From positions 2,695,530-2,759,529 of the forward strand of contig NZ_JAPHEH010000001.1 in NCBI RefSeq assembly GCF_029607905.1: DNA of 64,000 nt, written 5' to 3'. A program made the translations under genes and the position numbers. Positions within the stretch are counted from its first letter, which is position 1, and each line of letters starts with the position of its first letter. Below the pieces are notes generated by a model that made no database searches, was not told where the DNA came from, and saw only the letters and a list, made by a program, of their open reading frames with translations. Positions 1-64,000 of the stretch are shown here, piece after piece. This DNA is from Thiovibrio frasassiensis. GTDB lineage: Bacteria; Desulfobacterota; Desulfobulbia; Desulfobulbales; Desulfurivibrionaceae.

Positions 1-1345
1 GCTTGGGGACAAAGGTGGCGGCGCTCACGTTCACCCGGCAGTTGCCGCCCCGCCCGGCCTTCAACACCTTCTGGGCCAGGGCCGGGATCGCGGCCACATC
101 CTCCTCGGTTTCGGTGGGCAAACCGAACATGAAGTAGAGCTTGATCAATTTCCAGCCCAAGCCAAAGGCCGCCTCTGCCGTACTCAGCAGATCTTCCTCG
201 GTGATCCCCTTGTTGATCACCCGCCGCAGCCGGTCGGAGCCTGCCTCAGGAGCCAGGGTAAAACCGGTCTTGCGCACCCGCTTGATCTGCTCCATGATCG
301 CCGGAGTGAGGGTGCCGACCCGCAAGGAAGGCAGGGAGACGGAAACATGCTCCTTGGCAAAACGGTTCATCAAACGAACCAGCAACTCGCTTAAGCAGGA
401 ATAATCGCCAGTGGAGAGCGACAACAAGGCCAGCTCTTCAAAACCGCCCTCGGCAATGCCTTTTTCCGCCATGGCAAAGATCTTCTCCGGAGTGCGCTCC
501 CGCACCGGCCGGTAGATCATGCCCGCCTGACAGAAGCGGCAGCCCCGGGTACAGCCCCGGGCGATCTCCAACCCCAAGCGGTCATGGACGATCCGGGTAA
601 GCGGCACCAGGGGAGGCTGTTCGATGCTGGCCCCTTCGAGGTCGGCAAGGATCCGCCGCCGAACCTGGCCTGTGCCGGAAAGGGTGCGCATGCCGAGAAA
701 ATTACCGTTGCCATCATACTCCGGCGCAAAAAAGGAAGGGACATAGACCCCCTCGATCCGACTGAGCCGCTCAAGCAGCGCGGGCCGATCTTCCCCGTTT
801 TCCTTCCCAAGGCGTACCGCCTCGGCCATCTCCAGCACCGCCTCCTCCCCGTCTCCAAGAAGAATGGCGTCAAAGAAATCGGCCACCGGTTCGGGATGGA
901 AGGCGCAGGGACCGCCGCCGATCACCAGGGGATGGGCGGCACTCCGTTCCGCGCTGCGGAAGGGTAGCCCGGCCAGGGCAAGGATGGTGAGGATATTGGT
1001 ATAGCAGAGCTCATAGGGCAGGGTGATGCCGAGGATATCAAAATCAGCCAGCGGCCGCTGGGATTCCAGGGAAAACAGGGGCAGCCGGTGGGCGCGGAGC
1101 AGCTCTTCCAAATCGCGATCCGGGGTATAGACCCGTTCGGCCAGCATATCCTTCTGCGCATTGACGATGTGGTAGAGAATTTGCAGCCCCTGGTGCGACA
1201 TGCCAAGTTCATACAGATCAGGAAAGGCCAGAACCATCCGCAGGGAAACGGAGTCCCACGCCTTTTTCACCACATGCAGCTCATTGCCGCCGTACCTGCT
1301 GGGCTGTCTCACCTGCGGCAGCAGGGCGTCTATCTCACTATTCAT
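1..1345 (-). CDS. Radical SAM protein of the TIGR03960 type, partial (C-terminus outside window)
   Basis: About 448 codons are visible; the gene runs off the left edge. The N-terminal part (residues ~1-225) resembles the B12-binding-like region of this family, with a GGG-PCAFHPEP segment at ~143-153. The radical SAM cluster motif is Cys265-x3-Cys269-x2-Cys272 (ARGCTRGCRFC), which would bind a 4Fe-4S cluster and S-adenosylmethionine. The reaction of this subfamily is not settled; in many genomes it is linked to a DUF2344 partner. The ATG at 1343-1345 was chosen because AGGAATTAC lies just upstream. It is the last visible gene of the minus-strand run, 77 bases after the lipoprotein gene. Confidence 0.85.
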   Translation of the reverse strand, partial: MNSEIDALLPQVRQPSRYGGNELHVVKKAWDSVSLRMVLAFPDLYELGMSHQGLQILYHIVNAQKDMLAERVYTPDRDLEELLRAHRLPLFSLESQRPLADFDILGITLPYELCYTNILTILALAGLPFRSAERSAAHPLVIGGGPCAFHPEPVADFFDAILLGDGEEAVLEMAEAVRLGKENGEDRPALLERLSRIEGVYVPSFFAPEYDGNGNFLGMRTLSGTGQVRRRILADLEGASIEQPPLVPLTRIVHDRLGLEIARGCTRGCRFCQAGMIYRPVRERTPEKIFAMAEKGIAEGGFEELALLSLSTGDYSCLSELLVRLMNRFAKEHVSVSLPSLRVGTLTPAIMEQIKRVRKTGFTLAPEAGSDRLRRVINKGITEEDLLSTAEAAFGLGWKLIKLYFMFGLPTETEEDVAAIPALAQKVLKAGRGGNCRVNVSAATFVPK

Positions 1346-1422
1346 CTGTAATTCCTGAACAAAACCGGCCAAGTGGACCGGTTGATCGTTAAAGTTGTAA
1401 CGGGGGCTCAAACAGAAAAAGA

Positions 1423-2262
1423 CTACTCTACAGGAACCAGTTGAAAGCCGGCAGGCAGATCCACCCGGAAATCTCCCGCGCTGAAGTTGGCCTCATACAG
1501 CCAATCCCCCAGGGTGAGCTCCATGACCGCGCCGTTATTGTTGGCATGAATCCTGACTAAGCCAGGCAGCCGACAGGTATCCTCCCCGCTTTCGGAAGGG
1601 GTGGTATAGTTCTCGTACCAAACATCGACCATGATCCGTCCCTCGGCATCCACCACCAGATGCCGGCGGATCACCTGTTGGCCCGGGTCAAATAAGACAT
1701 GGTGGCGAAGGGGTTCCCCATCCGCGGCGTCATCGGCGTAGGCGAGCTCCAGCCAGAGGCCATGGTCTTCCGGGTCCTCCGCCACGGAAAAAATCCGCAC
1801 CCTTGCCGAAGCCATTCTGCCGGTAAGCCAAAAGAACCCTTGCTCCGGGGCAAACCCAGGAGGGGCGTATTTTTTAAAAGCGGCAGCAGTGACCAACCCC
1901 TCATACCCCTTGCCTTCCGGCACCGCGACATACCTAAAGAAATTCCCGTCCGTGGCCAAGAACATCATGGGTTGGCCCAGGGGATTTAGGCCGGTAAATT
2001 TCAAAAAAGCGGGGGCCTTCGCCTGAATAAAGCCGGAAATCGTCCCGTTCTGCACCAGTGATTTCAAGGAAAGCCGCACCTGGGCATCAATACAGCTGGG
2101 ACACTTCTGCTGCTGCGCCATGCTCTCGCGGAACAGGGCAACCCCCTGCTCTTGCTGCAACGCACCAAGAGGCCTGGTGGCGGGCAGGGTGGCACAACCA
2201 CCGGCCAAGAAGAGAAAACCGAGCAGCCCCGCCCGCAAGACCCGGAAAAACAGAGGCTTCAT
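1423..2262 (-). CDS. Putative outer-membrane lipoprotein, LolA/DUF4292-like
   Basis: A 279-residue protein with a lipoprotein signal: a positively charged start, a hydrophobic core and lipobox LAGGC with the lipidated cysteine at 23. The remainder reads as a beta-rich periplasmic domain like the LolA/LolB-like DUF4292 proteins (repeated short strands such as KFTGLNPLGQPMMFLATDG), but no catalytic motif is seen. Its ATG overlaps the stop of the upstream TPR lipoprotein gene as ATGA, so the two are probably translationally coupled and may act together in the envelope. Lipoprotein status is well supported; the fold assignment is an inference. Confidence 0.75.
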   Translation of the reverse strand: MKPLFFRVLRAGLLGFLFLAGGCATLPATRPLGALQQEQGVALFRESMAQQQKCPSCIDAQVRLSLKSLVQNGTISGFIQAKAPAFLKFTGLNPLGQPMMFLATDGNFFRYVAVPEGKGYEGLVTAAAFKKYAPPGFAPEQGFFWLTGRMASARVRIFSVAEDPEDHGLWLELAYADDAADGEPLRHHVLFDPGQQVIRRHLVVDAEGRIMVDVWYENYTTPSESGEDTCRLPGLVRIHANNNGAVMELTLGDWLYEANFSAGDFRVDLPAGFQLVPVE

Positions 2263-4004
2263 TGTGCGCCGCCGGGCCGCTCATCCCCGGAAGAGAAAGA
2301 CTCCAGCTTCCGGCGAACCACCTCTTTCTTCTCTTCCTCCTCGTGGAGTGCGAGTGATTTTTCGTACGCCTTCCTGGCTTTCGACCGGTCACTGTTTTTC
2401 AGATAGGCATCGCCAAGATGCTCGTAAATGGTCGGGTCATCGGGAGAAAGCGCCACCGCCTGCTCCAATTCCCGGACCGCGGCGGAAAAATCCCCCAACT
2501 GATAGTAGACCCACCCCAGACTGTCCCGAACAAAGCCGTCCTTCGGGAGCTGCGCTACGGCCTGCTCGATATACGCCTTGGCCTTTTCCAGGTTCCGCCC
2601 CTCCTCGGCCCAGGTATAGCCGACATAATTGAGCGCCCGGGCATGTTGCGGGTCAAGTTTCAGCACCTCTTCCATCTCGCGCATGGACCCGGCCATGTCA
2701 TCCAGTTTGTGCAAAAACAGGGCATACTCGTAATGCACCTCCACAGTGTCCGGAAAATCGACAAAGGCCTGGGTAAACACCCCGTGCGCCTTAGCAATCT
2801 TGTCCTCGCCGGCATACAGCATTGCCAGGGCCACATAAAAATTGAGCCGCCGATGCTGCTTGTCCGCCATGGCCTGCTGCAGGGCCTTCTCCGCCCCGGG
2901 AAAATCCTTTTCCTGCTGCAGGATTCTGGCCAGCATGAGCACCGATTCCTCATAGGCCGGGCTGGGGGGACCCACCTGACGGAGCAGTTTCTTGGTCGCC
3001 GCAAGGTCGCCCTGCTGGTAATAGGCCAGGGTCAAGAGTGCCCTGGCCGCGTCTGAATGGGGATCTCTTTTGAGGAGTGCCTTCAGCCGGGTGACACCCT
3101 CCGAACGCCGGTCGGCATCGAGCAGAATCCGGCAGATGGCGAGCTCAACCTTGTCCGGGTTGGCCGAGATCTCCCGGAGCTTCTCCATCTCCGTCAGGGC
3201 CTTCGCTATCTCTCCCTGACGAAAATAAACATTGGCCAAGAAGCTTCTCGCCCTTTCATCGGAGGGGTCCTCTGCCAAAATCCGGTTGTAGATGGCGATG
3301 GCTTGGGAATACTGCTTTTCCTGCACATACAATTCCGCCGCCTCTTGAGCCAGCATCGGCGACCAGTTGAGGGCCAGAGCTTTCTCAAAAGCCTCCGAGG
3401 CCTTATCGAAGAGACGCATCTCCTGGTACAGCTTGGCCAGATAATAGAACCCGGCATAGGAATCCGGATTGAGTTCGGTCAGTTTTTCCAGAACCACCTG
3501 CGCCTTTTCGTAATCGCGCAAACGGGCATAGAGGCTGCCCAGCAACAACCGGACATTGAAGTTTTGCGGATCCTCGGCCAAGATGGACTGATACATGCCG
3601 ATGGCCTCATCGAACCGCTCCATGATGCTGTAGAGATTTGCCAGGAGCGCCCGGGCTTCGATATCTTTGGGATTGAGGTCGATGAGCTTGTTCACCCACT
3701 CAACCGCCTCTTCCTGGCGCCCGGTCTTAACGAGGAGCGTGGCCAGGGAACGCATGACATGCCCGGCCAGACGGTCACAAACCAGGGCCTGCTTGTAGGC
3801 GTAGATCGCCTCATCGTAATGGTCTTCAAGCTCGGCCGACTTGCCCCAAAGATAATGAAAATAAGCGCAGCCTTTGTCCACCGCCTCTTCATAGGGTTCG
3901 AGATCTGCGGCAAAGGGCGGCTGCCCCGGCACCCCCCGAATGGTCGGGGCGCATGACAGGCAGCAGAGAGCCAAACCACCGGCAATCAGCAGACGCTTCA
4001 GCAT
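2259..4004 (-). CDS. TPR-repeat lipoprotein
   Basis: The ATG at 4002-4004 is chosen over an upstream in-frame start because it has GGGAG at suitable spacing and begins a lipoprotein signal (MLKRLLIAGG, then lipobox CLSC with Cys18). The 581-residue product is mostly tandem tetratricopeptide repeats from ~60 to ~560, with the usual hydrophobic/Ala/Gly spacing (for example NPKDIEARALLANLYSIMER and DPQHARALNYVGYTWAEEGR). TPR lipoproteins scaffold protein complexes at the periplasmic face of a membrane. It is co-oriented and ATGA-coupled with the next lipoprotein gene and lies 92 bases after tmk. The specific partner is unknown. Confidence 0.85.
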   Translation of the reverse strand: MLKRLLIAGGLALCCLSCAPTIRGVPGQPPFAADLEPYEEAVDKGCAYFHYLWGKSAELEDHYDEAIYAYKQALVCDRLAGHVMRSLATLLVKTGRQEEAVEWVNKLIDLNPKDIEARALLANLYSIMERFDEAIGMYQSILAEDPQNFNVRLLLGSLYARLRDYEKAQVVLEKLTELNPDSYAGFYYLAKLYQEMRLFDKASEAFEKALALNWSPMLAQEAAELYVQEKQYSQAIAIYNRILAEDPSDERARSFLANVYFRQGEIAKALTEMEKLREISANPDKVELAICRILLDADRRSEGVTRLKALLKRDPHSDAARALLTLAYYQQGDLAATKKLLRQVGPPSPAYEESVLMLARILQQEKDFPGAEKALQQAMADKQHRRLNFYVALAMLYAGEDKIAKAHGVFTQAFVDFPDTVEVHYEYALFLHKLDDMAGSMREMEEVLKLDPQHARALNYVGYTWAEEGRNLEKAKAYIEQAVAQLPKDGFVRDSLGWVYYQLGDFSAAVRELEQAVALSPDDPTIYEHLGDAYLKNSDRSKARKAYEKSLALHEEEEKKEVVRRKLESFSSGDERPGGAQ

Positions 4005-4096
4005 AACAGTTTCTCCCTTTCGACCCAGGACCGTGAGCCAACCCATGATTTTGTTGCCCAGCGTTGTATCATCCACAGACACGATTCCCTTGCCGC

Positions 4097-4696
4097 TCAA
4101 AAAAGCTCGGCCACGGCCTGCATGATCAGAGCATGCACGGCCGCGGCATCCCCTGTTCCGTCAATACGGTGGATATTGGCCCCTTTGAGCTCGGCGAAAA
4201 TCCTGGCCACCCGGGCCAAGGCCCCTTCCTGTTCAAAATCGTTCAGGGTCTCGCCCCGAAGCTTCTGTACCCGGTGTACCCCAAGAGAGACAGGCGCTTC
4301 AAGCATAATAACCATATCCGGCACCGGCGCAAACAATTCATTTGCGGCAATGATCTTTTGCGGATCATGGCCGGCCGCACCCTGATAGGCCGCAGTGGAA
4401 TAATAGTAGCGGTCGGTAAGCACCACCCGGCCGCAGGCGAGAGCCGGGGCGATGACTTGCGCCACATGCTCGCGCCGGTCATCAAGAAACAGAACCAATT
4501 CCTCTGCCGGGGTCACGCTCTGCCGGTTTTTATACAACGCCCTGATTTTCCGGCCATACTGCCCATCGGTGGGCTCACGGGTCGTAACCACGCTTAAGCC
4601 TCGCCGACGCAAGACCTCGGCCAGCAGCTCGATCTGGGTGGTCTTACCGGTCCCGTCAATCCCCTCAAAAGCGATGAGCACTCCTTTTTCAGCCAT
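4097..4696 (-). CDS. tmk: Thymidylate kinase
   Basis: A 199-residue dTMP kinase that makes dTDP for DNA synthesis. Visible motifs: P-loop EGIDGTGKTT at 11-20, the substrate-binding EP at 41-42 (TTREPTDGQ), and the DRY motif at 95-97 (LTDRYYYSTAAYQG). Length fits the family. The start ATG lies 3 bases past the pdxA stop codon, giving tight operon spacing. Family assignment is secure. Confidence 0.95.
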   Translation of the reverse strand: MAEKGVLIAFEGIDGTGKTTQIELLAEVLRRRGLSVVTTREPTDGQYGRKIRALYKNRQSVTPAEELVLFLDDRREHVAQVIAPALACGRVVLTDRYYYSTAAYQGAAGHDPQKIIAANELFAPVPDMVIMLEAPVSLGVHRVQKLRGETLNDFEQEGALARVARIFAELKGANIHRIDGTGDAAAVHALIMQAVAELF

Positions 4697-4699
4697 CCC

Positions 4700-5740
4700 T
4701 TAACACCCTGTTGCACGCGCTAATTTTCTTCTGTTGGCCACAATGGTTTCGGCCATAAAGACCGCGGCGGCCAGACTCGCCGGATCAGCCACCCCCTTGC
4801 CCGCAATGTCATAGGCAGTCCCATGATCCACCGAGGTCCGGACAATGGGCAGCCCGAGGGTCACATTCACCCCGTCGCTGAAATGCAGGAGCTTGAAGGG
4901 GATCAGACCCTGATCGTGGTACATGCACACCACCGCGTCAAACCGACCGGCCGCTGCCTTATGAAATACCGTATCCGGGGGAAAAGGCCCCTCGACCAGC
5001 CAGCCGTCCCGGCGGGCCGCCGCCACAGCCGGTCCAATAATCCGATGTTCCTCATCGCCGAACATGCCGTCTTCCCCGGCATGCGGGTTTAAACCCGCCA
5101 CCGCCAGACGGGGGTGGGGCAGATTAAAATCATCACGCAGGGCCCGGCCGGTGATGGAGATCATCCGCAGCACCGACTCAAAGGTGATGGCACCAGGCAC
5201 CTCTGCCAGGGATTGATGGATGGTGACCAGGGTGATCTTGAGGGTAGCGCCCGCCATCATCATGGCAAAATCCCTTGCCTGACAGAGATCGGCCAGCATC
5301 TCCGTATGCCCGGGGAAGCGGTAACCTCCGGCCTTCAGCGCCCCCTTGCTGATGGGACAGGTCACCAACCCGGCCAACTGCCCCTGCCGGATCAAGCGGA
5401 CCGCTTCTTCGATGTACCCCCCCATGGCCCGGCCTGTTTCCGGGGTGGGCTTGCCCCAGCAGAGACCATCGCCAAGATCGGAAAGGGAAAGGACATTGAG
5501 CGCCTGGGGCCGGCAGAGTGCGCCCGGCTGCCAGTCAACCACCGGAAGGTCGATGCCCAGGGCGGCAGCACAGCGGCGCAACACCCCACCATCCCCGATA
5601 ACGACAGGACTCAGAGACGGTGCGAACCCGCTCTTGGCAAACAAACGCAGGATGATCTCCGGACCGATCCCCACCGGACACCCCATGGTAATCGCCAAGG
5701 GAGGTAATGCAGCAGCTTGCGTTCCCATCTGCACGTTCAT
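4700..5740 (-). CDS. pdxA: 4-hydroxythreonine-4-phosphate dehydrogenase
   Basis: A 346-residue NAD-dependent enzyme of the DXP-dependent vitamin B6 pathway. The three divalent-metal ligand histidines expected of PdxA are seen at 145 (FPGHTEML), 220 (AGLNPHAGEDG) and 275 (VCMYHDQGLIPFK). The N-terminal GCPVGIGPEI segment matches the family's GDPAGIGPE, with Cys replacing Asp. The ATG overlaps the yraN stop as ATGA, so coupling is likely; a second ATG four codons in is also possible. Confidence 0.93.
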   Translation of the reverse strand: MNVQMGTQAAALPPLAITMGCPVGIGPEIILRLFAKSGFAPSLSPVVIGDGGVLRRCAAALGIDLPVVDWQPGALCRPQALNVLSLSDLGDGLCWGKPTPETGRAMGGYIEEAVRLIRQGQLAGLVTCPISKGALKAGGYRFPGHTEMLADLCQARDFAMMMAGATLKITLVTIHQSLAEVPGAITFESVLRMISITGRALRDDFNLPHPRLAVAGLNPHAGEDGMFGDEEHRIIGPAVAAARRDGWLVEGPFPPDTVFHKAAAGRFDAVVCMYHDQGLIPFKLLHFSDGVNVTLGLPIVRTSVDHGTAYDIAGKGVADPASLAAAVFMAETIVANRRKLARATGC

Positions 5741-6129
5741 GCTCCATAGCTCAGGTCAAAGGCATCTTTCACCAGCTCGACCACCGGCGCACCCTCTCCG
5801 GCGATACTGATCGCCACCACGTCAAAGCGGGCCGCTTGCCCTTCCCTGCCTGTCTCGGCAAGATACTGCAGGGCCGCCTTGGAAATCTGCCGGCACTTGG
5901 CGGGGGTGACCGCCTCAAAAGGATGACCGCATTGATGGCCGCGCCTGGTCTTCACCTCGACAAAAACCAGGGAGTTCCGCTCTTCGGCAATGATATCGAT
6001 CTCCCCCTGCTTGGTGCGATAATTTCTCGCCAGCACCCGGTAGCCCTGCCGGGAAAGATACCGGCAGGCAAGGGTCTCCCCCTGCTGACCGAGGGAGATG
6101 GTGCTCGCCTCTTTTATCTTACCAAACAA
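5737..6129 (-). CDS. yraN: YraN family (UPF0102) endonuclease-like protein
   Basis: A 130-residue protein of the YraN/UPF0102 family, with a restriction-endonuclease-like core: GE-AC near the N-terminus, then GEIDIIA (E and D) and FVEVKTR (ExK), the typical acidic-Lys active-site pattern. Its cellular role is poorly defined. It starts at TTG (6127-6129), since no in-frame ATG or GTG precedes the conserved region, and overlaps the rnhB stop by 16 bases. The neighbour rnhB-yraN pairing is common in bacteria. Confidence 0.9.
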   Translation of the reverse strand: MFGKIKEASTISLGQQGETLACRYLSRQGYRVLARNYRTKQGEIDIIAEERNSLVFVEVKTRRGHQCGHPFEAVTPAKCRQISKAALQYLAETGREGQAARFDVVAISIAGEGAPVVELVKDAFDLSYGA

Positions 6130-6761
6130 TCGCGCACCGGCTTAAAACTCTGGCGATGGATGGGACAGGGGCCAATCTCCCGGATAATCCGACGGTGCTC
6201 GGCCGTGGGATACCCCTTGTGCTGGGCAAAGTTATACTGGGGGTATTCGAGATGGTACTGCTCCATGATTGCGTCCCGCGTCACCTTGGCGACAATGGAA
6301 GCGGCGGAGATAGAGGCGCTGCGCGAGTCGCCTTTGACCAGGGCCTGTTGCGGAACCGCCATGGGCACGGTGAACTTGCCGTCGACCAGAAGAAAATCAG
6401 GGAGCGCGGGCAACTTTTCCACCGCCTTGCGCATGGCCAGCAGGGATGCTTGTAGGATATTGAGCCGGTCGATCTCCTCCGGAGAAACGATGCCCACCCC
6501 TATTGGAGCCTGAAGCGCAACCAGGCGATGCATGAGCTCGCCCCGGGCTTTAGCGCTCAGTTTTTTTGAATCCTGGAAATGTTGATACTCGCAGAGGGGC
6601 GGAAGAATGACGCAGGCGGCAACCACCGGTCCGGCCAGCGGCCCACGGCCGGCTTCATCGGTCCCGGCTACGGTGGCGTAGCCTTGGCTGATCAGAGATC
6701 GTTCAATGGCGAAGGTGTCTCCAACGGAAGACGCCGGCCAGAGTGTTATCGCCTTGGGCAA
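6114..6761 (-). CDS. rnhB: Ribonuclease HII
   Basis: A 215-residue RNase HII that cleaves the RNA strand of RNA-DNA hybrids and single ribonucleotides. The catalytic Asp35-Glu36 lie in AGTDEAGRGPLAGP; other family segments are DSKKLS, KGDSRSASISAASIVAKVTRD and HKGYPT. The reading frame stays open far upstream into the rplS terminator region, but that extension is not protein-like. The TTG at 6759-6761 has AAGGTGG six bases upstream and gives the family length. The gene begins just beyond two tandem terminators following rplS, so it depends on read-through or its own promoter. Confidence 0.9.
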   Translation of the reverse strand: MPKAITLWPASSVGDTFAIERSLISQGYATVAGTDEAGRGPLAGPVVAACVILPPLCEYQHFQDSKKLSAKARGELMHRLVALQAPIGVGIVSPEEIDRLNILQASLLAMRKAVEKLPALPDFLLVDGKFTVPMAVPQQALVKGDSRSASISAASIVAKVTRDAIMEQYHLEYPQYNFAQHKGYPTAEHRRIIREIGPCPIHRQSFKPVRDCLVR

Positions 6762-6800
6762 AACGCACCACCTTGTCGGATAAGCCGTAAGGACCACGAA

Positions 6801-6827
6801 TAAAAGGGCCACGGTTTCCCGTGGCCC
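6801..6827 (-). terminator. Second intrinsic terminator after rplS
   Basis: Read on the minus strand: a perfect 9-bp stem GGGCCACGG/CCGTGGCCC (6806-6814 with 6819-6827) closed by a GAAA tetraloop and followed by TTTTATT. It lies between rplS and rnhB, downstream of a stronger terminator. Confidence 0.7.
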
Positions 6828-6844
6828 AGCAATGGCGGCAATAT

Positions 6845-6889
6845 AAAAAAAACCGGAGCACGAAGGCTGCTTGGCCGTTCCTGCTCCGG
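6845..6889 (-). terminator. Intrinsic terminator of rplS
   Basis: On the minus strand an 8-bp stem CCGGAGCA/TGCTCCGG (6853-6860 with 6882-6889) is followed directly by eight T residues. It starts 14 bases after the rplS stop codon and would end the ribosomal/translation part of the operon. Confidence 0.85.
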
Positions 6890-6903
6890 GTAATACGCAA
6901 AGG

Positions 6904-7251
6904 CTAGTTGATGCCTTTTTCCCTGATTCTCGCTGCCTTGCCGCGCAGATTGCGCAGGTAGTACAGACGCGAACGCCGAACACGGCCTTCGCTCACCAGC
7001 TCGATCTTGTCGACTCTGGGAGAACACAAGGGAAAGGTTTTTTCCACGCCGACTCCATGGGAGATCTTGCGGACGGTAACACTGGCCCCCATGATCCCTT
7101 TGCGACGGCGGATGACAACCCCTTGAAAAAGCTGAGTCCTTTCCTTATTGCCCTCAATGATCCGGATATGCACTTTCACGGTATCCCCAGCACGAAAGTC
7201 CGGGATGTCATGCCGCATATTCTCTTGTTCCATCTGCTCAATGATGTTCAT
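6904..7251 (-). CDS. rplS: 50S ribosomal protein L19
   Basis: A 115-residue L19 with the family segments [47 protein letters not shown] and [11 protein letters not shown]. It sits at the 30S-50S interface. It ends the rpsP-rimM-trmD-rplS set as usual, although an RNA methyltransferase gene is inserted between trmD and rplS. Two terminators follow. Confidence 0.97.
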
Positions 7252-7400
7252 AGTTTTTCCTCATTCAATCCCTTAAGTAACGGATTCCACGGGGCCATTA
7301 TACACGCCCACACTGTTTTTTCAATCTTTATGCGCCGCGCCCACCGGGTAAGCGGCTATGCTGCCGTTCCGGTCAGAGAAACGGCAAGGTTCTTTTGCTG

Positions 7401-7994
7401 CTACTGCCTGGCCAACACCCTGTCCAACACAATGGCCGCAGCCGAGCGAACAGAGAGATGATTATACTCGCTAAACCCGGCAATGGGGGGAAGCAGGCCG
7501 TCTACGTCGGCCAATACTTCCGGGGTCATACCCCAGCCGGTGCCAAACAAAATCAGATGCGGCTCTCCGGCAAGAATCCGCTGCCGCGCTTCCGCAAAAC
7601 CAAGCGCTCTGGCCTGCGGTTTGGCGCTGGTGGCAAGAACCGCCGGCCTTTGCTGCCACTTGGCCTCTACCAGCGCATACAATTCGGCCAGGTCATGACA
7701 GATCCGCACCAGGGAGAGGGCTTCCTTGCGTTTCGGGTTATAGCTCGCCCCGTGTCCTGTCTGCCAGTGCTCGAGAATATCCTTGACCAGCGCCTGCTGA
7801 TCCGCGAAAGGAGTGACGATATACAAGGTGTCGATGCCAAAGGTCCGGCCTGCCCTGGCAATATCATGCAGGTCCAGGTTGGTCACCGCCGAGCCGATGG
7901 TCTCCCCGTGCTTGTTACAGACGGGGTAATGGACCAGAGCCAGATCGAGCCGGATAACCGGTCGATCCGCACCTTGCCTATCTTCTTGAATCAC
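7401..7994 (-). CDS. SPOUT-class SAM-dependent RNA methyltransferase (trmD-adjacent)
   Basis: A 197-residue protein of the RNA methyltransferase family commonly encoded beside trmD in deltaproteobacteria (Pfam family PF09936 by my recognition). Visible blocks: LVHYPVCNKHGE, SAVTNLDLHDIARAGRTFGI, ILFGTGWGMTPEV and NHLSVRSAAAIVLDR, the last two forming the SPOUT-like SAM knot region. Target base is unknown. The GTG at 7992-7994 was chosen: it overlaps the trmD stop as GTGA and has GGAGG four bases upstream, whereas a longer ATG-started frame would sit inside trmD. Confidence 0.82.
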   Translation of the reverse strand: MIQEDRQGADRPVIRLDLALVHYPVCNKHGETIGSAVTNLDLHDIARAGRTFGIDTLYIVTPFADQQALVKDILEHWQTGHGASYNPKRKEALSLVRICHDLAELYALVEAKWQQRPAVLATSAKPQARALGFAEARQRILAGEPHLILFGTGWGMTPEVLADVDGLLPPIAGFSEYNHLSVRSAAAIVLDRVLARQ

Positions 7995-8779
7995 TGCTCC
8001 TCCGGCCGGCTGTTCCAGCCGCATTCCCGCAGCCTGGCAAAGAGTCCTTGCCGGTGTAAAATCTTCAACTCGTTGGCATTAAAACGCATCCCGGCAACAA
8101 GATCCGGTCGCTTGGCCATGGTTCGCTCAACCGCGGCAACCAGCCGCCATTCGGCAACTGCTCCATGATCCCCGGAAAAAAGCACCTCCGGCGCTGCTAC
8201 TCCTTCAAAAAGCCTGGGCCGCGTATACTGCGGATACTTGAGCCCGCCCCGGCTGAAGGTGTCATAACCTGCCGAATCCGCACATCCCAAAACCCCCGGC
8301 CGGAGCCGGGTAATGGAGTCGATGAGGACCATCGCCGCCAATTCGCCGCCGGTGAGGATATAGTCACCGATGGAGATTTCCTCATCCACATACTGGGCAG
8401 CGAACCGTTCATCCACCCCCTCATAGCGCCCGCAGACCAGAAGCAGCCGCGCGTACCCGGCCAGCTCTTCGGCAACCGCCTGGGTATACGGCCGGCCCTG
8501 GGGGCTCAGGAGAATCACCCGCCCTGGCGGCTGCGCCATGGACTGCACCGCCTGCACTGCAGCGGTCAGGGGTTCCGGCTTCATGACCATCCCTTCCCCG
8601 CCGCCAAAGGGGCGGTCATCGGTCATGGCATGCTTGTCAAGCGCGTAATCCCGGATATTGTGGCAGAAAACCCCTATCTGCCCGGCCTCCTGGGCCCTGC
8701 GGATTATCCCCTCCTTGAGCGGAGAATCCAGCAACTCCGGAAAAATCGTCAATACGTCAAATCTGATGGTCTCGCTCAC
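7991..8779 (-). CDS. trmD: tRNA (guanine-N1-)-methyltransferase (m1G37)
   Basis: TrmD methylates G37 of tRNAs to prevent +1 frameshifting. The knot and active-site segments are intact: GGGEGMVMKPEP, VCGRYEGVDERF and ISIGDYILTGGELAAM. The start is uncertain: GTG at 8779 (262 aa, GGTGAG 10 bases upstream) is preferred over GTG at 8794; the frame extends into rimM but that part is not conserved-looking. The stop overlaps the next gene as GTGA. Confidence 0.93.
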   Translation of the reverse strand: MSETIRFDVLTIFPELLDSPLKEGIIRRAQEAGQIGVFCHNIRDYALDKHAMTDDRPFGGGEGMVMKPEPLTAAVQAVQSMAQPPGRVILLSPQGRPYTQAVAEELAGYARLLLVCGRYEGVDERFAAQYVDEEISIGDYILTGGELAAMVLIDSITRLRPGVLGCADSAGYDTFSRGGLKYPQYTRPRLFEGVAAPEVLFSGDHGAVAEWRLVAAVERTMAKRPDLVAGMRFNANELKILHRQGLFARLRECGWNSRPEEQ

Positions 8780-8817
8780 GGAAGCATTACTCACCGGGTG
8801 TGCCTGTGGCAATTGCC

Positions 8818-9390
8818 CTAGCTCGCATCGCCCGGCACCCCGCCCGCATTCATCTCCAACAAGCCAGGAGGGGGAGTAACCACCAGTCTCTTCCCATCCG
8901 GAGTAAGACCGGCAACACACGCATCAATCGCAGGAATCAAATACTCAACGCCCCCCCCGGTAATCACCAGGATATCGTGGGCGGAGGTGGCCAAAAGCGA
9001 GGTGATCCGGCCAAGGGCAAGCCCGGTATCGGTGATCACCTCCATCCCTTCCAGTTCATGCCAGTAGAAGGTCCCCGGAGCATGGGGCGGCAAAACTTCC
9101 TGATCAATCCGCACTTCCCAACCGCGCAATCCTTCGGAAGCGGTTCTGTCAGCAACACCTGCAAGCTGGAGAATAACCAAGCTCTCCAGAGGCCGGCATT
9201 GCTCAACAACATACGACCTGGCCAGATCATGGCTCGGATCGACCAGAGTCAGCCGCCGGTAGTCGCGGAAGTCATCGGGGTTGCCGGAAAAAGGGTAGAC
9301 CTTGACCTCGCCCTTGATGCCATGGGCCTTGACAACCTTGCCCACAGAAATCTGCCCGTTCTGGGCAACCCCGACATCAAGGATTTCCAA
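8818..9390 (-). CDS. rimM: Ribosome maturation factor RimM
   Basis: A 190-residue 16S rRNA processing factor. N-terminal domain VGKVVKAHGIKGEVKVYPF and C-terminal PRC barrel (FYWHELEGMEV, LGRITSLLAT-AHDILVI, YLIPAID) are both present. TTG at 9388-9390 serves as start, with AGGA upstream overlapping the khpA stop region. Standard position between the KH protein and trmD. Confidence 0.93.
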   Translation of the reverse strand: MEILDVGVAQNGQISVGKVVKAHGIKGEVKVYPFSGNPDDFRDYRRLTLVDPSHDLARSYVVEQCRPLESLVILQLAGVADRTASEGLRGWEVRIDQEVLPPHAPGTFYWHELEGMEVITDTGLALGRITSLLATSAHDILVITGGGVEYLIPAIDACVAGLTPDGKRLVVTPPPGLLEMNAGGVPGDAS

Positions 9391-9395
9391 AAATC

Positions 9396-9626
9396 CTACT
9401 CCACTATCTCGAGGCGGGCCTTGCGGTTGTCCTTGCCTGCCGTGGCAGTAAGCAGCGAACGGATGGCCCTGGCGGTCCGGCCCTGCTTGCCGATAACCTT
9501 GCCGAGATCCTCTTTCGCTACCCGTAACTCAAGAACAACGGTGCCCTCCCCTTCCGTTTCGGTAACCTGAACAGAAGTAGGCTCATCCACCAGCGAGGTG
9601 GCTATAAATGTCACCAGATCCTTCAT
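9396..9626 (-). CDS. khpA: KH-domain RNA-binding protein KhpA
   Basis: A 76-residue single KH-domain protein with the GKQG loop ([16 protein letters not shown] at ~41-56) that contacts RNA. Family members act with KhpB in post-transcriptional control in other bacteria. It lies 5 bases after rpsP, the usual place. Confidence 0.92.
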
Positions 9627-9631
9627 GGGTC

Positions 9632-9880
9632 TTATTCCGCCACTTTGGCGGCTTTGGCAAGCAGGCTCTTCACCGTATCGGAAGGGAGCGCGCCCTTATC
9701 GAGCCAAACCTTGACTCTGTCCTGCTTGACAATAACCTCGGCGGGCTGCTTGCAAGGGTCGTAGGTGCCGACCACTTCAAGAAACTGGCCGTCGCGAGAA
9801 GCCTCGGCGTTGGCTACGACAATGCGGTAAAAAGGTTTTTTCTTGCGGCCCATTCTGGTCAAACGAATCCGTACAGCCAT
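9632..9880 (-). CDS. rpsP: 30S ribosomal protein S16
   Basis: An 82-residue S16: [21 protein letters not shown] start, [13 protein letters not shown] and [27 protein letters not shown] lies nine bases before the ATG. First gene after a 230-base gap from ffh, so transcription may restart in that gap. Confidence 0.97.
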
Positions 9881-9907
9881 GGTGTTGTTTCCTCCTGTGA
9901 GATATTT

Positions 9908-9950
9908 AAGAGCCGTTACGAAATATCTTGACCCTTTCGTTACGGCTCTT
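9908..9950. repeat. Long imperfect inverted repeat upstream of rpsP
   Basis: A 16-bp arm at 9908-9923 (AAGAGCCGTTACGAAA) and its near-complement at 9935-9950 (TTTCGTTACGGCTCTT), one mismatch, 11-base loop. It would fold in the rpsP leader about 10 bases before the Shine-Dalgarno sequence. A 13-base piece (TTCGTTACGGCTC) recurs at 36503-36515, suggesting a dispersed element rather than only an rpsP control site. Confidence 0.65.
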
Positions 9951-10111
9951 TATGCCGTTTTGTTCTGCCAAATAACAATAGTATTTATCGTAACAACGGC
10001 GCACTGAACGCCAAGAAGCAAGGAAGCTTGGTTTTCATGAGCAAGCTCTTCTCTTTGCGCCCTGTGCGTCTCCGCGTTTTCTTTTTTTAAGACAACTGCT
10101 CAAACATATAT

Positions 10112-11476
10112 CTATCGGGCAAGCCCCTTGGGCCGCTTCTTTTTCTTCGCTCCGCCGACAAAGGCGCCCAGTCCGCCGGGCTTGCCGCTCATCTGCTTCA
10201 TCATCTTGAGCATGTCCGTGTAGCTCTTGATGACCTTGTTCACATCCTGCACCGTGGTGCCGCTCCCCTTGGCGATGCGCGTCCTACGGTTCGCGTTGAG
10301 GATGGCGTGGTTGCGGCGCTCCTTGATGGTCATGGAGTTGATGATCGCCTCCACCCGGCCCAGTTCCTTCTCATCGGGCTTGGGCATATCCTTGAGCTGC
10401 TTGAGCCGGCTCATCCCCGGGATCATGCCCATGATCTGCTCGAGGCTGCCCATCTTCTTGATCTGCTGGATCTGCTCAAGAAAATCTTCCAGGGAAAACC
10501 CTTCTTTCTTGAGCTTCTTGGCGAGTTTTTCCGCCTTGTCCTTATCAACAACGGCCTCAGCCTTTTCGATCAGGGTGAGCACATCGCCCATCCCGAGAAT
10601 CCGGGAGGCAACACGATCCGGATGGAAGGGCTCCAGGGCATCAAGCCCTTCGCCCATACCGACAAACTTAATGGGCCGCTGGGTCACTTTCTTGATGGAG
10701 AGAGCCGCGCCGCCGCGGGCATCGCCATCCATCTTGGTCAGGATCACGCCGCTGATGGCAAGATCGAGATTAAATTTTTCCGCAACCGTAACCGCATCCT
10801 GACCGGTCATGGCATCGGCCACGAAGAGAATCTCGGCAGGCTGCACCGCGTCCTTGATCCGGCCCAGCTCAGCCATGAGCTCCTGATCCACATGGAGCCG
10901 GCCGGCGGTGTCGATAATCAGGGTGTCATAGCCACCGCTCTGGGCGGCATGCACGGCCTGACGACAGATGGCCACCGGATCCTGGTCGGTGGCTGAGGGA
11001 TGCACCCCCACCCCGAGACTCTGGCCGAGAATGGTCAACTGCTCAATAGCCGCAGGCCGATAGACATCGGCCGGAACCAGGTAGGGCTTACGGCCCTTGC
11101 CCTGCAGCATCTTGGCCAGCTTGCCGGAAGTGGTGGTCTTACCGGACCCCTGCAGACCGACCATCATGATAACTACAGGCTGGCGGCCGCTGAGATCGAG
11201 GGTGGCGGTCTGCCCGCCCAACAGCTCGACCAACTGGTCGTGCACAACCTTGACCACCTGCTGGCCCGGGGCCAGCGAACCAACCACTTCCTGGCCAATC
11301 GCTTTCTCAGCGACAGTGGCAACAAATTCCTTGGCGACCTTGAAATTGACGTCGGCTTCCAGCAGGGCCATGCGCACTTCGCGCAACGCCTCCTGGATAT
11401 TTTCCTCGGTCAGCCTGCCATGGCCGCGAAGCTGCTTAAAAACATCATGTAATCGGTCTGAAAGCGACTCAAACAT
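10112..11476 (-). CDS. ffh: Signal recognition particle protein Ffh
   Basis: A 454-residue SRP54 GTPase that targets nascent membrane proteins. N domain at the start, G domain with P-loop VGLQGSGKTTT at ~106-116, DTAGRL and TKMDGDARGGAALS, and a methionine-rich M domain (MGMIPGMSRLKQL and beyond) ending in a basic tail. ATG at 11474-11476 is preferred to an upstream in-frame TTG. No strong Shine-Dalgarno sequence is visible. Confidence 0.96.
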   Translation of the reverse strand: MFESLSDRLHDVFKQLRGHGRLTEENIQEALREVRMALLEADVNFKVAKEFVATVAEKAIGQEVVGSLAPGQQVVKVVHDQLVELLGGQTATLDLSGRQPVVIMMVGLQGSGKTTTSGKLAKMLQGKGRKPYLVPADVYRPAAIEQLTILGQSLGVGVHPSATDQDPVAICRQAVHAAQSGGYDTLIIDTAGRLHVDQELMAELGRIKDAVQPAEILFVADAMTGQDAVTVAEKFNLDLAISGVILTKMDGDARGGAALSIKKVTQRPIKFVGMGEGLDALEPFHPDRVASRILGMGDVLTLIEKAEAVVDKDKAEKLAKKLKKEGFSLEDFLEQIQQIKKMGSLEQIMGMIPGMSRLKQLKDMPKPDEKELGRVEAIINSMTIKERRNHAILNANRRTRIAKGSGTTVQDVNKVIKSYTDMLKMMKQMSGKPGGLGAFVGGAKKKKRPKGLAR

Positions 11477-11801
11477 TTCTATCAATCACTCAAGCAGCCT
11501 GCGGGGAACGCCCGGCAGCCGCGATAATTCCTGAAAAAAGACACACCTCACCCTCTCCGGGCCGGAAAACGGACAAAGATACTGTGCCAAAGCCAGGATG
11601 TCAAGCAACAAATCTGCCGACAACCGACCTTACCCTGTACGAATCTGAATCTTTTGAGAAGACGGCAAGCAAGGTCTCGAGCTTCTTTCCTGAAGGAGCA
11701 AGAATTTCATCCTTGGGCAAGCAAAAAATCCGCGGGCGATTGCAGCGGCCTGGTCTAGCGAAAGAGAACGAGCAGGTGCCAAGAATACAGAGTTGCCCCC
11801 A
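11477..11801. other. Gene-less stretch upstream of ffh
   Basis: No convincing gene. It must hold the promoter for the ffh operon on the minus strand, but no clear -35/-10 pair was found. Its right end contains a partial copy of a dispersed repeat (11776-11802) that touches the methyltransferase stop codon. Confidence 0.5.
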
Positions 11802-11802
11802 T
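11776..11802. repeat. Dispersed repeat, copy D
   Basis: This 27-base segment matches 23 of 27 positions of copy B (13592 onward); both start GTGCCAAGAATA. It directly abuts the stop codon of the SAM methyltransferase gene and so marks the left edge of the accessory island. Confidence 0.7.
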
Positions 11803-12548
11803 CACCGGGGCATCAGCGCGAACACGCCCCAGCCCAGGTATTCACGGGTGTAAGCGGCGTAGCGCTCGGGTTCCGAGGTCAGTTTGGCTCGAACCTCTTT
11901 GGCTAACTCGTCGCCGGGATTGGCTTCAAGCCATCGGCGCATGGTGAGCCATTTTGCCGCCTCGTATCTGTCCCAGCCGTCTTGGTCAGCCAGAACCATT
12001 TCCACGACGTCGTAGCCAAGGCGGCCGAAAGAGGCGAGAAGTTCCGGCAGCATGAGAAAGTCGGAGATTGAGTTGGCAAGACACCCCTTGGCAACATCTT
12101 CCGTCGGCGGTAACTGCCGCCAGAAGGGCTCGCCGATGAGGATGATCCCTCCACTGCGCAGGCTCCGCGCCAGAAGCTCGATAGTGCCGGCGACGCCCCC
12201 ACCGATCCAAGTGGCGCCGACACAGGCTGCCACACCGACCTTCTCGCCGGAGATATAGCCGGCAGCATCGCCATGGATGAACGTGACTTGATGGGCGACG
12301 CCGAGTTCTTCAGCACGGAGTTTCGCCTGCTCGGTGAACAACCGGCTCATGTCGATGCCGGTGCCGATGACGCCGTGATCGCGTGCCCAGGTGCACAGCA
12401 TCTCCCCCGAACCGCTGCCGAGGTCGAGCACTCGGATTCCCGATTCCAGACGCAACGCCGCGCCGAGAGTGGCGAGCTTTTCGGGGGTGATCGGGTTGTG
12501 GATGCGATGAGCACTCTCAGTGATGTTGAATATCCGCGGGATGTCCAT
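11802..12548 (-). CDS. Class I SAM-dependent methyltransferase
   Basis: A 248-residue methyltransferase with SAM motif I VLDLGSGSGEML at ~41-52, motif II-like acidic GTGIDMS, motif III FIHGDAAGY and a post-motif GGVAGTIELLARSLRSGGIILIGEP. These resemble UbiE/small-molecule methyltransferases; substrate unknown. ATG at 12546-12548 is chosen since it opens the conserved part, with AGGAAA about 12 bases upstream; the longer frame runs through repeat sequence. Flanked on both sides by copies of the same dispersed repeat, so likely acquired. Confidence 0.82.
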   Translation of the reverse strand: MDIPRIFNITESAHRIHNPITPEKLATLGAALRLESGIRVLDLGSGSGEMLCTWARDHGVIGTGIDMSRLFTEQAKLRAEELGVAHQVTFIHGDAAGYISGEKVGVAACVGATWIGGGVAGTIELLARSLRSGGIILIGEPFWRQLPPTEDVAKGCLANSISDFLMLPELLASFGRLGYDVVEMVLADQDGWDRYEAAKWLTMRRWLEANPGDELAKEVRAKLTSEPERYAAYTREYLGWGVFALMPR

Positions 12549-12606
12549 TGTGGAAAATTTCCTAACGGGGGTGAAAGATTCTCGCTTTCTGGGGTCTGCA
12601 TCTTCT

Positions 12607-12628
12607 GGGGTCAAATCTTTGCTTGCCA
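12607..12628. repeat. Dispersed repeat, inverted copy C
   Basis: Reverse complement of the repeat core: read on the minus strand it gives GGCAAGCAAAGATTTGACCCC. With copy A it forms an inverted pair (12607-12620 against 12660-12673), able to fold as a stem with a ~39-base loop, like REP/BIME elements. Confidence 0.65.
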
Positions 12629-12651
12629 CTAGAAAAGAGACGAGCGTGTAT

Positions 12652-12681
12652 CAAGAATAAAGATTTGGCCCCTTAGTTGCC
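12652..12681. repeat. Dispersed repeat, copy A
   Basis: 30 bases beginning CAAGAATAAAGATTTG and ending CCCCTTAGTTGCC, identical to copy B at 29 of 30 positions. It lies between the methyltransferase gene and the HepT/MntA pair. Confidence 0.8.
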
Positions 12682-12695
12682 GCTAGTTTTCCTTA

Positions 12696-13040
12696 TTACG
12701 CGAAACGGCTTTTCAAGTTCTTCAGTTGCGGGAGAAGGAGGGGGATGTCCTGCTCGATGATGTTCCACAGGATGTCGTTGTCGATGCCGAGATAGGCATG
12801 GATCAACCGGTTGCGGGTGGCGATGATCTGGCGCCAGGGGATCTCGGACGCGGATTCGCGGATTTCAGCGGGAATGCGGGAGGCCGCCTCGCCAAGCAGC
12901 TCAAGGTTCCGCGCCGTGGCGTCATAGGTAAGGCCGCTTGAGACGAAACCCGGCTGATCAAGTCCTGCCGTTTAGGCAAGCACCTTTTCGGCAAAGTCGA
13001 TCATGTCGTCCAGATAAAATCGCCATTCCCGTTCAGACAC
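12696..13040 (-). pseudogene. HepT-like (DUF86) HEPN toxin, interrupted by in-frame stop
   Basis: Starts at GTG 13038-13040, which has GGGAGG six bases upstream and overlaps the antitoxin gene's end. The frame reads 22 residues (SEREWRFYLDDMIDFAEKVLA end), meets TAA at 12972-12974, then continues in the same frame with unmistakable HepT sequence (TAGLDQPGFVSSGLTYDATA, RNLELLGEAASRIPAEIR) to a stop at 12696. The catalytic HEPN motif Rx4H with downstream Tyr is intact (R76-N-R-L-I-H81-A-Y83). HepT proteins are tRNA/mRNA-targeting RNases neutralised by MntA-mediated AMPylation. Homologues normally have a sense codon here; one base change (for example TAT to TAA) explains it. A sequencing error cannot be excluded. 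Confidence 0.85.
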
Positions 13041-13323
13041 TGATCGCCTCCCGCTCAATGAACGGCCGCAGTTCCGGGCGCAAAGCCTTTTCGGTAACCA
13101 GGTCCACCGAGTAACCCAGAGCGTCTTCAAGATAAAACTGCACCCCGAAATAGCGTTGCGAAGTAGCCGGGCCATCGAAGGCAACCAACACATCCACATC
13201 ACTGCCTGGACGCACTTCATCACGGGCCATGGAACCAAACAAAACCAGCCGGACAACCCCGAAGCGTTTCGCCAGTTCGGGTTTGGCCCTGGCAAGCACC
13301 CGCAAGGCATCGCTGCGTTTCAT
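13033..13323 (-). CDS. MntA-like nucleotidyltransferase antitoxin
   Basis: A 96-residue minimal nucleotidyltransferase with the family motif G30-S31 ... D42-x-D44 (LFGSMARDE, GSDVDVLVAF). In characterised MntA/HepT pairs this enzyme adds AMP units to the HepT toxin and silences it. AGGAGG stands seven bases before the ATG. The HepT gene overlaps its 3' end by eight bases. Because the toxin frame is broken, this antitoxin may be a remnant of a decayed module. Confidence 0.9.
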   Translation of the reverse strand: MKRSDALRVLARAKPELAKRFGVVRLVLFGSMARDEVRPGSDVDVLVAFDGPATSQRYFGVQFYLEDALGYSVDLVTEKALRPELRPFIEREAISV

Positions 13324-13362
13324 AATTACACCTCCTCGGCCTGTAATGTCTCCGCCTGAAAT

Positions 13363-13391
13363 AAGGTAACAGGGTCAGGGACAAGCGTCAA
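13363..13391 (-). promoter_or_regulatory. Possible promoter of mntA/hepT
   Basis: On the minus strand TTGACG (13386-13391) is followed after 17 bases by TACCTT. The -35 is close to consensus, the -10 poor. It lies about 40 bases before the mntA ATG. Confidence 0.35.
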
Positions 13392-13591
13392 GCAAACGGG
13401 GGAGGGAAACGCCTCCTGCAACTTACCCCCCTCATCCGAACCAAGGGAGCCGCAACTCTTCTATAAGCATGATTTTTGACAGAGAAAACCAAGGATTAAG
13501 CGAAGAAAGCACTTATCTTTTTGGAAGATTATACTGAGATATCAGACAAGTAGCTTGGCCAACCCCGTTCCCCGTTCCACTTTAATGGCAA

Positions 13592-13625
13592 GTGCCAAGA
13601 ATAAAGATTTGACCCCTTAGTTGCC
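13592..13625. repeat. Dispersed repeat, copy B
   Basis: Begins GTGCCAAGAATAAAG and ends TTAGTTGCC. The 30-base part 13596-13625 matches copy A (12652-12681) at 29 of 30 bases. It lies upstream of the toxin-antitoxin pair, so copies A and B bracket that module in direct orientation. Confidence 0.8.
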
Positions 13626-13856
13626 CGGATGAGATTTTTCGTGATGTTCGCGGGAAATAGGTATTATGTCCCCGGAATTTGTTGCCGCCATACCAATGCG
13701 GTTTGTGAGTATTTCTAACGCTAAGGTTACTTGCGCCGCCAAAAACCTTACCGCGCCAGCGTCATATACATTCCCGGCGTCAGGTTAACCGACTGGTTCG
13801 ATATTCATCTTTATCAATACTCAACACTCAAGACAGTGACGAGATCAGGCCACTTT

Positions 13857-16685
13857 TTATCCAGAGGCCGACATGGTTGCGAAAACCAACTTCCGCAAGC
13901 CATCATAAGTAAGGGTAGTCGTTGACGGGAGCGTAGAAGCAACTTCAGCATCAACACCTATGGCTTCTGCTGCAATAACACCTTGCCGGAACAAATTGAA
14001 CGCGTTATCCACATCAGGCTCTATCGCCCCATCCGCCAAGGCTTCTTTGATATGATTTTGGAAATAACCACTCGTCTCTGAGTCAAGATGGAGCTGCTGA
14101 CCAAGAACTGCAACTGCTATCTGTGCATCGCGGAAAGCTGTTTCATGATAGTTTACAAACAATTCCCCGAAGCTTACTCCTAGACCTGCCAAGTTCATTT
14201 TCGCATCGTCATTATTTACACGGCTTTGGTTAGGGACGTTATCACTAATTGCATAAGCCGCAAGTAATGCACCCTCCACTTGATTATCCTTGGCGCCTTC
14301 AGCAGTTGCCCACTCACAGAAGAAAGTCCGATCTTTTTTCTCAAGTTTGCCCTGTGACTCACGAAATAACTTTACGGCCGACTCTGGATCTCCTGCTTTT
14401 CGATAGAAGTTTGCCAGACTTGTAAGCGTCATGCGATTTTCCGGTTCACAAGAGAGAACATCGCGGGCTATCTCCACGGCCAATTCAATTCTCTCTTTGT
14501 TAAAAAAATGCTGCGGCAAACTGTAACGCCAGTCGCCGAGCTGCGGAACACGGATACCCTCCTTGAAACTATTTATAGCCGACATTGCAAGAGTTTTAAA
14601 AAGCGCTCCAATATCTGTAGAAAAATCATTTTCAAGAACGGAAACCAGCGCGGTTGCTATTCGCTTGTGTCGAGTAAAAATAAACAATGATGTGCCTGTA
14701 GCCGCTGCCTCCTGTCCAAGTGGGGCGAGCACATGCCGATGTAATTTTTCTAAAGGACAAGATAGTGCTTGGGACAACACGGGACGGGACAAGAATTCCA
14801 ATCCTTCAGAGTGCATGGCGGCAATAAAGGCAAGAGCATTCCTCAGGGTGCCACCGCTTGGTATTTTTCGCTGCCCAAGCCTTTCCAGCATCAGACGTGC
14901 ATGGTTGTGCAAATCACTCCCGTGACGGACAGCGAGAAGCGCTCCGAAGAAAGCACCTTGATTTGACCTTGCTTCTTCTCGGGCTTGCCGTTCGAGAATA
15001 TCGACACGCTGTTCTTCAGGTATTTTGGCAAGATCGCCCAACCCTCGGGCACCAAAGACATTCCACGCTTTGACTATTGCTTCTGCATCCTCTCCGTCAA
15101 GACCTGCAAGGCGCTCCTGTTGAAAGGTACATACACTTGTCCAGTTTTCCAGATTGGCTCTCGACGCTAGCCAATCTGTATCCCGGGAGGCCAGTAAAAA
15201 GTGAACCCTTCCCTGGAGCTCAGCGGGAATTTTCTGGAGAATAACGAAAAGATCTTTCGCGATACGATCGGCCTCGTCCAACAAAACTAACCAGCGATAT
15301 TCCGCGGCCAACAAAGGCACGAGGGCATTCCATTCCATTGGAGCCGCATCGTCTGTCCGTTGTAAGATACGCCATCCGGGTTTTTCCTTTGTCATCTCCC
15401 AAGCCGCTTGGAGCAGAGCTGTGGTTTTTCCTTCACAACCCGCAGCCAGCAAGAGAGTGACGATAGGACGAGCAGAGCCTTCGGCCTCTTGGAGATGCGC
15501 AGCAAGCGCCCCGACAATTTTTCGCCTGGGAACAGAAGTGGATAGGGCCATGGGCCAACTAGGAACTGCACCGTTAAAAAATCTAATAGCCCTCTCTTCT
15601 TCTAAGGGTTTAAAGTATTGGCTCAATACTTTGGGGTCAAAGACACCCCATCCTTGAGGAGGCTGTACATTTGGTTGTGCCGCGCTTTTAACTATATCTA
15701 AAGCCCGCGACGTATCTGGAAGTGGATAAATCCACCAGTCTCCTTTCCGGTGATTTTCGTGAAAAGCATCGGTTGCGGGAATCCACGCTTGTTGGTTTGG
15801 CTCCCACTTCCGAGGTTGAAGGCGTAATTCTTGCGCATCCAAATCCAGTTCGGCCCAAACAAGACCATTACGCCACATTTCACCCTCTCTCGCCCGAAAA
15901 GCAGCACCGGATTGGATGGCTAAAAACTGGTGGCCTCCTCCATATGTTGGTTCCGCCCAGGCATCATGCAGATGACCATGCAGATACAAGACATGGCTCT
16001 TCCCAAGAAGACTTTTGAGAGGCTTCTGTTCTGCTGGAATAAACCAGTCGATGGGATGATGTCCCAACACGATACGAACTTTAGCCTCGCTAATTTCATC
16101 CAAGACTCCTTCGAGCAAAGCTTTGCCAGGGGTAAGCTTCCGTTCATCGTGATTGTCTTTACTCAGCCATGCCGTGTTGAGGCCGACGATTCCAATTCTA
16201 TTACCGCGGATGTCAAGCTGATGGGCAAAGGCTCCCTGCTCTTTAAGCAAATCACCCTTGGTTGGACTAAAGTCGTTTTCCACGAATGCGTTGAATCGCG
16301 GGAATAGTATTTCACGAAGTTTGTTGCCTTCTTGGTTAGGATCGAAATAGCGACTTTTGGGGGCAGACATTTCTTCTCGACTGAAAGCTTGATGATAGTC
16401 GCGGTCTGCATCGTGATTTCCGGGTACCGCAAAAGTCCGGGAAGAGATATCACCGCTTATTACTTCCTGTAGAGAAGATACAAACTCAAGCCAAAATGTT
16501 TCGTAATCGCAGGCTTTCCCCTTATCTGTCAAATCGCCGGTAAAAAATATAAAATCAGGGACAAAGCCTTCATCTTTTCTCTGGCGGACGTGTTCAATAA
16601 TATAGTCGAACATTTTTCTGCCAGCATAGTCATCCTTCCCAACGTGAAAATCTGATAGATGAAGCCAGCGAATTAGTGAAGTCAT
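13857..16685 (-). CDS. Metallophosphoesterase - P-loop NTPase - helical repeat protein (putative conflict/defence)
   Basis: A 942-residue multidomain protein. Residues ~5-290 are a calcineurin-like phosphoesterase with all metal motifs: LSDFH (D12, H14), TGD (D51), PGNHD (89-92), LGHHP (H209) and LHGHLH (236-240). Residues ~385-560 hold a P-loop NTPase: Walker A AAGCEGKTT (414-422), Walker B WLVLLDEAD (D470-E471) and a sensor-like LLASRD. The rest is alpha-helical with TPR-like segments (~750-790). This effector-NTPase-repeat order is typical of STAND-like NTPases in bacterial conflict systems; a defence role is an inference. It is monocistronic, AT-richer than its neighbours and sits beside a toxin-antitoxin pair. 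No signal peptide. GGGA precedes the ATG. Confidence 0.8.
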   Translation of the reverse strand: MTSLIRWLHLSDFHVGKDDYAGRKMFDYIIEHVRQRKDEGFVPDFIFFTGDLTDKGKACDYETFWLEFVSSLQEVISGDISSRTFAVPGNHDADRDYHQAFSREEMSAPKSRYFDPNQEGNKLREILFPRFNAFVENDFSPTKGDLLKEQGAFAHQLDIRGNRIGIVGLNTAWLSKDNHDERKLTPGKALLEGVLDEISEAKVRIVLGHHPIDWFIPAEQKPLKSLLGKSHVLYLHGHLHDAWAEPTYGGGHQFLAIQSGAAFRAREGEMWRNGLVWAELDLDAQELRLQPRKWEPNQQAWIPATDAFHENHRKGDWWIYPLPDTSRALDIVKSAAQPNVQPPQGWGVFDPKVLSQYFKPLEEERAIRFFNGAVPSWPMALSTSVPRRKIVGALAAHLQEAEGSARPIVTLLLAAGCEGKTTALLQAAWEMTKEKPGWRILQRTDDAAPMEWNALVPLLAAEYRWLVLLDEADRIAKDLFVILQKIPAELQGRVHFLLASRDTDWLASRANLENWTSVCTFQQERLAGLDGEDAEAIVKAWNVFGARGLGDLAKIPEEQRVDILERQAREEARSNQGAFFGALLAVRHGSDLHNHARLMLERLGQRKIPSGGTLRNALAFIAAMHSEGLEFLSRPVLSQALSCPLEKLHRHVLAPLGQEAAATGTSLFIFTRHKRIATALVSVLENDFSTDIGALFKTLAMSAINSFKEGIRVPQLGDWRYSLPQHFFNKERIELAVEIARDVLSCEPENRMTLTSLANFYRKAGDPESAVKLFRESQGKLEKKDRTFFCEWATAEGAKDNQVEGALLAAYAISDNVPNQSRVNNDDAKMNLAGLGVSFGELFVNYHETAFRDAQIAVAVLGQQLHLDSETSGYFQNHIKEALADGAIEPDVDNAFNLFRQGVIAAEAIGVDAEVASTLPSTTTLTYDGLRKLVFATMSASG

Positions 16686-17113
16686 TTTTCCCGGAATGCC
16701 TTTGGAATTTATTTATGCAGTCAAATTGTCACGTGGTTATCGAACATTAATATTATACGGATTTCCTCTTTTGCCCCTGGCTATCGTCTTGCTTACCCCA
16801 AGAAAGGGGAAACAAGGCTAATCCTGACGCATTGCATGCTCGAATTTTCCTGATTGCGGGGCAATGTGGGATGTTATGCGGAATACGGATAAATCGTGCG
16901 AATTCTTATTCATCCGCTGTTTCGCCGCAATTTCTGGCCAGCATATGCACCGACAGCTACAATCGCATGCACCTAACAGATTGTCAATGCAGAAAAAATA
17001 CGGATATTACTGGTATGGCCGGGGAGAAACAGGGGGGATTTGAATGGATAGGCAGACAAGGCGGGAACCCGAACAGGATTTCCCGCCTTTCCCCCTTCGG
17101 ACTTGCGGTTTTC
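16686..17113. other. Gene-less AT-rich stretch between NTPase gene and fabD
   Basis: Holds the leader of the NTPase gene on the minus strand; a TATAAT hexamer occurs at 16752-16757 (minus) about 66 bases before the ATG, but no matching -35 was seen. The right end carries the fabD terminator stem. No gene found. Confidence 0.45.
17058..17090 (-). terminator. Stem-loop terminator after fabD
   Basis: Perfect 10-bp stem AAGGCGGGAA/TTCCCGCCTT (17058-17067 with 17080-17089), 12-base loop, 24 bases after the fabD stop. On the minus strand it is followed by TTGTCTG, only a weak T tract. Confidence 0.6.
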
Positions 17114-18055
17114 TTACAGCGCTTCCAGCATCTTCGCCAGCCCCTCGGGGGTGTCGAACTGGAAGCAGCGGTGTTCGTAGTCAGGCGGGATGATCTTGCC
17201 CAAAAGCCCGGTGAGCACCGTCTTGGGGCCGACCTCGATAAAGACCCGCACTTCCTCGGCCATCAGCTTCTCCACAATCTCCAACCAGCGGACGGTGGAG
17301 GCGATCTGACGCGCCATGATCTGCCGGATCGCGGCAGGATCGCTCTCGGAAGCGGCAGTGACGTTGAAGAGGACCGGCGTGGCCGGGGCGTTGAAGGTCA
17401 CCTTGGCCATGGCCGCCTCGAAATCCGGGACCGCGCCGGCGATCAGCTCGCTGTGCCAGGCGCCGCTCACCTTGAGGGGAATCGCCTTGCCGCCCTTCTC
17501 CTTGACCAAGGGCGCGGCAACGGCAAGGGCCGCTTCCTCGCCGGAGATCACGACCTGTTCGGCGGAGTTGTGGTTGGCCACGGTGATCTTGCCGGCAGCC
17601 TTGGCGCTTTCCACGATCCCGCGCACCGCCTCGATGGGCAGTTTCACCACGGCCTGCATGCCGCCGGGATTTGCGGCAGCCTCGCGCTCCATCAAGCGGC
17701 CGCGTTCGGTGACCAGAGCCAGGGTCTCCTCGGGACTGACGATCCCGGCGGCAGCAAGCGCTCCGTATTCGCCCAGGCTGTGACCGGCAAAAAATGCCGG
17801 TTTCACCCCGGCCTTAGCCAGGGCCTGCCAGCAGATGAGATTCATCACGGTCATGGCCGGTTGCAGATGCACGGTGCGGGTCAGCTCCTCCATGGGACCG
17901 TCCTGGCAGAGGCGGGTGAGCGGGAAGCCGCTGATTTTTTCCGCCATACCCATGAGGGCGCGGGCATCAGCGTCCGTTTCCAAAAATTCCTTGCCCATGC
18001 CCAAAAACTGGGAGCCCTGCCCCGGAAAAAGAACCGCTATCTTTGCCTCTGCCAT
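17114..18055 (-). CDS. fabD: Malonyl-CoA:ACP transacylase
   Basis: A 313-residue FabD that loads malonyl groups on acyl carrier protein for fatty acid synthesis. Motifs: FPGQGSQ near the N-terminus, nucleophile Ser93 in AGHSLGEY, Arg118 (TERGRLME) and catalytic His201 (GAWHSELI). The ATG at 18053-18055 opens the conserved sequence; an in-frame TTG five codons upstream is less likely. It follows lspA by 70 bases and is separated from other fab genes in this window. Confidence 0.95.
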   Translation of the reverse strand: MAEAKIAVLFPGQGSQFLGMGKEFLETDADARALMGMAEKISGFPLTRLCQDGPMEELTRTVHLQPAMTVMNLICWQALAKAGVKPAFFAGHSLGEYGALAAAGIVSPEETLALVTERGRLMEREAAANPGGMQAVVKLPIEAVRGIVESAKAAGKITVANHNSAEQVVISGEEAALAVAAPLVKEKGGKAIPLKVSGAWHSELIAGAVPDFEAAMAKVTFNAPATPVLFNVTAASESDPAAIRQIMARQIASTVRWLEIVEKLMAEEVRVFIEVGPKTVLTGLLGKIIPPDYEHRCFQFDTPEGLAKMLEAL

Positions 18056-18125
18056 GCCCGAAATCCCCAAATTCTTTTTTTAATATTGATCACTGCCAAA
18101 GGGTGCAGAAATCCCCCGCACCGCT

Positions 18126-18623
18126 TCATTTTTCACTTTCTTTCGGTGGATACAAAATGGTGCCAAGAATGAACAGGCCGACCCCGACGGTGATGGCCGA
18201 GTCCGCCACATTAAAGGCCGGCCAATGGTGCGTGCCGACATAAAAATCCAGAAAATCCACCACCGCCCCGAAACGCAGCCGGTCGATAAGATTGCCCGCC
18301 GCCCCACCGGCAACCAGGCCGATGGCGTGGGCAAAGATCTTGCCCTGACTGCGAAATTGCCGGTAGGAAAAAACCATAATCCCAATGGCGACCACGGCCG
18401 CCCCGACAAAGAAGACCTGCCGCCAGATACTCTGGGCCCCGGCCAGCATGCCGAAGGCCGCCCCGGTGTTGGTGAGATAGGTCAGGTTGAACAGACCCGG
18501 AATGACGGGGCGCAACTCATACATGGCGAAATACGCCATCACCAGACCCTTGCTCAACTGATCGAGGAGCACCACTGCCAGCAGCCAGGCCAGCGGAATA
18601 ATGGGCAATTCGTTCTTGTTCAA
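18126..18623 (-). CDS. lspA: Lipoprotein signal peptidase II
   Basis: A 165-residue inner-membrane aspartyl protease that cleaves prolipoprotein signals after lipidation. Four transmembrane segments; catalytic Asp114 (GNLIDRL) and Asp141 (FNVADS), plus the conserved NTGAAFG loop. It starts at TTG, overlapping the ileS stop as TTGA, so it is coupled to ileS, the usual ileS-lspA arrangement. Serves the several lipoproteins encoded in this window. Confidence 0.95.
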   Translation of the reverse strand: MNKNELPIIPLAWLLAVVLLDQLSKGLVMAYFAMYELRPVIPGLFNLTYLTNTGAAFGMLAGAQSIWRQVFFVGAAVVAIGIMVFSYRQFRSQGKIFAHAIGLVAGGAAGNLIDRLRFGAVVDFLDFYVGTHHWPAFNVADSAITVGVGLFILGTILYPPKESEK

Positions 18624-21412
18624 ATGGCCACCACCACACTGGTACAGCGGGGGCAGAGGCTGGGATGCTCAACATCGCTGCCCAAGGCCTCGGAACGCAG
18701 CCAGCAACGCTCGCATTTTTCTCCCCTGGCGGAGCGGACCAACACGGAAAGCTCAGGCAGTTCGCTGCTGACAAAACCAGGCTCCGGCAGAACCCCCATC
18801 AGCTCCATGCGGGAAACAATGGCCACGCTCTGCAGGGTTTCCCAGTTGGCTGCCAGGAATTCACCCAGCTCGCCGGATGCGGCCACCACCACCTCCGCTT
18901 CCAGGGAGTGGCCGATAACCTTGTCGCGCCGGGCAATCTCCAACGCCTTGGTCAATTCGCCCCGCACCCGCAAGACCTTATCCCACTTCTCGGCCAGCGC
19001 TTTGTCCGCAACCCGTTCCGGCTTCAATGCCGGGAAGAGAGCGACACAGACATTGTCCTCCCGCTGGGCTCTCCCGGGGAGAAATTCCCAGAGCTCGGCG
19101 GACATGAAGGTGAGAACCGGGGCCATGAGCCGGGTCAAGCCATCGGCGATCTCGTAGAGAGCGGACTGAGCGGCCCGCCGTTCGCGGGAATTGGCGGGCA
19201 GGGTGTAGAGCCGGTCCTTGAGCACATCGAGATAGAGGGCGGACATGCTCACCGTGCAGAAATTGGTCAAGCCGTGGAAGACGGGATGGAACTCAAAGCC
19301 ATCGTAGCCCTTGAGCACCTTCATCTTCAAGAGCTCAAACTGATAGAGGGCCCAGCGGTCCAACTCGTCCATCTCGCTGTCGGGCACCAGGTCCGTGGCC
19401 GGATCAAAATCGTAGAGATTGCCGAGGATGAAACGCACCGTATTGCGGATCTTGCGGTAGGCATCGGCCAGCTGCTGGAGAATGGTGTCGGAGATCTTGA
19501 TATCGTCGCGGTAATCCTCGGAGGCCACCCAGAGGCGCAAGATCTCGGCCCCATATTTCTTGATGATCTCCTCCGGGGCGATGACGTTGCCGATGGACTT
19601 GGACATCTTCTTGCCCTGGCCATCCACGACAAAGCCATGGGTGAGCACGGCCTTGTACGGGGGAATCCCCCGGGTGCCTATTGAGGCCAGAAGCGCGCTT
19701 TGGAACCAGCCGCGATGCTGGTCGCTGCCTTCCAGATAGAGATCGGCCGGGGCCGCGAGCTCGGGCCGTGCCTCCAAAACAGCGGCATAACTCACCCCCG
19801 AATCGAACCAGACATCGAGGATGTCTTCTTCCTTGATAAAGTCGGTGGAGCCGCATTTTTTGCACTTGGCGTCAGTTCCGATGAAATCGGCCAGTTCATG
19901 GCTGAACCAGGCGTCGGCCCCTTCTTTTTCAAAGAGAGCGGTGATCCGGTCCATGATGGTCTCGTCGTTGAGCACCTCGCCGCACTCGCCGCAATAGACC
20001 ACGGTGAGGGGCACGCCCCAGGCGCGCTGGCGCGATAAGCACCAGTCCGGCCGATTTTCCACCATGCCGAGGATGCGCTCCATGCCCCATTGGGGGATCC
20101 ACTTCACGTCCTTGATCGCGGCCAAGGCCTTATCGCGCAGGTCGTTTGCCTCCATGGAGATGAACCACTGCTCGGTGGCCCTAAAGATCACCGGCTTCTT
20201 GCAGCGCCAGCAATGGGGATAGCTGTGGGAGATCTTGGTCTCCTGGATGAGCGAGCCCTGCGCCGCCATATCCGCGGTGATCTGCGGGTTGGCCTCGAAA
20301 ATAAAGAGCCCGGCATAGGGCCCGGCCTCCTCGGTGAAACGGCCGTCGTTGCCCACCGGCGAGAGGACGGGCAGGTTGTAGTTGATCCCGGTCATGTAAT
20401 CTTCCCGGCCGTGGCCCGGAGCGGTATGCACGCAGCCGGTGCCGGTGTCCAGGGTCACGTAATGGGCCAGGACCATGAGCGACTCGCGCTCCAGAAAGGG
20501 ATGGCGGCATTTCTTGCCTTCCAGCAACTTGGCGGAAAAGGTGGCAATAATCTCATAATCGCTGATACCCCAAGCTCCCAAGGCCTGTTCCGCCAAGCCC
20601 TCGGCCAGGATCAGCACCTCGTCGCCCACCCGCACCCCGACATAGGGGTAATCCGGATGAAAGGCCACAGCCAGGTTGGCCGGCAGGGTCCAGGGGGTGG
20701 TGGTCCAGATCACGGCCGAGACCTTCTCATTGGCCAGAGCGGGAATAACCGCGCCGAGATCTTCGGCCACCGGAAACTTCACATAGATGGAGGGCGAGGT
20801 GTGGTCGTAATACTCCACCTCGGCCTCGGCCAGGGCGGTCCGGCAGGAAGAACACCAATGCACCGGCTTCTTGCTGCGGGTCACCGCGCCGGAGAGGAGA
20901 AAGCGGTTGAACTCGCGGGCAATGGACGCCTCGTACTTGAAATCGATGGTCAGATAGGGGGAGTCCCAATCGCCCAGCACCGCGAGGCGCTTGAACCCCT
21001 CCTTCTGCTTCTTGATCCATTTTCCGGCATAGTTCCGGCAGGCGCCCCGGAAGGCGAGCTTGCCGATCTCGCGCTTCTTGGGACCGAGCTCCTTATCCAC
21101 GTTGAGCTCGATGGGCAGACCGTGGCAATCCCAACCCGGCACGTAGGGGCAGCGAAAGCCTGCCATGCGCTTGGCCCTGAGAATGATATCCTTCAAGATC
21201 TTGTTTAAGGCGTGACCCATGTGGATATTGCCGTTGGCATAGGGAGGGCCGTCGTGCAATACGTAGAGGGGCCTGTCCGCGGTCTGTTCCTGCACCCTGG
21301 CGTAGAGATTGGCTTCTTCCCAACCCTTGAGAAACTCCGGCTCCCGTTGGGAGAGGTTGGCCTTCATCTTGAAATCGGTTTGAGGCAGGTTCAGTGTCGC
21401 CCGATAATCCAT
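18620..21412 (-). CDS. ileS: Isoleucyl-tRNA synthetase
   Basis: A 930-residue class I synthetase. HIGH motif as HMGH (64-67) in YANGNIHMGHALNK, KMSKS near residue 602 (GKKMSKSIGN), the editing domain with TTPWTLPAN, and a C-terminal zinc site CERCW ... CPRC. Length and domain order fit the bacterial enzyme. GGAG precedes the ATG by seven bases. First gene of the ileS-lspA-fabD operon. Confidence 0.97.
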   Translation of the reverse strand: MDYRATLNLPQTDFKMKANLSQREPEFLKGWEEANLYARVQEQTADRPLYVLHDGPPYANGNIHMGHALNKILKDIILRAKRMAGFRCPYVPGWDCHGLPIELNVDKELGPKKREIGKLAFRGACRNYAGKWIKKQKEGFKRLAVLGDWDSPYLTIDFKYEASIAREFNRFLLSGAVTRSKKPVHWCSSCRTALAEAEVEYYDHTSPSIYVKFPVAEDLGAVIPALANEKVSAVIWTTTPWTLPANLAVAFHPDYPYVGVRVGDEVLILAEGLAEQALGAWGISDYEIIATFSAKLLEGKKCRHPFLERESLMVLAHYVTLDTGTGCVHTAPGHGREDYMTGINYNLPVLSPVGNDGRFTEEAGPYAGLFIFEANPQITADMAAQGSLIQETKISHSYPHCWRCKKPVIFRATEQWFISMEANDLRDKALAAIKDVKWIPQWGMERILGMVENRPDWCLSRQRAWGVPLTVVYCGECGEVLNDETIMDRITALFEKEGADAWFSHELADFIGTDAKCKKCGSTDFIKEEDILDVWFDSGVSYAAVLEARPELAAPADLYLEGSDQHRGWFQSALLASIGTRGIPPYKAVLTHGFVVDGQGKKMSKSIGNVIAPEEIIKKYGAEILRLWVASEDYRDDIKISDTILQQLADAYRKIRNTVRFILGNLYDFDPATDLVPDSEMDELDRWALYQFELLKMKVLKGYDGFEFHPVFHGLTNFCTVSMSALYLDVLKDRLYTLPANSRERRAAQSALYEIADGLTRLMAPVLTFMSAELWEFLPGRAQREDNVCVALFPALKPERVADKALAEKWDKVLRVRGELTKALEIARRDKVIGHSLEAEVVVAASGELGEFLAANWETLQSVAIVSRMELMGVLPEPGFVSSELPELSVLVRSARGEKCERCWLRSEALGSDVEHPSLCPRCTSVVVAI

Positions 21413-21640
21413 GGGTGATCTCCATCTATTTTAAGGACTTAAGGTCTCTCTCGTAAGGACTGAGGTCAAGCAGACAAACATACCAGCTCACCCGCAAGTT
21501 GCAAGGGTAAAATCGCCGGGATTTCGGGCGCTTCGCCCCATCGGCCGGCTTTGGGTTTGACATTCCCGGTCCTGCTTCCTATATTGGGGTTGCTTCCTTG
21601 CTAAGCGATCAACACCTTCGCGCATGGTAAGCAAGACACC

Positions 21641-21687
21641 CTTTGACAGGGCTCTCCGGAGCTTGCCGAAGGGCTCAGGGCGAGCGG
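21641..21687. repeat. REP-like repeat, left arm
   Basis: Contains CTTTGACAGGGCTC and then CCGAAGGGCTCAGGGCGAGC, degenerate forms of the widespread CTTCGACAGGCTCAGGACGAAC motif, in tandem and partly inverted. Confidence 0.6.
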
Positions 21688-21702
21688 AAGCAACCAATTG
21701 AT

Positions 21703-21730
21703 CGTTCGTCCTGAGCCTGTCGAAGGACGG
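21703..21730. repeat. REP-like repeat, right arm
   Basis: Reads GTTCGTCCTGAGCCTGTCGA then AGGACGG; its reverse complement is the widespread CTTCGACAGGCTCAGGACGA motif of bacterial intergenic REP-like elements. Inverted relative to the left arm, so the two can pair. Confidence 0.7.
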
Positions 21731-21789
21731 TACAAATACAAAATTAACAGCAAACCGGATGCACCATCCGTTCACCCTGGAGAACACAG

Positions 21790-22548
21790 ATGCCAAAAAT
21801 CATTGCCCTCGCAGGCAAGGGCGGGGTCGGCAAAACCACCATTTCCGCCCTGCTCATCAAATACCTGACCGAAAGGGGCATGACCCCCATCCTCGCCGTG
21901 GACGCCGATGCCAACGCCAACCTCAATGAACTCCTGGGGTTACAGGTCAACACCACCATCGGCCAGATCCGCAAGGAACTCAAGGGCGACATGCCGCCGA
22001 ACATGACCCGGGACCAGTACATGGAGATGAAGGTGCACCAGTCCCTGGTGGAAGCCAGCGGCTTCGACCTCATGGCCATGGGCCAGCCCGACGGCCCCGG
22101 CTGCTACTGCGCGGCCAACCAGCATCTGGCCATGACCATGGATCATCTGGCCGACAACTACCAATACATCGTGGTGGACAACGAAGCCGGCATGGAGCAC
22201 TTAAGCCGCATGAACCTGCGGGATATCGACTATCTTATCGTGGTTTCAGATCCCTCGGCCCGAGGGATCATGACCGCCAAACGGATTGCCGAACTCACCG
22301 GCCCGCTGGGCGTCAAGATCAAGAAAAAATGCCTCATCGTCAACCGGGTGCCGGAACCGGCCAGTGCGGAATTGCTGGCCAAAATCAAGGAGACGGTGGA
22401 ATCCACCGACCTGCCCCTGGGCGGCCTTTTGCCCGCGAGCAACGAACTGGTGGCCCAGGAGATCGCCGGCAAATCCTACCTGAAGCTTGAGGCTGAGGTT
22501 CCCGTACTACAAAAGGCCTTTGCCATCTTCGACACGTTTCTGGAATAG
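21790..22548 (+). CDS. cooC: CooC-type nickel-insertion ATPase (orphan)
   Basis: A 252-residue MinD/NifH-superfamily ATPase. Deviant Walker A GKGGVGKTT at 9-17, VDADANANL, and the CooC Cys-x-Cys pair C105-C107 (GPGCYCAAN), which in characterised CooC binds nickel at the dimer interface. The family matures carbon monoxide dehydrogenase/acetyl-CoA synthase. No CODH gene lies nearby, so its target is elsewhere or it serves another metalloenzyme. GGAG precedes the ATG. Confidence 0.85.
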   Translation: MPKIIALAGKGGVGKTTISALLIKYLTERGMTPILAVDADANANLNELLGLQVNTTIGQIRKELKGDMPPNMTRDQYMEMKVHQSLVEASGFDLMAMGQPDGPGCYCAANQHLAMTMDHLADNYQYIVVDNEAGMEHLSRMNLRDIDYLIVVSDPSARGIMTAKRIAELTGPLGVKIKKKCLIVNRVPEPASAELLAKIKETVESTDLPLGGLLPASNELVAQEIAGKSYLKLEAEVPVLQKAFAIFDTFLE

Positions 22549-22576
22549 CTTGATAGGGGCAATCCTCCTCTTTTTC

Positions 22577-22607
22577 CCCGACCGGCGGAAAAATTTACCC
22601 GGTCGGG
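22577..22607. terminator. Stem-loop after cooC
   Basis: Perfect 9-bp stem CCCGACCGG/CCGGTCGGG with a 13-base loop, 28 bases after the cooC stop. No T tract follows, so termination is only possible. Confidence 0.4.
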
Positions 22608-22687
22608 AAACAATGGTCCGGCCGCAAAAAACACCTAACTCACCAAAATAAATACATATATATATAAAATTCGCCTCGATATTTCAT

Positions 22688-22704
22688 TTGGCATGGGTCT
22701 TGCT
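22688..22704 (+). promoter_or_regulatory. Sigma-54 promoter of the plus-strand hook gene
   Basis: TTGGCAT, five bases, TTGCT: the -24 GG (22690-22691) and -12 GC (22702-22703) are exactly 12 apart as required. About 48 bases before the hook ATG. Confidence 0.85.
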
Positions 22705-22751
22705 TTACATCAGTGCGGCAGCTCCATACCAAATATCACACGAGGCAGACC

Positions 22752-24641
22752 ATGGAATTACTGGCATCTTTCTACAACGGACTCAGCGGCGTCAACGCCA
22801 TGGGCCAAAAGCTCAACGTTACGGCCAACAATGTCGCCAATGTCAACACCAATGCCTTTAAATCAGGACAAACCCTGTTCGCGGATGTCTTTGAAACCAC
22901 CCTTGGCTCCCTCTCTTTTGGCCATGGCGTCCAGCTCGGCCAACTCGGCACCTCCTTTACCTCCGGCATGCTCGAAACCACCGGTAAGGCAACGGACATG
23001 GCCATCAGCGGCCCCGGCTTCTTCATGGTGCGCAGGGATGATGCCACAACGCCGGACACCTACACCCGTTCGGGCAATTTCAAGCTGGTGGATCATCTGG
23101 GTACAGAGCCCAACGCCTACAATCTGGTCACGCCAACCGGGCAATTTGTGCAGGGCTACAACCTGAGCGCCAGCACCGGCTCACCCACCACGGTCAGCGA
23201 TATCCTGGTCAAGAGTATTGCACCCCAATCGGCAACCAGCGCGGTACAGCTTGTGCTGAATCTGCAGAACAATCCGGCGCTGGTTGAACCCGCCGCCAGT
23301 CCGGTCAGCCTCTTTGACAGCTGGAACGGCACCAACACCGCCCAGCCCATTGCCACCTCCAATTACGATTATAAAACATCACTGAAGATTTACGGCCCCG
23401 GCGATGAGAGTGCAGGATTCAGCACCCCCTCGGACACTTACGATCTGACCGTCTATTTCGACGCAACCGCGAATCCCAACGAACAGGAATTTCTTGTTAC
23501 CTGCAACCCCGCGCTGGATCAGCGGCTGAGCACGAGCGGCACCAGCTACACCAACACACAGGGCGCCGGGGCTCTGCTCTATGGCGTCCTCTCCTTTTCC
23601 AACAACGGCGCTCTGAACAACATCCAGTGCTGGAACGTGCCGCCCGACGGCAATGTCGATCCGACCACCCCAGCCAATCTGCTCACCCTTGCCAGGGGCG
23701 AATCCTATTACAGCTTCGACTTCAACTTTACCGGCACACCGGCCAACAACTCTTCCACCCTGAGCTTCGGCAATACCCCGAAGCCACAGAGTGTGGTCAG
23801 TCCCGCCGCAGCCTTCAGCTCCGCCACGACCTCGTCTCTTGTCAGCGCAACCTCGCCCTGGAGCACTGTTTCCGATGCTCTGGGCAACACCGTGCAGGTC
23901 GGCGACACCATCACCCTCCAAGGCACTACCGGAGACGGAACCGCCGCCGCATACTCATACACGGTGGATGCCACCGAGACGGTGGCGGATTTCCTGACCG
24001 GGTTGGAGAACCAGTTTGCCTGTACGGCGAGCATCGTCAACGGCCAGCTCACCCTCACCGACACCGAGGTGGGAGCGAGCCAGCTGGCGATCTCCTCGCT
24101 TACCCACACCAACGCCGGCGGAGCCACCCCGCTCACCGATCCGACTATTGCCCAGATCTTCGGCGATCAGAGTGCATCCTTCACCGCCAGTCTCGGGGAC
24201 CTGTATCAAACCTCGGGCCTTACCACCACCAACTATGCGAGTTCTTCCTCAATGCTCTATCAAAGCCAAAACGGCTACGGCAAGGGCAGATTGCAGGATA
24301 TCAGCGTGGACAGTCAGGGTTTTGTCACCGGGCAATACTCCAACGGGCAGAACATCACCCAGGCCCAGCTGGTGTTGGCCAACTTCATGAACCTGCAAGG
24401 GCTGCGAAATATGGGCGACAACAACTTCGTCGCAACAGATGAGGCGGGCATTGCCATGATCGGGACAGCCGGCGATTCTTCCTTCGGCACCGCCAGCAAC
24501 TATACCCTGGAATCCTCCAACGTCGATCTCGGTCGGGAAATGGTGGATGTCATCACCACCCAGCGTGCCTTCCAGGCCAACGCAAAAAGCCTTTCCACCG
24601 CCGACGATATGTACGAAAAACTGATCCAAATGATCAGATAA
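22752..24641 (+). CDS. flgE: Flagellar hook protein FlgE, first copy
   Basis: A 629-residue hook protein. The N-terminal rod/hook signature is NNVANVNTNAFK (with SG-NAMGQKLNV before it) and the C-terminal coiled segment is SNVDLGREMVDVITTQRAFQ. The long middle part (~150-500) is the variable surface domain. The ATG at 22752 has GAGG seven bases upstream; an earlier frame start is not conserved. Transcribed alone from its own sigma-54 promoter, opposite to the other flagellar genes. A second hook gene lies at 25295-27718. Confidence 0.92.
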   Translation: MELLASFYNGLSGVNAMGQKLNVTANNVANVNTNAFKSGQTLFADVFETTLGSLSFGHGVQLGQLGTSFTSGMLETTGKATDMAISGPGFFMVRRDDATTPDTYTRSGNFKLVDHLGTEPNAYNLVTPTGQFVQGYNLSASTGSPTTVSDILVKSIAPQSATSAVQLVLNLQNNPALVEPAASPVSLFDSWNGTNTAQPIATSNYDYKTSLKIYGPGDESAGFSTPSDTYDLTVYFDATANPNEQEFLVTCNPALDQRLSTSGTSYTNTQGAGALLYGVLSFSNNGALNNIQCWNVPPDGNVDPTTPANLLTLARGESYYSFDFNFTGTPANNSSTLSFGNTPKPQSVVSPAAAFSSATTSSLVSATSPWSTVSDALGNTVQVGDTITLQGTTGDGTAAAYSYTVDATETVADFLTGLENQFACTASIVNGQLTLTDTEVGASQLAISSLTHTNAGGATPLTDPTIAQIFGDQSASFTASLGDLYQTSGLTTTNYASSSSMLYQSQNGYGKGRLQDISVDSQGFVTGQYSNGQNITQAQLVLANFMNLQGLRNMGDNNFVATDEAGIAMIGTAGDSSFGTASNYTLESSNVDLGREMVDVITTQRAFQANAKSLSTADDMYEKLIQMIR

Positions 24642-24650
24642 CCCGCCTCT

Positions 24651-24686
24651 GGGGGCTAAACAGGGAAGTCTCCCCGTTTAGCCCCC
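24651..24686. terminator. Stem-loop after the first hook gene
   Basis: Near-perfect hairpin GGGGGCTAAAC ... GTTTAGCCCCC, ten bases after the hook stop. No T run follows on the plus strand; it may still end transcription or stabilise the 3' end. Confidence 0.55.
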
Positions 24687-24740
24687 ACCACCATTGTCCA
24701 ATCCGCCCCTGCTTACCAAGATCGCTTCCCCCACACCCAG

Positions 24741-24956
24741 CTATTCACATCGAACGCTCAGATACACTTCTGCCCGCCACTGCCAACAGATATACTTTCG
24801 GCCCTTCATCATCTCCCCGAGAACAGTTACGTCCCTCCACACTTGGCGATAATTCACCCCTGGCATTACCTGCCCGTCCGCTCTTAAATCAAGAAACCCA
24901 TAGCACCTCAAACAGCGCCCAAACCCGGCATTCCTCCACTCTTCTTCACTCCTCAC
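24741..24956 (-). CDS. Small hypothetical ORF (doubtful)
   Basis: 71 codons starting at GTG that overlaps the end of the next upstream frame. It contains a CLRC pair but nothing recognised. Codon choice is unlike the neighbouring flagellar genes; probably not a gene unless coupled to the upstream frame. Confidence 0.2.
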   Translation of the reverse strand: MRSEEEWRNAGFGRCLRCYGFLDLRADGQVMPGVNYRQVWRDVTVLGEMMKGRKYICWQWRAEVYLSVRCE

Positions 24957-25224
24957 TTGACAAGAATAACGGCTCTCTTCCCGGTTTTTCCGGACAGTTA
25001 CGCAACGTTGTCACCCAAGTCTTCCCATCTTGACAAGAGAGTATCAGGCCCTCTGGCTTACAAACCAAACACGCAATCAACCGCATCTTTGCGTCAATGC
25101 ATACATCAAACAGAGAGAAGCACTGCCACCGTATTGAGAAATACTCTTCTGGTAATTGCCAGGAATGGCTCACAAACCAGTCCGTCACCATAACATCGTT
25201 GCTCACCGCCCATTTCCCCTGCAC
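24946..25224 (-). CDS. Small hypothetical ORF (doubtful)
   Basis: 92 codons, Trp- and Cys-rich, with CLVC and a later C-x10-C spacing. No family recognised and no good promoter; a strong terminator lies immediately upstream. Could be a remnant of a transferred gene. Low support. Confidence 0.25.
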   Translation of the reverse strand: MQGKWAVSNDVMVTDWFVSHSWQLPEEYFSIRWQCFSLFDVCIDAKMRLIACLVCKPEGLILSCQDGKTWVTTLRNCPEKPGREPLFLSSEE

Positions 25225-25229
25225 CGCAC

Positions 25230-25265
25230 AAAAAAAACGGCTGTCCGGAATATTCCGAACAGCCG
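25230..25265 (-). terminator. Intrinsic terminator of fliK-flgD-flgE operon
   Basis: On the minus strand a long stem CGGCTGTTCGGAA/TTCCGGACAGCCG with one mismatch (25238-25265) followed by eight T residues, 29 bases after the second hook gene. Confidence 0.9.
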
Positions 25266-25294
25266 ATACAGGCAGGAACCCTGTGAACTACTGC

Positions 25295-27718
25295 TTACCG
25301 CTTGATGTTGATCAGATCCGCAAGCATCTCATCGGTGGTGGTGATGATCTTGGAGTTTGCCTGGAAACCGCGCTGGGTGGTGATCAGCTTGACGAATTCA
25401 GCACCGAGATCCACGTTGGACTGCTCCAGCGAGTTGGGCGAGATGGAACCCAGGCCGTTGGTCTCGGGAGGACCGGTAATGGGCGCGCCGGAAGCGGTGG
25501 TTTCCCGGAAGACATTGCCGCCCTCCTTGCGAAGCCCTGCCAGGTTATTGAAGCTGGCCAGCGCCACCTGGGCTCTTTCCAGAACCTGGCCGTTGGAGTA
25601 ATTGCCGGTGATAACCCCGCCGGTGTCCACGGAAACCGACTGGAGAAAGCCCGCGGCAAATCCGTTTTGATCCTGGAAGATGGTGGTGGAGCTGTTGGCG
25701 TACTGGGTGGTGGAGAGCGCCTCGGTGCTGAAATTGATGGACTCCGTACCGCCGACCCGACTCCCGTCCTCGTTGGTGGTATCAGAGAGAACACTGGTGA
25801 AATCGTCCGTCGCCAGCACAGAGAAAGGTCGGGTTCCCGAAGCCGGAGTCGAAACATCGGTAATGGTCAGCACACTTTGATATCCGGCGGCAGCGACATC
25901 ATCGGCCCGCCGGTCGGTAAGCACCAGCCGACCCGCGGCATCAACGGAGGCCTCGGCATCAAACTGCTCTTCCAGGAAAGAGAGCAAATCCTGCATGGTG
26001 GGAGGATTGTTGGGCGCAGTGAGCGGGGAGCCGAAACTGGTGCCCGCTGTAAAGGCTGCGACAACCGGGGTGCTGTCGCCACGCGTTCCGGTAAAAGTTA
26101 TCACATCCCCGACCACAAGAGCCGATGGTACCCCTTTAGTGTCCCATACGCTGGTCAAGGGGGTGCTAGAGGTGATCGGTGTTGTCCCGCCGGAACTGGT
26201 CACGGCCCGAGCCGGAGAGACCGCCTGCCGTTTCGAGGTGGCGACATTAAAGGTATTGGCAATGAGAGACGTGTCCCCAAAGGGATTTACCCCGGCAGAA
26301 AAATCAAACCTGGTCACGGCCATGCCGCTGGGACCGCCGGTATCGTCGGTCATCTTGATCTTGCCCGCCGCATCGATGGTGCAGGTGCAGCCGAAAGCCG
26401 TATCCATGGCGTCCAGCAGATCCTGGACCTTGCCGCCCGCAGTAAGCGCATAGACGGTAGGAGCAACCACAGCCCCGACATGATTATAGCCGCCGAAGGT
26501 CACATTCGCCGGGGCAGTCACCAAGGTTCCGGCGCTGTCATACACCGTGTTCCACAGGGTTTCCTTGGTGATGGGCGTTGATTGTCCGGCACTGGAATAG
26601 GCGGCACCGTCGGTAACCAGTATCTGCTGGACCTCGGTGGCCTGACCGCTGTAACGGGCGCCGAGATTCAGGGCTACCTGCTGGTTGGTTGCGGCGCCGG
26701 TGAAATTCGCCTCAAACATATAGTACTGCTCCGTATTGCCCAGGAAAAGACGGTTGGTATCCTGGGCCGGATCCACCGCGCCGTCGGGCGGCACGTTCCA
26801 GGCAGAAATGTTACTGATCGCACCGGAGGTGGAAAAATCAATCACCCCATACTGCAGGGCTCCGGCGCCCTTATGATTCAGAAAATTGTAGGCGCTGTCC
26901 GGGGTATAGATGGAGGCCTCGTCATTGGTCCCGTCCAGGGCGCCCGCTGCGTCCCGACCGGTGCTCAGCACCCGCTGGTCTTCACTGGGCTCGCAGGTCA
27001 CCAGATACTCCCACTGGTTATCCTTGGTGGTCCGGTCAAAATAGACGGTAAGATCATGGCTCGCTCCCACGGAGTCATAGACCTTGATGGCGGTCGTATA
27101 CTCGTAGGCATTGGCATCGATGGGCGAAACAGGCACCGGCAAGGAAGGGTTGGTGCCATTCCAGGCGTCATAGAGGCGAAGCTCCGTGGCCTCGTTGTTT
27201 TTCCGGGAATCCACGTTGGCGATAACCTGGATACTGGTGGTTGCAACCGGCGGAGTGGTCTTGCCGATATTGATGTCGCCGATGGTGCCCTGCCGCTCGC
27301 CGGAGGTGGTATCCAGGGTCCAGCCCTGAACAAAGTTGCCGGTGGGGTTGACCAGAAATCCCTCCTTGTCGAAACGGAACTCACCGGCCCGGGTATACAT
27401 ATCCGCCTCGGCACTGCCCGCGGCCCGGAGCATAAAGAAGCCCTGGCCGCCGATGGCCAGATCGGTGGCGGTGGAGGTGGACTCAAACGAGCCCTGGGCA
27501 AAGATGCCGTCGATGGTGGTCATGGTCACACCACGGCCGACCTGGGCCGCGCCCGCGGCGGTGGCGACGGACTGGGAGAGAACGTCCTGAAAGGTGGCCC
27601 GGCTCGATTTGAAGGCGATGGTGTTGACGTTGGAAACGTTATCACCCAAAACGCTCATGGCGTTGCCCATGGTGCTGAGACCACTGATACTTGCGTACAA
27701 CGAACTTGAAACACCCAT
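25295..27718 (-). CDS. flgE: Flagellar hook protein FlgE, second copy (long)
   Basis: An 807-residue hook protein with N-terminal DNVSNVNTIAFKSSRATFQD and C-terminal SNVDLGAEFVKLITTQRGFQ. It is ~180 residues longer than the first copy; the extra length is in the exposed middle domain (~250-650), which contains two similar segments of the type PITKETLWNTVYDSAGT and PITSSTPLTSVWDTKG, suggesting internal duplication. AGGAGG lies six bases before the ATG. Last gene of the fliK-flgD-flgE operon. Confidence 0.92.
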   Translation of the reverse strand: MGVSSSLYASISGLSTMGNAMSVLGDNVSNVNTIAFKSSRATFQDVLSQSVATAAGAAQVGRGVTMTTIDGIFAQGSFESTSTATDLAIGGQGFFMLRAAGSAEADMYTRAGEFRFDKEGFLVNPTGNFVQGWTLDTTSGERQGTIGDINIGKTTPPVATTSIQVIANVDSRKNNEATELRLYDAWNGTNPSLPVPVSPIDANAYEYTTAIKVYDSVGASHDLTVYFDRTTKDNQWEYLVTCEPSEDQRVLSTGRDAAGALDGTNDEASIYTPDSAYNFLNHKGAGALQYGVIDFSTSGAISNISAWNVPPDGAVDPAQDTNRLFLGNTEQYYMFEANFTGAATNQQVALNLGARYSGQATEVQQILVTDGAAYSSAGQSTPITKETLWNTVYDSAGTLVTAPANVTFGGYNHVGAVVAPTVYALTAGGKVQDLLDAMDTAFGCTCTIDAAGKIKMTDDTGGPSGMAVTRFDFSAGVNPFGDTSLIANTFNVATSKRQAVSPARAVTSSGGTTPITSSTPLTSVWDTKGVPSALVVGDVITFTGTRGDSTPVVAAFTAGTSFGSPLTAPNNPPTMQDLLSFLEEQFDAEASVDAAGRLVLTDRRADDVAAAGYQSVLTITDVSTPASGTRPFSVLATDDFTSVLSDTTNEDGSRVGGTESINFSTEALSTTQYANSSTTIFQDQNGFAAGFLQSVSVDTGGVITGNYSNGQVLERAQVALASFNNLAGLRKEGGNVFRETTASGAPITGPPETNGLGSISPNSLEQSNVDLGAEFVKLITTQRGFQANSKIITTTDEMLADLINIKR

Positions 27719-27759
27719 ACTCTACCTCCTGTTTACTTGTTCTGAATTTCTTGCGGGTC

Positions 27760-28428
27760 TCACTTCACCACCAAGATATCTGCCACATTCATGGGGATGG
27801 ATTTATCCACAGTCACCTGGGCCGTGGCGCCATCAAAATTCACGCCGGTAACCGTGCCGGTTGAACGGTAATCCACATCTACTTTCTGCCCCAGAGCATT
27901 GATGGCCACCACATTGTAGGTGTACAATCCATCGGCGACCACGGTGCCGCTGGGGGTGGTCGCATCCCAGGTCAAATCATGGCTCCCGGAGGCGGCATAG
28001 CCGAGTTCAACGGTGTCCGCCATTTTGCCGGCCGCGTCATAAATCTCAATCCTGCAGGATTCGGCGGCATCGGCCAGGATATACTGGGTAGTGGAAACCT
28101 TGCCCTCCACCACGCCCATGGTATTGCCGCCGCCCTGCACCTCTTTGCCGATCAGGGTCAGGAGCTGAAGATTGTTCTGGGACACCTGGTAGCCAAGCAG
28201 TTTCTCCAGGTTATCGGACATCTTCATCGTTGCTTCCATATTGGAAAACTGGGCGAGCTGCGAGGCCATGTCCGTGCTGTCCATGGGCTCCAGAGGATCC
28301 TGATGCTGCATCTGGGTGATGAACAGGGTCATGAAATCGTTACGGTCCAAGGAGCTCTTGCCCACGGTCGTCAAGGCCGTGGCATCCTGGGTGGGGAGCG
28401 TCGAACTAGTGGTTGCTATGGTGGTCAT
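27760..28428 (-). CDS. flgD: Flagellar hook assembly scaffold FlgD
   Basis: A 222-residue hook-capping protein. The N-terminal FMTLFITQMQHQDPLEPMDS and MASQLAQFSNMEA segments are the FlgD signature; a C-terminal Ig/Tudor-like part follows (DLTWDATTPSGTVVADGLYT). It caps the growing hook while FlgE polymerises. Between fliK and flgE in one operon. Confidence 0.95.
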   Translation of the reverse strand: MTTIATTSSTLPTQDATALTTVGKSSLDRNDFMTLFITQMQHQDPLEPMDSTDMASQLAQFSNMEATMKMSDNLEKLLGYQVSQNNLQLLTLIGKEVQGGGNTMGVVEGKVSTTQYILADAAESCRIEIYDAAGKMADTVELGYAASGSHDLTWDATTPSGTVVADGLYTYNVVAINALGQKVDVDYRSTGTVTGVNFDGATAQVTVDKSIPMNVADILVVK

Positions 28429-28448
28429 TGTTTGTTCCTCTTGTATGC

Positions 28449-30236
28449 TTAGGCAAACAGATCAACGCCGTTTTCCCGGCTGTTTTTCGGCTGCGCCCGC
28501 TGGTAGAGAATATCCTCAGGTAGATCCGCCAAGGAAGTCCGCCGCTGGCTTGCCCCCTTTATCAATGAAGCCGCCTGGGACTGCTGCCAGGTTTCGTTGC
28601 TGTCCGTGTCCTTATTTAAAGAGACCATGCATTCGCCAAGGGCAAACCCCTGCTTTTCCATGTTTTCCTTGAACTGCTCCAGGTTGCTTTCCAGCACCTC
28701 TTTCACCCGGGAATTCTCCATGGCAAAAGAAACCGCCACCTGATTGTCACGCACCGTCATCTCAACCTTGACCTCACCCAGCTCCTTGGGATAGAGCTTG
28801 AGAACCAGATGATGTTCCTGATTGCGCAGCCCCTGGAGCACGCCCTGGGAAAGCTGGGCGAAACTTTGCTGCTGGAGGGCCGAAGGGAGATTGGGAATAT
28901 GGACAAACGGCCTGGCCGCCTGGCTTGCAACAGCAGCCGGAGAAACAGCCTCTGTCTTGGCCGATACCCCCCCTTCACTTTGGAAGATGGTGCTGTTTTC
29001 CGAAAAAAGTTCACCGCTGACAGGACCGTTTTTGTTTTCTTTTGCACCCATCGCGTCCCGGCCCATCCCAAGAATAGGCGCGGCGGTTTCCCCTTCAAGG
29101 AGGGGTGCGGCCTCCGCATTTTGCGCGGCAACCAACTCCTCCGCCTGGGCCAATTTTTTCTCCAAAGCCGCAGCCGCCTGACCATTTCCCTGTTGGACCT
29201 TGACCTTGGAAAAGTCCACGCTTTCCATGAGCTTTTCAAAAACAGAAACCAGCGTGCCCTGCACGGCGGAATTAAGGCTCGGGCCCTTGGTTTCAAAACC
29301 GGATTTGGTCAGGACCTCCTGGAGGTCGGTAAGAAATGAAACCGGGTCCGCCTGCAGCCTGTTACCCTTTACCTCTTGAATGGCCTGCGCCAGCATTTCT
29401 TTCAACCGGCTCAAGGTGAGGGTTACCGGCGGCCCGGTCTCCACCAAGCCCTCAACAACCGGGAGCCGCTCCGGCAACAGGGCTCGCTGCAACTGCTGCG
29501 ACACCCCGGCATTGGCAAGAAGATTCTGCAACTCTTCCGCTTCCAAAGAAGTGATATCGGTGATTCCATCGCCAGTCACCGCCTGCAGTTCGGATAAGAA
29601 CTTTTGCAGATCAAGGGTGTTATCCCCACGCACCGCAGCTTCGCTGATCTTGCTTACTTCCGGGACAGGCACGCCAAGGCGCTCGAGAAAGCTCTGGAGG
29701 AGCGGCAGATCGGTTTCCGGCGTGGTCACGGGCACTTGATCCTGCAAGGATTGGAAATGACGGGAAAAAGAGGCAAGAAAATCGGTAAGAGACACCTTGC
29801 CGTCCTGGTTCTTCATTTTGTCAAGGAGCGCGGTCAGCTGGCTTTCATTCATCCCGGCATCCTGGGCGATTTTCTGCAGAAGCTCCGGGTCGGGTACCGG
29901 AAAAGACCATTCACCGACCCCCTGTTTTTGATCACCTGCGGCCTTCTGCAGGTCCTGAACAAACTGACCCAACAGGGCGGCTATCGTGGTTGCTTCCTCA
30001 GGAGCTTCCTTCTGCACCGAAGCGGCGGCAGACTCCTTCCGCTCGGCGGCTGAGTTAGCAGCACCCTTCGCTTTTTGCATGCCGAGGAGATTGCTCTTGC
30101 CCCGACGTTCCGTGGCCATCTTCTTTTCCATATAATCGGAAAAATTCGAGCCGGCCTTCTTGCCGACGGAGCTTTTTACTTCAACCGTCGCCGTTGCCTT
30201 GGAGGCCTGCACAATAGGATTCATGAGTGCGTCCAC
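28449..30236 (-). CDS. fliK: Flagellar hook-length control protein FliK
   Basis: A 595-residue protein with a long low-complexity, Gln/Ala-rich middle and the conserved FliK C-terminal domain at ~470-560 (HHLVLKLYPKELGEVKVEMT, LESNLEQFKENMEKQGF). It measures hook length and switches export substrate. GTG at 30236 is used because GAGGAG lies five bases upstream; the ATG four codons later is too far. First gene after a sigma-54 promoter. Confidence 0.9.
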   Translation of the reverse strand: MDALMNPIVQASKATATVEVKSSVGKKAGSNFSDYMEKKMATERRGKSNLLGMQKAKGAANSAAERKESAAASVQKEAPEEATTIAALLGQFVQDLQKAAGDQKQGVGEWSFPVPDPELLQKIAQDAGMNESQLTALLDKMKNQDGKVSLTDFLASFSRHFQSLQDQVPVTTPETDLPLLQSFLERLGVPVPEVSKISEAAVRGDNTLDLQKFLSELQAVTGDGITDITSLEAEELQNLLANAGVSQQLQRALLPERLPVVEGLVETGPPVTLTLSRLKEMLAQAIQEVKGNRLQADPVSFLTDLQEVLTKSGFETKGPSLNSAVQGTLVSVFEKLMESVDFSKVKVQQGNGQAAAALEKKLAQAEELVAAQNAEAAPLLEGETAAPILGMGRDAMGAKENKNGPVSGELFSENSTIFQSEGGVSAKTEAVSPAAVASQAARPFVHIPNLPSALQQQSFAQLSQGVLQGLRNQEHHLVLKLYPKELGEVKVEMTVRDNQVAVSFAMENSRVKEVLESNLEQFKENMEKQGFALGECMVSLNKDTDSNETWQQSQAASLIKGASQRRTSLADLPEDILYQRAQPKNSRENGVDLFA

Positions 30237-30304
30237 GTAATCTCCTCACTGAAAGATTGATCTTGCCTGCGCGCTCAAAGGGAACGCGCTTGCCAATGAG
30301 ATAT

Positions 30305-30320
30305 AGCAAAAGGTGTGCCA
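30305..30320 (-). promoter_or_regulatory. Sigma-54 promoter of fliK-flgD-flgE
   Basis: On the minus strand TGGCAC, five bases, TTGCT, a full consensus match. -24 GG at 30318-30319, -12 GC at 30306-30307, 70 bases before the fliK GTG. Confidence 0.92.
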
Positions 30321-30612
30321 CGCCGAAAACAACCGGCCGGAAAAACTCTTTTTTAAACCAAAAAACAGTCAGTTAAGACAACAGCCCGGAAAGAGGCTTA
30401 CCCTGATAATGCCCCTTGGGAGAGGCGGGAGAGGAAAAGAATTCCGCCCTGAAAAACGGTTAGAGGGATGCGGGAACTGGGAGAGGAAAGAATTGCCGGG
30501 AATTCGCGGAAATGGGTGCAAGAATACCCTAAAGACAGGGGAATAACTGCTTCACGCAGTTCTCGCGGCGAGGAAAACCCCGGATATAACGAAACCTGGC
30601 TCTAGAGAAAAA

Positions 30613-30652
30613 AAAGTAAAAAAAAGCCCCTCCGGCGCAATGCCGGAAGGGC
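30613..30652 (-). terminator. Intrinsic terminator of the flgB-motE operon
   Basis: Minus strand: GCCCTTCCGGC, short loop, GCCGGAGGGGC (30626-30652), followed by a T-rich tract. It lies 30 bases after the last gene of the flgB operon. Confidence 0.85.
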
Positions 30653-30681
30653 AAAAAAACATCAAAGCGGCCAAAGACTCC

Positions 30682-31176
30682 TCAGGGCAGGCCAAGAAGC
30701 CTGCTCACCCGCACCGCCTTATCCTGAGTAAGCTTAGGGATAATCTTTGCCACCGCCTCAGCCTTCATGGCTCGCAAAATCTCCACCACCTCACCATCCT
30801 CCATCTTGTCAAGCAAGGGAGCCACCTTGGAGGCACTCATGACGCTATAAATCTTGATCAGATTCTTAAACTCCTTGTCCTTGCCCGCACCCGCCCGACC
30901 GAGCTGCCCCTTGAGTTCCTCCTGCAGGGCATTGAGTTGGGTGAACTTCTCATCCACCTCCTTGTTCAGGGCGTTGAGCTCCTTCTCTTTCTCGGCCAAC
31001 GCCTTTTCTTTTGCCGCCAAGGCGTCTTCCCGCTCTTTCAGACTGGCGGAAACGGTGATCTCCTGGGGCGAAAGTTTGACCGGAGTTTTTTGCTCGGTAA
31101 AAGCAGGAATGGAAGCCGCCAAGATCAGCAGCACAATGAGAAATGGTATGAGGTACCTGCGGTGGTGTTTTTTCAT
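30682..31176 (-). CDS. MotE-like flagellar motor chaperone (MgtE-N domain)
   Basis: A 164-residue protein with an N-terminal membrane anchor (~8-27), a charged coiled coil (~45-95, repeated KEKxLAEKEKEL) and a C-terminal MgtE-N-like helical domain (IYSVMSASKVAPLLDKMED, AKIIPKLTQDKAVRVSRLLG). This layout is that of the MotE family, which stabilises MotC in Campylobacter-type motors. Encoded at the end of the fliJ operon as in many deltaproteobacteria. The exact partner here is unknown. Confidence 0.8.
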   Translation of the reverse strand: MKKHHRRYLIPFLIVLLILAASIPAFTEQKTPVKLSPQEITVSASLKEREDALAAKEKALAEKEKELNALNKEVDEKFTQLNALQEELKGQLGRAGAGKDKEFKNLIKIYSVMSASKVAPLLDKMEDGEVVEILRAMKAEAVAKIIPKLTQDKAVRVSRLLGLP

Positions 31177-31213
31177 GATATCATCCGGGGGTTCAATGGC
31201 CCCTCTTCCCTGC

Positions 31214-31663
31214 TCAGTGGAGATTACCCTTGCGGCCGAAACGAAGCACCATCTGCTCGTCCGCCTCGTTCTGCTCTTTCTTCAATGCGGCCTGAAGGTA
31301 TTTTTGATAATCCCGCTCCCTGGCCTTTTCCATCACCTTTTTATCCCGCATCTTGGCAGCCAACTCATCCCTCGCTTGGGCAACTGCTCCCTGCTGGGCC
31401 TCGACCACGCTGGTCCCAGCCTCGATCTCCTCCTCTTTGTGAAAGATCCCTTCCACACGAAGGGCGAAGAGAGGCGCAACCATAGCCCTTTGCTTTTCTT
31501 CTTCAAACTCAGCAATCAATTTCTGCCGCTGCTGCTTCAGCGCGGCAAGCCCCCGCCGGTATTCCTCCAGGCGAGTGATCTCCTTGGCAAGTTTCTGCTG
31601 GGCAAGCTCTTCGAGATTGCGCCGCAAGCCAAGGATCGTTTCAAGCTTGAAATGATACGCCAT
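31214..31663 (-). CDS. fliJ: Flagellar export protein FliJ
   Basis: A 149-residue, nearly all-helical coiled coil (YHFKLETILGLRRNLEE start) typical of FliJ, the stalk inside the FliI ATPase ring. It follows fliI by 12 bases. Assignment rests on the start motif, coiled-coil character and position. Confidence 0.88.
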   Translation of the reverse strand: MAYHFKLETILGLRRNLEELAQQKLAKEITRLEEYRRGLAALKQQRQKLIAEFEEEKQRAMVAPLFALRVEGIFHKEEEIEAGTSVVEAQQGAVAQARDELAAKMRDKKVMEKARERDYQKYLQAALKKEQNEADEQMVLRFGRKGNLH

Positions 31664-31675
31664 GGCACCCTCTCA

Positions 31676-33016
31676 TCATTCGCCCGCACCCGGAACGCTC
31701 TGGCCTTCCGGGGTAAAAATCGCCGCCAGCTGCCGAGCACTCTCCGCAAAGGAAACCTTTTCTTCCACCTGCTGCTTGAGATAGCCATTCAACCGGTCGA
31801 TCATGACAATGGCGTTGTCGATTTTCGGATTGCTGCCCTTGGCATAAGCGCCGATATTGATCAGGTCTTCAGCACGACGGTAGGTGGACATAACCTCCAG
31901 GAATTTATGCGCGGTGCGCACCTGCTCCTTGGGAACCACATCGGTCATACACCGACTGACGCTGCCCATGACCTCGATGGAGGGGTAATGCCCCTGGCTC
32001 GCCAGATCACGACTCAAAATAATATGGCCGTCCACAATGGAGCGCACCGCATCGGCGATGGGCTCGTTCATGTCGTCGCCCTCCACCAGCACCGTGTAGA
32101 TGCCGGTGATACTCCCCTTGCCCATGCAGGTTCCAGCCCGTTCCAGCAACTTGGGGAGCTGCCCGAAAACAGAGGGGGTATAGCCGCGGGAAGTGGGCGG
32201 CTCGCCGATGGCCAGACCAACCTCCCGGCTGGACATGGCAAAACGGGTGACGGAATCCATCATCAGGATCACATCACGGCCCCTATCCCTAAAAAACTCG
32301 GAGATGGCCGTGGCCAGATAGGCCCCGCGCATCCGCACCAGGGGCGGCTGATCCGAGGTAGCCACCACCACGACGGAACGGGCCAGCCCCTCGGGGCCGA
32401 GATCCCGCTCGATAAAATCCTTCAACTCGCGGCCGCGCTCACCGATCAGGGCGATAACGCTGATGTCGGCCGCCGTATGCTTGGCGATCATGCCGAGCAG
32501 GGTACTTTTCCCCACCCCGGAACCGGCAAGAATCCCGATACGCTGCCCCTTACCCAGGGTCAGCAGACCGTTGATCGCCCGCACCCCCACGTCCACCGGC
32601 TCAAAAATCCGCTCCCGTTCCATGGGATTTAAGGGCTCGGCATAGAGGGGATAATAGGACTCAGGCTGGAGCGGCCCCTTGCCGTCCATGGGGTTCCCCA
32701 ACCCGTCAATAACTCGACCCAGCAGGGATTCTGCCACCGGCACCCCGGCCTGGCCGCCGACCAGACGGATGGCGCTGCCCGGTTCAACCCCGCGCATCTC
32801 ACCCAGTGGCATGAGCAGGACCCTGCCCTCCCGAAAGCCAACCACCTCGGCCAGCACCGTGCCTTTACCCTTAAAAACCGAAACCTCGCAGATACTGCCC
32901 ACCGGGATCCCGGGTCCCAGGCTCTCCAAAACCATACCAATGACCTGGTTCACCCGGCCGCCCACACTGACCAGCGAGGTATCCCGCGCAACCTGGAGGC
33001 AGTGGGAAAGATTCAT
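31676..33016 (-). CDS. fliI: Flagellar export ATPase FliI
   Basis: A 446-residue F1-beta-like ATPase powering type III flagellar export. Walker A AGSGVGKSTLLG, Walker B VILMMDSVTRFA, and GEPPTSRGYTPSVF typical of FliI. Start ATG with GGGG about eight bases upstream. In the flgB-fliJ operon. Confidence 0.96.
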   Translation of the reverse strand: MNLSHCLQVARDTSLVSVGGRVNQVIGMVLESLGPGIPVGSICEVSVFKGKGTVLAEVVGFREGRVLLMPLGEMRGVEPGSAIRLVGGQAGVPVAESLLGRVIDGLGNPMDGKGPLQPESYYPLYAEPLNPMERERIFEPVDVGVRAINGLLTLGKGQRIGILAGSGVGKSTLLGMIAKHTAADISVIALIGERGRELKDFIERDLGPEGLARSVVVVATSDQPPLVRMRGAYLATAISEFFRDRGRDVILMMDSVTRFAMSSREVGLAIGEPPTSRGYTPSVFGQLPKLLERAGTCMGKGSITGIYTVLVEGDDMNEPIADAVRSIVDGHIILSRDLASQGHYPSIEVMGSVSRCMTDVVPKEQVRTAHKFLEVMSTYRRAEDLINIGAYAKGSNPKIDNAIVMIDRLNGYLKQQVEEKVSFAESARQLAAIFTPEGQSVPGAGE

Positions 33017-33057
33017 GGAGTCATCCCCAATAAAAGTCTCGGAAAGAGCGCCGACAC

Positions 33058-33804
33058 TTAAGCCCCTTCCCGGTCTGTGATATCCGCAGCCATGGCCGCG
33101 AGAAAGGCCTGCTCAACCGCGGCATAGAGCCTGGCCTTGCTGTTTTCCAAGGTGGCATCGATCTCACCGAAGTCTGTTTTCAAAAAACAGCCGCCCACCG
33201 CAATGTTCGGATCCTCGACAAGCTGGATCCGGTTCTTGCCCTCGATCAGACGGGAATCCTCCAGGCTCGCCTTTTTCAAGCGCAGAAAATCGTCTCCGTG
33301 GAGATGGATCCGCACCGTGGAGTTTTCCACGACAAATTCCATGGCCTGCTTGAGACAGGCCTGGATAACCAGGGGATTCACGGAAACCTCATGATAGACC
33401 AGCCGATCCACCATGGCGGTAATCAGGGCGAGCATGCTTTCCTCATGCTGACGAAGGACGGCTGCCCGTTCTCCCTCCAAGGCACCACACAGCGCGGCAA
33501 GCTCTTCCCGCTGCTGCTCGTACTGGGCCAAACCTGTCGCCTTACCTTCGGCCTCCCCCTTGGCAAGCCCTTCGGCATACGCCTCCTGCCTGAGGGCGTC
33601 CGCCTGATCCCCGGCCTGACGCAGAATTTCCGCGGCTTCTTCCATGGCAATTTCCTGGGGCGACTTTGGCTTCTCAAGCGTCTTGGCTGCGGCACTGCCG
33701 GGCTTGGCCTGCCAGAAATCCTCAAAGGAGAGAAACTCGTCGGTTTCCATGCTTGGCGCCACCTGCACCGCACTCTCCTGCTGCAACTTGATAACCTTAG
33801 ACAA
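33058..33804 (-). CDS. fliH: Flagellar export stator FliH
   Basis: A 248-residue V/F-type ATPase stator homologue that regulates FliI. A GxxxA/E-rich helix (~85-120: EAYAEGLAKGEAEGKATGL) is the FliH signature, and the C-terminal part holds GGCFLKTDFGEIDATLE. TTG at 33802-33804 gives the common MSKVIK-type start, has GAGG six bases upstream, and overlaps the fliG stop by eight bases. Confidence 0.9.
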   Translation of the reverse strand: MSKVIKLQQESAVQVAPSMETDEFLSFEDFWQAKPGSAAAKTLEKPKSPQEIAMEEAAEILRQAGDQADALRQEAYAEGLAKGEAEGKATGLAQYEQQREELAALCGALEGERAAVLRQHEESMLALITAMVDRLVYHEVSVNPLVIQACLKQAMEFVVENSTVRIHLHGDDFLRLKKASLEDSRLIEGKNRIQLVEDPNIAVGGCFLKTDFGEIDATLENSKARLYAAVEQAFLAAMAADITDREGA

Positions 33805-34822
33805 ATTCGTCCTCGCCGCCGCCACCGGTCATCAGCTGGATCTTGCCTTCCTGCTCGAGACGTTTGGCGATCTTGATTATGGCCTGCTGGGCTCCCTCGA
33901 CATCCTTGACCCGGGTCGGGCCCATGATTTCCATGTCTTCCTTGAGCATTTCCACGGCACGGGAAGACATACAGCCAAATATTTTTGTCTTGAGATCTTC
34001 GGAGGCGAGCTTGAGGGCCAGCTTCAGGTCATCGGTGCTGACCTCTTTAAGAACAGCCTGGATACCCCGATCATCGACGGTCAGGAGATCTTCAAAGACA
34101 AACATGAGGCGACGGATTTCATCGGCCAAATTTTCGCGCTGCTCTTCAATCCCTTCAAGAATAGAGGCCTCCAGGCCGCGATCGGCGTTATTCAGGATTT
34201 CCGCCACCGCCTCGACCCCGCCGAGACGCTGGCCCTCCATGCCTTCGACGGAAAGCAGCTCCTCCTGCAGGACCCGATCCACATCGACCAAGATCTCGGG
34301 GCTTACCTTGTCGAGCTCCGCCATGCGCATCATGACTTCCACCTGGATATCCTCATTGAATTCCATGAGGATCTGGGCTGCCTGGGTCGGCTCCAGAACA
34401 GAGAGGACCAGGGCCACGGTCTGGGGATGTTCGTTGCGGAGAAAGTTGACCAGCACCTTGGGCTCGAGCTTACGCGCCTTCTGAAAAAGAGTCAGCTTCC
34501 AATCTGAGCGAATCTCTTCAAGGATCTCACTGGCCTTGTCGCTGGTCATCGCCCGCTTCAAAGCGGCCTCCAGCAGCTCGTTGCCGGAAAGAAAGATATC
34601 GGTATCGCCGCTGTCGCTCTTGAACTCATTGACCAGGGCGGTCAGGTCGTCTTTATCAACCTTGTCGATCCTGGCCATCTGCCGACCGACATGCTTGATA
34701 TCCTCGGGATCGAGCCGCTGGAATACCTGGGCGGCAAAATCCTCGCCCACGGTGAGCAGAAAAACCGCCGCTTTCTCCGGGCCGGTGAGGGATTCACCGG
34801 CCTTTTTTTCAGATTTACTCAT
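33797..34822 (-). CDS. fliG: Flagellar motor switch protein FliG
   Basis: A 341-residue FliG with N domain (TGPEKAAVFLLTVGED), middle domain with the EHPQ motif (NFLRNEHPQTVALVLS) and C-terminal charged torque helix region (MFVFEDLLTVDDRGIQAVL). Rotor component contacting the stator. Tightly packed after fliF. Confidence 0.97.
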   Translation of the reverse strand: MSKSEKKAGESLTGPEKAAVFLLTVGEDFAAQVFQRLDPEDIKHVGRQMARIDKVDKDDLTALVNEFKSDSGDTDIFLSGNELLEAALKRAMTSDKASEILEEIRSDWKLTLFQKARKLEPKVLVNFLRNEHPQTVALVLSVLEPTQAAQILMEFNEDIQVEVMMRMAELDKVSPEILVDVDRVLQEELLSVEGMEGQRLGGVEAVAEILNNADRGLEASILEGIEEQRENLADEIRRLMFVFEDLLTVDDRGIQAVLKEVSTDDLKLALKLASEDLKTKIFGCMSSRAVEMLKEDMEIMGPTRVKDVEGAQQAIIKIAKRLEQEGKIQLMTGGGGEDEFV

Positions 34823-34825
34823 GGA

Positions 34826-36439
34826 TCAGGCCTCTTCACGTAACCAGCGGCGGACCAAATCCGCAGCCCGATCAGGATCGCTTTGGGCCAGGCGGTAAAT
34901 CCGCTCCTGGTCGGTGAGCCCACGAGGGGCAAGGGTAAAGTCTTCTTCCTCGACGACACCTTCGCCGACCGCAGGACCATGGCCGCCAAGCCTGGAGACG
35001 ATTCCGCCGGCGCGGGTCTCCATCTGTTTGGCGGCGAGAAGCTTCAAGAACGGCTTGACGACAAAGAGGATCACCAAAAACGCAACCAGCAGATAGACCA
35101 GGGGCATGGCCAGCCATTCCGTCATTGCCCGCCATTTTTCCATACTATCCACCTCCGGCTCAGGAACAGAGGAAAGGGCAAAGGGCAGACTCGCCACCTC
35201 CACCTGATCGCCCCGCTCTTCATTATAGCCAATGGCGTTTTTAACCAACTTGTCAAGATTCTGCATTTCCTCAGGGCTGCGCGCCTGGTATTTTAGACTT
35301 GTCTTCCCATCCTTGTCAACGCTCTTTTCGTAGGTACCATCGACCATAACCGCAATGGACAATTTTTTGACAGCCCCGCCCTTATCCTGAACATGTTTGG
35401 TCTGCTTGCTGATTTCATAATTACGGGTAACATTGTTCCGATTGTATCCGGCCGCGGCCGCACCACCCCCGCCACCCTCCTCGGCATAGGTAGCAAGCTC
35501 GCCCTTAACCCCCGGTATTCCTTCGGCATTGGCACCGCCACGTTGATCGTTTTCAGTGAGCATCTGTTCGCTGCGCACCACCTGAGCCTCGGGATCAAAG
35601 GTTTCCTCGGTCCGTTCAACCTTATTGAAATCGACATCCGCAGTGACCCGCGCCCTGACCCGATTGACACCAACCACTTCCTCCAGCATGGTTTCCACCT
35701 TCTGCCGCATGGTGTCTTCAATCTTTATCTGGTACTCCAACTGATTGCCGGTGAGGATCCCCTCGCCATCCCCCTGTTTCCGGTAGAGCAATCGACCGCT
35801 GGTATCAACCAGGGTGATATTTTCCGTGGTAAGCCCGGGAACCGCGCTGGCCACCAGATTGACAATACTCTGAATCTCATGTTGGTTGAGTTTTTCCCGG
35901 CCGCGCAAGCGGACACTGATCGAGGCGGTGGGAGGCTTTTCATCCTCGATGAACACCGACTCCTTGGGGGTGGCGATATGCACCCGGGCCTCGGTAACCT
36001 GCTGGAAAGTCCTGATGGTTCTGGCGAGCTCTCCCTGCAAGGCGCGCTGATAGTTCAAGCGCTGAACAAAATCGGTCTGGCCGAAGCTTGTCTCGTTGAA
36101 GATCTCAAATCCAACGCCGCCGCCCCTGGGCAACCCCTCGCCGGCCAGACTCAACCGGATCTCATACACCTGCGAGGCCGGAACCATGATGGCCCCGCCG
36201 TCCTCGGACAATTTATAGGGGATACGCTGATCCTTGAGTTTCGTCACCACCTCGCCGGCATCCTCCTGGGTCAGTCCGGAGAAGAGGACCTTGTAGGCGG
36301 TTTCCTTGCTGGCGGTGGTCAGGGTCAAGAGTCCGCCAACCACCACGGCAATCACCACGATTCCGAGAATCTTCTGGGTTATGCTCAGGCCCTTGACGAT
36401 GGAAGCGATCTGCTCAAGAATTTCTTTTGGGGTAGCCAT
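34826..36439 (-). CDS. fliF: Flagellar MS-ring protein FliF
   Basis: A 537-residue MS-ring subunit with two membrane segments (~22-42 and ~440-462), ring-building motifs in between (VLFSGLTQEDAGEVV, FGQTDFVQRLNYQRALQGEL) and a short C-terminal FliG-binding tail (YRLAQSDPDRAADLVRRWL). In the flgB operon. Confidence 0.96.
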   Translation of the reverse strand: MATPKEILEQIASIVKGLSITQKILGIVVIAVVVGGLLTLTTASKETAYKVLFSGLTQEDAGEVVTKLKDQRIPYKLSEDGGAIMVPASQVYEIRLSLAGEGLPRGGGVGFEIFNETSFGQTDFVQRLNYQRALQGELARTIRTFQQVTEARVHIATPKESVFIEDEKPPTASISVRLRGREKLNQHEIQSIVNLVASAVPGLTTENITLVDTSGRLLYRKQGDGEGILTGNQLEYQIKIEDTMRQKVETMLEEVVGVNRVRARVTADVDFNKVERTEETFDPEAQVVRSEQMLTENDQRGGANAEGIPGVKGELATYAEEGGGGGAAAAGYNRNNVTRNYEISKQTKHVQDKGGAVKKLSIAVMVDGTYEKSVDKDGKTSLKYQARSPEEMQNLDKLVKNAIGYNEERGDQVEVASLPFALSSVPEPEVDSMEKWRAMTEWLAMPLVYLLVAFLVILFVVKPFLKLLAAKQMETRAGGIVSRLGGHGPAVGEGVVEEEDFTLAPRGLTDQERIYRLAQSDPDRAADLVRRWLREEA

Positions 36440-36502
36440 GTTCTGTTCCTTTGCCTAAGAGTTTAGGCGCCGTTCCTGAATAACCATCACCGCTTTCGCT
36501 GC

Positions 36503-36527
36503 TTCGTTACGGCTCCTTACACCGTAA
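36503..36527. repeat. Hairpin between fliF and fliE sharing a 13-mer with the rpsP leader
   Basis: TTCGTTACGGCTC (36503-36515) is identical to part of the inverted repeat at 9908-9950, and TTACGG pairs with CCGTAA (36508-36513 with 36522-36527). Just after it the segment GCACTGCCGCCGTTA is nearly repeated (36528 onward). It interrupts an otherwise compact operon. Confidence 0.5.
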
Positions 36528-36576
36528 GCACTGCCGCCGTTAGCACTGCTGCCGCTCACGGCTTTCCATGCACCTG

Positions 36577-36876
36577 CTAAAGCTGCATTCTCATGATCTC
36601 GCGGTATGCATCAATAACCTTTTGCTGCACCTTGGTCATCATCCGAAAGGAAATGCCGGACTTTTCCATGGCGATCATGGTCTCATGAATATTGGCGTGT
36701 TCCCCGGCGGCAAGCCCTTTCACAAGCAGATCCGCCTCCTGGCTCTGGCCGTTGACCTCGGCAATAGAGCGGCTGAGGATCTCGGAAAACCCCGAACCGG
36801 AAACGCCTGGGGTTCCGGGCGACTTCAGCTGTGATGCCCCGGGCAGGGCTACCGGCTGCATGGTGATCTCTTTCAT
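36577..36876 (-). CDS. fliE: Flagellar hook-basal body protein FliE
   Basis: A 99-residue FliE, the adapter between MS ring and rod. The C-terminal FRMMTKVQQKVIDAYREIMRMQL is characteristic. GGAGG six to nine bases before ATG. Placed between flgC and fliF as usual. Confidence 0.94.
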   Translation of the reverse strand: MKEITMQPVALPGASQLKSPGTPGVSGSGFSEILSRSIAEVNGQSQEADLLVKGLAAGEHANIHETMIAMEKSGISFRMMTKVQQKVIDAYREIMRMQL

Positions 36877-36938
36877 CTATACTCCCTCCAGTTGCTCATG
36901 GTTTACTGGACAAATAACTTACATCCCGCTGGCAGATG

Positions 36939-37376
36939 CTACCTGGCGATCTCCAGGGCCTTAAGCGCCATGCTTTTGGCAGCATCCAGAGCCGTTACAT
37001 TCGCCTCATAGGAACGCTTTGCACTCATCATATCCACCATCTGCTCGGCCACGTTGACGTTGGGGAAACGGACGATCCCGTTACCATCGGCATCCGGATG
37101 GGAAGGATCATAAACCTCCTTAAAAGGCGCCTTGTCTTCCGAGATCCGCACCACCTCCACCTTGCGGAGGCGTTCGTTACTGGAATTGAGCGCGTCCTGA
37201 AAATTCACGCCCTCCAAAGGCTTGGCCGCGAAAACCACGGACTTGGCCTTATACGGTCCGCCTTCCATGGTCCGGGTGGTATTGGCGTTGGCCAGATTCA
37301 TGGCCGCGATATTGAGCCGAGCCCTCTCCGCCTTGAGAGCGGAGCCGCTGATCTGCATAGCTGTTAAGGTATCCAT
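36939..37376 (-). CDS. flgC: Flagellar proximal rod protein FlgC
   Basis: A 145-residue rod protein with N-terminal LNIAAMNLANANTTRT and C-terminal NVNVAEQMVDMMSAKRSYEA, the FlgC signature. Three bases after flgB. Confidence 0.95.
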   Translation of the reverse strand: MDTLTAMQISGSALKAERARLNIAAMNLANANTTRTMEGGPYKAKSVVFAAKPLEGVNFQDALNSSNERLRKVEVVRISEDKAPFKEVYDPSHPDADGNGIVRFPNVNVAEQMVDMMSAKRSYEANVTALDAAKSMALKALEIAR

Positions 37377-37379
37377 CCG

Positions 37380-37766
37380 TTATTTCCCTCCCTCGTCGAT
37401 GGCGTACCGCAAGCCATCGAATTTTTTCCCGATACTCTTGGCAAGCACCTGAAACATCAATTGGTTCTCAGCCATCTTCACCATCTCCTGATCCAGATCC
37501 ACCGGCCTTTTCTCATTGGCGAACTCCCTGGTTTTGCTGGCCTCCATGGCATCAAGCTGCATGTGCCCTTTATCGGTCCTCGCCAACTCACCCTGACCAG
37601 TCATCACACTCTGCATGACCTTGGCAAAATTAAAATCCTGACCCGTATAGCCCGGAGTTTCGAGGTTTGCGACATTGGACTGGATCAGCCCCTGCCGCTC
37701 CTGACGCAGGGTCAAGGCCTGACGCATGGTTTCGATATTGCCGCCGAACAATTTATTTATGGGCAT
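37380..37766 (-). CDS. flgB: Flagellar proximal rod protein FlgB
   Basis: A 128-residue rod protein: RQGLIQSNVANLETPGYTGQ near the N-terminus and MVKMAENQLMFQVLAKSIGK at the C-terminus. AGGAGG six bases before the ATG. First gene of the flgBC-fliEFGHIJ operon, under a sigma-54 promoter. Confidence 0.95.
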   Translation of the reverse strand: MPINKLFGGNIETMRQALTLRQERQGLIQSNVANLETPGYTGQDFNFAKVMQSVMTGQGELARTDKGHMQLDAMEASKTREFANEKRPVDLDQEMVKMAENQLMFQVLAKSIGKKFDGLRYAIDEGGK

Positions 37767-37807
37767 AGCTTCCTCCTTTTTTCAATCAAACAACCTGTCT
37801 GATTTTA

Positions 37808-37825
37808 ATGCAAAATTGATGCCAG
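37808..37825 (-). promoter_or_regulatory. Sigma-54 promoter of flgBC-fliEFGHIJ
   Basis: On the minus strand CTGGCAT, five bases, TTGCA; -24 GG at 37822-37823 and -12 GC at 37810-37811, 12 apart. About 45 bases before the flgB ATG. Confidence 0.85.
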
Positions 37826-38026
37826 AAACACAGACTCGTTGCCTGTTTTGGAGAAACAATGGCCACAATGTCCATTCCTAGAGCGAAGAAGAGAAAAAAA
37901 GAAGGATATGCCCGGGGAAAAACTTACGGAACCGGAGGAAGAAACAAACGACAACATCTTGAAATGAAAGAAAAAAAGAGACACGAAGAGTAAAACAGAT
38001 GATACTCCTCGGACAAAATAAAAAAT

Positions 38027-39478
38027 TTACTCGATTATGCCTTGGGAACGATATTCATGCAGTTTATTGCGCAGGGTGCGAACACTGATCCCGAGAATCT
38101 CGGCCGCATGTGTCCGATTATTGTCGTTTGCCTGTAAAGCCTGCAAGATCATTTGACGCTCAACCTCCCGCAAGGTTTGGGTCCCGATCTCCATGGCCGC
38201 CGAGGCATTGGCCGCTGCAACCGCAGAAGAGCCGGCAGGGGGAGTCGCCGCAGCGGCGGCGGATTCAAGCCTGGTGGGCGGCTCGACGTCGTCCCAGAAA
38301 TCCCAAAGTTCAAGCTCACCCCCCTGGGAAAGGAGCATGGCCCGCTCAATGAGGTTTTCCATCTCCCGCACATTCCCCGGCCAGTCATAATCCGCAAATC
38401 TGGCCCACACGGCGGAGGACGGCTTTTTCATCGGCTTACCGTATTGCGCGGCATACTTCTTAATAAAAAAGTCCACCAGCAACCCGACATCCTCCCTCCG
38501 CTCACGCAGAGGGGGCAGCTTGAGGGGGATAACGTTTAAGCGGTAGTAGAGATCCTGGCGGAAAGTGCCTTCCTTAACCGCTTGCGCAAGATCACGATTG
38601 GTGGTGGCCAGCACATGCACATCTATTTTACAGGGGGCTCTCCCTCCCAAACGATCCACCTCTTCCTCCTGGAGAACCCGCAGGAGCTTGGCCTGCAGAT
38701 GCACGGGGATCTCTCCGATCTCGTCCAACAGCAAGGTGCCGGTGTCAGCCAGCTCGAATTTCCCTTTCTTGGTGACAATGGCCCCGGTGAATGCCCCTTT
38801 CTCATGGCCGAAGAGCTCGCTTTCCAGAAGCCCTTCCGGCAGAGCGGCGCAGTTTAAGGCGACGAAGGGCCCGTTTCGCCGGTCGCTTTCATTATGGATA
38901 AAGCGGGCAAAAACTTCCTTGCCCGTCCCGGATTCGCCGAGGATGAGCACGGTGGCCTTGCTGGAGGCCACGCTTTTGGCCCGGGCCATGAGCTGCAGCA
39001 GTTTGGGGTTTTGGCCGATGATGGGTTTATCAAGGGCGACCGGCTCCCCGACCCTCTGCCCCAACGACTTGGCGCTTGGTTGCACCAGCCTGCGCTCAAG
39101 GGCAAAGACCCTGGCCACCGTTTCCTCAATGACCTCCACGGGGAACGGCTTCAAAAGATAATCAAAGGCCCCCTGCTTCATCGCCTCCACCGCGGTATCC
39201 ACCGTGGCAAACCCGGTCATGATCACCACCGGCAGCTCAGGGCAGAGCGCCTTGACCTGGCGCAAAAGCTCGAGGCCGTCCATGCCCGGCATCTTTATAT
39301 CCGTAACCACCAGATCAGGCCGCTGCCTGGCAATCATCTCCAGGGCCATCTGACCATTTTCCGCAACCGCGACCTCGTGCCCATTGCGGCTCAACGCCTC
39401 AAAAAGGGCAACGCGCATATTCTGCTCATCGTCCACGATCAATATCTTCTGCGTCTGTTCAGGCATCGATTCTGGCAT
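38027..39478 (-). CDS. Sigma-54 response regulator, FlrC-like
   Basis: A 483-residue NtrC-type activator. Receiver domain with phospho-acceptor Asp60 (VVTDIKMPG) and acidic pocket VDDE; AAA+ core with Walker A GESGTGKE, sigma-54 contact loop GAFTGA and Walker B DEIGEI; Fis-type helix-turn-helix at the C-terminus (RTHAAEILGISVRTLRNKL). It would activate the three sigma-54 flagellar promoters. It overlaps the kinase gene; the ATG four codons downstream is an equal start candidate. Confidence 0.92.
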   Translation of the reverse strand: MPESMPEQTQKILIVDDEQNMRVALFEALSRNGHEVAVAENGQMALEMIARQRPDLVVTDIKMPGMDGLELLRQVKALCPELPVVIMTGFATVDTAVEAMKQGAFDYLLKPFPVEVIEETVARVFALERRLVQPSAKSLGQRVGEPVALDKPIIGQNPKLLQLMARAKSVASSKATVLILGESGTGKEVFARFIHNESDRRNGPFVALNCAALPEGLLESELFGHEKGAFTGAIVTKKGKFELADTGTLLLDEIGEIPVHLQAKLLRVLQEEEVDRLGGRAPCKIDVHVLATTNRDLAQAVKEGTFRQDLYYRLNVIPLKLPPLRERREDVGLLVDFFIKKYAAQYGKPMKKPSSAVWARFADYDWPGNVREMENLIERAMLLSQGGELELWDFWDDVEPPTRLESAAAAATPPAGSSAVAAANASAAMEIGTQTLREVERQMILQALQANDNNRTHAAEILGISVRTLRNKLHEYRSQGIIE

Positions 39479-40643
39479 CTTTTTTTCGACTGGTTTTTCT
39501 TGCCGGCCCGGACTTCGCAGGCAACAGCACCCTAAAGGTTGCGCCCTGGCCCGGTTCGCTTTCTACCTCGATCAATCCATGATGCGCCTCGGCAATGGCA
39601 TGGCTGATAGCCAAACCCAAACCGCGATTCCTGCCCTTGGTCGAGAAAAAGGGATCAAAAATCTTCTGCAGGTTTTCCGGAGCAATTCCCTCCCCGCGAT
39701 CCCGCACCCTGATTTCCACCAGAGGACCGTGCTCCCTGTCCGGCGGCAGCGTCCGCAAGCCCAAGGAAAACGTGCCGCCCACCGGCATACTCTCAATGGC
39801 ATTCAGCCCGAGATTCAGCAGGAGCTGCGCCAGCAGGGTTTCGTCTCCGAGGATATATGCCTGCTCCCCGTCAATCCGGGTGTCCATGAGTATACCATGC
39901 TCTCCGGCCATTTCACGGAGAGTTTCCATACTTTTCTTGAGGAGCGCGACCATATCCAGCTCCTGCATCCGCGGCAACGGGAACCTGAAAAAGGTCATAA
40001 AATTATCCAGCAGATGATGCATACTCCGCACCGCCCCCAGCATCCGGCCGACAACCCGCTCATTGTCAGGGTCTCCCGCCAGCTCCCGCCTGAGAATCGA
40101 GGCATACAGCTCAAGACTGCCCAAGGGATTTTTTAATTCCTGCCCCATGGCCTCGGCCATCTCCTGCATGGCGGCAAAGCGCTTGTTCCGATCAAGATGC
40201 ATCTCCATCATGGCCGGAAAGGTCACATCCTCTAAAGAAAGGAAAAAACCGGAGACATGCAGAAATGGACTTTGCAGATCATTGCGGCTGATGAGAATGC
40301 AGCGCTTTTCCACCCCCCCGACCGAAGCCGGCATCTCACAGAGCAACCGCCCCCCGGAAAGACTTAAGGCGGCCAGTTCCTGCGTCAGGCCGAATTTTTG
40401 GGAGAGCAACCCCCAGCAGGTTTTATTCTGCAGGGATGAGCCGGTAAGACCGAGAAGCTGGGAGCCCTTCTGGTTTACCGCCAGCAGATTCCCTTGCCGG
40501 TCAGCAAGCAAAATCCCGCCCGGCAGACTTTCAATCATGGCAAAAAAGAATTCCCGCAGATGCTCGGGGGTATCAAAGGTCGCCTGGGCCATCAGACGCT
40601 CCGACCCGGGCAACATCTTCCGCTCATCGTCTTCACCGGCCAC
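39459..40643 (-). CDS. FlrB-like sensor kinase lacking the phospho-acceptor histidine
   Basis: A 394-residue soluble PAS-kinase. PAS domain ~28-140; dimerisation helix at ~155-185 reads AMGQELKNPLGSLELY where such kinases have AHEIRNPLG, so the conserved His is Gln168 (codon CAG, 40140-40142). The ATPase domain looks intact: N box NLGLNAIESM, G1 RDRGEGI, F box DPFFSTK, G2 RGLGLAIS. No membrane segment. GTG start overlaps the TPR gene end. It may still act as a phosphatase or scaffold for the FlrC-like partner, or use another acceptor. Confidence 0.88.
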   Translation of the reverse strand: MAGEDDERKMLPGSERLMAQATFDTPEHLREFFFAMIESLPGGILLADRQGNLLAVNQKGSQLLGLTGSSLQNKTCWGLLSQKFGLTQELAALSLSGGRLLCEMPASVGGVEKRCILISRNDLQSPFLHVSGFFLSLEDVTFPAMMEMHLDRNKRFAAMQEMAEAMGQELKNPLGSLELYASILRRELAGDPDNERVVGRMLGAVRSMHHLLDNFMTFFRFPLPRMQELDMVALLKKSMETLREMAGEHGILMDTRIDGEQAYILGDETLLAQLLLNLGLNAIESMPVGGTFSLGLRTLPPDREHGPLVEIRVRDRGEGIAPENLQKIFDPFFSTKGRNRGLGLAISHAIAEAHHGLIEVESEPGQGATFRVLLPAKSGPARKTSRKKDARIDA

Positions 40644-42720
40644 CCATCCTCGGTTTTCTGTCCAGATCGATCTCGATCTGGTTCAGGATGTTTTTCGCTT
40701 TTTTCTTGAGCAGTTCGTCCGGCCCGGCCTGCGCCTTCTGGAGATGTCCACGCCCCTTTTCCATTTCCCTGGCCTTGCGGTACAGATCCCCCAACTGCAG
40801 ATGGATCTGTTGAGCAGCCTTGCTCTCCTTCGGCATCCCCCCGTTGACTCCGGCCAGGTAGGCATCCATGGCCGCCTTGACCTCCTGCTGCCCGAGCAGG
40901 CCATCACCGAAGACCCGGTACCACCCCTGCAACGCTTCCGGCTCCAGCCATTGCTTCTGCCGGGAACGGGAAAGAACCTCAACCCCCTCACCATAAAGAC
41001 CGAGACTGGCCAGCATCCGCAGACGCGCCTCCACATAGACCTTTATTTTCGGCGGCACAGGCGAAGCGGCGGTTGCCTTGGCATAGTAGGCAAGAGCCTC
41101 TTTCTTTTTCCCCTGAAGCTCATTGAGCTTGCCGGTCAAGTAATCGAATTCCCCGAGATACTCCGTATCCTTATAAATGGTCTGGACGTAACGCAGGACC
41201 CTCTCGGCGGCGGCCAGATTTTTCAGGCGCAGATAGACCTCGGTCCTCCGGCTGTAGAGATCGGCCTTGTCATCATCGGACAGAGGCAGCCCCTGAGCCC
41301 GGAAATAAACGACGGAGGCCTGGTCAAGAAGGGACAACGACTCAAGCGCCTGTCCGACCAGATAGAGAAAACGTCCGTTGTCCAAACCGCCGACATGTCG
41401 ATGTTGCGCGAGATACAATTGATAGAGTTTGTCGTATTCTTTCCGCGCCAGATATCCTTCGCCAAGATAGTTGAGAATCTTGCCGGAAAAATTTTCCTTT
41501 TTCCCGTCGGCTAGCCCCACCTTTTCATGCTGCAGATAGCTCCAACCAAGATCTGCCGCAGAATTGGTGTCATTCCGGGCCTGATAGCGAAGAAAGAGCG
41601 CGCGCCGGGCATCCTGAGTAATCGCTTCGTCCGGGTACGCCTCGATCACGGCCAAAAACGGCTTGTCCCCCTCCGGATCTTTCAGATCCGAAGCCTGTTG
41701 TCCCTTAACCGTTCTCCGCTCGGGACTATCCATGGACTCAGCCCGCCTAAACCGGGCAAGAAGAGCGATCCGCCCCTCAACCGTGCTATCTTCAAGAATC
41801 CGTTCATAAAGCTTGAGAGCCGTCAGCCCATCCCCTCCGCGCAGATAACTCTCTCCCAACTCAAAAAGGATCTCCCCCCTGTCGGGCGGGTTCTCGGCAA
41901 GATTCAGATAATGAAACAGGGATCTCCGGGCGTCCTCCTCCTTACCCAAGCGCAGATAGACAAAACCAAGCTTGCGCAACAGATCAGGATTCCGGTGGTG
42001 ATAGTCGGGATATTTCTCAAATAGCCTGGCAAAGGTTTGCAATGCCCCGACAGGGTCCTTGCTGGCGGCCATGATCTCCCCCAAGCCCATGAGGGCCTTG
42101 GCCTTGATATCTTCGCTTCCCGACTCAGAGACCTTCTTATAGATATCCAAGGCTTCGGCCACCCTGCCAACGGCAAACAAGGTATCAGCCTGCGCAAGTA
42201 ACACTTGATCCCGCAGAGGAGAATCGGGATAGCGCTGGAGGAAGAGTTTGAAATAGATGAGCGCCTCACGGTAAAAACGCATGCGGTAATGGGCGTAGCC
42301 GACCTCGAAATACGCCTCCGGAGCTCTTTTTGCCTTTGAAAAATCAGCGCCATACCTCCGAAAGATATCGCGAACCCTGTCCCACTGAGGAACTGCGCTG
42401 TTGGCCGTCAGCTGCTTGAGGTTTTGCGCTGCCAACCAGAGCGCCTCCTCGGCCTGCTCTGTTCCACGGAATTTTTCGTAGTAGCGCAGATAAGCGGAGG
42501 AAGCCTTTGCCAGATCCCCAGCCTGTACCGCATCCACCGCTTCCTGCCAGACCTGGGTCGGGGTCTCGACGGGCACCGCCGCTTGGGCGGGGGGAGGCGG
42601 CACACCCGCTTCCTGGGCCCAGACCGGTACGGGCCGAACCCCTCCCCACAAAAGGGTCAGCCCGAAGAGCAAGCAGAGCGGCAGGGCATGAAGCGAAAGG
42701 GATAAACGGATATTTTTCAT
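40633..42720 (-). CDS. Exported TPR-repeat protein in flagellar regulatory operon
   Basis: A 695-residue protein. ATG at 42718-42720 opens a Sec signal (MKNIRLSLSLHALPLCLLFG, cleavage likely after VWA near 35), then a proline-rich linker and many TPR units (~50-680) similar to BamD/tol-pal-system TPRs, such as RYPDSPLRDQVLLAQADTLF. Periplasmic scaffold by inference. It lies between the FlrA-like and FlrB-like genes and overlaps the latter, so it is probably linked to flagellar control or assembly. Confidence 0.82.
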   Translation of the reverse strand: MKNIRLSLSLHALPLCLLFGLTLLWGGVRPVPVWAQEAGVPPPPAQAAVPVETPTQVWQEAVDAVQAGDLAKASSAYLRYYEKFRGTEQAEEALWLAAQNLKQLTANSAVPQWDRVRDIFRRYGADFSKAKRAPEAYFEVGYAHYRMRFYREALIYFKLFLQRYPDSPLRDQVLLAQADTLFAVGRVAEALDIYKKVSESGSEDIKAKALMGLGEIMAASKDPVGALQTFARLFEKYPDYHHRNPDLLRKLGFVYLRLGKEEDARRSLFHYLNLAENPPDRGEILFELGESYLRGGDGLTALKLYERILEDSTVEGRIALLARFRRAESMDSPERRTVKGQQASDLKDPEGDKPFLAVIEAYPDEAITQDARRALFLRYQARNDTNSAADLGWSYLQHEKVGLADGKKENFSGKILNYLGEGYLARKEYDKLYQLYLAQHRHVGGLDNGRFLYLVGQALESLSLLDQASVVYFRAQGLPLSDDDKADLYSRRTEVYLRLKNLAAAERVLRYVQTIYKDTEYLGEFDYLTGKLNELQGKKKEALAYYAKATAASPVPPKIKVYVEARLRMLASLGLYGEGVEVLSRSRQKQWLEPEALQGWYRVFGDGLLGQQEVKAAMDAYLAGVNGGMPKESKAAQQIHLQLGDLYRKAREMEKGRGHLQKAQAGPDELLKKKAKNILNQIEIDLDRKPRMGGR

Positions 42721-42801
42721 GATTTCTTTCACGGGAGTCGGGGACAAGCGTTGTTGCCTCTTCCCAGTAAAGGTCCCAAAGAGAAGAAGCACACCCTTTT
42801 T

Positions 42802-44184
42802 CTACGCCTCGGCAGAAGACGAAACCAACTTGAATCGTTTCATCTTCTCAATAAGAGTAGTCCGGTTCACATGCAAAAGCTTGGCAGCCCTGTTCTTGAC
42901 CCAGCCCGTCTGTTCAAGAGCTTGCAGAATCAAGCGCTTCTCAAATTCAGCCAAGACCGCATTGAGGAAAAACCCCTCTTCGGGAAGCTCCTCGAACTGC
43001 TCAAGCGGAGCGACTCCGCCTTCAAGCAAGCGCTCCGGCAGATCAGCCGCACACAGGGTATCACTGCCCGCGAGTATCACCATGCGCTCCAGCATGTTTT
43101 CAAGCTCCCGAACATTGCCGGGCCAACCATAGCGGCCGAAGCGAGCCATAACCTCATCGCCCACCCCCTTGATTTTTTTCTTCCGGAGGCGATTGAATCT
43201 CGCGACGAAATGCTCGACCAACAGAGGGATATCTTGAAGCCGCTCACGCAGAGGAGGTGCCTCGATGGGAATAACATTGAGGCGATAGTACAGATCTTCC
43301 CGAAAACGTCCGGCCTCGACCTCCTGTTCCAGGTCGCGGTTGGTCGCGGCAACCACCCGAAAATCCGAGCTGATGGTTTTGGTGCCGCCGATCCGCTCAA
43401 ACTCTTTTTCCTGGAGTACCCGCAACAGTTTCACCTGAAGCATGGGGCTCATTTCGGAAATCTCGTCAAGAAAAACCGTGCCCCCGTTGGCCAATTCAAA
43501 ACGACCAAGCCGGGTGCGGATGGCATGGGTAAAAGCCCCTTTTTCATGGCCAAACAGCTCGCTTTCCAACAGCTCCCCAGGGATAGCCCCGCAATTGACG
43601 GGGACAAAAGGACCGGTGCCGCGCACCCCTTCATAATGAAGGGCTTGGGCGATAAGCTCTTTGCCGGTGCCGGACTCACCCCGAACCAAAACGGTGGTTT
43701 CGGCATCGCATACTTTTTTGATCAGGGAGAAAACATGCCGCATGGCGCTGCTGTTGCCAATGATGGCGGCACATCCCTTCGTAGTCTTTGTCTGGGGCTC
43801 ATCAGTCGAAGAGATATGGCGACGCACTCCCGCCTTGTCCAGAGCTGCATCGAGGCGGCTATTACTCACCGGCGCTTCAAGATAATCGATAGCCCCTGCC
43901 TGCAAGGCGACAACCGCGTCAGTAACCGAGGGCTCGCTTGCCGCCACAAGAACCGCCGCCGAAGAGGCGGCATCCTGAAGTTCGTCAAGAAAAGAAGCAT
44001 GGGGTTGCAGCGAAGAGACCGCCAGGAGAATCGCCTGACACTGGTTTGCTTCAAGCCAGCGCCGAGCTTCCGCCTCGGAACGGACAAGAACCAGGGGGAG
44101 CTCTTTTTTCTGAAGAGCTTTGACCAGCTCGGCAGAACGGCCGGAAGAATCAAGAAGCAGGAGGAGCAGGGGATTGTGCGTCAT
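42802..44184 (-). CDS. Sigma-54 activator, FlrA/FleQ-like, with degenerate receiver
   Basis: A 460-residue activator. The N-terminal receiver-like domain (~1-120) lacks the phospho-acceptor Asp (AILLAVSS at that strand), as in FleQ/FlrA. AAA+ core: Walker A GESGTGKE (169-176), Walker B FLDEISEM; the sigma-54 contact loop reads GAFTHA with His220 (codon 43525-43527) in place of the second Gly. C-terminal Fis-type HTH ([20 protein letters not shown]). Likely the top regulator of the flagellar cascade. Expressed from its own sigma-70 type promoter. Confidence 0.88.
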
Positions 44185-44240
44185 ACCACCTTCATGAATT
44201 TATCATTTTCTTTTAATAAATTTCAGAGCTTATGTTCTTT

Positions 44241-44270
44241 TGTATACATTATTCAGAAAAAAAGTGTCAA
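44241..44270 (-). promoter_or_regulatory. Sigma-70 type promoter of the FlrA-like gene
   Basis: On the minus strand TTGACA (44265-44270), 18-base spacer, TATACA (44241-44246), 57 bases before the ATG, in an AT-rich divergent region. On the plus strand an extended -10 TGCTATATT occurs at 44283-44291 and could serve ftsE. Confidence 0.65.
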
Positions 44271-44380
44271 TTTTTTTTCACATGCTATATTTTATCAATA
44301 ATTATTAAATTGTTATGTATTATTATGGCCTAGGCACCATTCGGAGGGTCTCCCTTCGTCCGAGAAAAAAAGGTTTTCCC

Positions 44381-45127
44381 ATGCCGAAAGACGCAAGCAC
44401 AGACAAGCCCCTGGTTGAGCTGGTGAATGTCAGCAAAATCTATCCGCCTGACGTTGTTGCCCTGGAAGACGCTTCCCTGCGGATTTACAAGGGAGAAATT
44501 CTTTTTCTCACCGGCAAGAGCGGGGCGGGGAAAACAACCCTGATCAAACTGATCTGCCGCCTTGAAACTCCCTCCAGCGGCCTCATTGAGGTGGCAGGCC
44601 GCGACCTTTCCCGCATCAGTTCCGCCGGCATCCAGCGGATGCGTCAAAAAATCGGCATCGCCTACCAGGATTTCAGGCTCCTTGAGAAACAAACCGTTCT
44701 CCAGAACATTGCCATGGCCATGGAAGTCACCTACGCAAGCACCAAGGCCATTCGCGCACGGGTCGACGAACTGCTGGCCCTGCTCAACCTTTCCGACAAA
44801 CGGAACAAGCTTGCGGGCGAGCTTTCCCGAGGAGAACAGCAGCGGGTTGCCCTGGCGCGGGCCGCAGCCAATGGACCGAGCCTGCTGCTGGCCGATGAGC
44901 CCACCGGCAACCTGGACCCGGCAGCGACAGAGCTGGTGATCAATCTCTTCCAGCACCTCAACGAAAAAAACGGCTCGACCATCGTTGTCGCCACCCACGA
45001 TGAGTCGATCTACGCCGATACGGAGCACCGGGTCATGTCTCTGGCCGACGGGCATCTGTCCGCCCATCCCAACCGGCCGCCGCGCCAGATCGAACTTTTT
45101 GATATCGAAGCCGACGATAACTTCTGA
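44381..45127 (+). CDS. ftsE: Cell division ATP-binding protein FtsE
   Basis: A 248-residue ABC ATPase. Walker A GKSGAGKTT at 45-53, Q loop YQDFRLL, signature ELSRGEQQRVALARA (Arg for the first Gly of LSGGEQ), Walker B LLLADEPTGNLD. With FtsX it drives EnvC-type activation of cell-wall amidases at the septum. The ATG at 44381 opens the conserved part. A C-terminal tail of ~25 residues exceeds the usual length. Confidence 0.92.
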   Translation: MPKDASTDKPLVELVNVSKIYPPDVVALEDASLRIYKGEILFLTGKSGAGKTTLIKLICRLETPSSGLIEVAGRDLSRISSAGIQRMRQKIGIAYQDFRLLEKQTVLQNIAMAMEVTYASTKAIRARVDELLALLNLSDKRNKLAGELSRGEQQRVALARAAANGPSLLLADEPTGNLDPAATELVINLFQHLNEKNGSTIVVATHDESIYADTEHRVMSLADGHLSAHPNRPPRQIELFDIEADDNF

Positions 45128-45171
45128 GCGTAACAAGCAAAACCGCAGTCCTTATCAAGGAGTACCAGACG

Positions 45172-46059
45172 ATGCATTTTTTGGCCTACATCTTACGCCA
45201 AACAGGAAAAAATCTTAAGCTCACCTGGGGAACACAGGTCATGACCCTGCTGACCGTGACCCTTTCGGTACTCATCTTTGCCTTTTTCTTTCTGGTCTAC
45301 ACCAACATGCTCAGGGCCAGCGCACGGCTGGGCGACGACGTCCGCCTCATTGTCTACCTGGACCAGGAGATCAACAAAGAGCTGCGGCCGGAAATCGAAA
45401 AAAAGATCCGCACCTTCGGTCCGGTGGAAAAAATTGTTTTTGTCTCCCGCGCCGAGGCCTTTTCTCGCCTCAGCACCCAACTGGACAAGGAAAAAGATGT
45501 GCTCAACGACCTGGGGCCCGACTTTCTTCCGCCCTCCATCGAAGTGTATCCTCTCAAAAACCTCAACGACCTCACCAATATCAGCCAGTTTTCCGACTTC
45601 CTCCTGACCCTGCCCCATGCAGCGAAGGTACAATCCGGCAGCGACTGGCTCCGGCGCTTTGGCTATTTCACCAATCTTCTCCGGGTCATCGTCCTCTTAA
45701 GCGGAGGGTTGCTTATCCTCACCATGACCTTCATCATTTCCTACACCCTCCGCCTCACCGTGCTCTCCCGACAGGGCGAGCTTGAGATCCTCAGGCTTCT
45801 CGGCGCCACCAGCGCCTATATTCGCCTGCCCCTCCTGCTGGAAGGGATGCTGCAGGGTTTTTTGGGTTCAAGCCTCGGGCTTGGAGCGCTGTACCTTCTC
45901 TATCAATGGATTGCCATCCGTTTCAGCGGCCCGGGTTTTCTAAAACTCTTTGATTTTGCCTTCTTCCCCCCGGAGCTTACGGGCGCCATCCTGCTTGCCG
46001 GCATTGTTCTCTGCACGGCCGGCAGCCTTTTTTCAATCCGAAGATTTATCCGCATCTGA
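45172..46059 (+). CDS. ftsX: Cell division ABC transporter permease-like FtsX
   Basis: A 295-residue membrane protein with four predicted membrane segments (~23-45, ~170-195, ~220-240, ~265-287) and a large periplasmic loop after the first, the site that binds EnvC-type partners. FtsX-like segments include RQGELEILRLLGATSAYIRL. AAGGAG precedes the ATG. Follows ftsE by 44 bases. Confidence 0.93.
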   Translation: MHFLAYILRQTGKNLKLTWGTQVMTLLTVTLSVLIFAFFFLVYTNMLRASARLGDDVRLIVYLDQEINKELRPEIEKKIRTFGPVEKIVFVSRAEAFSRLSTQLDKEKDVLNDLGPDFLPPSIEVYPLKNLNDLTNISQFSDFLLTLPHAAKVQSGSDWLRRFGYFTNLLRVIVLLSGGLLILTMTFIISYTLRLTVLSRQGELEILRLLGATSAYIRLPLLLEGMLQGFLGSSLGLGALYLLYQWIAIRFSGPGFLKLFDFAFFPPELTGAILLAGIVLCTAGSLFSIRRFIRI

Positions 46060-46062
46060 CAC

Positions 46063-47346
46063 ATGACTTCTATTTTTCGCCGCCCATACCTGCCCCTCTT
46101 CCTGTTGCTTCTGACCCTGGCCATTTGCCTGGGTCACGGGCTCGCTCATGCCGCGGAACCGAACACGGTGGACGCCAAGATTGCCGAGGAGCAAAAAAGG
46201 GTGCAGCGCCTGAAAAAAGGCATCGAAGATCAGAAATCACGGGTGCAGACCACCAAAAAACAGGAAAGCTCCCTGCTCACCGAACTGGATCGCCTGAATG
46301 GACACATCCAGAACGAAGGCGATAAGCTCAATCACCTGAAGAAGGATCTGGACAAACACGAAGAGCTCATCATTGCCAAACAGGCAGAGGCCGCCCAGGC
46401 GAAAACGGCCAAGGAGCAGGCAAAAATCCATATCAAAAAACGGCTCAATTCCTTTTATCGGATGGGAGACATTGGCATGTTGAATGTCCTCTTTTCCGCC
46501 AAAGAGCTGCCTGACCTCCTTGCCTTTCGCGAGTATTTCGACGCGCTGCTCAAACGAGACCAGGAGGTAATGCGCGAATACCGGGTAAAGGTCGAGACGC
46601 TGGAGAAAACGCGCACCAGTCTCCACCAGGAAAAAGAGGCCCTGCTTGAAACCATCACCAAGGTCAAGGGCCAAGAACAACAGCTGGCCTCCACCCGCGA
46701 TGAACGCATACGGCTGCTGCAAAAAGTAAAAACCGAGAAAAAGCTCTACCAGCTGGCGCTCAATGAACTTGAAGGGGCGGCAGACAGGCTGACCAACACC
46801 ATTGAGCAGCTCAAAACAGAAGCGGCCAAGGCTCGGCAGAAGGCAGTGCAGAGCAAGAACCCAACCCTGACAAGCATCCACAAATCACGGCCGGGCAATA
46901 GCAGCTTCGCTGCCCTAAAAGGCCGCCTCGCCCCGCCTGTCCCAGGAACGGTGACAACCCTGTTCGGCAAGAGCGTGCAGCAGAAATTCGGCATAACCAC
47001 CTTTGCCAACGGCATTGACATCAAAACTGCTCCGGGCACTGAAATCACGGCCATCTCCGACGGCAAGGTAATCTACGCCAAATTTTTGCGCGGCTATGGC
47101 AACCTGCTGATCATCGATCATGGCGAGCAATATCTCAGCCTTGTTTCCCGGGCGGCGAGATTTTTCAAGGAAGAAGGCGACACCGTCGCCAGGGGCGAAG
47201 TGGTTGGCGTCATGAGCGACCAGGAAGGGTTGCTGGGAGAGGGTCTTCACTTCGAGATCCGTCATGGGACCAAGCCGGAAAACCCCCTGCAGTGGGTCAA
47301 CAATGCCAAGCTCACCATCAAGGCAACCCCAAAACCGAGACGCTGA
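46063..47346 (+). CDS. envC: EnvC-like murein hydrolase activator (degenerate LytM)
   Basis: A 427-residue exported protein: signal peptide ~1-30 (cleavage near AHA), long coiled coil ~35-270, C-terminal M23/LytM fold from ~295. The first LytM metal ligand His is replaced: the sequence reads TFANGIDI where active enzymes have HxGIDI, while the last LHFEIRH strand is kept. This fits EnvC, which activates amidases rather than cutting wall itself. Three bases after ftsX. Confidence 0.9.
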   Translation: MTSIFRRPYLPLFLLLLTLAICLGHGLAHAAEPNTVDAKIAEEQKRVQRLKKGIEDQKSRVQTTKKQESSLLTELDRLNGHIQNEGDKLNHLKKDLDKHEELIIAKQAEAAQAKTAKEQAKIHIKKRLNSFYRMGDIGMLNVLFSAKELPDLLAFREYFDALLKRDQEVMREYRVKVETLEKTRTSLHQEKEALLETITKVKGQEQQLASTRDERIRLLQKVKTEKKLYQLALNELEGAADRLTNTIEQLKTEAAKARQKAVQSKNPTLTSIHKSRPGNSSFAALKGRLAPPVPGTVTTLFGKSVQQKFGITTFANGIDIKTAPGTEITAISDGKVIYAKFLRGYGNLLIIDHGEQYLSLVSRAARFFKEEGDTVARGEVVGVMSDQEGLLGEGLHFEIRHGTKPENPLQWVNNAKLTIKATPKPRR

Positions 47347-47374
47347 TATTCACCGTATCAACGGAGATAAATCA

Positions 47375-47403
47375 TTGTTACTCTGCAGAAAAAGTGCTAA
47401 AAT
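47375..47403 (+). promoter_or_regulatory. Sigma-70 type promoter of the ctpA-like gene
   Basis: TTGTTA (47375-47380), 17-base spacer, TAAAAT (47398-47403), 71 bases before the start codon. Suggests the protease can be expressed apart from ftsEX-envC. Confidence 0.6.
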
Positions 47404-47473
47404 ATAAGATCGTGATTCTATTACAGTTAACAAACAAATCCAGCTTTGGAATTTTTTCGGTTAAGGACCATTC

Positions 47474-48853
47474 ATGAAAAGCTCGACAAAACGGTCGGTT
47501 ATAAAAAATATCGTGGTTTCCCTCTGTCTCGCCTCCGGCTCGTTGCTGGCTTGGAATTACTCCACAGTCACCGCCACAACCCAGGATACCTACGAAAGCC
47601 TTGAATCCTTTTCCAAGGTGCTCAACCTGGTGCAGGAAAATTATGTTGAGGAGGTGGACAGCCAGAAGGCCATTGAAGGGGCAATCAAGGGCATGCTCAA
47701 TTCCCTGGATCCCCACTCTTCCTATATGAAGCCGGACGACTTCAAGGAATTGCAGGTAGAAACCCAGGGGAGCTTCACCGGCATCGGCATCGAAATAACG
47801 ATGAAGGACAATATCCTCACCGTTGTTTCTCCCATTGAAGGCACCCCGGCCTTTGCCAAGGGGCTCAAGGCCGGCGACAAAATCGTCAAGATCGGCGACG
47901 AGCAGACCCAGGACCTGAGCCTCATGGAAGCGGTAAAAAGGCTCCGCGGTCCCAAAGGATCGGAGGTGACCATCTCCATCCATCGCAAGGGCTGGCCCGA
48001 CCTCAAAGAGATCACCCTGATCCGCGATATCATCCCCATCCACAGTGTCAAATCAAAGCTGCTGGAGCCGGGATATCCGTACATCCGCATCATCAACTTC
48101 CAGGCACAGACCACCCCTGATTTCAAAAAAGCGCTCGCCGATCTGGAAAAGACAGGCAAGATCAAGGGGCTCATCGTGGATCTTCGCAATAACCCGGGCG
48201 GGCTTCTCGACCAGTCCGTGAAGATTGCCGACATCTTCATCGATGATGGCGTGATTGTCTCCACGAAGGGACGGATTAAGGAACAGAACTCTGTTTTCTA
48301 CGCCCGGGATAACAGCACCAAGTACAAATTTCCGCTGGTGGTCCTGGTGAATGAAGGCAGTGCCAGCGCTTCCGAAATCGTGGCCGGCGCCCTGCAGGAT
48401 CACAAGAAGGCGGTGATCATCGGCGCCCAGACCTTTGGCAAGGGCTCGGTGCAGACCATCATTCCCATGGACAACGGGGCAGGCCTCAGATTGACCACCG
48501 CCAGATATTACACCCCCAGTGGCCGTTCGATCCAGGCAACGGGCATTACCCCGGACATCGTTATCGCTTCAGCCGTATCCGCCGCACCTGAAGCGGACGA
48601 GAAATCGGATGAACAGGACAAAAAACCGAAATACTTGCGGGAAAAAGACCTGAAACATCATATTGGCAATGGCCTCAAGAAAGATGTGCCGCAAAATGAA
48701 GAAGAGCAGCCCAAAAGCGAGAAAAAGCCGAAACCTCAAGTAAAGACCCCGGAGAGCAAAGAAAAGGCGGAAATTGAAGACATGAGCAAGGATCAGCAGT
48801 TGAACACCGCGCTCAACTTGCTCAAGGGGTTAAACGTTTTCGGCAAGAAGTAA
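47474..48853 (+). CDS. S41 family C-terminal processing protease (CtpA)
   Basis: A 459-residue periplasmic protease. N-terminal signal/anchor (~10-30), PDZ domain ~95-180 (FTGIGIEI), S41 core with VDLRNNPGGLLDQ, catalytic Ser in GSASASEI (295-302) and Lys323 in FGKGSVQT. A Lys/Glu-rich tail (~375-440) follows. AAGGA lies seven bases before the ATG. Placement after envC is common and ties it to envelope turnover. Confidence 0.95.
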   Translation: MKSSTKRSVIKNIVVSLCLASGSLLAWNYSTVTATTQDTYESLESFSKVLNLVQENYVEEVDSQKAIEGAIKGMLNSLDPHSSYMKPDDFKELQVETQGSFTGIGIEITMKDNILTVVSPIEGTPAFAKGLKAGDKIVKIGDEQTQDLSLMEAVKRLRGPKGSEVTISIHRKGWPDLKEITLIRDIIPIHSVKSKLLEPGYPYIRIINFQAQTTPDFKKALADLEKTGKIKGLIVDLRNNPGGLLDQSVKIADIFIDDGVIVSTKGRIKEQNSVFYARDNSTKYKFPLVVLVNEGSASASEIVAGALQDHKKAVIIGAQTFGKGSVQTIIPMDNGAGLRLTTARYYTPSGRSIQATGITPDIVIASAVSAAPEADEKSDEQDKKPKYLREKDLKHHIGNGLKKDVPQNEEEQPKSEKKPKPQVKTPESKEKAEIEDMSKDQQLNTALNLLKGLNVFGKK

Positions 48854-48915
48854 CCAGCAGCAAGACAGACAACCAAGGATCTAGCCCAGCCATGCGGGCT
48901 GATCATTGAGCCAAT

Positions 48916-48948
48916 AAAAAAGGAGAGGCTTCAGCCCTCTCCTTTTTT
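48916..48948. terminator. Bidirectional terminator between ctpA and fumarase genes
   Basis: Stem GGAGAGG/CCTCTCC (48922-48928 with 48936-48942), preceded by A6 and followed by T6, so it works for both converging transcripts. The stop codon of the fumarase beta gene lies inside the loop. Confidence 0.9.
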
Positions 48949-49524
48949 ATTTCCTGCGGCAACCAGCGCGTAATAGTCACGCCCCTCCAGATCATTGATC
49001 ACCACGGCCGGAAATTTTTCCACCTCGAATCGGAACAGGGCCTCCGGCCCGGCATCAGCAAAAGCGACCAGTTCGGCTTTCTTAATACACTTGGACAAAA
49101 ACGCTCCAGCCCCGCCAATGGCGGCGAGATAGACAGCGCCATGGGCAAGCATGGCTTGACGTACCTCGGCGGAACGGGCTCCCTTGCCCATGGTTGCGGC
49201 AAGCCCGAGGGCCAGCAGACGCGGAGTGTAGCTGTCCATCCGATAGCTGGTGGTGGGGCCGGCCGCGCCGATTACCCGACCCGGCCGGGCAGGACTCGGC
49301 CCGACATAGTAAAGCAGCTGGCCAGCAAGATCCACCGGCAGCTCCTTCCCCTCATCCAGCAAGGCGCACAGCCTCCGGTGGGTCTGATCCCGGCCGGTGT
49401 ACAGGGTTCCGCTCAGGCTGACCAGCTGACCGGCCTTGAGCGAGGCCAGCGCCTCCGGAGTAAAAGGCAAGGATACCTCGAGCTGGTTGTCAAAAAAAGC
49501 AGGTTCGCTTGCCAATAACGACAT
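48931..49524 (-). CDS. Class I fumarate hydratase, beta subunit
   Basis: A 197-residue C-terminal-type subunit of two-subunit iron-sulfur fumarase (FumB-type/TtdB-like). Family blocks: LSGTLYTGRDQTHRR, YYVGPSPARPGRVIGAAGPTTSYRMD and MGKGARS, which carry substrate-binding residues. ATG at 49522-49524 is preferred to an in-frame TTG six codons earlier. Encoded right after the alpha subunit. A tartrate dehydratase activity cannot be ruled out. Confidence 0.9.
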   Translation of the reverse strand: MSLLASEPAFFDNQLEVSLPFTPEALASLKAGQLVSLSGTLYTGRDQTHRRLCALLDEGKELPVDLAGQLLYYVGPSPARPGRVIGAAGPTTSYRMDSYTPRLLALGLAATMGKGARSAEVRQAMLAHGAVYLAAIGGAGAFLSKCIKKAELVAFADAGPEALFRFEVEKFPAVVINDLEGRDYYALVAAGNKKGEG

Positions 49525-49560
49525 AATCCGTACGGTCCTCAATCATTCGACGTTCAGCGG

Positions 49561-50397
49561 CTAAATTACGAGTTCCTTATGCCGATGGGCATGGCACTGG
49601 ATATTGATTGCCACCGGCAGGCTGGCGATATGACAGGGAAAGGTTTCCATATGCACGGCCAGGGCCGTGTTTATCCCGCCAAAGCCATGCACCCCCTGCC
49701 CCTGACCATTGATCTCCCGCAGGATCCTCTCTTCAAGCACGGCCACATCCGCCCGTTCGCTTTGCTCGCCGACCGGACGCAGTAGGGCCTTCTTGGCCAA
49801 CAGGGCCGCCTTTTCAAAAGAACCACCCAACCCGACCCCGACAATCATCGGCGGACAGGGATTGGAGCCTGCGGCCAAAACCCGCTCGATCACATGGCGA
49901 ACCACCCCTTCCGTCCCGGCAGCAGGAGGCAGCATGACCAGACTGCTCATGTTCTCACTGCCGCACCCCTTGGGCAAAAAACGGATGGTGAGGCGGTCGC
50001 CCGGAACAAGGTCGAGATGGACGACAGCCGGGGTATTGGTCCCGGTATTTAGGCGGGTCAAGGGATCGCAGACCGATTTGCGCAGATAGCCTTCCTCATA
50101 GCCGAGCCGCACCCCCTCTTGCAATGCGGCATGCAGATCGCCTCGGATATGGACTTCCTGGCCGATCTCAAGAAAAAGGATGCCGGTCCCGGTATCCTGA
50201 CACACCGGAATCCTATCCCGGCTGGCGATATTGGCATTGGCAAGGAGAACGTTCAGAATATTCCCGGCCAGTTCCCCGGTTTCCCGGTCCCGCGCAGCGA
50301 GCAGGGCCTCCAGGATATCCGGCTCCAAATCATGGGCTGCACCAATGGCCAGATCGCGGACGCCCTGGCAAATTTCGTTGCTGTCAATCTCTCGCAT
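49561..50397 (-). CDS. Class I fumarate hydratase, alpha subunit
   Basis: A 278-residue subunit holding the 4Fe-4S cluster; the three ligands are seen as Cys66 (VCQDTGTG), Cys145 (KGCGSEN) and Cys181 (SNPCPP). Interconverts fumarate and malate; oxygen-sensitive class, typical of anaerobes. AGGAATT before the ATG. Gap to the beta gene 36 bases. Confidence 0.92.
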   Translation of the reverse strand: MREIDSNEICQGVRDLAIGAAHDLEPDILEALLAARDRETGELAGNILNVLLANANIASRDRIPVCQDTGTGILFLEIGQEVHIRGDLHAALQEGVRLGYEEGYLRKSVCDPLTRLNTGTNTPAVVHLDLVPGDRLTIRFLPKGCGSENMSSLVMLPPAAGTEGVVRHVIERVLAAGSNPCPPMIVGVGLGGSFEKAALLAKKALLRPVGEQSERADVAVLEERILREINGQGQGVHGFGGINTALAVHMETFPCHIASLPVAINIQCHAHRHKELVI

Positions 50398-50411
50398 AAT
50401 TCCTACAGGAC

Positions 50412-51002
50412 TCAGGGGTTAATCCGGCGATTACGCAGCGCCAGGCTCTGTTGCCTGAAGGTATGTTGGATGATTTTTTCCCGGTCTTCCTCGAGAAGGA
50501 AGACAAATTCCAGGGCGACCCGGAACTTGCAGTCCGACTCGTCCTCCGCGGTAACCGGATCGCAGGCAATGACCTTACCAAAGGAATAGACATAGGTATA
50601 GGCAGGGAGCAGGACCACGTGGATCTCGACAATCTCATCCAGCCTGGCCGGAGAATCGGTGTAAAAGGCAATGCCGTTGGCGCTGATATTGGCCTTGCGC
50701 ATGATCAGGGCATCCAGGGGACTTTCTCCCCCCTTGGCCTGCTTGAGCATAATGTTCATCTTGTTATCGAGATGCTGCAAAAAATCAGCCAGATCAGCAT
50801 CCCGCTCCCGGAGCTTGGCCAGAGCGCTCTGGGCGCCGATGAACATCTGGATATCGGCCAGCCCTTCCTGATTGTACGGAGAGATCCCCTGCTGAAAATC
50901 CTTGGCAACACCCTGCATCTTTTCCGCGGAAACCGGATGAATTGCCAGCATCACCCTGTCCGTCACCCGAACCGACTGTCTGCGATTTAAAGAATCCGTC
51001 AT
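50412..51002 (-). CDS. PilZ-domain protein (c-di-GMP receptor candidate) with helical insert
   Basis: A 196-residue protein. The N-terminal RRxxxR c-di-GMP motif (R7-R8 ... R12) and the NxSxxG motif (N105-S107-G110, ISANGIAFYTD) are both present, so binding is plausible. About 90 residues separate them, far more than usual; this insert (~28-95) is predicted helical. Upstream of the fumarase genes with a 14-base gap. A link to the flagellar genes or the GGDEF protein is an inference. Confidence 0.8.
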   Translation of the reverse strand: MTDSLNRRQSVRVTDRVMLAIHPVSAEKMQGVAKDFQQGISPYNQEGLADIQMFIGAQSALAKLRERDADLADFLQHLDNKMNIMLKQAKGGESPLDALIMRKANISANGIAFYTDSPARLDEIVEIHVVLLPAYTYVYSFGKVIACDPVTAEDESDCKFRVALEFVFLLEEDREKIIQHTFRQQSLALRNRRINP

Positions 51003-51084
51003 ATCTGCACCCCGCCCCGTGTCAAATGATATCCCTTAAAACAACTTGAAAACCCGCTGTCTGTTGCCCCCGACAAAACCGAAA

Positions 51085-51933
51085 TCACCCCTTGTCCTGC
51101 TTGAGCAGATCAGCCACCTCGCCCTGCATGACAAAGCTGTGCTCGGCGTCCGGATAGACGCCGCTCTTGACCTCATCGCGAAAGGCATTGATCCCTCCGG
51201 CAATCTGGGGGGCCAGATCCGCGTACCGCTTCACAAAACTGGGCACGAATTTTTCAAACATCCCCAAGAGATCATGACTCACCAACACCTGACCGTCACA
51301 CTGCACTCCGGCCCCGATGCCGATGGTGGGGATAGCGATGCTTGCGGTGATGGCGCCGGCCAGCTTATCGGGAATGCATTCCAGGACAAGGGCGAATACC
51401 CCGGCCTCGGCCAGCCCCTTGGCCTCAGCCAACAGCCGCCTGGCCGATTCTCCATCCTTGCCCTGCACCTTATACCCGCCGAGTGCTCCGGCGGTCTGCG
51501 GGGTCAGACCGATATGGCCCATCACCGGAATCCCGGCCCGAACCATGGCCGCCACGGTCTCGCAGATCTCGAGGCCGCCCTCGACCTTCACCGCGTCACA
51601 CCCAGCCTCCTTCAGAAAACGGCCCGCGTTGGCAATGGCCTCACGCTTATCAACCTGATAGGAAAGAAAGGGCATATCCCCGACCAAAAGCGCCCGCTCC
51701 ACCCCATGTTTGACCGCCCGGCAATGGTGCAGCATCTCCTCCATGGTCACCGGCACCGTGGATTCGTAGCCAAGAAGCACCATGCCCAGGGAATCGCCGA
51801 CCAGGACGATCTCGACCCCGCTCCGATCCAGGAGACGGCCAAAGCTGGCATCGTAGGCGGTCAGCATGACAATTTTATCGCCGGTCCCTTTCTGGTCGAT
51901 AATGTCGCGGACTGTCCGTTTTTTTCCGATCAT
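51085..51933 (-). CDS. panB: 3-methyl-2-oxobutanoate hydroxymethyltransferase
   Basis: A 282-residue PanB of pantothenate synthesis. Typical segments: MLTAYDASFGRLLDRSGVE, VGDSLGMVLLGY, GGLEICETV, GIPVMGHIGLTPQ and ECIPDKLA. ATG at 51931-51933 with AGGA upstream; the longer frame toward ruvB is not conserved. Confidence 0.95.
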   Translation of the reverse strand: MIGKKRTVRDIIDQKGTGDKIVMLTAYDASFGRLLDRSGVEIVLVGDSLGMVLLGYESTVPVTMEEMLHHCRAVKHGVERALLVGDMPFLSYQVDKREAIANAGRFLKEAGCDAVKVEGGLEICETVAAMVRAGIPVMGHIGLTPQTAGALGGYKVQGKDGESARRLLAEAKGLAEAGVFALVLECIPDKLAGAITASIAIPTIGIGAGVQCDGQVLVSHDLLGMFEKFVPSFVKRYADLAPQIAGGINAFRDEVKSGVYPDAEHSFVMQGEVADLLKQDKG

Positions 51934-51965
51934 AATATTCCTGTCCTTATTTCCCAACTCGCCCC

Positions 51966-53015
51966 CTAAAAAGGGAGAGGGGCAGCCTCGCCGTTGCACG
52001 GATCCACATCCTGTCTGCCGGTAAAAGGTCGGTCAAAATGCGCATACGCCGCCGGGGTGGCCATTCTGCCCCGGGGAGTCCGCATCAAGAGCCCCATCTG
52101 GATAAGAAAAGGCTCATAGACATCCTCCAGGGTGGTCTTTTCTTCGCAAGCCATGGTCGCCAGGGTTTCCAGGCCGATGGGGCCGCCCTGGAACTTGTCG
52201 ATAATGGTCAGGAGAATCCGCCGGTCCATCTCGTCGAGCCCCTCCTGGTCCACGCCCAGCATATTCAAGGCCTCATTGGCCACCTGGGCGGTGATGCTCC
52301 CCTGGGCCTTCACCTCGGCGAAATCCCGCAACCGCTTGAGGAGCCGGTTGGCTATCCTTGGGGTCCCCCGGGAACGGCGGCCGATTTCCAGGGCCCCGCC
52401 CTCGTCCATGGGCACGCCCAGAAGGGTGGCCGACCGTTTGACAATGGTCACCAGTTCCGCCGGCGTATAAAAATCAAGACGCAGCACCATGCCGAAACGG
52501 TCCCGCAAGGGCGGGGTCAACAGCCCGGTCCGGGTCGTCGCCCCCACCAGGGTGAAGCGCGGCAGATCCATCTTGACGCTGCGCGCCCCGGGCCCTTGGC
52601 CGATGACCAGGTCCAGCTGGTAATCCTCCATGGCCGGATAAAGAATCTCCTCGACCACATGGTTGAGGCGGTGGATCTCATCGATGAAGAGCACATCGCC
52701 TTCCTGGAGACTGGTGAGGATGGCGGCCAGATCCCCGGCCCGCTCGATCACCGGCCCGGAGGTTACCCGGATGTTGGCGCCCATCTCGTTGGCAATGACG
52801 TAGGCAAGGGTGGTTTTTCCCAAGCCGGGAAAGCCGTGCAGCAGGACATGGTCCAGGGCCTCGCCCCTGGCTTGCGCCGCCTTGAGGGCAATAGCGAGAT
52901 TGCCCTTCAGCTGCTCCTGGCCGATGTACTGGTCAAGCGACTTGGGCCGCAGCGCGTGATCCACCGGCTCGATCTGCTCGGCCACCGGAGACACCAATCG
53001 TTCTTCGTGATTCAC
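51966..53015 (-). CDS. ruvB: Holliday junction branch-migration ATPase RuvB
   Basis: A 349-residue AAA+ motor. Starts at GTG overlapping the ruvA stop (GTGA). Walker [13 protein letters not shown], Walker B FIDEIHRL, sensor GATTRTGLL and the C-terminal winged helix ([16 protein letters not shown]). ruvC-ruvA-ruvB in order on the minus strand. Confidence 0.97.
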
Positions 53016-53629
53016 ACCAGGGCCCTCAAGCTCTGACGGAGCAGTTCTTCAATCGGCATGGCAGCAAATCCTTCTGCTCCTGCCTGCTGCCGAACCGCAG
53101 CGAGAGCCTCCCTGGCCCGGGCCGCAGGATAACCGAGATTGAGCAGAGCGGAAATCGCATCGTGTACCCGCTGGTCTTCTCCTGGCAGCGTAAGAGCGGG
53201 AGAAGAAGCGGACAACGCCTCGGGCACGAACTGCACCTTGTCTTTCAGCTCCAAACAGAGCCGCTCCGCCGTTTTCTTGCCCACGCCCGGCAACCGGGTA
53301 AGACGGGCCAGATCGTCGTGCAGGATTGCCCGAGCCATCTCCGCCGGTGAAATCCCGGCAAGAATATGCATGGCCAGCTTCGGCCCAATGCCGGAAACGG
53401 TGTTCAGCAACTGGAACATCTCCTTTTCCGTGGGCTCGAGAAAGCCATAGAGATTGAAGGCGTCCTCGCGGACCACGGTTTGGATATGGAGAAAAACCTC
53501 CTCCCCCACCCCAGGCAACCGCACCTGCCCGCTCTGGGGGAAAAAAACCTCGTACCCCACCCCGCCCACATCGATAATGAGGGATTCGGGTAATTTCTGA
53601 AAAAGCATTCCTCGCAGGCAGGCAATCAT
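53012..53629 (-). CDS. ruvA: Holliday junction DNA-binding protein RuvA
   Basis: A 205-residue RuvA with OB-fold domain I (GVGYEVFFP), helix-hairpin-helix domain II ([28 protein letters not shown]) and a C-terminal UBA-like domain III ([16 protein letters not shown]) that binds RuvB. Confidence 0.96.
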
Positions 53630-53820
53630 GATGCGCTCGTAAAAAAGAAAGAAGTCACAGGTCCGTTACACAGGATAAAACAGTTCCCAAAAAATAACCG
53701 TTGTAATCGCAGTTTTTTTTGCGATTTCAACAATCATTATGGTGTCTATTATGGAAGAATTTTAGCAAGAAGAGAAGCAAAAAGCCCTTTGGCGCGTAAC
53801 GACCCGGATGAAGGATTGCC

Positions 53821-54336
53821 TTAGCGCAGCAAATTACGACTATGACTGGCACGGCAAATGGCCACGGCCAGGGCGTCAGCGGCATCATGGCTGGGCGAGG
53901 CGACAAGCTTGAGGAGCACGCGGACCATCTGCTGCACCTGCTCCTTCGGCGCCTGACCATACCCGGCCACCGCCTGCTTCACCACCGTGGGGCTGTATTC
54001 CTCCAGCAGCAAGCCATGCTGCCTGGCGGCCAGGATGAGCACCCCCCGGGCATGGCCAAGCTTTAAAGCCGAGCGGGGATTGATGGCGGTAAAGATATCC
54101 TCCACCCCGACCAGCTGAGGCTTATAGGCACCGATGACCTCGCCGATGCCGTTGTAGATCTCTTCAAGCCGCTCGGGAAAAGGCTTTTTTTCCGAGGTCC
54201 GGATCACCCCGCAGGTGACAAAGGTCAGTCCGTTCCCCTGCTGGTCGATCACCCCGTAGCCGGTGGCGCGGGAGCCGGGATCAATCCCGAGGATCCGGAC
54301 GGTTTCCGCCCCGGCCTTGACTTTGCCCTGGCTCAT
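53821..54336 (-). CDS. ruvC: Holliday junction resolvase RuvC
   Basis: A 171-residue endonuclease. Catalytic acids: Asp in GIDPGSRATGYGVI (~18), Glu in VGVEDIFTA, and the DAADALAVA segment. It is separated from ruvA by about 190 bases in which nothing was recognised. Confidence 0.96.
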   Translation of the reverse strand: MSQGKVKAGAETVRILGIDPGSRATGYGVIDQQGNGLTFVTCGVIRTSEKKPFPERLEEIYNGIGEVIGAYKPQLVGVEDIFTAINPRSALKLGHARGVLILAARQHGLLLEEYSPTVVKQAVAGYGQAPKEQVQQMVRVLLKLVASPSHDAADALAVAICRASHSRNLLR

Positions 54337-54339
54337 ATT

Positions 54340-55089
54340 TTAAGAAATTTTTTCCATCAACTCATCGGGGATATCAAAGTTGGCATGCACCTTCTGCACG
54401 TCATCAAAATCCTCCAGGTTGTCGAGGAGCTTCATCAACGAGACGGCGGTCTTTTCCTCGGCAACCTCCACGGTGTTCTTGGGAATCATGGTGAGGGAGG
54501 CCTCGACAAAAGCAACTCCGGCTTTCTCCAGCGCCTCCCGCACCGCGTTAAAATCCTCAATCGCGGTCACCACCTGGAAGATCTCGCCGTCATCGACCAT
54601 ATCCTCGGCTCCGGCCTCAAGAGCCAGCTCCAGAAGCTTTTCCTCGTCAATCGCTCCCTTTTCCACCAAAATGGAGCCTTTTTTGTCAAACATGTAGGAC
54701 ACACACCCCGTCTCACCCAAGTTCCCACCGGACTTACCGAAGAAGAAGCGCACCTCGCCCACGGTCCGGTTCCGGTTGTCGGTGAGACAATCAACCAGCA
54801 CCGCCACCCCGCCCGGCCCGTAGCCTTCGTAAGTGATCTCCTCGTAGTTCGCCCCTTCCAACCCGCCGACCCCCTTCTTGATGGCCCGATCGATATTGTC
54901 CTTGGGCATGTTCACGGCTCTGGCCGAGACAATGCCGGCGCGCAGCCGGGGATTGGCCTCTGGGTCACCGCCGCCCATGCGGGCAGCCACGGCAATTTCC
55001 TTGGCAAGCTTGGTGAACATCTTACCGCGCTTGGCATCCTGGGCGCCTTTACGATGCTTGGTGTTGGCCCATTTTGAATGTCCGGACAT
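54340..55089 (-). CDS. YebC/PmpR family protein
   Basis: A 249-residue YebC-type protein: [20 protein letters not shown] start, [30 protein letters not shown]. Members act as transcription or translation factors (relief of stalling) in other bacteria. Immediately upstream of ruvC, a very common order. Confidence 0.96.
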
Positions 55090-55097
55090 AATTTTTC

Positions 55098-55131
55098 TCC
55101 TGAAAATTAAAAATTAAAAATGAAAAATGAA
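55098..55131. repeat. Low-complexity AT tract before yebC
   Basis: Short tandem AAATTAAA/AAATGAAA units at 55098-55131; a related, inverted, less regular stretch (TGCATTTTCATTCTTCATTC) occurs at 55203-55222, at the rlmE 3' end. Confidence 0.4.
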
Positions 55132-55209
55132 AAGTGGGACGTCACCCTGGTCAGCAGAGAACACCATGGATGTCCCTTCCAGACTCCATAAACTGCTCAC
55201 TCTGCATTT

Positions 55210-55869
55210 TCATTCTTCATTCTGCATTTTCTTAAATCCCATCCCCAGCACAAAAACCTCACGGCTTTCCGGGCGGGAGCTTTTCGGCTTCACTATCTTG
55301 GTCAGGTTGAAATAGGGGCGCACCTCATCGACAAATTCCTTGAAATCCTCGCCCTCAAACACCTTGCAATAAAAATTGCCGCCAGGCCGCAGCATCTCCT
55401 GGGCTATTTCCAGCACCTTCCGGGAAAGATCCAGCGAGTGCTGCTGATCCGACCATTTGTTGCCGGTGGTCCGCGGGGCCATGTCGCTGATGATCACGGC
55501 AAACTCCGGACAGATAACGCGCACCCGGTCCAGCACCTCGGGGGAAGTGATGTCGCCGTGGAGAAAGGTAAACTTCCCGCTGTTGCCCTTGGTGTTGATC
55601 TGCCCGAAGTTGAGGTCAACCCCAACCACCAACCCCTGCGGGCCGACGGTCTGGGCCGCATACATGGACCAACTGCCGGGCTGACAGCCCAAATCCAGCA
55701 CCGAGTCGCCTTTTTTCAGCAACCCGTGTTTCTTCTGAGCCTCATCCAGCTTGTACACCGAACGGGCGGGATAGCCTTCTTTCTTGGCCTTTTTGAAGTA
55801 ATGGTCCTGAACTTCTTTCACCGGCCTGCCACCTTGGTTGGGGTCTGCACCGTTTCCGTGGTGCTCCAC
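55210..55869 (-). CDS. rlmE: 23S rRNA 2'-O-ribose U2552 methyltransferase
   Basis: A 219-residue RrmJ/FtsJ-type enzyme. SAM motif VLDLGCQPGSWS, VGVDLNF, ISDMAPRTTGN (catalytic Asp) and NFYCKVFEGED (catalytic Lys). Starts at GTG 55869 with no good Shine-Dalgarno sequence; a GTG 16 codons in (55821) is a fair alternative because conservation usually begins there. Confidence 0.93.
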   Translation of the reverse strand: MEHHGNGADPNQGGRPVKEVQDHYFKKAKKEGYPARSVYKLDEAQKKHGLLKKGDSVLDLGCQPGSWSMYAAQTVGPQGLVVGVDLNFGQINTKGNSGKFTFLHGDITSPEVLDRVRVICPEFAVIISDMAPRTTGNKWSDQQHSLDLSRKVLEIAQEMLRPGGNFYCKVFEGEDFKEFVDEVRPYFNLTKIVKPKSSRPESREVFVLGMGFKKMQNEE

Positions 55870-56226
55870 AAAAAAATATCACTGAAAAAACAGTAATAAT
55901 TAGCCCATTTATCGCTTCTTGACAAGCATAAAGCCCAGACTCTTGCGGGGAGTGTTTCAGTGATCGGCAAAAAACAATTGGCGAAGAAGGCAGACGTCTT
56001 TCTTTTCTTTTTCCATGCACCCTCCAGGACATTCCCCCCAAGTCCAGTCCCGATTCCAAAAAAAGAGCAAGCGTCTTTAATTTAAAAACAAGAGACATTT
56101 CTTTATTTTTGTTTCACGGATGAATATACTTGAATAAACCGAAGGCGATCTTCGCTCCCGTGCAGCTCCAAGGCAAAAGACTGAAGCAAACAACTGTTAC
56201 CATGAATTCTCCCGCAGATTAAAGAC
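55870..56226. other. Divergent intergenic region rlmE/GGDEF gene
   Basis: Gene-less and AT-rich. Expected to hold divergent promoters; a TATACT hexamer occurs near 56125 on the plus strand without a good -35. Nothing else seen. Confidence 0.45.
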
Positions 56227-57687
56227 ATGAAACAAATCTCGCCTTCCAGGCTATTTCTTCTCCTGACCCTTGTTATTGGCCTAACAGAATTGGCCATCAT
56301 GACTTTTCTGGACAAATTTTCCTTTTCCCCTTTCAGTTCCGGTCTGCTGGACACCTTTTTTCTGCTCCTCATTCTTGCCCCCTTCCTCTACCTGTTTGTC
56401 TACAAACCATTCCAGCAAAACATCCGCCAATTGACGCAAACGAATGAAAAGATGGAATCCAGCCACAACCGCCTGCTTTCCGTTTTAGACGGCATTGATG
56501 CCATTGTCTACGTGGCCGACATGCAGACCTATGAGGTTCTCTTTATCAACGATTACATGAAGAAAATCTTTGGCGATATTACCGGACAGATCTGCTGGCA
56601 ATCGATCCAGACCGGACAAGACGGGCCGTGTCCCTTTTGCTCCAACGACAAGTTGGTCGACACGAACGGAATCCCTCTCGAGGGATACAGCTGGGAATTT
56701 CAAAATACGGTGAATGGCCACTGGTACCACATCTACGACCGCGCGATCCGCTGGATTGACGGCAGAATCGTTCGGTTGGAGATTGCCACGGATATTAGCC
56801 ATCGCAAGGAATCGGAAGAAAAAATCCAGGAGCAGAACCGGTTCCTGCAAAGCGTGATCGAATCACTCCCCTATCCGTTTTATGTGATCGATGTCGATTC
56901 CTATGAGGTTGAGCTGTCAAATACCATCGCCGCGCATGCGGGCATCACAACAGGGAAAAAATGTTTCACTGCCACCCACAACAGTGATACCCCCTGCAAT
57001 TCCGAAGAGCACGAGTGCCCGCTCAATCTTGTCAGAACAAAAAGAGAACCGGTGATTGTCGAGCATATTCATACCGATGCAAAGGGCAAGGCAGAGCATG
57101 TTGAAGTGCATGGCTACCCTATCGCGGATCAAAACGGCGCCATCACCAAGATGATCGAATACCAGATAGACATCACCGAGCGGAAAAAAGCAGAAGAGAT
57201 GCTCCAGCAGATATCGGTCACCGATGAGATGACCGGCCTGTATAACCGGCGCGGCTTCCTGATGCTGGCCGAAAAACAGATCCAGATCGCCGATCGAACT
57301 CCGGGGGAAATATATGTCCTCTATGCCGATTGCGACCACCTGAAAGCAATAAACGACACCCTCGGGCACAGGGCAGGAGATACATTTATCAAGGAGACCG
57401 CCGATCTGCTGAAAGAAACCTTTCGCAAATCCGATATCATAGGACGCCTGGGCGGTGATGAATTTGTCGTGCTTCTCTTGGACGAAGCGGGAAAAGAAAG
57501 TAATGCCACCCTGAAGGCCCGCATGGCCGCGGCTATCACTGCCAGAAAGCAGCAGCCCGACCGGAACTACCCCTTCGCCCTCAGCTACGGCATAACCCGC
57601 TACAACAAGGAAAACCCCTGCTCCATGGAAAAACTTCTTACCCGGGCGGATCGTCTCATGTACGAAAACAAAAGGGGGGTGGCTTAA
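56227..57687 (+). CDS. Membrane PAS-PAS-GGDEF diguanylate cyclase
   Basis: A 486-residue signalling protein: two membrane helices (~7-27 and ~40-62), a coiled linker, two PAS domains (~82-200 and ~215-325) and a GGDEF domain (~335-485) with intact GRLGGDEFV near 408-414, so c-di-GMP synthesis is expected. Both PAS domains carry cysteines (GPCPFC; TPCN and HECPL), which could sense redox or metal. The gene stands alone. Its product could signal to the PilZ protein of this window, but that is an inference. Confidence 0.92.
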   Translation: MKQISPSRLFLLLTLVIGLTELAIMTFLDKFSFSPFSSGLLDTFFLLLILAPFLYLFVYKPFQQNIRQLTQTNEKMESSHNRLLSVLDGIDAIVYVADMQTYEVLFINDYMKKIFGDITGQICWQSIQTGQDGPCPFCSNDKLVDTNGIPLEGYSWEFQNTVNGHWYHIYDRAIRWIDGRIVRLEIATDISHRKESEEKIQEQNRFLQSVIESLPYPFYVIDVDSYEVELSNTIAAHAGITTGKKCFTATHNSDTPCNSEEHECPLNLVRTKREPVIVEHIHTDAKGKAEHVEVHGYPIADQNGAITKMIEYQIDITERKKAEEMLQQISVTDEMTGLYNRRGFLMLAEKQIQIADRTPGEIYVLYADCDHLKAINDTLGHRAGDTFIKETADLLKETFRKSDIIGRLGGDEFVVLLLDEAGKESNATLKARMAAAITARKQQPDRNYPFALSYGITRYNKENPCSMEKLLTRADRLMYENKRGVA

Positions 57688-57785
57688 GCTTTCTTCTCCC
57701 ACAGAGGCAAGAAGGGCGGTTGCCCTTAAGGGAAGGGTCATTCGTCTTCTACTGATATAGATCGTTGTCCCCCTAGAAGAAAAAG

Positions 57786-58466
57786 ATGCACGCCAGCATG
57801 CGAGTCAATATCCCCGTCCTGCAAAGATTTCCACTGACCGCACGAGTTCTTCTCGCGCTCATCCTCTCCTTCCTCTTTTGCCCCGCCCCCTCCATGGCAG
57901 GTGAAAAAAATCTCCTGGATGTCTGGACCGAGATCACCCCCCCGCCGCCGGTACCAATCCAGCCGGTACACCTCGCCCCGGAAAGCAGCGCCTTGCTGAT
58001 TCTCGACATCGAAGAATGGACCTGCAACAGTGAGCGTCGGCCCCGCTGCCCGGATTCGGTGGCGCGGATCAAGGGTTTTCTTGATCAGGCAAGGAGCAAG
58101 GGCATGAAAGTGGTCTACAGCCTTACCACCAAGGGAACCCCGCAGACCATCCTGCCCGGGGTGCTGCCGCTGGGCGATACGCCCATCGTCCAATCCGGCG
58201 TGGACAAATTCCACAATACGGAACTGGAAAAGATTCTCCGCGACCAAGCGATCAAAACCGTGGTCATCGTCGGCACTGCCGCGGAAGGCGCTGTATTGCA
58301 CACCGCCACCGGCGCTGCTCTGCGCGGCCTGCAGGTAGTGGTGCCCCTCGACGGCATGACCTCAGCCACCCTCTATGCCGAGCAATACACGGCCTGGCAT
58401 CTGCTCAATGCCCCAGGCACCAAGGGCAAGGCCACGCTCACCCTGTTTCAGTTGATCGACTTTTGA
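57786..58466 (+). CDS. Exported isochorismatase-fold protein lacking the catalytic cysteine
   Basis: A 226-residue protein with a Sec signal (membrane stretch ~19-33, cleavage near SMA at 38). The cysteine-hydrolase fold is clear: Asp74 (LLILDIEEW), Lys141 (SGVDKFHNT) and the strand VVIVGTAAEGAVLHTATGA. The nucleophile Cys is Ala169 (codon GCT), so hydrolase activity of the usual kind is unlikely. Extra cysteines at 80 and 88 could form a disulfide. Function unknown. Confidence 0.82.
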   Translation: MHASMRVNIPVLQRFPLTARVLLALILSFLFCPAPSMAGEKNLLDVWTEITPPPPVPIQPVHLAPESSALLILDIEEWTCNSERRPRCPDSVARIKGFLDQARSKGMKVVYSLTTKGTPQTILPGVLPLGDTPIVQSGVDKFHNTELEKILRDQAIKTVVIVGTAAEGAVLHTATGAALRGLQVVVPLDGMTSATLYAEQYTAWHLLNAPGTKGKATLTLFQLIDF

Positions 58467-58554
58467 AGCTATTCCCTCTTGCCCCTTTTTTCTCTCCGGT
58501 TACAATGCACCTATCCTGGCCCCACCTTGCGTACATCAACCCGGGAGCAAACCA

Positions 58555-59691
58555 ATGATCCGCTTCCTGCTTGTGTATCTCTCGATCTATCCCCTCGTCC
58601 ACTACTATGCCTTCCGCAAGATCAAAAAAGCCTTTCCCCTTGGCAGAATAGCCACTCTCTGCATCTCCCTGTTCATGGCGACCATGATCGCGGCTCCGAT
58701 TATGGTCCGGCTGGCCGAAAGGGCTGGGATTGAGACAGGCGCCCGCTTTTGGGCCTATGCCAGCTTCAGCTGGATGGGATTGCTTTTCCTCTTCATCAGC
58801 CTTGCCGCCGCCCTTGATCTGATCACCCTTGCCATTCAGGCTGGGGAAAAGATGCTAAAAAGAAAACTTTGCCAGACACCGATTTCGCCGCGCCAGGTTC
58901 TTGCGCTCCAGGCCATATTGGTATTTGCCCTTTACAGCTATGGGCTCTTTGAAGCCGGGGATATCCGGCTTGAACACCTCGAGATCGTCAGCCCAAAAAT
59001 TAGCGCCAGCACCGGCAGGATTCGAATTGCTCAGATCTCGGATGTGCATCTGGGGCTCATTATCCGGGAGGCTCGGCTCAAAAGGATTATCGCCCGCATG
59101 GAAGAGGCACGGCCCGATATCCTGGTCGCCACCGGCGATCTGGTCGACGGACAGCTCAACCACCTCACCACGGAAACGTCTCTGCTGGGGGCGGTCAAAC
59201 CGCGCCTGGGCAAATTCGCCATTACCGGCAACCACGAATTCTACGCCGGGCTGCAGGATGCCCTGGCTTTTACGAAAGCAGCAGGCTTTACCATGCTGCG
59301 CCATCAGGGGATGGTCATCGGCACCATCAATTTTGTCGGAGTGGATGACCCTGCAGTCAAATCAATCGGCAAGGAGCATGCTGCGTCGGAGCACGAGCTT
59401 CTTGCTGCCATGCCCAAGGAAAACTTTACCGTCCTGCTGAAACATCGGCCGGATATCGCGCCGGAAAGCCTGGGGCTGTTTGATCTTCAGCTTTCCGGTC
59501 ACACCCATAAGGGGCAGATATTCCCCTTCAACCTCCTCACCTGGTTTTTTTATCCGCAACGGGGCGGCCGGGTCACTCAGTTGAACAGCGGCCTTCTCTA
59601 TCTGAGCCGAGGCACCGGTACCTGGGGCCCGCCCATTCGCTTCCTGGCGCCGCCGGAGGTGACCATCATCGATCTGGTGCCTGGCAAATAA
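58555..59691 (+). CDS. Membrane-anchored metallophosphoesterase (YkuE/YaeI-like)
   Basis: A 378-residue protein: four N-terminal membrane segments (~1-20, 33-52, 70-95, 115-133), then a calcineurin-like domain with ISDVHLG (D163, H165), TGDLVDG (194-195), TGNHEF (225-228), a KHRPD segment and LSGHTHKGQ. Members of this group (YaeI/LpxH-related) act on lipid or UDP-sugar phosphates. GGGAG before the ATG. Substrate unknown. Confidence 0.88.
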   Translation: MIRFLLVYLSIYPLVHYYAFRKIKKAFPLGRIATLCISLFMATMIAAPIMVRLAERAGIETGARFWAYASFSWMGLLFLFISLAAALDLITLAIQAGEKMLKRKLCQTPISPRQVLALQAILVFALYSYGLFEAGDIRLEHLEIVSPKISASTGRIRIAQISDVHLGLIIREARLKRIIARMEEARPDILVATGDLVDGQLNHLTTETSLLGAVKPRLGKFAITGNHEFYAGLQDALAFTKAAGFTMLRHQGMVIGTINFVGVDDPAVKSIGKEHAASEHELLAAMPKENFTVLLKHRPDIAPESLGLFDLQLSGHTHKGQIFPFNLLTWFFYPQRGGRVTQLNSGLLYLSRGTGTWGPPIRFLAPPEVTIIDLVPGK

Positions 59692-59870
59692 AAAAACATC
59701 CCCCTATCCCCCTTCTTTTTCCGCCCGACAACAAAACCCTACAGAACCAGTTGACGCACCCCCTCATTTTTCCCTAGAGTAAAGAGAGCATTCGTTTTTT
59801 TCCCGCCGAACCTGCCCTGTAGGGAGGCGGCACGAAAAAACTGCCTGCAAACCCTTGAGGGAGAAAACTC

Positions 59871-62324
59871 TTGCTACCTTCCCAGCCGCCCAAAAACCAA
59901 CTCAAGCAGTTTGAAACCCTCCGCAAGGAGCTGAAAAAGATCGTCCTCGACCAGGACGACGCCATCGACGAGGTGGTGGACGCCTTCATTCACCTGGCCT
60001 TCCGCCCACCCAAGGAGGCGCCGCCCAAGGCGATCTTCACCTTTCTCGGCCCGCCGGGTGTGGGCAAGATCTATCTGGCCCGGGTTCTCTGCCGCATGCT
60101 CAAGGAGTATGACGGCTTCAAACGTTTTGATCTGGAACGGTACAGCGACCCGGAAAGCGCGGACCAGCTCCTCGCCCCCCAGGTGATCGGCGAGGAAATC
60201 CAGGAAGGCGAACTGATCCGCTTTCTCCGCGCCACCCCCCGGGCCATCATCCTCTTTGAGTCCATTGAAATGGCAAGCAACCAGTTGCAGATGGCGCTGC
60301 TCGAGCTGATTACCAAAGAGGAGCCGGACAACGGCATCAACTGCCGGGAGGTGATCGTGATCTTCACCTCCACCCTGGGCAGCACCCTTTACCAGGGCAA
60401 GGAATTCCTCTCCACCTTCCGGCGCAACAAAACCCGGGCCCAAAGCCTGATCATGGAGGCCATGGCCAAGGAAAAGAAGGTGGCGGGCGATGTGATCCAA
60501 GAGGCGATCGCGCCCAAGCTTCTCACCACCCTGGCCCAAAACTACATCATCCTTTTCAACCGGCTGGGCATGAACGCCATGGTCCGCATCGGCACGGATT
60601 CCCTGGCGCAGGTGGGCGAATATTTCCGGCAAAAAGGAATTACCCTTGAATTCCCCGAGCTCAAGGGGCTGGTCACCCTCCTGGTCCTCTCCCTGGGCCC
60701 GGCGATCACGGCAAAAAAGGTAAAACAGAAGCTGCCCGACGAGGTGCTCTTCAAGATCACTCGCACTCTGCGGCAATTGCCGAGCTCCCCGAGCAAAATC
60801 ATCTTCAAACTCACCAAGAAGGCAGAAGCCTCGCTTCACAAGCTCACGGAGGCAGGCGACCAGCTCCTGCCCCTCATCTACAAAAATAATCAGACCGTGG
60901 AGCTGACCTGGAAGGAATACCTGCGGGGGGAAACCCTCATCTTCAGCCTGGCCAAGGCGGAACCCCGTTCGCTGCCCATGGGCAAGGGGCTGTTGCGCAG
61001 CGAGCGGCCGGCCATTGAGTTTTCCGAGATCGGTTTTGAGAACATCGCCGGCAATCGCCAGACCAAAACGACCCTGAAGCAGATCATCAACACCCTGAAA
61101 AAACCCGAACTGGTAAAGAAATTTTCCATCAGTATGCCCAAGGGCATGCTGCTCTATGGTCCTCCTGGCGTAGGAAAAACCTTGCTGGGCAAAGCCTTTG
61201 CCCGGGAGGCCGGCCGGCCCTACATCTATGTCTCCCGCACCGAGCTCTTTGATTCCGAATACATCCGCTTGGTCTATCTCAAGGCGCGGGAATATGCGCC
61301 CAGCATCGTTTTTCTCGACGGCATCGACGTCAAGGGCTTGATGGAGGGGATGCTGACCGGGGTGCCTGCCGACCAGATCGCCCTTGAAATTGACGCCCTT
61401 TCCGACGAGCCGGAGGAGTCGGTGTTCACCGTGGTCACGGCGGTGAGCCGGGAGGAGGTGCCGCCGCTGCTCATCGAACCGGACCGCATCGACACCTTTG
61501 TCGAGGCGCCGGAACTGGACCGGGAGGCTCGACGCTTCTTCGTCGAGCAGATTCTGAAAAAGCCCAATAACGGCAAGATCGACGTGGACAAGGTGGTGCG
61601 CTACATCTCGGGGATGAACGGCTACGAATTGCAGCGCATCGGCAAGGAGGCCTCCCTCCACGCCATCCGCCACGGCTTGAAATGCATCAGCGAGGAGATC
61701 CTCATCGAGCAGATCAACATCATCAAGTACGGCTCCAAGCTCGAAAAAACCCATATCCGCAACCTGGAGGAAGACCTGCGCATGACCGCTTTCCACGAAG
61801 CCGGACATGCGGTCCTCTCCTACCTGCTGCTCCCCAATACCAAAATCGAGCAGGTGACCATTGCCCCGCGCTTGCGGGTTCTGGGCTTCATCTCCTACAG
61901 CTTCGAGGATTTCCCCAGCAACCTCTCGAAAGAGGAGGTGTTCAACAACATCTGCGTGCTCATGGCGGGAAGAATGGCAAGCATGAAAAAATTCGGCGCC
62001 AAGGGCATGGACACCGGCGCAGCCAGCGATCTGGAAGAAGCGACACACCAGGCCTACACCGCCATCGCCAACCTGGGCATGGACGAGGAGCTGGGCTTTG
62101 TCCACACCGACACCTTAAGCCGCAACGTGAACAAACAGCTCTTCCGGGAGGTGGTGGAACGCCAGGTCCGCCTCTGGATCGACAAGGCCACGCGCAAGGC
62201 AGGGGAAATGATTGAGGCAAACTGGCAACAGATAGAGACCCTGGCCAATATCCTGATCCGCCAGGAGATTGTGGATGGCGGGGAGCTGGAAAAGATTATG
62301 CAGAAGAAAAGGGGCGCCAAGTAG
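59871..62324 (+). CDS. Soluble double-AAA M41 (FtsH-type) metalloprotease with altered ATPase motifs
   Basis: An 817-residue protein. Residues ~20-185: Clp/HslU-like AAA domain with Walker A GPPGVGKIY (60-68; Ile instead of Thr) and a Walker B reading IILFESIE (Phe for Asp). ~190-375: helical linker. ~385-605: FtsH-type AAA with intact Walker A GPPGVGKTLL (430-439), Walker B IVFLDGID (Gly484 for catalytic Glu) and a reduced Arg-finger region (EPDRIDTF for RPGRFDR). ~630-815: M41 peptidase with HEAGH (642-646) and the third ligand Asp720 (GAASDLEEAT). No membrane segment, unlike FtsH. TTG start with GAGGGAG seven bases upstream. Peptidase likely active; ATP hydrolysis uncertain. Confidence 0.85.
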   Translation: MLPSQPPKNQLKQFETLRKELKKIVLDQDDAIDEVVDAFIHLAFRPPKEAPPKAIFTFLGPPGVGKIYLARVLCRMLKEYDGFKRFDLERYSDPESADQLLAPQVIGEEIQEGELIRFLRATPRAIILFESIEMASNQLQMALLELITKEEPDNGINCREVIVIFTSTLGSTLYQGKEFLSTFRRNKTRAQSLIMEAMAKEKKVAGDVIQEAIAPKLLTTLAQNYIILFNRLGMNAMVRIGTDSLAQVGEYFRQKGITLEFPELKGLVTLLVLSLGPAITAKKVKQKLPDEVLFKITRTLRQLPSSPSKIIFKLTKKAEASLHKLTEAGDQLLPLIYKNNQTVELTWKEYLRGETLIFSLAKAEPRSLPMGKGLLRSERPAIEFSEIGFENIAGNRQTKTTLKQIINTLKKPELVKKFSISMPKGMLLYGPPGVGKTLLGKAFAREAGRPYIYVSRTELFDSEYIRLVYLKAREYAPSIVFLDGIDVKGLMEGMLTGVPADQIALEIDALSDEPEESVFTVVTAVSREEVPPLLIEPDRIDTFVEAPELDREARRFFVEQILKKPNNGKIDVDKVVRYISGMNGYELQRIGKEASLHAIRHGLKCISEEILIEQINIIKYGSKLEKTHIRNLEEDLRMTAFHEAGHAVLSYLLLPNTKIEQVTIAPRLRVLGFISYSFEDFPSNLSKEEVFNNICVLMAGRMASMKKFGAKGMDTGAASDLEEATHQAYTAIANLGMDEELGFVHTDTLSRNVNKQLFREVVERQVRLWIDKATRKAGEMIEANWQQIETLANILIRQEIVDGGELEKIMQKKRGAK

Positions 62325-62490
62325 GACAGACTTGTAAAAAATATGTTCGTGACACACGGGAAGTAAGCCTGAAGACTCCGTAAACAAATCTGATTACCAA
62401 GCAGCTTCGGGAGCCAGAGAAATACGCTGTCTCCTGTGTCCCTCGCCGCGTGATCAAGTCACACTGCTGTCCCGCCGCTGGCGGGATGCC

Positions 62491-62513
62491 CGGAGTTTAT
62501 GCCCTGCGGGGAC
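62491..62513. repeat. Direct repeat, copy 1
   Basis: CGGAGTTTATGCCC then a short variable part and CGGGGAC. Copy 2 starts 55 bases downstream. Confidence 0.6.
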
Positions 62514-62545
62514 TCCTCGATACTGCCGGGAGGTTTGCAAACTCG

Positions 62546-62569
62546 CGGAGTTTATGCCCATTCGGGGAC
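62546..62569. repeat. Direct repeat, copy 2
   Basis: CGGAGTTTATGCCC identical to copy 1, then ATT in place of TG and again CGGGGAC. Lies ~75 bases before the threonine dehydrogenase gene, possibly a dispersed intergenic element. Confidence 0.6.
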
Positions 62570-62666
62570 CTCAAACAGTGCAAACTCCTTTTTCGGCAGC
62601 CTCTCCGGTGCTCGGCTGCGTGCCAATGGGATTTTAACTGCGATGAAAGCAAAGGATAAAAACACC

Positions 62667-63656
62667 ATGCACCGCATTCTTGTCACCGGCGCAACCGGCC
62701 AGATCGGTTCGGAACTCGTCCCGGCCCTGCGCGCCCGCTACGGCGCAGCCAATGTTATCGCGGTGGGGCACAAAAAAAACCCGGCGTCGGAATTGCGCGA
62801 GAATGGCCCCTATGCCGCCTTGGACATCCGCGAGCGCAACGCACTTGCCGAGCTGGTCGAGCGGGAACGGATCGACACCATCTACCACCTGGCCGCCCTG
62901 CTCTCCGCCACGGCCGAGGCAGATCCCCAGCTCGCCTGGGAGATCAACATGGGCGGCCTGCTCAATGTGCTGGAGGTGGCCCGCCTCGCCCATTGCGGAG
63001 TCTTTCACCCCAGCTCCATCGGCGCCTTCGGCCCCTCAACCCCCCGCGACCATACCCCGCAGGTGACCATCCAGCGGCCCAACACCATGTACGGAGTGAC
63101 CAAGGTAAGCGGCGAGCTCCTCTGCGACTATTATCACCACCGCTATGGCTTGGACACCCGGGGCATCCGCTTTCCCGGCCTCATCTCCCACAAGACCCAG
63201 CCCGGCGGCGGCACCACCGATTATGCGGTGGAGATCTTTGCCGCCGCCCTGAGCCAAAAACAATACACCTGCTTCCTGCAACAGGGCACCCGGTTGGATA
63301 TGATGTACATGCCCGACGCCATCCGGGCGGCCATGGAGATCATGGAAGCCGAACCGGCAAGGCTGCACCATCGCAACGCCTACAACCTCACAGCCATGAG
63401 CTTTGCCCCGGAAACGCTGGGGGCGGAAATTGGACTGCATATCCCGGGCTTTACCATCTCCTATCAACCGGACCCCGTTCGCCAGGCCATTGCCGATTCC
63501 TGGCCCAACAGCCTGGACGACAGCGCCGCCCGCGCGGACTGGGACTGGCGGCCCCGATATGGCCTGCGCGAAATGACCAGGGAAATGCTTGGTGCCCTCT
63601 CCGCTAAGGAAAGCCGGGAAAGCCGACCATTCCACCAACAAGGAGGAGGCCAATGA
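62667..63656 (+). CDS. L-threonine 3-dehydrogenase, SDR (epimerase-like) type
   Basis: A 329-residue NAD-dependent enzyme: Rossmann motif GATGQIG near the start, HLAALLSA, SSIGAFGP and catalytic Tyr-x3-Lys (MYGVTK). The segment RFPGLISHKTQPGGGTTDYA is typical of SDR threonine dehydrogenases rather than sugar epimerases. ATG at 62667 has AAGGA nine bases upstream; ATG 62643 is an alternative. Its stop overlaps the next gene's start (ATGA), which encodes the following pathway enzyme. Confidence 0.9.
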   Translation: MHRILVTGATGQIGSELVPALRARYGAANVIAVGHKKNPASELRENGPYAALDIRERNALAELVERERIDTIYHLAALLSATAEADPQLAWEINMGGLLNVLEVARLAHCGVFHPSSIGAFGPSTPRDHTPQVTIQRPNTMYGVTKVSGELLCDYYHHRYGLDTRGIRFPGLISHKTQPGGGTTDYAVEIFAAALSQKQYTCFLQQGTRLDMMYMPDAIRAAMEIMEAEPARLHHRNAYNLTAMSFAPETLGAEIGLHIPGFTISYQPDPVRQAIADSWPNSLDDSAARADWDWRPRYGLREMTREMLGALSAKESRESRPFHQQGGGQ

Positions 63657-64000
63657 GCCTTGAAAAGATCAGGCCGCAGTTTGCCGACACGCTCGCCGCC
63701 CTGGACAAACAAGCGACCCGCAAGGGCCACGAACGGGCGCTCACCGCCATCAGACCGGCCCGGGCAGACTTTGGCCCCCGCTGCCTTCTGGTCGGCTACG
63801 GTGACCGGGAGTTTCTCCGGCTGAACTCCAACTCCTATCTCGGCCTCTCCCTCCATCCGGAGGTGATTGGAGCGGCAGAGGAGGCGGCGCGCCGTTTCGG
63901 CGCAGGCCCGGGGGCGGTGCGCTTTATCAGCGGCACCTGCCTTTCCCATACGGAACTGGAAGAAAAACTGGCCCGGTTCCACGACCGCGAGGCAGGGATG
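63653..64000 (+). CDS. kbl: 2-amino-3-ketobutyrate CoA ligase (glycine C-acetyltransferase), partial
   Basis: Only the first 116 codons are in the window. PLP-dependent alpha-oxoamine synthase N-terminus: LNSNSYLGLSLHPEVIGAA, AVRFISGTCLSHTELEEKLA. Coupled to threonine dehydrogenase, it would split 2-amino-3-ketobutyrate into glycine and acetyl-CoA. AGGAGG precedes the ATG. Other oxoamine synthases (BioF, serine palmitoyltransferase-like) are less likely given the neighbour. Confidence 0.85.
   Translation, partial: MSLEKIRPQFADTLAALDKQATRKGHERALTAIRPARADFGPRCLLVGYGDREFLRLNSNSYLGLSLHPEVIGAAEEAARRFGAGPGAVRFISGTCLSHTELEEKLARFHDREAGM

Follow-up and report, generated by a model that had tools for sequence, protein, structure and literature searches.

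A soluble FtsH relative with two AAA domains that has apparently lost its motor and kept its peptidase

A gene of Thiovibrio frasassiensis encodes an 817-aa protein in which an M41 peptidase is preceded, in one chain, by two AAA domains, the first ClpB-D2-like and the second FtsH-like. It belongs to a lineage of AAA+ proteases that lost the motor and kept the blade, being apparently motor-less as judged from its residues. The gene occupies positions 59871-62324 (+ strand, as are all features below unless indicated) of the 64,000-nucleotide stretch of DNA that we analysed (hereafter, the window). On balance, and with slightly better than even confidence, we favour the view that the product is an M41-type zinc protease, soluble and probably hexameric, whose AAA rings would act as a non-motor nucleotide scaffold or gate. 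This view is built on the domains, the predicted fold, the motor residues lost and the P-loop and zinc residues kept, as well as on purifying selection and fixation across the clade; from these we infer the hexamer, nucleotide binding, the absence of hydrolysis, ATP-independent cutting and the nature of the substrate.

The gene and its surroundings

The window holds a single intact open reading frame of 817 codons at 59871-62324, exactly where a previous sequence-only reading had placed it, and its relatives cover the full length of the product with 38-90% identity. The gene starts with TTG, preceded at 7 nt by a Shine-Dalgarno-like GAGGGAG recognisable in the sequence (59857-59863), and the same codon is found at the homologous start of L011, L012, L016, L017, L020 and L038. 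Low expression may be an effect of this rare start in the gene and its relatives. The flanking genes in the window encode a calcineurin-like phosphoesterase and a NAD-dependent epimerase. A scan for promoters and terminators around the gene yielded no more sites than shuffled sequence did. We also observed an antisense open frame of 743 aa (window 59874-62105, - strand), which we read as a shadow of codon usage and not as a gene.

Domain architecture and fold

Three Pfam families are recognised in the protein, all above their gathering thresholds: AAA_2 at residues 52-199 (E 6e-15; 56.1 bits against 27), AAA (PF00004) at residues 426-547 (E 8.4e-22; 78.5 bits against 21.2) and Peptidase_M41 (PF01434) at residues 634-809 (61770-62297; E 1.2e-31; 110.5 bits against 29.9). 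We compared an AlphaFold2 model, produced from an alignment of 42 sequences and with a mean pLDDT of 81, to known structures. The N-terminal half (residues 7-354, 59889-60932) adopts the fold of ClpB D2, AAA_2 followed by the small domain, and aligns with the ClpB C-terminal domain 4fcw with a VIA-align Z of 22.0 (3.8 A over 295 residues). In the same kind of comparison residues 368-814 match FtsH with a Z of 22.0, and when the C-terminal half (376-817) was folded alone the score against FtsH crystal structures rose to about 30 (30.1, 361 residues, 4.2 A). The FtsH-type AAA domain thus delimited by Pfam and by fold spans residues 380-625 (61008-61745). The combination of a Clp-like AAA, an FtsH-type AAA and an M41 peptidase in one chain, proposed earlier from the letters alone, is therefore corroborated by both Pfam and fold.

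By sequence the protein is soluble, as had also been proposed: a hydropathy check for transmembrane segments found none. The highest Kyte-Doolittle mean over 19 residues is 1.44, whereas the genome's four canonical FtsHs reach 1.97-2.46. These four are of the membrane type, with FIDEID or FIDELD as Walker B, an FVG or YVG pore loop and HExGH. On the NCBIfam FtsH model TIGR01241 the 817-aa protein scores 214.8 bits, below the cut-off of 600, and we hence consider it a relative of FtsH that lies outside FtsH proper.

Motor residues of the FtsH-type AAA domain

The Walker A motif of this domain is intact (GPPGVGKT, residues 430-437, 61158-61181), and its Lys436 is invariant in 64/64 family sequences. 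The Walker B motif is not: at residues 479-486 (IVFLDGID, 61305-61328) the canonical FIDEID reads FLDGID, with the catalytic Glu changed to Gly at position 484. This is the loss that had been noticed from LDGID alone, and Gly stands at this position in all 32 Desulfobulbales sequences (32/32), in which Asp483 is retained; Asp486 is retained as well. In the Campylobacterota members of the family the two Walker B acids are mostly swapped to ED (LEDID), and the position of the catalytic Glu is an Asp in 31 of the 31 members tallied.

The damage goes further than that reading had described, and includes the FVG loop, the second arginine of the second region of homology (SRH), the sensor-1 Asn and, in the first AAA domain, the GKI ending of Walker A. 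A comparison of lengths places the deletion of the FVG pore loop 1 at LFDSEY (residues 459-464, 61245-61262): the segment 455-465 has 11 residues in 64/64 family sequences and 17 in 9/9 canonical FtsHs, that is, the whole family (64/64) lacks the six residues of this loop. In the SRH (residues 518-545, 61422-61505) the 817-aa protein has neither the sensor-1 Asn nor the second arginine finger. The second arginine is replaced in every family sequence (64/64; Thr542 in this protein), and the first, kept here as Arg539, is an arginine in 50 of the 64 and a lysine in the other 14.

Motor residues of the first AAA domain

In the ClpB-D2-like domain, Walker A (GPPGVGKI, residues 60-67, 60048-60071) keeps its lysine and has its Mg-binding Thr changed to Ile. 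This lysine, Lys66, is invariant in the 49/49 sequences that possess the domain. Both P-loops had been described earlier as kept, and both are present. Walker B (RAIILFESIE, residues 124-133, 60240-60269) had been described as having lost its Asp. The Asp is indeed lost, but not alone, since the change is from Asp to Glu with the catalytic Glu also changed to Ser. The pore-loop aromatic of this domain is gone too. Walker B reads DE in L052, L117, L118, L121 and L166.

A separate observation concerns the ED swap, which L044-L049, L051, L078 and L108-L111 carry in both AAA domains (LEDID and FEDIE). These carriers form one large Campylobacterota group, in which two domains of one chain have undergone a parallel change.

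The peptidase domain

On the other hand, the M41 domain has kept its active site. The zinc motif HEAGH (residues 642-646, 61794-61808) and the third zinc ligand Asp720 (62028-62030) are present, as had been claimed. Among the 64 family sequences Glu643 and Asp720 are conserved in 64/64, His642 in 60/64 and His646 in 61/64, with a complete HExxH in 60/64; among the members with degenerate ATPase motifs H642, E643, H646 and D720 are invariant (63/63). At the junction between the AAA lid and the peptidase, the segment ILxEQINIIKYG (residues 610-621, 61698-61733) is near-invariant across two phyla and absent from the canonical FtsHs that were compared, which makes it a signature of the family. The DNA pattern of EQINIIKYG was tried as a probe for the family and dropped as overly strict (3/297 genomes).

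Phylogeny and selection

In a maximum-likelihood tree of the AAA-M41 part, from which the trait columns had been removed, the family separates from canonical FtsHs with 100/100 support. The family of the 817-aa protein is monophyletic and comprises Desulfobacterota and Campylobacterota. Measured against six close relatives the overall dN/dS is 0.10-0.165, and by part it is 0.036-0.095 for the FtsH-type AAA, 0.06-0.115 for M41 and 0.16-0.24 for the first AAA. These values, together with substitutions that are fixed across the clade, rule out chance or decay. A profile search and phylogeny had been suggested as a check, and they show the same Walker B substitution fixed across the clade (Gly in all the Desulfobulbales). 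Homologues with canonical Walker B motifs do exist (L117, L118, L121, L052 and L166) and sit outside this Gly-fixed clade; our protein is no decayed singleton.

Relatives with an intact Walker B are basal or sister groups on the tree. The basal branches L052, L117, L118 and L121 are proteins of about 925-1100 aa whose two AAA domains each have a canonical Walker B. They already lack pore loop 1 in the second AAA, and in three of these large proteins a crude motif scan of the first AAA picked out a pore-like aromatic-glycine segment. Within the derived clade, the second AAA has an intact DE in L103-L106 (Campylobacterota) and in L161 and L165-L167 (Desulfobacterota), the latter four adjoining the Gly-fixed Desulfobulbales clade and L166 having DE in both domains. 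Since neither Walker B departs from the canonical form in the basal relatives, the motor was lost inside the family, and the distribution of its residues suggests that this probably happened repeatedly, the peptidase being preserved. Indeed, a single loss of the Glu of the second Walker B, with all Glu-less sequences in one clade, was rejected (AU p 0.02), and the enlarged tree requires at least four changes of this trait. The branching order within the derived clade is weakly supported, and we therefore claim repeated loss and state no number; reversal to the Glu within this clade may also be conceivable. The ancestor would have threaded, if at all, through its ClpB-D2-like ring, with the FtsH ring as a connector.

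Distribution and gene neighbourhood

The family was found in 37/146 genomes of the order to which the window belongs, in 5/192 genomes of another Desulfobacterota class and, counting all forms, in 19/200 Campylobacterota genomes. Such a patchy spread is as expected for an accessory gene that is frequently lost or transferred. Among the plasmid matches listed we saw only ordinary FtsH (26-30% identity, none covering 80% of the query). A search for operons and partners found no neighbour common to the whole family. The commonest one, at 14 loci nearly confined to the Sulfurovum type, is a putative uracil phosphoribosyltransferase, read as such by eye. The short form described below often adjoins a divergent gene, again read by eye as this putative enzyme, as at L054, L055, L058-L061, L065-L067, L069, L070, L072 and L074. 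We rejected an assignment to anti-phage defence, the models having given only partial matches to the AAA domain, such as IetA.

Proposed mechanism

We propose that the conserved P-loop lysines would bind nucleotide in both AAA rings, and that the rings would keep the peptidase ring assembled or control access to it, with no useful rate of ATP hydrolysis. Without pore loops the rings would be unable to pull substrate; short peptides and unfolded or damaged proteins would enter passively and would be cleaved at the HEAGH/Asp720 zinc site independently of ATP. Canonical FtsH, for its part, is held to require ATP for unfolding and threading its substrate (PMC9020784). As regards the status of active AAA+ ATPase, the residues present argue against hydrolysis. 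Even with some hydrolysis FtsH-style threading is unlikely, because the pore loop is deleted and the arginine finger lost. The sequence-only reading had offered two possibilities, of which a nucleotide-gated, weakly hydrolysing protease is compatible with our data as long as no FtsH-style threading is implied. A pseudo-ATPase scaffold feeding a real peptidase was the better half of that proposal, except that, with the pore loops gone, 'feeding' is doubtful.

Slow hydrolysis may nevertheless persist, given that Asp486 and Arg539 are kept, as is Asp483 in Desulfobulbales, and the ED swap of Campylobacterota might leave some residual ATPase activity. A rather unlikely alternative is that ATP is slowly hydrolysed with the help of other residues and that the peptidase chamber is opened by this cycle, which would act as a timer or as a conformational switch; as the pore loops are lost, this would be a switch and not threading. 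It would agree with the invariant P-loops and with the retention of both Asp483 and Asp486 in Desulfobulbales. Furthermore, the FtsH-type AAA is the part under the strongest constraint (dN/dS 0.036-0.095), possibly beyond what a passive scaffold needs, and this counts against the motor-less reading. The members that combine an intact DE with the absence of the pore loop (L103-L106, L161, L165-L167) point the same way, since an ATP cycle free of pore loop 1 may have been workable. Against it, Gly484 is unable to serve as a general base, the sensor Asn and the second arginine finger are lost too, and the Glu has been lost repeatedly.

Split forms in Sulfurovum

Sulfurovum-type genomes encode a stand-alone AAA-M41 protein of 450 aa that lacks the first AAA, and no ClpB-D2-like gene is adjacent to it. 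Four of these genomes hold both this short form and a large paralogue (L123, at 3444-6134 on the + strand of its own sequence, L143, L144 and L145). In these four the Walker B of the short form is dead and its zinc site live, whereas the large paralogue combines a live Walker B in its FtsH AAA with a destroyed zinc motif, which reads YEAGR in three cases and KEAAH in L145. Such a complementary loss is the trace that a mixed complex would be expected to leave. Most of the Sulfurovum-type genomes searched contain only the short form, with the caveat that draft assemblies may miss genes. The Sulfurovum genome of L123 also encodes a 559-aa membrane relative of FtsH (L124; G297:C10, about 206177-207181, - strand), in which Walker B and the pore loop are intact and HEAGH has become YQAAK, resembling a bacterial FtsHi-like pseudo-protease.

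We suggest, tentatively and at clearly less than even confidence, that the family repeatedly turned motor-less and nucleotide-held, and that in Sulfurovum the machine was split into two complementary, cooperating subunits. In another alternative for the 817-aa protein, a separate protein with a live ATPase would be the motor of a mixed complex in which our protein provides the cutting site. The complementary pairs of those four genomes are in line with such an arrangement, and mixed FtsH complexes are known from organelles (PMC9020784). We regard it as improbable, because the genome of the window has no dead-protease paralogue, its only other FtsHs being the four membrane proteins with intact zinc motifs, because the short form is alone in most Sulfurovum-type genomes searched, and because a gene neighbour conserved across the family was not found.

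A further role, in which the protein would bind nucleotide and substrates as a scaffold or as a regulatory adaptor, with a structural zinc site and no proteolysis, finds an analogy in the proteolytically inactive plant FtsHi, which have important functions (PMC8197885). It is very improbable: invariance extends beyond the zinc ligands to the catalytic Glu643 (64/64), in keeping with catalysis. An assembly artefact, a pseudogene or a chance fusion has a negligible probability: some MAG copies do carry frameshifts or in-frame stops, but dozens of genomes carry the full-length architecture unbroken, under purifying selection, with intact copies also in Campylobacterota genomes with very long contigs. 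The non-motor scaffold or gate stays our preferred reading.

Comparison with known systems

The closest known systems are the M41 proteases FtsH, i-AAA and m-AAA, with which the protein shares an AAA and an M41 domain in one chain, HEAGH with its Asp and the FtsH fold. Unlike them it has no membrane segment and carries an additional ClpB-D2-like AAA in front, and in the tree its family is a separate clade from theirs (100/100 support). The FVG pore loop, the Walker B Glu, the second arginine finger and the sensor Asn of FtsH are lost. As features of FtsH membership, a TIGR01241 score above the cut-off, the membrane anchor, the Walker B Glu and the FVG pore loop are all lacking. The likeness to ClpB and ClpA D2 lies in the fold of residues 7-354; our protein has lost the pore loop of D2, its Walker B and the Thr of its Walker A, and it lacks both the D1 and the middle domain of ClpB.

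Plant FtsHi and the Ycf2-FtsHi motor are likewise relatives of FtsH that lost one of two activities, and FtsHi work within mixed complexes. The loss in FtsHi is the opposite one, since these are described as pseudo-proteases whose zinc site is missing, and it is the large Sulfurovum paralogues (L123, L143-L145) that resemble them in this respect. The FtsH component of the MoxR-vWA ternary system also has two AAA domains of which the N-terminal one is inactive; both are FtsH-type and the second is active (PMC7159879). In our protein, by contrast, the first AAA is ClpB-D2-like and M41 lies at the end, and we saw no MoxR-vWA neighbours.

The nearest parallel in working principle is LonC of Meiothermus taiwanensis. 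This protease forms a hexamer that still binds six nucleotides although it has no ATPase activity, and it breaks down proteins independently of ATP if they are unfolded, but not if they are folded (PMC3391209). Both are AAA+ proteases whose AAA module is, or in our case would be, without ATPase function and whose peptidase is kept. The comparison concerns this principle only: the peptidase is the serine-lysine Lon type in LonC and zinc M41 here, where no Lon protease domain is found, and the AAA modules belong to different clades. Furthermore, unlike LonC, the 817-aa protein has two AAA domains and keeps its P-loop lysines.

A soluble M41 family with two AAA domains was not found described in the open-access literature that we searched. 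In two phyla relatives survive whose ATPase motifs are intact, half-lost or lost; these graded states form a natural series, which bears on what an AAA ring does without hydrolysis and on whether an M41 ring would work unpowered. The family would be the M41 counterpart of LonC.
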